Source: a virus
Reading direction: 5' to 3' (one strand)
Length of the DNA stretch: 21,957 nt
Virus record (IMG/VR): IMGVR_UViG_3300005608_000026
Location: 1-21,957 of that record
Position numbers and translations under genes: made by a program. Shown piece by piece: positions 1-21,957 of the stretch. The stretch's first letter is position 1. Each line of letters opens with the position of its first letter. The notes below the pieces were generated by a model, which was not told the DNA's origin, made no database searches, and was given only the letters and a program-made list of their open reading frames with translations.

Positions 1-486
1 AGCGGTCACTATCACACTCGATCAACTGATGGAAGAATCACATATCTGGGTAATCCCTATGAAATGTTCTGGAACGATGTAGAAGATCCTCGGGGGTTTC
101 ATATCTTTGATACAGATACCCTAGAACTTACAACAATTGATAATCCATATCGATTGTTTTACAAGTTATATTATAATGATGAACCAGCATCTCTTCTTGA
201 TTCGAGACCATATAAGGACAAGATTGTCAAAGTAATTGTTCGCAACAAGCCAAGACCTAAGGAGTTTGAAAAGGTAATTGATAAGTTGTACTCTGCTGGA
301 GTTGCAGATCTTAAGATCATAGAAAACTTTGGTATTAATGAGAATGAAGAGTTCGAAGCATTTGAGACTGAAGATACTCTTTCTATTCTCAATCGTTACA
401 TTGAAGAGTCTGAGATTGACTTGGACAAATCAAAAATTCAGTGTATAATGAGACAAACCTACCAAGAAGCATGTGAGATGATTTAG
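1..486 (+). CDS. 47: Recombination endonuclease subunit gp47, 3' part (SbcD/Mre11-like)
   Basis: This is the C-terminal 161 residues of a gene that begins before the window; the frame is open from base 1. The visible text includes DGRITYLGNPYEMFWND followed by DPRGFHIFDTDT, which matches the end of the phosphoesterase domain of T4 gp47 as I remember it. gp47 is the Mre11/SbcD-type nuclease that pairs with gp46 to resect DNA ends for recombination-dependent replication. The catalytic metal-binding motifs of the N-terminal half lie outside the window and cannot be checked. The gene is followed after 1 nt by a small ORF and then by gene 46, so it belongs to the same operon as its partner. T4 gp47 is about 339 aa, so roughly half is missing only because of the window edge. 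Confidence 0.93.
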   Translation, partial: SGHYHTRSTDGRITYLGNPYEMFWNDVEDPRGFHIFDTDTLELTTIDNPYRLFYKLYYNDEPASLLDSRPYKDKIVKVIVRNKPRPKEFEKVIDKLYSAGVADLKIIENFGINENEEFEAFETEDTLSILNRYIEESEIDLDKSKIQCIMRQTYQEACEMI

Positions 487-487
487 T

Positions 488-760
488 ATGTTTATTTTGA
501 CTTTACGTGGTAGAGAAAGAGAGGGAGCATACTATGCTCTAGATGAAGAGCAGAATGAAATCTTATACATCTTTGAAGAAGAAGATGATGCAACTAGGTT
601 TGCTATGATGTTAGAAGAAGATGGAAGTCCTGAAATTCATATTATAGAAGTTGATAGTCAAGCAATAGTTGAAAGTTGTGAACTATCTGGGTGTGGATAC
701 GCTATTATTACCAAAAACGATTTTGTAATTCCTCCAAAAGGCAGAAATGATTTTATTTGA
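488..760 (+). CDS. Small conserved acidic protein, DUF3110-like
   Basis: A 90-aa acidic protein between genes 47 and 46. The stretch FEEEDDATRFAMMLEEDG resembles the core of DUF3110, a family of small cyanobacterial and cyanophage proteins of unknown function; this is from memory and not searched. No membrane segment or catalytic motif is visible. It starts 1 nt after the gene 47 stop, and its last 14 nt overlap the start of gene 46, so the three are probably co-translated. A role in the gp46/47 nuclease complex is possible from position alone and is only inference. Confidence 0.8.
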   Translation: MFILTLRGREREGAYYALDEEQNEILYIFEEEDDATRFAMMLEEDGSPEIHIIEVDSQAIVESCELSGCGYAIITKNDFVIPPKGRNDFI

Positions 761-2459
761 GAAGATCCGGTGGAAAAACTTTTTGAGCACTGGTAATCAA
801 TTCACAGAGGTCAGTCTTTGTGATAATTCGACGAGTTTGATTATTGGAACGAATGGTGCTGGTAAGAGCACCATTCTTGATGCCTTGTGCTTCTCTTTGT
901 TTGGAAAACCTTTTCGCAAAATCAACAAACCACAACTAATCAATTCGACAAATGAAAAGGATTGTAGAGTTGAAATAGAATTTACTCTTTCTGGAATTCA
1001 GTGGAAAGTTGTAAGGGGAATCAAACCCGGAATTTTTGAAATCTGGAAGAATGGATCCCTGATGGATCAAGCTTCATCTGTTGTCGATCAACAGAAGTGG
1101 TTTGAGCAGAATGTTCTAAAGATGAACTTTAAATCTTTCACACAGATTGTAATTCTTGGAAGCAGCACATTTGTTCCCTTCATGCAGTTGACTTCCTCCA
1201 ATCGTCGCGAAGTAATTGAGGATCTTTTAGATATTCGCATTTTTTCCAATATGAATATGGTAATAAAGGAGAAGATAAGAGAGATAAAAGAGAACATAAA
1301 AGTTTTGGAACTGAAAAAAGACTCTCTGAATGATAAAGTATCAATGCAGAAAGAATTTATTCAAAAAGTTGAAAGAGATTCTGAGTTTATGATTGGTGCG
1401 AAGCAGAATCGCATAAGTAGTTTAGAATCTGAGATGGCAGATCATCTTCAGAAAATTGAAAGATATAATGATGAAATTGCTGAAAAACAACTTGAATTTG
1501 ATGATTGGTCTGGTGATAAGAATAAACTAAAGAAACTCAATCAACTAAGAGGTAAGATCTCTCATCGAATTGATTCCGTTGTTAAGGAACATAAATTTTT
1601 TACTGGAAATAAGGTTTGCCCTACCTGCACACAATCTATTGAAGAAGACTTTAGAATAAATAAAATTACAGACGCTCAAAATAAGTCAAAGGAGTTGCAA
1701 TCAGGTTTTCTTGAACTTGAAGAGGCAATTAAAGAGGAAGAAGAGCGAGAGCGTCAACTTAACTCTATCACTCGGGAGATAACTAACCTCACGCATGGCA
1801 TATCTACAAACAATGTTACGGTTTCTGAGATTCGGAAACAGATCAAGTGTTTGGAATCAGAAATTCAAAAACTTGCCAGTCAACTTGCAAACAAGAATTC
1901 TGAACATGAGAAGTTAGACTCCTTTAAAAAGAAATTAAAAGAAACTCTAAACGAACTTTCTGAGAGTAGAGAAAAAATTAACTATTATGATTTTTCTTAC
2001 TCTTTGCTAAAAGATGGTGGAGTAAAAACAAAAATCATCAAGAAGTATCTGCCCTTAATAAACAATCAGGCAAATAGATATCTTCAGATGATGGATTTTT
2101 ATATCAACTTTACGTTGGATGAGGAGTTTAACGAAACGATTCGCTCTCCAATTCACGAAGACTTCTCATATTCTTCTTTTAGTGAAGGTGAGAAAATGAG
2201 AATTGATCTAGCTCTTTTGTTTACTTGGAGAGAAGTTGCTAGAATGAAGAACTCTGTCAACACCAATCTGTTAATTATGGATGAAGTATTTGATAGTTCT
2301 CTTGATGGATTTGGTACTGAGGAGTTTCTAAAAATTATTCGATATGTAATCAAGGATGCAAATGTCTTTATTATTTCTCATAAGGAATCTCTTCATGATA
2401 AATTTGAGAATGTGATAAAGTTTGAAAAAGTAAAAGGTTTTAGCAGAATGTTGTCATGA
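747..2459 (+). CDS. 46: Recombination endonuclease subunit gp46 (SbcC/Rad50-like ATPase)
   Basis: A 570-aa SMC/Rad50-type ATPase, close to the roughly 560 aa of T4 gp46. The Walker A loop is at residues 34-42 (GTNGAGKST). A long charged coiled coil follows from about residue 175, broken by the zinc hook C291-P-T-C294, and the second coil runs to about 405. The ABC signature is SFSEGEK, near S479, and Walker B is LLIMDEVFD with D512-E513. All parts needed for a working ATPase are present. With gp47 it forms the Mre11/Rad50-like complex that resects ends for recombination-dependent replication and helps degrade host DNA. The ATG at 747 overlaps the upstream ORF by 14 nt and has an AAAGG-like ribosome site in front. 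The next gene overlaps its stop by 4 nt. Confidence 0.97.
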   Translation: MILFEKIRWKNFLSTGNQFTEVSLCDNSTSLIIGTNGAGKSTILDALCFSLFGKPFRKINKPQLINSTNEKDCRVEIEFTLSGIQWKVVRGIKPGIFEIWKNGSLMDQASSVVDQQKWFEQNVLKMNFKSFTQIVILGSSTFVPFMQLTSSNRREVIEDLLDIRIFSNMNMVIKEKIREIKENIKVLELKKDSLNDKVSMQKEFIQKVERDSEFMIGAKQNRISSLESEMADHLQKIERYNDEIAEKQLEFDDWSGDKNKLKKLNQLRGKISHRIDSVVKEHKFFTGNKVCPTCTQSIEEDFRINKITDAQNKSKELQSGFLELEEAIKEEEERERQLNSITREITNLTHGISTNNVTVSEIRKQIKCLESEIQKLASQLANKNSEHEKLDSFKKKLKETLNELSESREKINYYDFSYSLLKDGGVKTKIIKKYLPLINNQANRYLQMMDFYINFTLDEEFNETIRSPIHEDFSYSSFSEGEKMRIDLALLFTWREVARMKNSVNTNLLIMDEVFDSSLDGFGTEEFLKIIRYVIKDANVFIISHKESLHDKFENVIKFEKVKGFSRMLS

Positions 2460-3190
2460 GAGTTTTAGTTACAGGTCATAAAGGTTTTATAGGTAGAAAT
2501 GTATATCTAGATTGGCAAGAACAACTGGGATCTGTAAATGTAGATGGAATTGATTTTCCAGACAACATTGGTCAGTTTGATGGTGGTGATTATGATTTGG
2601 TAATTCATCTTGCTGCTTATGCAAACATTCGAGAGAGTCTAGAAGATCCTGAAAAGTTCTATGTAAATAATGTATTGATGGCAAAACCATTATTTGATTG
2701 GTGTCGGGATACAAATACTCGTCTTCTCTATGCATCATCGAGTGCTGTGGAAGAAGAGTATTGGGAAAATCCATATGCAATGACAAAGTGGGTAAACGAA
2801 ATGATGGCCCCATCAAACTCTGTTGGATTAAGATTCACTACAGTTTATGGTCCAGACAGTCGAAAAGATATGATGTATCGTATGCTAGAAGATAAAAATG
2901 CAAAATACGTTACAAATCATCGGAGAGATTGGATTCACGTAAAGGATGTCTGTCGTGCAATTCGATATCTCGCTCACGCAAATGTTAATGGCCCAGTGTC
3001 TGTTGGAACGGGAAATTCTGTCTCTGTAAAAGAACTTGCAGAAAAGATGGGCATGGGACACTTACCTCTGAAAGAAAATACTCCAGGAGAAAGACTTGAT
3101 AATGCTGCAGATACCACTGTTTTGACTAGTATTGGATGGTTCCCCACTGTCAATGTTATGGATACTGTGAAGAAAAATTTAGTTTCATAA
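2456..3190 (+). CDS. NAD-dependent sugar-nucleotide epimerase/dehydratase (short SDR)
   Basis: A 244-aa extended short-chain dehydrogenase of the epimerase family. The N-terminal Rossmann nucleotide loop is TGHKGFIG (residues 6-13), followed by the DLVIHLAA segment near 48-54. The catalytic serine region is ASSSAV (93-98) and the YxxxK pair is Y107 and K111. The text GLRFTTVYGP after it is typical of UDP-glucose 4-epimerase relatives. The substrate cannot be read from the sequence. It is short compared with the usual 310-340 aa, lacking part of the C-terminal substrate domain. Its ATG overlaps the gene 46 stop in an ATGA, so it is translationally coupled to the recombination operon. A role in modifying lipopolysaccharide or a virion glycan is possible but unproven. 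Confidence 0.9.
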   Translation: MRVLVTGHKGFIGRNVYLDWQEQLGSVNVDGIDFPDNIGQFDGGDYDLVIHLAAYANIRESLEDPEKFYVNNVLMAKPLFDWCRDTNTRLLYASSSAVEEEYWENPYAMTKWVNEMMAPSNSVGLRFTTVYGPDSRKDMMYRMLEDKNAKYVTNHRRDWIHVKDVCRAIRYLAHANVNGPVSVGTGNSVSVKELAEKMGMGHLPLKENTPGERLDNAADTTVLTSIGWFPTVNVMDTVKKNLVS

Positions 3191-3241
3191 AAAACTTATT
3201 AAGTGTAAAGCAAAAGACATTAAGTTAGCATACGCTGACTA

Positions 3242-3247
3242 TATAAT
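3242..3247 (+). promoter_or_regulatory. Possible -10 element in the 46/epimerase to cobT spacer
   Basis: TATAAT stands in the spacer about 70 nt before the small ORF at 3314. No good -35 hexamer is seen at 16-18 nt upstream; the best is TTAAGT at 3220. In an AT-rich spacer this may be chance. It could drive the 58-aa ORF. Confidence 0.3.
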
Positions 3248-3313
3248 ATAGAATTGAGGCAATTTGTATGGCATGATACATTTATTATGTTATGTTGATC
3301 ATCCGGAGGTATA

Positions 3314-3490
3314 ATGCACAATCTCATTTCTTATAATCAATTAGCTGGTTGGAAGCAAAGCATAGAAAAACTTTCTATCATAGATCAAAAAACAGATGAT
3401 GCCGACATCCTTAACGATTATTATAACTGCTTGATCGAATGCGACGAAACCCAACACATGTGTAAACGTATTTGTAAAGAACTTTTGTAA
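3314..3490 (+). CDS. 58-aa conserved-looking small protein
   Basis: The ATG at 3314 is preceded by GGAGGT five bases upstream, one of the best ribosome binding sites in the window, so this short frame is very likely translated. The 58-aa product is hydrophilic and carries four cysteines: Y-N-C, E-C-D, M-C-K and I-C-K, all in the last 21 residues. The spacing (C39, C43, C50, C54) could bind a metal but matches no family I know. It stands alone between the epimerase gene and a terminator-like hairpin, with its own -10-like TATAAT about 70 nt upstream. No function is assigned. Confidence 0.7.
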   Translation: MHNLISYNQLAGWKQSIEKLSIIDQKTDDADILNDYYNCLIECDETQHMCKRICKELL

Positions 3491-3505
3491 CAAGGACACT
3501 AGAAA

Positions 3506-3551
3506 AACTGTCACTGAGGGCCCTCACCGAAAGGTGGGGGTTTAGTATTAT
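3506..3551 (+). promoter_or_regulatory. Candidate promoter region of the cobT-like gene (shared AACTGTCAC motif)
   Basis: AACTGTCAC (3506-3514) starts 68 nt before the cobT-like ATG, and a -10-like TATTAT lies at 3546-3551. The same nonamer starts 66 nt before the cobS-like ATG at 6533, with TATACT 39 nt after its start. The repetition at matching distance suggests a shared control element. There is no canonical -35 at 17 nt. Confidence 0.4.
3521..3543 (+). terminator. Terminator-like hairpin before the cobT-like gene
   Basis: CCCTCACC (3521-3528) pairs with GGTGGGGG (3533-3540) around a GAAA tetraloop, with one G-T pair, followed by only TTT. The stem is strong and GC-rich but the T-tract is short, so it may be a weak terminator ending upstream transcription or a leader structure. 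The neighbouring GAGGGCCCTC (3516-3525) is a perfect palindrome that could compete with it. Confidence 0.5.
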
Positions 3552-3573
3552 GGCCACATAAGAAACGAACCAC

Positions 3574-5739
3574 ATGTACGTCTCCCACGAAATCAAGTCA
3601 CAACTGGCAAAACTCCTTGCGACTGAAGACCTGGTCGTTGAGCATCGTCAGATCGAGACCGCACAATTCAATGTTCACACTCGTGTCCTGACCCTCCCTG
3701 TATGGGATACGAGCAATGTTGTGTATGACATGCTCGTTGGTCATGAGGTTGGTCATGCCCTGTTTACTCCAGACAATGACTGGTTTCTGGAGCATGATAT
3801 TCCACCACAGTTTGTCAATGTGGTAGAAGACGCTCGCATTGAGAAGTTGATGAAGCGCAAGTATCCTGGACTTGCAAAGACATTTTTTGGTGGATACAAG
3901 GAAATGAATGAAAATGACTTCTTTGACCTGTCGGGTGAAGATGTCTCCTCCATGAATCTTGCAGATCGAGTTAACCTATACTTTAAGGTTGGAAACTTTG
4001 TTGATATCAACTTTGACGATCAAAAAGAAATGCCTCTCGTCCACACAATTGCTGAGTGTGAGACATTTGAAGATGTTCTAATTGCCGCAGAGACTCTTTA
4101 CAAGCACTGCAAGAAAGAGATTGATAATGATGACAGACCAGATGCTCCTATTCCCCCTCAGGAGAACTTTGAGTCTGAATCTTCTCAACAGAACTCTGAG
4201 ACTTTAGATTCTCAAGATTCTGAAAATAGTGATAGTGAGGATGAATCTCAAGATTCTATTGAGAACAATTCTCAAGTTACTCCCGGATCTAATGCTGGAG
4301 ATAATGATGAATTGGAAGTTACAACAGCGAACAATCTTGAAGAAAAACTCAAGGATCTGATTGACCAAAGGTCTGGTGACAGTGTCTATGCTGAAATCCC
4401 CAAACTAGATTCTCAAAACCTCATCGCTAAAAACTCTGACGTTCATGACGTAATTAACGAGTGGTTCACTCTTGTTCAAAGAACGTCTAATCAAAGAGCA
4501 AAATCTCATGGAATGGATGGGATTGATCTTTATAGTGTTGTTGACCAACTTTTCTATGACTTCAAGAAGTCTGCTCAGAAGGAAGTCAACTATTTGGTGA
4601 AGGAGTTTGAATGCAAGAAAGCAGCAGATTCCTATGCTCGTGCTTCTACCTCTCGCACTGGTGTTCTTGACACCGCTAAACTTCATACTTATAGATATAA
4701 TGAAGATCTCTTCAAGAAGGTTACGGTCCTTCCAGACGGTAAGAATCATGGGTTGATCTTTGTTCTTGATTGGTCTGGATCAATGTCTAACGTTCTTCGG
4801 GATACCTGCAAGCAACTATTCAACTTGATCTGGTTTTGTAAGAAAGTATCGATCCCTTTTGAGGTTTATGCATTCACTAATGAGTGGAAAAGATCTCATT
4901 ACAGCCACAAACTAGAAAAGTATGTTGATGCTGATTTGACTCCTTCATATAAAAAGAAAGAAGGTTTCTTGTCCATTGACGATTCATTTTCTATGATGAA
5001 TATTTTCACCAGTCAAGTTCCTGCAAAGGAGATTGAAAAACAGATGATCAATATTTGGAGAATTGCTTGTTACTATGGCAATGTATATGGTTCTCGCTAC
5101 TCTGTTCCTGAGCGTCTTAGTTTGTCTGGAACTCCCCTAAATGAAGCATTGGTTTCTCTTCATACAATTCTTCCAGACTTTCAGAAGACAAATAAACTTC
5201 AGAAAGTTCAGTGCATTGTTCTTACTGATGGTGAAGCAAATAGTCTTTCATATCATGTTACGGTTAAGAGGCCCTGGGAACCAGAACCATTTCTTGGAAC
5301 CCGTCATCTTTATCCGGGAGAGTCCTATGTCCGTGATCGCAAACTTGGAACAACCTATGCAATACAGGGTCAATATCGATGCTTCACTGATGTCATGCTT
5401 CGCAACTTGAAGGACAACTTCCCTAACGCAAACTTCATTGGAATTCGGGTTCTTGCTCCTCGCGATGCAAACTCATTCATTCGTAGTTACTGTGACTTTG
5501 GTGATGATGAGTTTGATCGTATTCAAAAAGATTGGAAGAAGTCTAGGAGCTTTAACATCAAATCTTCTGGATATGATGCTTACTTTGGAATGTCTTCTGC
5601 AACTCTTTCTCAGGAATCTGAGTTTGAAGTTGATGGTGGTGCAACCAAAGCAAAGATCAAATCTGCATTTGCTAAGTCTCTGAAGACCAAAAAACTAAAT
5701 AAAAAGGTATTAGGAGAATTTATTTCTTTGGTGGTATGA
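3574..5739 (+). CDS. cobT: CobT-like VWA-domain protein with HExxH peptidase-like motif
   Basis: A 721-aa protein. The N-terminal domain has H57-E-V-G-H61, a zinc metallopeptidase-type motif, followed by VNVVEDARIEKL with E85-D86, which could supply a further ligand. Residues about 197-239 are a low-complexity Ser/Asp/Glu/Gln linker. The C-terminal half is a von Willebrand A domain with a complete MIDAS: DWSGS (D399, S401, S403), T520 in SGTPLNE, and D552 in LTDGE. This layout matches CobT of aerobic cobaltochelatase and the cyanophage 'peptidase/CobT' proteins. In known systems CobT works with the AAA+ protein CobS and the chelatase CobN. CobS is encoded 0.8 kb downstream but no CobN is visible. 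It is coupled by ATGA to the next gene. Whether it cleaves proteins or helps metal insertion is unknown. Confidence 0.88.
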   Translation: MYVSHEIKSQLAKLLATEDLVVEHRQIETAQFNVHTRVLTLPVWDTSNVVYDMLVGHEVGHALFTPDNDWFLEHDIPPQFVNVVEDARIEKLMKRKYPGLAKTFFGGYKEMNENDFFDLSGEDVSSMNLADRVNLYFKVGNFVDINFDDQKEMPLVHTIAECETFEDVLIAAETLYKHCKKEIDNDDRPDAPIPPQENFESESSQQNSETLDSQDSENSDSEDESQDSIENNSQVTPGSNAGDNDELEVTTANNLEEKLKDLIDQRSGDSVYAEIPKLDSQNLIAKNSDVHDVINEWFTLVQRTSNQRAKSHGMDGIDLYSVVDQLFYDFKKSAQKEVNYLVKEFECKKAADSYARASTSRTGVLDTAKLHTYRYNEDLFKKVTVLPDGKNHGLIFVLDWSGSMSNVLRDTCKQLFNLIWFCKKVSIPFEVYAFTNEWKRSHYSHKLEKYVDADLTPSYKKKEGFLSIDDSFSMMNIFTSQVPAKEIEKQMINIWRIACYYGNVYGSRYSVPERLSLSGTPLNEALVSLHTILPDFQKTNKLQKVQCIVLTDGEANSLSYHVTVKRPWEPEPFLGTRHLYPGESYVRDRKLGTTYAIQGQYRCFTDVMLRNLKDNFPNANFIGIRVLAPRDANSFIRSYCDFGDDEFDRIQKDWKKSRSFNIKSSGYDAYFGMSSATLSQESEFEVDGGATKAKIKSAFAKSLKTKKLNKKVLGEFISLVV

Positions 5740-6296
5740 AGACATTTCAGCAATTTGTGGTAGAATGTAACTCTATTCAGGAAACTTCTTTGAATAGAGT
5801 TCGCTCTAAATCACAGAAGGGTGGCATGGCTATCCTTTCCGGCCAAAGAGGGAACAAGTCCTCCAAAGAGAATAAAGAGAGAAGTAAGAGAACTGAAAGA
5901 CGAATTCGTGGCGCTGGCCTTCCAGGTCCTACAAAAGTATCTGGAAGATATACAGAAAACCCAGGAACACCTCAAGAGAAGAAAGTTGGAGAGAAGTCTC
6001 ATGTAGTTTCTTCTGGTAAAATGGGTAAACGCAAGTTCAAAAAAACCATCGAAAAGTTGGGAACAGAACGTGGACTCAAGCACAAGAAGAATACAAAACC
6101 CGGATCGTCTAAAGATGATCAGGATTCAGTTCTGATTCAACGCAAATCAAAAGGATCTGCTACACTCAAAGGAACATCTAAGCAATCTTGGCCTGGTAAA
6201 GGAAAGAACGCAAAGGTTGGGAAAATGAGACCAGGTAGAACTGGTGAATTTGATACTAAAGTGAAAAACAAAACATTTACCTATGAAGAAAAGTAA
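5736..6296 (+). CDS. Basic protein with T4-like capsid-targeting N-terminus (candidate internal head protein)
   Basis: A 186-aa protein with 34 Lys and 14 Arg against 17 acidic residues, so about +31 net charge, and rich in Gly and Ser; probably disordered and able to bind DNA. The N-terminus MKTFQQFVVEC aligns without gaps with the capsid-targeting sequence of T4 internal proteins, MKTYQEFIAEA as I remember it. That includes E10, after which the T4 prohead protease gp21 cuts. A second site of the (I/L)xE form is I14-Q-E16. The body contains repeated K-G-K and S-K-G patterns. Its ATG overlaps the stop of the cobT-like gene in an ATGA. I infer a protein packaged in the capsid and clipped during maturation. 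It could instead be a non-virion basic protein with a chance N-terminal match. Confidence 0.8.
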   Translation: MKTFQQFVVECNSIQETSLNRVRSKSQKGGMAILSGQRGNKSSKENKERSKRTERRIRGAGLPGPTKVSGRYTENPGTPQEKKVGEKSHVVSSGKMGKRKFKKTIEKLGTERGLKHKKNTKPGSSKDDQDSVLIQRKSKGSATLKGTSKQSWPGKGKNAKVGKMRPGRTGEFDTKVKNKTFTYEEK

Positions 6297-6465
6297 GTTT
6301 CCCCTGCGACACATCGTTATTGAAGAGAAGAAAGAAGTATGGATTCGAACCGATAGCAGCATCACTGCTATGGGAGTCCCTGCAATGATGAAGCAGCACT
6401 TTCCTGGATATACTGGCAAGATTGCTTCAGAAGACTACTTCCAAGAACTTCTGAAATCACAATAA
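6283..6465 (+). CDS. 60-aa small protein of unknown function
   Basis: A 60-aa frame starting inside the last 14 nt of the basic-protein gene. The product begins MKKSKFPLRHIVIEEKKEVWIR, looks globular with alternating beta-like segments, and ends in QELLKSQ. No clear ribosome site precedes the ATG, so translation would depend on the upstream gene. It fills the space before the cobS promoter region and has no competing frame. I do not recognise a family. Confidence 0.65.
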   Translation: MKKSKFPLRHIVIEEKKEVWIRTDSSITAMGVPAMMKQHFPGYTGKIASEDYFQELLKSQ

Positions 6466-6466
6466 G

Positions 6467-6511
6467 AACTGTCACAAGGTCCTCTGAGAGCAGGTCTATA
6501 TGCACTATACT
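6467..6511 (+). promoter_or_regulatory. Candidate promoter region of the cobS-like gene (shared AACTGTCAC motif)
   Basis: AACTGTCAC (6467-6475) recurs here, followed by AAGGTCCTC and, 39 nt after its start, TATACT (6506-6511), 21 nt before the ATG at 6533. The partner site before the cobT-like gene has the same order: motif, then GGCCCTC, then TATTAT at 40 nt. There is no -35 consensus, so an activator site centred near -45 is an alternative. Confidence 0.4.
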
Positions 6512-6532
6512 TAGATCAGTTCAAACAAAGAC

Positions 6533-7633
6533 ATGACCTACTCCACAGAACTCATCCGCGACGGTCTTCACTCCACTTATGGAAACGCCATCACAAAGGC
6601 GAATATCGAAGCATGGATTGCAGACAGTGGCGTTTCCCTTTCCTATCAGACTGTTGCTAAGAAGTTGAAGCAGTATAAGTCTGGTCGAGGAACTTACAAT
6701 CTTGAAGTAACAAAAGAGACAGTCAAAGACCTGGAAGTATCTTACAATTCTCCTGCTGCTATTCCCTCTGTGGAACAAAACCTTATTCCCGATAAAGATG
6801 ATTCCTTCGTCAAGTTTGGTAACTTCACTGATATTAAAAAAATTATTTCTTCCCGTCTATTCTACCCAACGTTCATTACGGGCCTTTCGGGTAACGGTAA
6901 AACGTTCTCTGTCGAACAGGCGTGCGCCCAACTGGGTCGCGAACTTATTCGGGTGAATATTACGATTGAGACGGATGAAGATGACTTGGTGGGTGGTTTT
7001 AGGCTTGTCGATGGGAATACTGCATGGCACAATGGTCCCGTTATCGAAGCACTCGAACGCGGAGCAGTTCTCCTTCTGGACGAGATCGACCTGGCATCCA
7101 ACAAAATCCTCTGTCTTCAGTCCATTCTAGAAGGTAAGGGCGTCTTCCTCAAGAAGATCGGTAAGTGGATCAAACCCACTGATGGATTCCAAGTTATTGC
7201 CACGGCCAACACCAAGGGCAAGGGATCTGACGATGGTCGGTTCATTGGTACCAACGTTCTCAATGAAGCGTTCCTGGAGCGTTTTCCTGTGACCTTCGAG
7301 CAAGAATATCCCACTGTTTCTGTTGAGACCAAGATTCTCAACAAACTGTGTGGTGATGTCAACTTCTGCAAGCGCCTTGCTGACTGGGCAGACATCATCC
7401 GCAAAACCTTCTATGATGGTGGTATTGAGGAAATTATCAGCACCCGCCGTCTGGTTCACATTGTGAAGGCATACAGCATCTTCGGAGATAAGGCAAAGGC
7501 AATTCAAGTTTGTGTCAATCGTTTTGATGATGAGACCAAGCAAGCATTCCTGGAACTGTATGACAAGGTTGATGTTGACTTTGTGATGCCTTCTGAGAAT
7601 GAAGGTTCCATTGACACATTTAGTGCTGTTTGA
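6533..7633 (+). CDS. cobS: CobS-like AAA+ ATPase
   Basis: A 366-aa AAA+ ATPase. The Walker A loop is GLSGNGKT (residues 117-124), Walker B is LLLDEID with D183-E184, a sensor region lies in VIATANTKGKG, and the arginine region is NEAFLERFPVTFE. This is the cyanophage CobS type, related to the MoxR group that works with VWA partners; cobS is a well-known cyanophage core gene. An N-terminal extension of about 90 residues precedes the ATPase domain. The base composition is unlike the neighbours: bases 6901-7000 are 50% G+C, against 31% for bases 1301-1400 of gene 46. The cobT-like gene upstream is the obvious partner. An exact consensus promoter overlaps the last codons. Confidence 0.93.
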   Translation: MTYSTELIRDGLHSTYGNAITKANIEAWIADSGVSLSYQTVAKKLKQYKSGRGTYNLEVTKETVKDLEVSYNSPAAIPSVEQNLIPDKDDSFVKFGNFTDIKKIISSRLFYPTFITGLSGNGKTFSVEQACAQLGRELIRVNITIETDEDDLVGGFRLVDGNTAWHNGPVIEALERGAVLLLDEIDLASNKILCLQSILEGKGVFLKKIGKWIKPTDGFQVIATANTKGKGSDDGRFIGTNVLNEAFLERFPVTFEQEYPTVSVETKILNKLCGDVNFCKRLADWADIIRKTFYDGGIEEIISTRRLVHIVKAYSIFGDKAKAIQVCVNRFDDETKQAFLELYDKVDVDFVMPSENEGSIDTFSAV

Positions 7634-7639
7634 TATAAT
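7611..7639 (+). promoter_or_regulatory. Exact sigma70 consensus promoter across the end of cobS
   Basis: TTGACA (7611-7616) and TATAAT (7634-7639) are separated by exactly 17 nt, the ideal bacterial housekeeping promoter. It covers the last seven codons and stop of cobS. A start point about 7 nt after the -10 would be near 7646, inside the next reading frame, so it would serve the clamp gene and what follows. Confidence 0.75.
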
Positions 7640-7640
7640 T

Positions 7641-8132
7641 ATGGCAAACTCCTGGAGCTTTCTTTACGACGAAATTATGAGCACGAATGAAATTTATGAG
7701 GACACTCTTCCAGAGTTTTCCCTCTCAGAAAAAGAAACCTCTTTATACGGGGAAGATATACTTACATTTGATGTAAATTTTCCAACATCTTCTGTTCCAG
7801 AACTTCCCCAAACCCCCGACAATAACAACGGTCGCTGGAAGTATAATGAAGATGTTATCTTGAAGGATATCCACGAATATGTCAGTGGCACTTATCGTAG
7901 TCACTATACTGGCAAATCAAGTGGATTTAAGGACATCCAAACTATTGATTTGATGGCAGCTAAAGGACTTGCTTCTGGATTTTGTCAATCAAACATCATA
8001 AAGTATGGAACACGATACGGTGATAAAGACGGACAAAATAAAAAAGATTTACTAAAAGTCATTCACTATGCTATGCTACTATTGCATTTTGATGATCATT
8101 ACAAACCGACCACTTCTGACTTTCCATATTGA
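7641..8132 (+). CDS. DUF3310-like protein
   Basis: A 163-aa protein from the ATG at 7641. The same frame is open further upstream, to an ATG at 7599 inside cobS, which would add 14 residues. The C-terminal half reads IHEYVSGTYRSHYTG, then NIIKYGTRYGDKDGQNKKDLLKV in two pieces, then IHYAMLLLHF. This is the pattern of DUF3310, the domain also found in T7 gp1.7 nucleotide kinase; recalled, not searched. The N-terminal 65 residues are acidic and Ser/Pro/Thr rich, probably flexible. A perfect promoter ends one base before the ATG, so a transcript from it would lack this start codon; the next in-frame ATG is at 7677. The gene stops two bases before the clamp start. Confidence 0.8.
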   Translation: MANSWSFLYDEIMSTNEIYEDTLPEFSLSEKETSLYGEDILTFDVNFPTSSVPELPQTPDNNNGRWKYNEDVILKDIHEYVSGTYRSHYTGKSSGFKDIQTIDLMAAKGLASGFCQSNIIKYGTRYGDKDGQNKKDLLKVIHYAMLLLHFDDHYKPTTSDFPY

Positions 8133-8134
8133 TA

Positions 8135-8818
8135 ATGAAAACTCTCGACCACATGAAACTCTCTGATAAAACTATCTCTCTTCTCAAGAACTTCTCTTCT
8201 ATTAATCAATCTATTCTTTTCAAAGAGGGGAATAAATTGCGCACTATTAGTGTAATGAAGAATATCTTAGCAGAGGCAACTGTCTCCGAAGACTTTACTA
8301 AAGACTTTGGTGTATATGATCTCAATCAATTCCTTAATGGATTGAGTCTATATCAAAACCCAGAGTTAGACTTTAATAATGACGGTTATGTTGTTATGAA
8401 GGAAGGAAAATCTCGTTCTAAGTACTTCTTTGCCGATCCGAATGTAATTGTCTCTCCTCCTGACAAAGATATTTCTCTTCCTAGCGAAGATGTTCGTTTT
8501 GAGGTGAGTACCGATCAACTGGACAAACTTCTGAAAGCATCTTCTATCTACCAGTCTCCAGATTTATCTGCTATCGGTGAGAATGGTGTGATTAAACTGG
8601 TTGTCCGTGACAAGAAGAATGACACATCAAACGTTTATTCTGTGATTGTTGGTGAAACTGATAAAGAGTTTTGCTTCAACTTCAAGGTTGAGAACATTAA
8701 AATTCTTCCTGGAACTTACGAGGTTGTAGTATCCCAAAAACTTTTGTCTCGGTTTACTGCAAAGAACAGTGACTTGACTTATTATATTGCTATGGAGCCT
8801 GATTCTACTTTTGGATGA
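8135..8818 (+). CDS. 45: DNA polymerase sliding clamp gp45
   Basis: A 227-aa protein matching T4 gp45 (228 aa) along its length: MKLSDKTISLLKNFSSINQS at the start, VYDLNQFLNGLSLY, and the end AMEPDSTFG, close to the T4 ending. gp45 is the trimeric ring that holds gp43 on DNA and, in T4, also activates late transcription. The ATG at 8135 follows the previous stop by two bases. The T4 protein begins at the motif that here starts at the second ATG (8153), so the true start could be 8153. Neither has a clear ribosome site. Its stop overlaps the next gene by 4 nt. Confidence 0.95.
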   Translation: MKTLDHMKLSDKTISLLKNFSSINQSILFKEGNKLRTISVMKNILAEATVSEDFTKDFGVYDLNQFLNGLSLYQNPELDFNNDGYVVMKEGKSRSKYFFADPNVIVSPPDKDISLPSEDVRFEVSTDQLDKLLKASSIYQSPDLSAIGENGVIKLVVRDKKNDTSNVYSVIVGETDKEFCFNFKVENIKILPGTYEVVVSQKLLSRFTAKNSDLTYYIAMEPDSTFG

Positions 8819-9066
8819 ATAAGACATTAATTTATATGCGTATATTAGGCAGTTTCTTAGTGGTCTCTGCCTATTTTATTGTTCTGTGGGTTGATGTTGC
8901 TGCTGGATCAGCAACTCACCTAGTCGCAAATGCTGTAACTATTCCATTTTTTGTTAAGATCAAAGGATGGGATGTTGTAATCATGTTATCGTTTTTGTCC
9001 TGCATTGACATTAGTAAATTATTATCATTAGTACAATGGAACCAGATCTTTATGTTCAGTTCTTAG
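8815..9066 (+). CDS. Small membrane protein (two TM segments)
   Basis: An 83-aa hydrophobic protein with two likely membrane helices: about residues 9-31 (from ILGSFLVVSAYFIVL) and 52-70 (around WDVVIMLSFLSCIDI). The ATG overlaps the gene 45 stop in an ATGA. No known domain. It belongs to a run of three hydrophobic small proteins between genes 45 and 44. A role at the host membrane is plausible but unproven. Confidence 0.75.
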   Translation: MNKTLIYMRILGSFLVVSAYFIVLWVDVAAGSATHLVANAVTIPFFVKIKGWDVVIMLSFLSCIDISKLLSLVQWNQIFMFSS

Positions 9067-9359
9067 AGAATTGGATACCTGGAATAGGAGAAAGCACCGA
9101 ACTTCATGATCAACTGCACAAGCACTTTGATTTGGGATTTAGTGTTAATGACGAAGCAAGATTGCTTGGTTTTCAGTTGGGTCACCATCCCGCAGGACAT
9201 TTTTTCCATGTAATTATTTTTGCCATAATGAGTTTGACGATATATCCTAAAAACTACCGCAACACCTGGAAAGACATTCAAGATTTTTATGACGCCTATT
9301 TGTTGGGCAAACGATGGCAATCTGTATCTTATTGGTTTATACCCAAAGAAATATTATGA
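9036..9359 (+). CDS. 107-aa protein with a His-rich patch and one hydrophobic segment
   Basis: The ATG overlaps the preceding membrane-protein gene by 31 nt. The N-terminal half is acidic and soluble. A cluster of histidines (H50, H51, H55, H58 in GHHPAGHFFH) stands just before a hydrophobic stretch VIIFAIMSLTIY (59-70), and a charged tail follows. The patch could bind metal at a membrane surface; no family recognised. The stop overlaps the next ATG by 4 nt, so the three small genes form a coupled set. Confidence 0.75.
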   Translation: MEPDLYVQFLENWIPGIGESTELHDQLHKHFDLGFSVNDEARLLGFQLGHHPAGHFFHVIIFAIMSLTIYPKNYRNTWKDIQDFYDAYLLGKRWQSVSYWFIPKEIL

Positions 9360-9616
9360 AAGAAATTCTTATTTTTCTCCTGAGTTTCTCAGACATTCTT
9401 TTTCTCCCACTCTTGTTTGGATTCTTGTTGTCGATTGTTCTTGAGATCGCCACGAAGAAACCAGAGTTCGTAGCCTTCCGTAGATTCATGTGGAGGCAAA
9501 ATTTAATATTTAATTTCTTTTGGTTTGTGTGCTGGATCACTCTTGCCGTGGTATACTCAAGAGAGATGGGATCAGCAGATTCCTTCAGCGACCCAACTAT
9601 TCTTTGGAGAGATTAG
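9356..9616 (+). CDS. Small membrane protein (two TM segments)
   Basis: An 86-aa protein taken from the ATG at 9356, which overlaps the previous stop in an ATGA; an in-frame ATG at 9314 would add 14 residues and is less likely. Two hydrophobic segments are seen: about 4-30 (IFLLSFSDILFLPLLFGFLL) and 49-66 (NFFWFVCWITLAVVY). A basic loop (KKPEFVAFRRFMWRQ) lies between them. No family recognised. The last base of its TAG is the first base of the next GTG start. Confidence 0.75.
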   Translation: MKEILIFLLSFSDILFLPLLFGFLLSIVLEIATKKPEFVAFRRFMWRQNLIFNFFWFVCWITLAVVYSREMGSADSFSDPTILWRD

Positions 9617-10143
9617 TGAACATCTTTGTCACCGACCCTTGCCCTATCAAATCTGCAATGGTCTTACCCGATAAGCACATTGTCAAGATGCCCCTAGAGA
9701 CCTGCCAGATGCTTTCTATCGTCGCTTCTGAAAAGTGGGGACATGGATACGGCAAACTGCCTAAGGTCGATGGAACGCCCTATGCGACCGATAAGGGCGC
9801 ATTTCGCAATCATCCCTGTACCGTGTGGGCAGGTTCATTTGTTCATAACTGGCGTTGGTTGATCCGTCATGGACTTGCTCTCTGTGAGGAGTATTCCAAC
9901 CGCTACGGTAAAGTTCATTCCTGTTTGCGTACTCTTGCATATGCAAATCAAATATTTCCAGTTCCAGATCCTGCAGGTCGGTCTGGTAAAGGACCACAAC
10001 CGTTTGTCCGTGCAATGCCAGAAGAGTTCAAGTTTGATGATAGTATAGATACATTCACTGCCTACAAGATGTACATTTCATCCAAACCGTGGGTCAAAGA
10101 TAACTATCGTCGTATTCCGAGTCGTAAACCTGATTGGATTTGA
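9616..10143 (+). CDS. Conserved phage protein of unknown function, GTG start
   Basis: A 175-aa protein from a GTG at 9616, chosen because GGAG lies 7 nt upstream and the widespread phage version begins NIFVTxPxPxxSA. Conserved-looking stretches are DKHIVKMPLETCQMLSIV, FRNHPCTVWAGSF-NWRWL, EEYSNRYGKVH, and TAYKMYISSKPW near the end. I recall this family in many phages, sometimes tagged as pyrimidine-dimer glycosylase-like, but the tag is not secure. Several His, Trp and Tyr residues look enzyme-like. The frame is open upstream to 9520 but that region is covered by the previous gene. Confidence 0.85.
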   Translation: MNIFVTDPCPIKSAMVLPDKHIVKMPLETCQMLSIVASEKWGHGYGKLPKVDGTPYATDKGAFRNHPCTVWAGSFVHNWRWLIRHGLALCEEYSNRYGKVHSCLRTLAYANQIFPVPDPAGRSGKGPQPFVRAMPEEFKFDDSIDTFTAYKMYISSKPWVKDNYRRIPSRKPDWI

Positions 10144-10144
10144 T

Positions 10145-10618
10145 ATGAGTTTCGTACAATATAAAAAACATCGTGTCTTCCGAGAAACCGAAGACGTAAC
10201 CTTCTATGATATTTCAGTAGAAGATTCTAATGCATCTGATTTGGTGGTACACAGTGGACCAGCAGTCTCTCCTCCAAATGATATTGTGGGAGCAAAACAG
10301 TTTTATATTCACTATCATCAAGTTGACCATAATCGAGTTCTATCTGGCACTCGTACATTTGAACTTGTAAATGTTGATTGGAAGTTTCCATATCACATCG
10401 TTCATTTGAATCGTCAGAGTGGTGCATTAATTATTCCTACTAGAACTTATCATAGAAGTATTTCTGGGGAGGCTGGATCAATCGTCATCAACCAAGCAAT
10501 TCGTGATGATGAGTTTGATCCTGAGAAAGAGTTTATTCCAGTATCGTCTGGACAAAACACCGAACTTTATAATATACTGGCCCATGAAAAGCCTGTAATC
10601 CACAACATTGGTGAGTAA
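10145..10618 (+). CDS. Cupin-like small protein
   Basis: A 157-aa protein with a beta-rich centre that fits the cupin fold. H56-Y-H58 and H62 with E73 resemble cupin motif 1; P98, H103 and N116 within GALIIPTRTYHRSISGE resemble motif 2. If correct, the three histidines and the glutamate would bind a metal ion. Cupins range from dioxygenases to isomerases and storage proteins, so no reaction can be named. It lies 1 nt after the previous gene and 7 nt before gene 44. Confidence 0.7.
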   Translation: MSFVQYKKHRVFRETEDVTFYDISVEDSNASDLVVHSGPAVSPPNDIVGAKQFYIHYHQVDHNRVLSGTRTFELVNVDWKFPYHIVHLNRQSGALIIPTRTYHRSISGEAGSIVINQAIRDDEFDPEKEFIPVSSGQNTELYNILAHEKPVIHNIGE

Positions 10619-10625
10619 CTAAATT

Positions 10626-11573
10626 ATGAGTCGTGATGAGTTTCTTTGGGTCGAGAAATATCGTCCCAAAACAATTGAAGATTGTATTCTCCCTGTTAGT
10701 ATCAAAAAAACATTTCAGGGATTCTTGAGTAAAGGAGAAGTGCCAAATCTCCTTCTTGCTGGACCTGCTGGGTGTGGCAAAACCACAGTGGCAAAGGCAT
10801 TATGTAATGAATTAGGAGTAGACTATTATGTCATCAATGGATCGGATGAGGGACGCTTCCTTGATACGGTCAGAAATACTGCAAAGAATTTCGCTTCGAC
10901 CGTATCACTTTCTTCAACTGCTAGACACAAAGTCATCATCATCGATGAGGCGGATAACACAACAAACGACGTACAACTCTTACTTAGGGCGTTTACAGAG
11001 GAGTTTTCTGGCAACTGCAGATTCATCCTCACTTGCAATTTCAAAAATAAAATCATTGAACCCCTCCACAGTCGATGTGCCTGCATCGACTTCTCAACCA
11101 ACTCAAAAGACCGACCAAAACTTGCCTCACAATTCTTCAACCGTCTCGGGACTATACTTGAGACAGAAAGCACTGAAGCAGATCCAAAAGTTTTGGCCGA
11201 ACTCATCAACAAGCACTTCCCAGACTGGAGAAGAATCCTCAACGAATGTCAACGATATTCCTCCTCAGGACAAATAGATGCTGGCATTCTTGTAACTTTT
11301 AGTGATATAAAAGTAAATGACTTGGTTAAAAAACTTAAGGACAAAGATTTCCCCGAAGTACGTAAATGGGTTGTCAATAACCTGGACAACGATACTAGTG
11401 TACTTCTGCGTCGTATTTACGATGCTTGTTATGATTCCTTGGTTCCGAATACCATTCCTTCTGCTGTTCTTATTCTTGCTAAGTATCAGTATCAGATGGC
11501 GTTCGTGGCGGATCAAGAAATAAATATGATTGCTTGTTTGACTGAAATTATGTGTGAGTGTGAATTCAAATGA
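10626..11573 (+). CDS. 44: Clamp loader large subunit gp44
   Basis: A 315-aa AAA+ ATPase of the RFC/gp44 type (T4 gp44 is 319 aa). It opens with FLWVEKYRPKTIEDCILP, typical of clamp loaders. Walker A is GPAGCGKT (46-53), Walker B is IIIDEAD (104-110), and the SRC motif that supplies the arginine finger is at 149-151. With gp62 it loads the gp45 ring at primer ends. In T4 its mRNA is a RegA target. It is coupled by ATGA to the next small gene. Confidence 0.97.
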   Translation: MSRDEFLWVEKYRPKTIEDCILPVSIKKTFQGFLSKGEVPNLLLAGPAGCGKTTVAKALCNELGVDYYVINGSDEGRFLDTVRNTAKNFASTVSLSSTARHKVIIIDEADNTTNDVQLLLRAFTEEFSGNCRFILTCNFKNKIIEPLHSRCACIDFSTNSKDRPKLASQFFNRLGTILETESTEADPKVLAELINKHFPDWRRILNECQRYSSSGQIDAGILVTFSDIKVNDLVKKLKDKDFPEVRKWVVNNLDNDTSVLLRRIYDACYDSLVPNTIPSAVLILAKYQYQMAFVADQEINMIACLTEIMCECEFK

Positions 11574-11854
11574 ATGTAAAATTGCTGCGTATCGTTACTG
11601 GCGAAGAAGTTATTGCTGAACTTCTCTCTGAAGATACAGATACTATTACCGTAAAGAACGGTCTGGTTGTGATTCCTAATGCAAATGGTGTTGGGTTTGC
11701 TCCCTGGGCAACAGTTATCAGCAAACAAAAACCTGAGGTTACTATTGATCGCAAATTTTTGGTTTACGTTGTAGAATGTGATGTAGATGTTGTTGAGAAG
11801 TATGAAAGTATTTTCTCTCCAATTGAGAAACCCAGTAAAAAATTAATTCTATGA
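11570..11854 (+). CDS. Sm-like small protein, paralogue 1
   Basis: A 94-aa protein beginning MNVKLLRIVTGEEVIAELLSE. It shares a pattern with the proteins at 15044 and 15363: a first beta strand with K(L/I)xxLxxG, then a PW pair (FAPWATV), then a strand before an E-x-Y or L-x-x-x-Y tail. I recall a crystallised Sm-like protein of putative cyanophage origin with such a layout; the link is from memory. Sm-like proteins often form rings that bind RNA. It overlaps the gene 44 stop and the next start by 4 nt each. Confidence 0.75.
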   Translation: MNVKLLRIVTGEEVIAELLSEDTDTITVKNGLVVIPNANGVGFAPWATVISKQKPEVTIDRKFLVYVVECDVDVVEKYESIFSPIEKPSKKLIL

Positions 11855-12006
11855 AAATACCAAACAGGAATATTCGTACTCAGAATAAAGAGAACTATTA
11901 CTATTGGTTCTGGATCATAGCCATGATTGCCTTCATTGTCCCTCAGGTATTCACTGCCTGGGCTTACATAAATATTGTCAACATTATGAAAACTTGGAGT
12001 TTTTAA
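11851..12006 (+). CDS. 51-aa single-span membrane protein
   Basis: A 51-aa frame starting in an ATGA overlap with the preceding gene. A basic N-terminus with tyrosines (MKIPNRNIRTQNKENYYY) leads into one hydrophobic helix, about residues 19-40 (WFWIIAMIAFIVPQVFTAWA). No family is recognised. The tight overlap and the lack of any other frame here support translation. Confidence 0.65.
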   Translation: MKIPNRNIRTQNKENYYYWFWIIAMIAFIVPQVFTAWAYINIVNIMKTWSF

Positions 12007-12007
12007 C

Positions 12008-12187
12008 ATGAATAAAGATGATTTGATGCACCTTAAAATTCAAGCAGCAATGAGAGAACACAATCTCCCAGAGTCTGAAATTAAGTATATTGGTGAAGGA
12101 GAAGGAACTCATTGGTATCGTATTGCTGGTAAGCATAGTGTTCCAGTAAATATGATTGAAGGGTTTGATCGTGTAGATGAGGAATAA
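12008..12187 (+). CDS. 59-aa small soluble protein
   Basis: A 59-aa frame whose ATG follows the previous stop after one base; it fills the space to the next gene exactly. The product is amphipathic and acidic, with KYIGEGEGTHWYRIAGK in the middle. No motif I know and no membrane segment. Kept because of perfect packing with neighbours. Confidence 0.65.
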   Translation: MNKDDLMHLKIQAAMREHNLPESEIKYIGEGEGTHWYRIAGKHSVPVNMIEGFDRVDEE

Positions 12188-12188
12188 T

Positions 12189-12371
12189 ATGAGTAAGAAG
12201 AGGCATCAAGTAAAATCTAGGTGGTATTACGTTTTCTGGGGTATCGCAACAATCTCAGTGGTGGCGGGGCAGATTTATGTAGGAAGTGGATATCATAGAA
12301 TGGCATCAAAAATTAACTTGATTCTCGATGCCACAAATGATAAAATAGATGAATCGAAAGATCTGTATTGA
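12189..12371 (+). CDS. 60-aa single-span membrane protein
   Basis: A 60-aa protein from the ATG at 12189, one base after the previous stop; an in-frame ATG at 12177 lies inside the previous gene. Basic N-terminus (MSKKRHQVKSR), one hydrophobic segment about 13-31 (YYVFWGIATISVVAGQIYV), then a charged tail. The topology looks like a positive-inside membrane anchor with a soluble tail outside. The stop overlaps the next start by one base (TGATG). Confidence 0.7.
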   Translation: MSKKRHQVKSRWYYVFWGIATISVVAGQIYVGSGYHRMASKINLILDATNDKIDESKDLY

Positions 12372-13495
12372 TGATAATATCAGAAAGTGATGCAAAGTGG
12401 TCTTCTGATGAGTTCATCAAATATTTTTCACAGATGGGAAATATTGAAGACTATTTGCGATTTGTTAAAAAAGAAGTAATCAAGTCTACAAGTTCTCTTG
12501 CTCCACTTCATGATGAGTTCTTCAACGAAGATATTCATCCTGAGGATATGGAGTTTGATATTAAGTTTGTTGGCAGCAGATTTCCACAATCCATTCCTCA
12601 AGAGCATTACGTCAACCTTTTAAGAGCAGTATCTTCTCATAATAATGAGTCAAATATTCCTGGACGGGAATTGCGTTGGATGATTTATGAGAAGAACACT
12701 AATAAGGTTCTTGGATTCATTCGGTTCGGTTCTCCAACCATCAACTCTAAACCAAGAAACTTATGGCTTGGTCAGGCACCCAATCTATCCATATTCAATT
12801 GTCATGCGGCGATGGGATTTGTGATCGTACCATCGCAACCATTTGGGTACAACTATCTTGGAGGAAAACTCCTTGCTCTTCTATGCTGCTCTCACTTCGC
12901 CCGTGAGAATCTGAATGAAGTCTTTGAGAAAGACATTGCTCTCTTTGAAACTACGTCTCTCTACGGGTCTACCACGGATGCCTCGCAGTATGATGGTCTC
13001 AAACCATTCATGCGATATAAGGGTTTAACTGAGAGTAAGTTCTTGCCTCTCCTTCACGATGAAGCGTTTCATAAACTCCATGATCGCTTTACTATTCTGA
13101 ATAATAATCAACCTCTAACTGATAAGAAAGCATCATCTAAAAAGATGAAGCGTCAAACAAAGATGATTTCTATCACCCGTAAATCCTTGAAAGAGCATGG
13201 GTTTACTGATGAATTGGAGAACTTTGATTCTGTAATTAATACTGCTTTATCTTTGACTCAGAAGAAGAGAACTTACTTTTGTGAGTATGGATACGCTAAT
13301 GTTCGTGAGGTGATCCTTGGGGAGCAGAAAGAACTCCTTCGTGGTCAGAACTGGGAGAAGCATGAACTTGATAATATCATCAAGTGGTGGAAGAAGAAGG
13401 CAACCAAGAGATATGAAAAACTCAAAGCAGAAGGTCGGTTCAGGACCAAAGTAGAACTCTGGACAGATGATGATGACATTCAAATTATTAGATAA
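12371..13495 (+). CDS. DUF4338 (DruA-like) domain protein
   Basis: A 374-aa protein between the two clamp-loader genes. The start is the ATG at 12371, overlapping the previous TGA by one base; a TTG just before it is less likely. The central region follows the layout of DUF4338: GRELRWMIY (about 98-106), LGFIRFGSP (114-122), KPRNLWLGQ (127-135), an FVIVP strand (150-154), LLALLCCSHFA (167-177), ALFETTSLYG (190-199) and MRYKGLTES (214-222). DUF4338 is the domain of DruA in Druantia anti-phage systems and also occurs near transposases; its activity is not known to me. The C-terminal third is basic with DNA-binding character (KKWWKK-like, KRYEKLKAEGR). The match is by eye only. Confidence 0.75.
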   Translation: MIISESDAKWSSDEFIKYFSQMGNIEDYLRFVKKEVIKSTSSLAPLHDEFFNEDIHPEDMEFDIKFVGSRFPQSIPQEHYVNLLRAVSSHNNESNIPGRELRWMIYEKNTNKVLGFIRFGSPTINSKPRNLWLGQAPNLSIFNCHAAMGFVIVPSQPFGYNYLGGKLLALLCCSHFARENLNEVFEKDIALFETTSLYGSTTDASQYDGLKPFMRYKGLTESKFLPLLHDEAFHKLHDRFTILNNNQPLTDKKASSKKMKRQTKMISITRKSLKEHGFTDELENFDSVINTALSLTQKKRTYFCEYGYANVREVILGEQKELLRGQNWEKHELDNIIKWWKKKATKRYEKLKAEGRFRTKVELWTDDDDIQIIR

Positions 13496-13863
13496 TGGAA
13501 CTCAAAGACTGGCTTAACTCAATCAATTTCACCAAAGAAAACTACAGTGATAGTATAAAAGATTACCCTCCATATATAATTAACCGGTGTTTATCGGGTC
13601 ATATTGATTGTATATTGTTCGCTAACGAAATGAATCTTCATCATAGTTTAGATAAAGACATGCAATATTCTTTTTATCTAAATAGTTTGAGGAAGAAGAA
13701 GAGATTCTCTCCTTGGCTACGGAAGGATAAGGTTCAAGATTTGGAATGTGTCAAAAAGTACTATGGATATAGTAATGAGAAGGCATCTCAAGCACTGAAA
13801 ATCCTAACAAAAGAACAAATCAACTTTATTAAGAAACGCCTTGATATTGGAGGAATGAAATGA
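13495..13863 (+). CDS. 62: Clamp loader small subunit gp62
   Basis: A 122-aa protein in the gp62 position between 44 and regA. It resembles other cyanophage gp62 proteins as I recall them: YPPYIINRCLSGHIDCI, DMQYSFYLNSLRKKKRFSPWLRK, and ALKILTKEQINFI. T4 gp62 is 187 aa, so this form is much shorter; similarity to T4 is low, and position carries much of the call. gp62 joins four gp44 subunits to form the loader. TAATG joins it to the preceding gene and ATGA to regA. Confidence 0.85.
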   Translation: MELKDWLNSINFTKENYSDSIKDYPPYIINRCLSGHIDCILFANEMNLHHSLDKDMQYSFYLNSLRKKKRFSPWLRKDKVQDLECVKKYYGYSNEKASQALKILTKEQINFIKKRLDIGGMK

Positions 13864-14297
13864 GTAACACCCCAGAACCAACCGTGCAGTGGTCACAGGA
13901 CCAGATGGTTGAGATATTTTTAAGCGAACCAGACGACTTTCTGAAAGTCCGTGAAACTCTGACTCGGATCGGTGTTGCTTCACGGAAGGAGAAAAAACTC
14001 TATCAGTCTTGTCATATCCTTCATAAGCAAGGAAGGTATTTTATTGTTCACTTTAAGGAACTTTTTGCTCTGGATGGCAAACGTGCAAACCTGACACTTA
14101 ATGATATTCAGAGACGCAATCGCATTGTCAAACTGATTTCTGATTGGGGGTTAGTAACAGTTGCAAGTGAAGATGCAATCGTAGATATTGCTCCTCTGAA
14201 TCAAATCAAAGTCTTGGCTTATAAAGATAAAGGTGAGTGGATTTTAGAGCAGAAGTATAATATAGGTAAAAAGACTAGACCACAAGAAGAAGGTTGA
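13860..14297 (+). CDS. regA: Translational repressor RegA
   Basis: A 145-aa protein that matches T4 RegA (122 aa) closely: DDFLKVRETLTRIG, KKLYQSCHILHKQGRYFIVHFKE in two parts, and a DWGLV segment. RegA binds the start regions of early phage mRNAs and blocks their translation, including its own and replication genes in T4. The frame has 15 residues ahead of the T4-equivalent Met, which is at 13905; the ATGA overlap with gene 62 favours 13860, but 13905 has CAGGA close upstream. The gene is the last of the 44-62 block and is followed by hairpins. Confidence 0.95.
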   Translation: MSNTPEPTVQWSQDQMVEIFLSEPDDFLKVRETLTRIGVASRKEKKLYQSCHILHKQGRYFIVHFKELFALDGKRANLTLNDIQRRNRIVKLISDWGLVTVASEDAIVDIAPLNQIKVLAYKDKGEWILEQKYNIGKKTRPQEEG

Positions 14298-14336
14298 TAA
14301 ATAATAATGAGGCCTTTCGTGCGGTCTCTACGAAAG
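14296..14336 (+). other. T4-late-like GATAAATA and a 7-bp hairpin after regA
   Basis: GATAAATA (14296-14303) overlaps the regA stop and resembles the T4 late promoter box TATAAATA. Downstream, CTTTCGT (14314-14320) and ACGAAAG (14330-14336) form a perfect 7-bp stem with a 9-nt loop and no T-tract. It may protect the regA mRNA 3' end or lie in a late transcript running into hsp20. Confidence 0.4.
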
Positions 14337-14350
14337 TCGGAACACCCTAT

Positions 14351-14384
14351 AAAGAGGTACGGTTTACACCTTGCCTCTTTTTTT
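14351..14384 (+). terminator. Rho-independent terminator after regA
   Basis: AAAGAGG (14351-14357) pairs with CCTCTTT (14374-14380), with an inner GGT/ACC pair, and the T-run extends to 14384. It would end the 44-62-regA transcript. The -35 of the next promoter lies inside the same segment. Confidence 0.6.
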
Positions 14385-14399
14385 GTTATCTGTTATAAT
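14371..14399 (+). promoter_or_regulatory. Sigma70-type promoter for hsp20
   Basis: TTGCCT (14371-14376), 17 nt, then TATAAT (14394-14399). The -10 is perfect and the -35 has four of six bases. The start point would be near 14406, giving a leader of about 95 nt that begins at the base of a long hairpin. Confidence 0.65.
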
Positions 14400-14406
14400 T
14401 AGTATT

Positions 14407-14464
14407 GTAGAAGGCGGGGTTCTAAAAGAACTCCTTCTACGCAAACCGGTTGCCTTCGGGGACC
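14407..14464 (+). promoter_or_regulatory. Folded 5' leader of hsp20 (two hairpins)
   Basis: Hairpin 1: GTAGAAGG (14407-14414) pairs with CCTTCTAC (14433-14440), and inside it GTTCT (14419-14423) pairs with AGAAC (14427-14431) around AAA. Hairpin 2: GGTT (14448-14451) with GACC (14461-14464), plus CC/GG closing a TTCG tetraloop. CTCCTT (14431-14436) is also the exact complement of the ribosome site AAGGAG (14488-14493), so an alternative fold could mask it. Small heat-shock genes are often controlled by RNA thermometers; here that is inference. Confidence 0.6.
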
Positions 14465-14500
14465 ACAAAACACAAACTCGCTTACTAAAGGAGCTATCAA

Positions 14501-14935
14501 ATGGGAAACCTAACGAAGTACAATGCTGCCAACATAAATCAGCTGTTGGATCGTATAAATAAGAATAGTATTGGTATGGACGAATACTTTGGTCGGTTGT
14601 TTGATCTTCACGAAACAACATCCAATTATCCTCCATACAACTTGGTGACAGTCAGCAACGTAGAGTCTAGACTGGAACTAGCACTAGCAGGATTTAAAAA
14701 GAAAGAAGTAAATGTCTACACACAAGACGGAAAACTCTTTGTCGAAGGACAACGAGAAGATGGAGAAACTGGAACAGAATACGTCCATAGAGGAGTGGCT
14801 GCTCGATCTTTCACAAGAGCATGGACCCTCAGTGACGAGACGGAAGTTAGATCAGTTAGCTTTGAGGATGGGTTGCTGAGTATTACGCTTGGGCGAGTTG
14901 TACCTGATCATCACCTCCGCAAGGATTGGTTCTAA
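14501..14935 (+). CDS. hsp20: Small heat-shock protein Hsp20
   Basis: A 144-aa alpha-crystallin-type chaperone. An N-terminal arm of about 45 residues is followed by the crystallin domain: YNLVTVSNVESRLELALAGF, then KKEVNVYTQDGKLFVEG, then SFTRAWTLSD and SFEDGLLSITL. The C-terminus VPDHHLRKDWF is typical of cyanophage Hsp20. The ATG has AAGGAG 7 nt upstream, one of the best ribosome sites in the window. Small heat-shock proteins hold unfolding proteins; in cyanophages a role in protecting photosynthetic proteins or in capsid assembly has been proposed. It stands in its own transcription unit, between a promoter and a terminator. Confidence 0.93.
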   Translation: MGNLTKYNAANINQLLDRINKNSIGMDEYFGRLFDLHETTSNYPPYNLVTVSNVESRLELALAGFKKKEVNVYTQDGKLFVEGQREDGETGTEYVHRGVAARSFTRAWTLSDETEVRSVSFEDGLLSITLGRVVPDHHLRKDWF

Positions 14936-14969
14936 ATAACAGAGGCTACCTTTTAAATATCGTCGCCGC

Positions 14970-15011
14970 AGAGGGGCAACTGGCAAAATCCAGTTGACGC
15001 CCCTCTTTTTT
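14970..15011 (+). terminator. Strong rho-independent terminator after hsp20
   Basis: AGAGGGGC (14970-14977) pairs with GCCCCTCT (14999-15006), extended by AACTGG (14978-14983) with CCAGTT (14990-14995), then a six-T run ending at 15011. A GAC bulge interrupts one side. This is the clearest terminator in the window. Confidence 0.85.
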
Positions 15012-15022
15012 CTTGATATAAT
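14994..15022 (+). promoter_or_regulatory. Sigma70-type promoter inside the hsp20 terminator
   Basis: TTGACG (14994-14999), 17 nt, then TATAAT (15017-15022): five of six and six of six bases. The -35 lies in the descending arm of the terminator stem. It would drive the Sm-like pair at 15044 and 15363 with a leader of about 15 nt. Confidence 0.75.
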
Positions 15023-15043
15023 ACTCACATAACTAATAACATT

Positions 15044-15400
15044 ATGACAATTAAACTTGTACTTTTGAAATCGGGTGAAGACATCATTGCTGATGTTGGG
15101 GAGATGACTGTTGGAGAAGATGAAAATGTAAGACTGGTCGGTTATTATCTCAATAAACCCTGTGTTGTTAAGATGGTAAAACCAACTCTTTTGACTGAAG
15201 AAGGGGGAAGTCGAAGTAAAAAATCTGGTTTTGAGGTTTCTCTATTCCCCTGGATTCCTCTAACTCAAGAAAAAACAATTCCCGTTCCTACTGATTGGGT
15301 AATCACAATTGTAGAACCAACGGAACAACTCAAACAAATGTATATCGAAGACGTTGTAAATTATGAGCAAAGCAATCAAAATAATACTCTTAACGAATAA
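15044..15400 (+). CDS. Sm-like small protein, paralogue 2
   Basis: A 118-aa protein beginning MTIKLVLLKSGEDIIADVGE. Shares with its neighbour at 15363 the order: first strand, KPCVV or NPYVI, an (F/T)PW pair, and an EPTxxLxxxY tail (VEPTEQLKQMY here). A Gly/Ser/Lys-rich insert (EEGGSRSKKSG) in the middle is special to this copy. It is the first gene after a strong promoter, so it is probably expressed early. Function unknown; RNA binding is inferred only from the Sm-like idea. Confidence 0.8.
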   Translation: MTIKLVLLKSGEDIIADVGEMTVGEDENVRLVGYYLNKPCVVKMVKPTLLTEEGGSRSKKSGFEVSLFPWIPLTQEKTIPVPTDWVITIVEPTEQLKQMYIEDVVNYEQSNQNNTLNE

Positions 15401-15650
15401 TACGGTCTTACTCAGTGAGATTGAAGAAGTTGGTGCTGACGTTGGAGAACCTGACTGCAAGTTAATTAATCCATATGTCATCATGACTTCTGATCAAAAA
15501 ATTACACTCCAAGAAAATGTTGCAACATTAACACCTTGGATGAAAAAATTCACAAAAGAAACTATATTCATGATTAGTTCTGATAAGATTTTAACTCTTA
15601 CAGAACCAACAGGAACTCTCCTAGAAAAATACCAAGAAAAAACAAAGTAA
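15363..15650 (+). CDS. Sm-like small protein, paralogue 3
   Basis: A 95-aa protein overlapping the previous gene by 38 nt in another frame. It reads AIKIILLTNNTVLLSEIEE, NPYVIM, LTPWMKK, and ends LTEPTGTLLEKYQEKTK, paralleling the previous gene in each block. The overlap and similarity point to tandem duplication followed by divergence, with the tail of the first copy now overlapping. Function unknown. Confidence 0.78.
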   Translation: MSKAIKIILLTNNTVLLSEIEEVGADVGEPDCKLINPYVIMTSDQKITLQENVATLTPWMKKFTKETIFMISSDKILTLTEPTGTLLEKYQEKTK

Positions 15651-15652
15651 CT

Positions 15653-15886
15653 ATGGCACTCTCTAAATCAGTTGAAGATTCGCTCAAAGAAGCAGAATCA
15701 AATTTACGCAACGCTCTCGCTTTTGCAGCCAGACAAGAACGTCCCATGGTTTGTGGAGTTATTGCAGAAATTATCACCAAGATTGATACGCTTCAGACTA
15801 TGGATTCTATTATGGATAAGGTAGAAAATCGAAAACCGGGAGATAGTGGATTATTTGATAACTTTTTTATGGATGATGATGAGTGA
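15653..15886 (+). CDS. 77-aa conserved-looking helical protein
   Basis: A 77-aa protein, helical by appearance: SVEDSLKEAESNLRNALAFA then RPMVCGVIAEIITKIDTL, ending in an acidic tail (FFMDDDE). No motif I know. It sits 2 nt after the Sm-like pair and directly before gene 43, whose promoter -35 begins in its last codons. Confidence 0.75.
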   Translation: MALSKSVEDSLKEAESNLRNALAFAARQERPMVCGVIAEIITKIDTLQTMDSIMDKVENRKPGDSGLFDNFFMDDDE

Positions 15887-15911
15887 CAAAGATAACTTAA
15901 TCTGATAAAAT
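15883..15911 (+). promoter_or_regulatory. Candidate sigma70-type promoter for gene 43
   Basis: GTGACA (15883-15888), 17 nt, then TAAAAT (15906-15911), each five of six bases. The start point would be near 15918, just before GGAG (15923-15926) and the TTG start at 15934. The leader would be short, about 16 nt. Confidence 0.55.
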
Positions 15912-15933
15912 ACAATCGCTTTGGAGATTACTG

Positions 15934-18429
15934 TTGAAGTTCTATACAAATGTTCAGTTGATTGGGAATCAATTTCTTGTTCGTGGTGTTGAAAACGGCA
16001 AGAGATTTGAGATTCGTGATGACTTTCGCCCCACTCTGTTCATAAAAACAAATAAAGAATCAAAGTATAAAACTCTCTCCGGAGAGTCTGTAAGTCCTAT
16101 TCAACCTGGAACAGTCAGAGATTGTCGAGACTTTTATAAGAAGTATGATGAAGTAGATGGATTTGAGATCTATGGCAATGATCGATACATCTACCAATAT
16201 ATCTCCAAAAACTACCCAGAAGATGAAATTAAGTTTGATACAAAACAAATCAAACTTGTAACCATTGATATTGAGGTTGCCTCAGAAGAGGGATTCCCTG
16301 ATGTTGAATCTTGTTCTGAAGAAATACTTGCGATTACAATACAAGATTATGCCACAAAAAATATCGTCACATGGGGACAAAAGAAATTTATAAATAATCA
16401 AGAGAATGTGACATATCACCACTGTCCGTCAGAGCATGAACTGCTAAACTCATTCATCAACGAATGGATGATTGATGTTCCGGACGTTGTTACGGGATGG
16501 AATATACAACTCTATGATATTCCATACATTTGTAAAAGACTAGATCGAGTCTTAGGTGAAAAGTTAATGAAAAGATTCTCTCCTTGGGGACTTGTATCTG
16601 AAGGTGAGACTTACATACAGGGGCGTAAGCACACCACATTTGATGTTGGTGGTATTGCTCAACTTGACTATCTTGACCTCTATAAGAAGTTTACTTATAA
16701 AGCTCAAGAGTCTTATCGCCTTGATTACATTGCTGAGGTTGAACTTGGGCAGAAGAAACTAGATCACTCTGAGTTTGATACCTTTAAAGATTTTTATACA
16801 AACGGGTGGCAAAAGTTTATCGAGTACAACATTGTTGACGTAGAACTCGTCGATAGGTTGGAAGATAAGATGAAACTTATTGAACTCGCCCTCACGATGG
16901 CATATGATGCTAAGGTTAATTACATTGATGTTTTCTATCAGGTCAGAATGTGGGATAATATTATCTACAACTACCTGAAGAAAAATGACATCGTTATACC
17001 CCCTAAGAATAGATCATCAAAGAACGAAAAGTACGCGGGGGCGTATGTCAAGGAACCGATTCCGGGAAAGTATGATTGGGTGGTCAGCTTTGATCTTAAT
17101 AGTCTATATCCTCATCTTATTATGCAATATAATATCTCCCCAGAGACGCTCTGCGAAGAGAGACATCCAAGTGCGACAGTTGATCGAATACTTGAGGAGA
17201 AACTAAACTTCGAGATGTACAAGGACTATGCGGTATGTGCTAACGGGGCCATGTACCGGAAGGATGTTCGTGGCTTTTTACCTGAACTGATGGAGAAGAT
17301 GTATGGAGAGCGTGTTATCTTCAAAAAGAGAATGCTTAAAGCAAAGCAGCAGTATGAGAAGACGCCTACTGAAGCACTTAAAAAAGAGATCTCTCGATGC
17401 AACAACATTCAAATGGCGAAGAAGATTTCTCTTAACTCTGCTTATGGTGCTATTGGTAATCAATACTTCCGGTATTACAAATTAGCAAATGCAGAAGCAA
17501 TTACTCTATCTGGGCAGGTAAGTATCCGTTGGATTGAGAATAAGATGAATGATTACCTAAATAAGCTGCTACAAACAGAAGAAACCGATTATGTTATCGC
17601 ATCAGATACTGATTCGATATATCTTAATCTTGGACCTCTTGTTGATAAATTTTTTGCTAATAGGTCTGGCGACAAAGCAAAGATTGTGGGCTTACTTGAT
17701 ATGGTGTGTTGTGACAAGTTGGAACCGTACATCGACAAGTGCTATGAGGAACTTGCGGTCTATGTATCGGCATATGACCAGAAAATGCAAATGAAGCGGG
17801 AGAATATCGCTGATCGCGGTATTTGGACTGCTAAGAAACGATATATTCTAAACGTATGGGATAGTGAGGGTGTTCGTTATGAAGAACCCAAACTCAAGAT
17901 GATGGGTATTGAGGCTGTAAAGTCCTCTACACCGGCACCTTGCCGTAAGATGATTAAGGACGCTCTCAAGTTGATGATGAGTGGCACCGAAGACGAGGTG
18001 ATTGATTTTATTGATAATGCTAGGAGTACGTTTAAGTCTCTTCCTCCAGAGCAAATATCATTCCCACGATCTGTCTCTAATGTAGATAAGTATAAGTCAT
18101 CTTCCGATATCTATACCAAAGGAACTCCCATTCATGTTCGTGGGGCACTTCTCTTTAATCACTACATAAAACAGAATAAACTGTCTAATAAGTATTCTCT
18201 TATTCAAAATGGAGAAAAGATCAAGTTTTGCTATCTAAAGAAACCAAACATTATACATGAGAATGTTATATCCTTTATACAGGAGTTTCCGAAGGAGTTG
18301 AATATTGACAAATACGTTGATTATGACCTACAATTTGAAAAGTCCTTCCTTGAACCTCTCAAGTCTATTCTCGATTCGATTGGTTGGGAAGTAGAAAAAA
18401 CAGTAAACCTTGACTCCTTCTTCGCATAA
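15934..18429 (+). CDS. 43: DNA polymerase gp43 (family B)
   Basis: An 831-aa family B polymerase; T4 gp43 is 898 aa, so it is slightly shorter but complete. Exonuclease: D112-I-E114 in TIDIEVAS (same numbers as T4), the GWNIQLYDIPY motif, and YNIVDVELVD. Polymerase: motif A FDLNSLYPHL with D387, motif B K497-ISL-N501-SAYG, motif C SDTDS with D558 and D560. The start is a TTG with GGAG 7 nt upstream; the product then begins (M)KFYTNVQLIGN, fitting other cyanophage enzymes. No intein or split is seen. The gene probably has its own promoter and is followed after 12 nt by uvsX. Confidence 0.97.
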   Translation: MKFYTNVQLIGNQFLVRGVENGKRFEIRDDFRPTLFIKTNKESKYKTLSGESVSPIQPGTVRDCRDFYKKYDEVDGFEIYGNDRYIYQYISKNYPEDEIKFDTKQIKLVTIDIEVASEEGFPDVESCSEEILAITIQDYATKNIVTWGQKKFINNQENVTYHHCPSEHELLNSFINEWMIDVPDVVTGWNIQLYDIPYICKRLDRVLGEKLMKRFSPWGLVSEGETYIQGRKHTTFDVGGIAQLDYLDLYKKFTYKAQESYRLDYIAEVELGQKKLDHSEFDTFKDFYTNGWQKFIEYNIVDVELVDRLEDKMKLIELALTMAYDAKVNYIDVFYQVRMWDNIIYNYLKKNDIVIPPKNRSSKNEKYAGAYVKEPIPGKYDWVVSFDLNSLYPHLIMQYNISPETLCEERHPSATVDRILEEKLNFEMYKDYAVCANGAMYRKDVRGFLPELMEKMYGERVIFKKRMLKAKQQYEKTPTEALKKEISRCNNIQMAKKISLNSAYGAIGNQYFRYYKLANAEAITLSGQVSIRWIENKMNDYLNKLLQTEETDYVIASDTDSIYLNLGPLVDKFFANRSGDKAKIVGLLDMVCCDKLEPYIDKCYEELAVYVSAYDQKMQMKRENIADRGIWTAKKRYILNVWDSEGVRYEEPKLKMMGIEAVKSSTPAPCRKMIKDALKLMMSGTEDEVIDFIDNARSTFKSLPPEQISFPRSVSNVDKYKSSSDIYTKGTPIHVRGALLFNHYIKQNKLSNKYSLIQNGEKIKFCYLKKPNIIHENVISFIQEFPKELNIDKYVDYDLQFEKSFLEPLKSILDSIGWEVEKTVNLDSFFA

Positions 18430-18441
18430 TAAATTTATAAT

Positions 18442-19452
18442 ATGATTGACTTTCTAAAAGAAATTGTAAAAGAAATCGGCGACGACTTTACACAACTTGC
18501 ATCAAATATTGACGATACGGAAAACTATGTTGACACGGGTTCTTACATTTTTAACGGACTTGTTTCAGGGTCTATTTTTGGCGGTGTATCTGGGAATAAG
18601 ATTACTGCCATTGCTGGTGAGTCTAGTACTGGAAAAACTTTTTTCAGCCTTGCGGTCGTCAAGAACTTTCTTGATTCTAACCCTGACGGGTATTGTCTAT
18701 ATTTTGATACTGAAGCCGCTGTTAATAAGTCTCTTCTCGCAAGTAGGGGCATTGACCTTGATCGGTTGGTCGTAGTTAATGTAGTCACAATTGAAGAGTT
18801 TAGATCAAAGGCATTGAAAGCCGTTGATATGTATTTAAAAAAATCTGAAGAGGATCGCAAACCTTGCATGTTTGTGCTAGACTCTTTAGGGATGCTCTCG
18901 ACAGAGAAAGAGATTACAGACGCACTCAACGACAAACAAGTCCGCGACATGACGAAGTCTCAATTGACCAAAGGTGCATTCCGTATGTTGACCCTTAAGT
19001 TGGGTCAAGCCAACATCCCAATGATCGTTACCAATCACACCTATGATGTCATCGGCGCTTATGTCCCAACTAAAGAAATGGGAGGTGGCAGTGGTCTCAA
19101 GTATGCCGCGTCTACCATCATTTATTTGTCCAAGAAGAAGGAGAAAGACGGCACCGATGTCGTTGGAAACCTTATCAAGGCAAAGACTGCTAAGTCGCGT
19201 TTAAGCAAGGAGAACAAGGATGTCACGATACGTCTTTATTATGATGAGCGTGGTCTTGATCGATATTATGGTCTTCTTGAACTCGGTGAGATTGGCGGAC
19301 TTTGGAAAAACGTTGCTGGTCGATATGAAATAGACGGCAAGAAAGTTTACGCTAAAGCGATCTACAAAGATCCAGAACAATACTTTACTCCAGAGGTAAT
19401 GGAGAAACTAGATCAAATTGCACAAAAGGAATTCAGTTATGGAGAAAGTTGA
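18442..19452 (+). CDS. uvsX: Recombinase UvsX (RecA-like)
   Basis: A 336-aa RecA-family recombinase (T4 UvsX is 391 aa). Walker A is GESSTGKT (59-66), Walker B is CMFVLDSLGML with D147, and the DNA-binding-loop area lies around KEMGGGSGLKYAAS. UvsX forms filaments on single-stranded DNA and drives strand exchange, feeding recombination-dependent replication with gp46/47. The ATG at 18442 directly follows a TATAAT (18436-18441), but no proper -35 was found. Its 3' end overlaps gene 41 by 14 nt. Confidence 0.97.
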   Translation: MIDFLKEIVKEIGDDFTQLASNIDDTENYVDTGSYIFNGLVSGSIFGGVSGNKITAIAGESSTGKTFFSLAVVKNFLDSNPDGYCLYFDTEAAVNKSLLASRGIDLDRLVVVNVVTIEEFRSKALKAVDMYLKKSEEDRKPCMFVLDSLGMLSTEKEITDALNDKQVRDMTKSQLTKGAFRMLTLKLGQANIPMIVTNHTYDVIGAYVPTKEMGGGSGLKYAASTIIYLSKKKEKDGTDVVGNLIKAKTAKSRLSKENKDVTIRLYYDERGLDRYYGLLELGEIGGLWKNVAGRYEIDGKKVYAKAIYKDPEQYFTPEVMEKLDQIAQKEFSYGES

Positions 19453-20818
19453 GGTTCTGATTCTTAGAAACCTTTTATATAATGAAGAATATCTCCGCAA
19501 AGTAATTCCTTTTATCAAACCAGAATACTTTGAGGACATCAATCAAAAAGTAGTATTTGAAGAAATACTCAAATTTGTTCAGGAGTACAACACACCAACA
19601 ACAAAAGAAGTACTGTGTATCGAGGCTGAAAAGAGGTCTGATATCACGGATGCTTCTTTTAAGCAGATCACACAACTAATCAGTTATTTGGAAGATGTTC
19701 CAACTGATTATGACTGGCTGCTTAATACAACAGAATCCTGGTGTAGAGATCGCGCTATATATCTTGCGTTGATGGAATCCATCGCACTTGCCGATGGAAA
19801 AGATGAGAAGAAAGATAGGGGAGCAATCCCAACTATTCTTTCAGATGCTCTTGCAGTTTCCTTTGATACGAATATTGGACATGACTATCTTATCGACTAC
19901 GAAAAACGGTTTGAACTCTATACTACGAAAGAGGACCGAATTCCATTTGACCTTGAGTATTTTAACAGAATTACAAAGGGTGGTTTACCTAACAAGACTC
20001 TCAATGTCGCTCTTGCCGGTACAGGTGTCGGTAAGTCTCTGTTCATGTGCCACATGGCTTCTTCCGTACTCCTTTCGGGACGTAACGTGCTCTACATCAC
20101 GCTTGAGATGGCTGAAGAAAAGATTGCAGAGAGAATTGATGCTAACCTTCTTAACGTCCCCATTCAAGAAATCTCAGAACTCCCAAAAGTAATGTTTGAG
20201 AATAAGGTAACAAACCTTGCAAAGAAAACTCAGGGAACTCTTATAATTAAAGAATATCCTACAGCATCGGCACACAGTGGACACTTTAAATCACTTCTTA
20301 ACGAACTTGCACTTAAGAAGTCATTTAGACCTGATATTATTTTCATTGATTACCTTAATATATGTGCTTCCTCGCGTTATCGCGGAAACAGCACTGTCAA
20401 TTCATATTCTTATATCAAGTCTATTGCTGAAGAGCTTAGAGGATTGGCTGTTGAAGCAAACGTCCCTATCGTATCTGCCACGCAGACCACTCGTTCTGGT
20501 TTTGGTAGCTCTGATGTTGACCTTACTGACACTAGCGAGTCCTTTGGTCTCCCTGCTACTGCTGATCTTATGTTTGCCCTTATTAGTTCAGAAGAGCTTG
20601 AGGGGTTGGGACAAATTATGGTGAAGCAACTGAAGAATCGCTATAATGATCCTACAGTATTCAAGCGGTTTGTGATTGGTATTGATCGCGCAAAGATGCG
20701 CTTATATGATTGTGAACAAAGTGCTCAGGAAGATATCCTTGACAAAGGTGAAGAAGAAGAGTATAGTTATGAGGAACCAAAACCAAAGAAATCCTTTGAT
20801 GGATTCAAGTTCGAATAA
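19439..20818 (+). CDS. 41: Replicative DNA helicase gp41 (DnaB-like)
   Basis: A 459-aa DnaB-type hexameric helicase (T4 gp41 about 475 aa). Chosen start is ATG 19439, with AAAGGA 8 nt upstream; a TTG at 19418 would add 7 residues. Walker A is AGTGVGKS (193-200), followed by VLYITLEMAEEKIAERIDAN, Walker B IIFIDYLNICAS, and SESFGLPATADLMFAL, each paralleling T4. The C-terminus is acidic then basic (EEEEYSYEEPKPKKSFDGFKFE-like). The helicase unwinds DNA ahead of gp43 and recruits the primase, which is not in the window. Confidence 0.97.
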   Translation: MEKVEVLILRNLLYNEEYLRKVIPFIKPEYFEDINQKVVFEEILKFVQEYNTPTTKEVLCIEAEKRSDITDASFKQITQLISYLEDVPTDYDWLLNTTESWCRDRAIYLALMESIALADGKDEKKDRGAIPTILSDALAVSFDTNIGHDYLIDYEKRFELYTTKEDRIPFDLEYFNRITKGGLPNKTLNVALAGTGVGKSLFMCHMASSVLLSGRNVLYITLEMAEEKIAERIDANLLNVPIQEISELPKVMFENKVTNLAKKTQGTLIIKEYPTASAHSGHFKSLLNELALKKSFRPDIIFIDYLNICASSRYRGNSTVNSYSYIKSIAEELRGLAVEANVPIVSATQTTRSGFGSSDVDLTDTSESFGLPATADLMFALISSEELEGLGQIMVKQLKNRYNDPTVFKRFVIGIDRAKMRLYDCEQSAQEDILDKGEEEEYSYEEPKPKKSFDGFKFE

Positions 20819-20819
20819 T

Positions 20820-21098
20820 ATGGGACTTACCACAAGACAAGAACAATCAAAACTAGCACTATCAGAGTGTCCTCACTATTATGAGATGACTCTACCAAAT
20901 GGATCAAAGCGACATTGCGGTACTATAAAGGATGTTGAGTGCATCTTGAGTATATATCCAGACGCTATCTATTCCAAGGTTTTGTTACCACACCCACCAC
21001 AAACTGTAGATGTTCCTTCTGTTGCAGTTGACCCAGATCCAGAATTAAAACCGCAACACTCTTTACCAGAATCTGAACTTATAGAACTAGAATTATGA
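20820..21098 (+). CDS. 92-aa conserved-looking protein of unknown function
   Basis: Taken from the ATG at 20820, one base after the gene 41 stop; the frame is open further upstream but covered by gene 41. The N-terminal part is MGLTTRQEQSKLALSECPHYYEMTLPNGSKRHCG in overlapping pieces, with cysteines at 16 and 33 and nearby histidines. The C-terminal part is Pro/Asp/Glu-rich and probably disordered. No family recognised. ATGA links it to mazG. Confidence 0.75.
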   Translation: MGLTTRQEQSKLALSECPHYYEMTLPNGSKRHCGTIKDVECILSIYPDAIYSKVLLPHPPQTVDVPSVAVDPDPELKPQHSLPESELIELEL

Positions 21099-21532
21099 CC
21101 GTTTCAATTCCTCAAGAAGATATGTCCCATAAAGTTGATACTAATAGGTATCTAAATTTTGTTGATGGTGTGACCAGCCAACCATCTCAAGATACTGAAG
21201 CAATGATCTATCGCCTTCAGGAACTTGCTGGCAATGGAGCACAACCAGAACGACTAATGACTGCTGCTGTTGGTTTGTGTGCAGAATCTGGCGAGTTTAC
21301 TGAGATTGTAAAGAAGATGGTCTTCCAAGGAAAACCTTATAATGAAGAAAATGTTTTTCATATGAAACGTGAACTGGGAGATGTGTGCTGGTATCTTGCT
21401 CAAGCATGTATTGCTTTGGATACTACATTTGATGAAATACTTGAGATGAATGTTGATAAACTTGTCGGTCGCTATCCTGGCGGACAATTCAATGTTCATA
21501 ATTCCGAAAATCGTAAGGAGGGAGACCTATGA
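21095..21532 (+). CDS. mazG: MazG-like nucleoside triphosphate pyrophosphatase
   Basis: A 145-aa MazG-type protein. The metal-binding pattern ExxE ... ExxD is seen as E64/E67 in GLCAESGEFTE and E93/D96 in KRELGDVCWYLAQACIAL. MazG hydrolyses nucleoside triphosphates to monophosphate and pyrophosphate; it is common in cyanophages. An early idea linked it to ppGpp control, while later work favours dNTP substrates. The start at 21095 is in an ATGA overlap; an ATG at 21122 would remove 9 residues. The conserved domain begins at about residue 35. Confidence 0.93.
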   Translation: MTVSIPQEDMSHKVDTNRYLNFVDGVTSQPSQDTEAMIYRLQELAGNGAQPERLMTAAVGLCAESGEFTEIVKKMVFQGKPYNEENVFHMKRELGDVCWYLAQACIALDTTFDEILEMNVDKLVGRYPGGQFNVHNSENRKEGDL

Positions 21533-21675
21533 CTAAAAAAACTTTCGTGACTAAGTCCGGAGATACTTTCGAGTGGGAAGAGACTGAAGAAGTCCGTAAG
21601 GCAGTAGAAAGATTGCACAAAGATATTCGTAAACTTGAGAAAGAAAACTCACCTGATTATGGAGTAGGAAAATGA
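21529..21675 (+). CDS. 48-aa small charged protein
   Basis: A 48-aa frame with AAGGAGG 7 nt before its ATG, a nearly perfect ribosome site, and an ATGA overlap with mazG. The product, beginning MTKKTFVTKSGDTFEWEETEE, ends in a charged helix (KAVERLHKDIRKLEKEN). No family recognised. The ATGA overlap at both ends supports it as a real gene. Confidence 0.75.
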   Translation: MTKKTFVTKSGDTFEWEETEEVRKAVERLHKDIRKLEKENSPDYGVGK

Positions 21676-21923
21676 AATTACTTACACTTGAAGATTATCA
21701 AAAAGCGGGAGAAACTTTCTGGCCTAAGTATTGGTACATTGCTGGAGAACTTGGTGAAAATGCCAAGTCAGAAGATATCCTTAGAGTTATGGAAGCAATC
21801 GGAGGTGTTGCTTTAGAATTTGCTCTTGAGGAAAAAGAAAATCAAGGTCCTTTCGGATTCAATAAAAAGGAGGAAGAGACTCCCCCAACAGATACCGTAA
21901 CTAACACTTTTGGATATGTCTGA
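21672..21923 (+). CDS. 83-aa small protein of unknown function
   Basis: An 83-aa protein coupled by ATGA to the previous gene. The N-terminal 56 residues look helical (LTLEDYQKAGETFWPKYWYIA, then EDILRVMEAIGGVALEFALEE); the tail is polar with Pro and Thr and may be disordered. No motif is recognised. A GGAG-like site (GGAGTAGG) lies just upstream. Confidence 0.75.
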   Translation: MKLLTLEDYQKAGETFWPKYWYIAGELGENAKSEDILRVMEAIGGVALEFALEEKENQGPFGFNKKEEETPPTDTVTNTFGYV

Positions 21924-21957
21924 ACGCAAACCACGCCTGGAAGATTCTTTCGGCGGT
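21916..21957 (+). CDS. Start of an unidentified gene (cut by the window end)
   Basis: The ATG at 21916 overlaps the previous gene by 8 nt and opens a frame that runs to the window edge, giving MSERKPRLEDSFGG. Too short to identify. It fits the pattern of overlapping genes in this strand. Confidence 0.5.
   Translation, partial: MSERKPRLEDSFGG

Follow-up and report, generated by a model that had tools for sequence, protein, structure and literature searches.

A SAM-lyase-family protein with a T4-type capsid-targeting-like leader in T4-like cyanophages

In a 21,957-nucleotide stretch of viral DNA (IMG/VR record IMGVR_UViG_3300005608_000026, hereafter the window), a gene at positions 5736-6296 of the plus strand lies between a CobT-like and a CobS/MoxR-like gene, and its product begins like the internal head proteins of phage T4. 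The locus thereby raises the question of what such a leader would carry into the phage head. A sequence-only reading had proposed that the frame encodes a DNA-binding protein that is packaged, injected and active together with the product of the upstream gene. The frame is open, as that reading held, and encodes 186 aa; its translation, a match to PF23780 and its relatives in IMG/VR assign it to a putatively packaged protein of the SAM-lyase family.

The explanation that we consider probable, though well short of certain, is a T4-type internal head protein with a SAM-lyase-family domain as cargo, which would be packaged, injected, and deplete S-adenosylmethionine (SAM), blunting SAM-dependent host defences. 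The analysis shows the leader, a conserved processing-like site, a late-promoter motif, the family and fold, the SAM-contact residues and purifying selection; cleavage, injection, catalysis and the defence target are inferred.

The window protein has at least 450 relatives in IMG/VR. The homologue set used below comprises 205 unique proteins with both start and stop, drawn from IMG/VR and from searches with three divergent homologues. One tblastn scan of genome contigs with the profile found no bacterial relatives, and so offered no leaderless cellular ancestor for comparison; PADLOC returned no match to the protein. Purifying selection is strong across the protein, with a whole-protein dN/dS of about 0.08 at near-saturated synonymous sites.

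A SAM-lyase-family body

A SAM-lyase-like domain of the ferredoxin/PII type spans residues 33-146 (5832-6173, plus strand), as judged from PF23780, the AF2 models and their structural agreement with T3 SAM lyase. Against PF23780, the S-adenosylmethionine lyase family, the window protein scores 34.6 bits (cut-off 28), a relative (L151) scores 60.1 bits over profile positions 2-124 of 133, and T3 SAM lyase itself scores 143 bits. All 36 of the diverse aligned relatives match the family at E <= 0.1 (best E 7.7e-22). DUF3293 is also weakly matched by 31 of these 36 members and adds no function.

The AF2 models were computed template-free as monomers and are of moderate confidence (pLDDT 64.6 for the window protein and 68.9 for a protein of another branch). 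The best Foldseek match of the window-protein model is T3 SAM lyase (E 1.2e-4). In structural comparison this model reaches Z 13.8 and 12.9 with two T3 SAM lyase entries (8bb1 and 7ock), 8.0 with the SAM lyase Svi3-3 and 6.8 with the next unrelated chain, and the corresponding values for the second model are 14.8, 14.3, 8.0 and then 6.4. A search of viral models with the SAM-lyase-like model also matched annotated SAM hydrolases. The same domain is contained in the models of two bigger phage proteins in BFVD, A0A0C5AMW7 (P-TIM40, 769 aa) and M4SKN3 (538 aa). At the sequence level, and leaving Pfam aside, the protein resembles characterised SAM lyases only weakly. The profile matches a single PDB sequence, Svi3-3 (6zm9), with G-x-Y, E and Q-E-S aligned in register but at an E of 1.8, which is not significant by itself; hhalign of the profile against T3 SAMase as a single sequence gave no significant result.

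SAM lyases convert SAM to methylthioadenosine and homoserine lactone, and Svi3-3 is a trimer with its active site between subunits. Four residues of Svi3-3, Gly56, Tyr58, Glu69 and Gln104, contact SAM (PMC7877911). When the window protein is aligned to 6zm9, G70-R-Y72 (5943-5951, plus strand) corresponds to Gly56-x-Tyr58, E86 (5991-5993, plus strand) to the catalytic Glu69, and Q129-D-S (6120-6128, plus strand) to Gln104-Glu105-Ser106. G70, Y72, E86 and Q129 are all invariant in our alignment A1, and the chance that all four SAM-contact residues would fall among its 16 invariant columns is about 4e-5. The signature is intact in 204 of the 205 homologues, and one single-cell viral homologue has W in place of the signature tyrosine. 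On sequence and model grounds, the body is a member of the SAM-lyase family that has retained its SAM-contact residues.

The proposal of a cargo that is no more than a DNA-binding protein rested on the charge of the body, and a recount gives the same value (48 K+R minus 17 D+E, or +31). A generic DNA-binding protein, a reading from charge alone, was dropped once the PF23780 and fold matches appeared, since these matches, together with an intact signature for substrate binding, place the body in the SAM-lyase family. A related alternative is that the packaged and injected protein uses the SAM-lyase fold only as a scaffold and condenses or escorts DNA. This we regard as unlikely, although the charge is a genuine counterpoint to the enzyme reading: the body is unusually basic throughout the family (+15 to +40, median +28), of which an enzyme has no need, and the internal proteins of T4 have likewise been called basic (PMC9026906). 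By the same count, however, the T4 proteins carry a net charge of only +2 to +9, and four invariant SAM-contact residues are not required for DNA binding. DNA binding by the cyanophage protein is at most secondary.

The retained fold could also serve a different substrate. The fold, the catalytic Glu and the Gln are also found in SAM-AMP lyases, one of which is known to be encoded by a phage (PMC12255297), so that a packaged lyase of this superfamily might have SAM-AMP as its true substrate and disarm type III CRISPR signalling, not SAM-dependent restriction. The structural comparison makes this improbable, as the T3 SAM lyase match (Z 14.8) stands far above that of the SAM-AMP lyase 9gad (Z 5.9). 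It is very improbable that the packaged protein works chiefly as a non-catalytic inhibitor that binds host methionine adenosyltransferase and blocks it. T3 SAMase does inhibit the host synthase (PMC8406200), and in both of the top fold matches T3 SAM lyase is in complex with that synthase, but the catalytic residues of the cyanophage family are invariant.

The leader and its processing-like junction

Residues 1-16 (MKTFQQFVVECNSIQE; 5736-5783, plus strand) form a capsid-targeting-like leader that ends at E16 of a hydrophobic-x-E processing-like site, as judged from the T4 ipI/II/III leaders and from the composition of the homologues. The previously noted likeness to T4 holds when the sequence is taken from the T4 record: MKTFQQFVVEC aligns without gaps to MKTYQEFIAEA of ipII/ipIII, and the ipI N-terminus in that record is MKTFKEFTSTT. 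Nor is the leader peculiar to the window protein, for it is kept in 178 of the 205 unique homologues, about 27 being without its canonical form. Among the 178, position 4 is always F or Y, position 7 is F in 174 and Y in 4, position 8 is M, I, L or V in all but 3, and position 10 is E in 146. The dN/dS of the leader is about 0.04, with dS near saturation. Mutational work on T4 has assigned residues 4 and 7 to targeting and residues 8 and 10 to processing, and the propeptides of T4 internal proteins are 10 to 19 residues long (PMC9026906). The residues conserved in the cyanophage leader are those that matter in T4.

Cleavage had been placed at E10, with a second site at residues 14-16. Both V8-V9-E10 and I14-Q15-E16 are present, but the conserved site is E16 and not E10. 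A pattern of hydrophobic-x-E followed by S, T or G at the junction before the body is found in 194 of the 205 homologues, and the remaining homologues shown still have hydrophobic-x-E at the junction, with a variant next residue or context. Homologues without the MKTF start also keep the junction site, for example as YIDE/TSL or DLSE/TSL (the slash marks the junction). Because E16 is invariant in A1 and kept in variants that lack the MKTF start, it is the better candidate for the cut site, and cleavage mainly at E10 was dropped. The major capsid protein of phage S-CREM2 carries LTE56/A, consistent with a T4-like protease preference. From these sequence features, prohead processing of the window protein is probable. 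One homologue (L261, 3737-4498) lies in a frame that begins about 90 residues upstream and has an internal leader-like YRSFIDEG, which may reflect the choice of start codon or a gene fusion.

A prohead core or scaffold component that joins the core via the leader, with no role in the next host, would also account for such an N-terminus. T4 IPIII affects head assembly (PMC9026906), and the homologue in phage P-SSM2 lies near neck genes 13 and 14. We nonetheless hold this to be highly improbable: the distribution is patchy, with only 22 records of the phage collection matching the window protein, which argues against an essential head part, and the enzyme signature is retained.

Promoter motif and gene neighbourhood

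A late-promoter-like motif, CTAAATA, occurs at 5695-5701 (plus strand), 41 nt upstream of the ATG and inside the end of the cobT-like gene. The cyanophage late promoter has been described as NATAAATA (PMC2984593), and the enrichment of CTAAATA upstream of S-CREM2 structural genes (16/27 vs 11/150) is in line with that description. Among 193 distinct upstream regions of homologues, 137 have [CA]TAAATA within 80 nt, mostly at 25-34 nt, as against 1 of 103 cobS, 0 of 85 clamp and 0 of 80 cobT genes at the same loci. In the P-SSM2-like branch the motif is found in 1 of 24, and the P-SSM2 gene lies near late structural genes. By these motif counts, the SAM-lyase-family gene has its own late promoter motif, unlike its cobT, cobS and clamp neighbours.

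The upstream neighbour in the window encodes a CobT-like VWA/HExxH protein (3574-5739, plus strand; phrog_459, 'peptidase'), a context that is not conserved throughout the family. Its HEVGH and DWSGSMS (VWA) motifs are present as previously described, and the start codon of the SAM-lyase-family gene does overlap its stop in ATGA. Downstream lies a CobS/MoxR-like AAA ATPase (6533-7633, plus strand; phrog_249). Neither neighbour is needed for the explanation that we favour. Between the two genes, a 60-aa ORF at 6283-6465 starts within the 3' end of the SAM-lyase-family gene and is without a family match.

Joint action with the VWA/HExxH protein had been argued from the ATGA coupling, and a cobT-like gene is indeed upstream at 141 of 256 homologue loci (84 in the window branch and 57 in the P-TIM68 branch). 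Across the same 256 loci, however, none was found beside members of the P-SSM2-like or S-CREM2-like branches, and an ATG-TGA overlap with an open upstream gene occurs at only 40 of 242 testable loci. Since neither the cobT context nor the overlap is conserved, the coupling is not taken as evidence of a joint product, and with the separate late promoter motif also against it, a functional unit with the CobT-like protein was dropped as having next to no likelihood.

Putative virion cargo, proposed mechanism and known systems

A search for the leader among cyanophage proteins bears on whether it marks virion cargo. With leader patterns chosen after seeing the data, and p-values to be read as indicative, 14 of 1,188 gene starts in five genomes match compared with 0 of 3,529 internal methionines (Fisher p = 3.9e-9), and the late promoter motif precedes 9 of the 14 leader-bearing genes compared with 198 of 1,174 others (p = 1.1e-4), 5 of the 9 being members of the window-protein family. 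For S-CREM2, virion proteins were taken from the mass spectrometry table of PMC10665884. When all 219 S-CREM2 proteins are ranked by similarity to the T4 IPIII leader, the least tuned of these comparisons, the top six include five that are virion-detected in that table (indicative p = 0.003, or 0.011 with gp6 excluded): gp6, which is the window homologue, gp13, the kinase gp14, gp136 and the cytidylyltransferase gp154. Under a stricter leader pattern, 4 of 4 matches are virion proteins by the same table. A rank test over all S-CREM2 virion proteins of that table is negative (Mann-Whitney p = 0.80): enrichment is confined to the highest ranks, which was to be expected given that shell and tail parts make up most of the virion proteins.

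In S-CREM2, gp6 is present in purified virions with 19 unique peptides (PMC10665884). The earlier claim of a packaged protein accordingly stands in so far as this homologue is detected in virions by mass spectrometry and the leader is T4-like, but not in its description of the cargo as simply a DNA-binding protein. The S-CREM2 authors caution that abundant non-structural proteins may co-purify with virions (PMC10665884); the shared leader argues against such contamination. The S-SM1 cytidylyltransferase, a virion protein in an independent study (PMC3037559), begins MKKFSAFLNEA, and the kinase of S-CRM01, stated in PMC10665884 to occur in virions of that phage, begins MISFDQFLSEK.

We tentatively suggest, giving the idea slightly less than an even chance, that a tag for loading proteins into the head, M-K-x-F-x-x-F-[hydrophobic]-x-E, is in general use among T4-like cyanophages. 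The genes that bear it would often be under late promoters, and the tag would deliver a set of enzymes at DNA entry (SAM lyase, NMNAT-like cytidylyltransferase, protein kinase and Cas9-like HNH protein). Within this set, the SAM lyase would be the one directed against host defences, at work before the first phage gene is read. For several enzymes reported in association with cyanophage virions, it has not been explained how they get in or whether they are contaminants, and the leader would provide a sequence rule for finding such cargo. Our literature search found no paper on a cyanophage capsid-targeting sequence, and both terms occurred together only in a T4 review.

Leader-like sequences also occur in clusters. 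In S-CREM2, the gp6-gp15 region (L085, 3837-13331) encodes a series of virion-detected proteins, namely the SAM lyase, the Cas9-like HNH protein, gp13, the kinase gp14 and gp15, and their genes are interleaved with those of a Dam methylase and an EcoRI-like endonuclease. The HNH protein has an internal leader-like stretch, LRFASFMAEA, and gp15 starts with MNFSEFNES. The S-CRM01 region L319, 621-3797, mirrors this cluster with three adjacent leader-like starts, MNFSEFLEA, that of the kinase, and MKKLDQFLTE. On another contig (G003, L308-L314), leader-bearing hypothetical genes at 37104-38360 and 89159-89473 (418 and 104 aa) are candidates for virion cargo.

In the mechanism that we propose, the SAM-lyase gene would be transcribed late from its own late promoter, and the MKTFxxF leader would draw the protein into the prohead core, where the prohead protease would probably clip it after E16 (perhaps E10 too). 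The lyase domain would stay in the mature head, be ejected with the DNA into a new cyanobacterial host and cleave SAM before any phage gene expression. The loss of SAM would then starve type I/III restriction, BREX-like systems and host methylation. Phage SAM lyases are known to neutralise restriction-modification and BREX (PMC12255297, citing earlier work). A counterpoint is that some relatives lie near a phage adenine methylase gene (S-CREM2 and S-H34), whose product also needs SAM; an injected dose of lyase could act transiently before that methylase is made. In S-H34 (L321, 449-2448), as in S-CREM2, a single small gene separates the SAM-lyase gene from the methylase gene upstream of it, which places a SAM user beside a SAM destroyer.

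The closest known counterpart is the 'SAM hydrolase' gp6 of S-CREM2 (WNL50925.1), which is 48% identical to the window protein over the shared part. It has the same type of leader (MKDFDSFLEEF) and the SAM-lyase signature, and it is the homologue found in purified virions (PMC10665884). Unlike the window protein, it has 414 aa with a long extra C-terminal part, and its gene belongs to a cluster of other virion-cargo genes, whereas the window gene lies between cobT-like and cobS-like genes. That a virion SAM hydrolase enters the host, as suggested there against restriction, has already been proposed for S-CREM2 by its authors, and the available part of their paper was found to make no mention of the leader (PMC10665884). 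The present analysis adds the leader and the conservation of its residues and junction, the late promoter, the retention of the catalytic signature, the fold, and the finding that the family extends over hundreds of phage contigs.

Beyond S-CREM2, the SAM-AMP lyase of type III CRISPR (9gad) belongs to the same superfamily and has equivalents of the catalytic Glu and Gln, but it is a weaker structural match and acts on a different substrate. Svi3-3 (6zm9) shares with the window protein the fold and the Gly, Tyr, Glu and Gln that hold SAM. T3 SAM lyase (gene 0.3; 8bb1, 7ock) shares both PF23780 and the fold; it has no leader, and its gene is the first to be expressed once infection has begun. 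The cyanophage protein, by contrast, is strongly basic, is expressed late and seems to be packaged. T4 IPI, IPII and IPIII resemble the window protein in their N-terminal capsid-targeting sequence, with key residues at 4, 7, 8 and 10, and in the processing site, but they are not SAM lyases, and no likeness beyond the leader was noted. T4 IPI is an injected anti-restriction protein. The T3 enzyme must be made post-infection, by which time the phage DNA lies exposed. If the proposal is true, a SAM lyase loaded beforehand would act at once, joining the injected inhibitor of the T4 IPI strategy to the SAM depletion of the T3 strategy. The combination is one of T4-type packaging with a T3-type SAM lyase.
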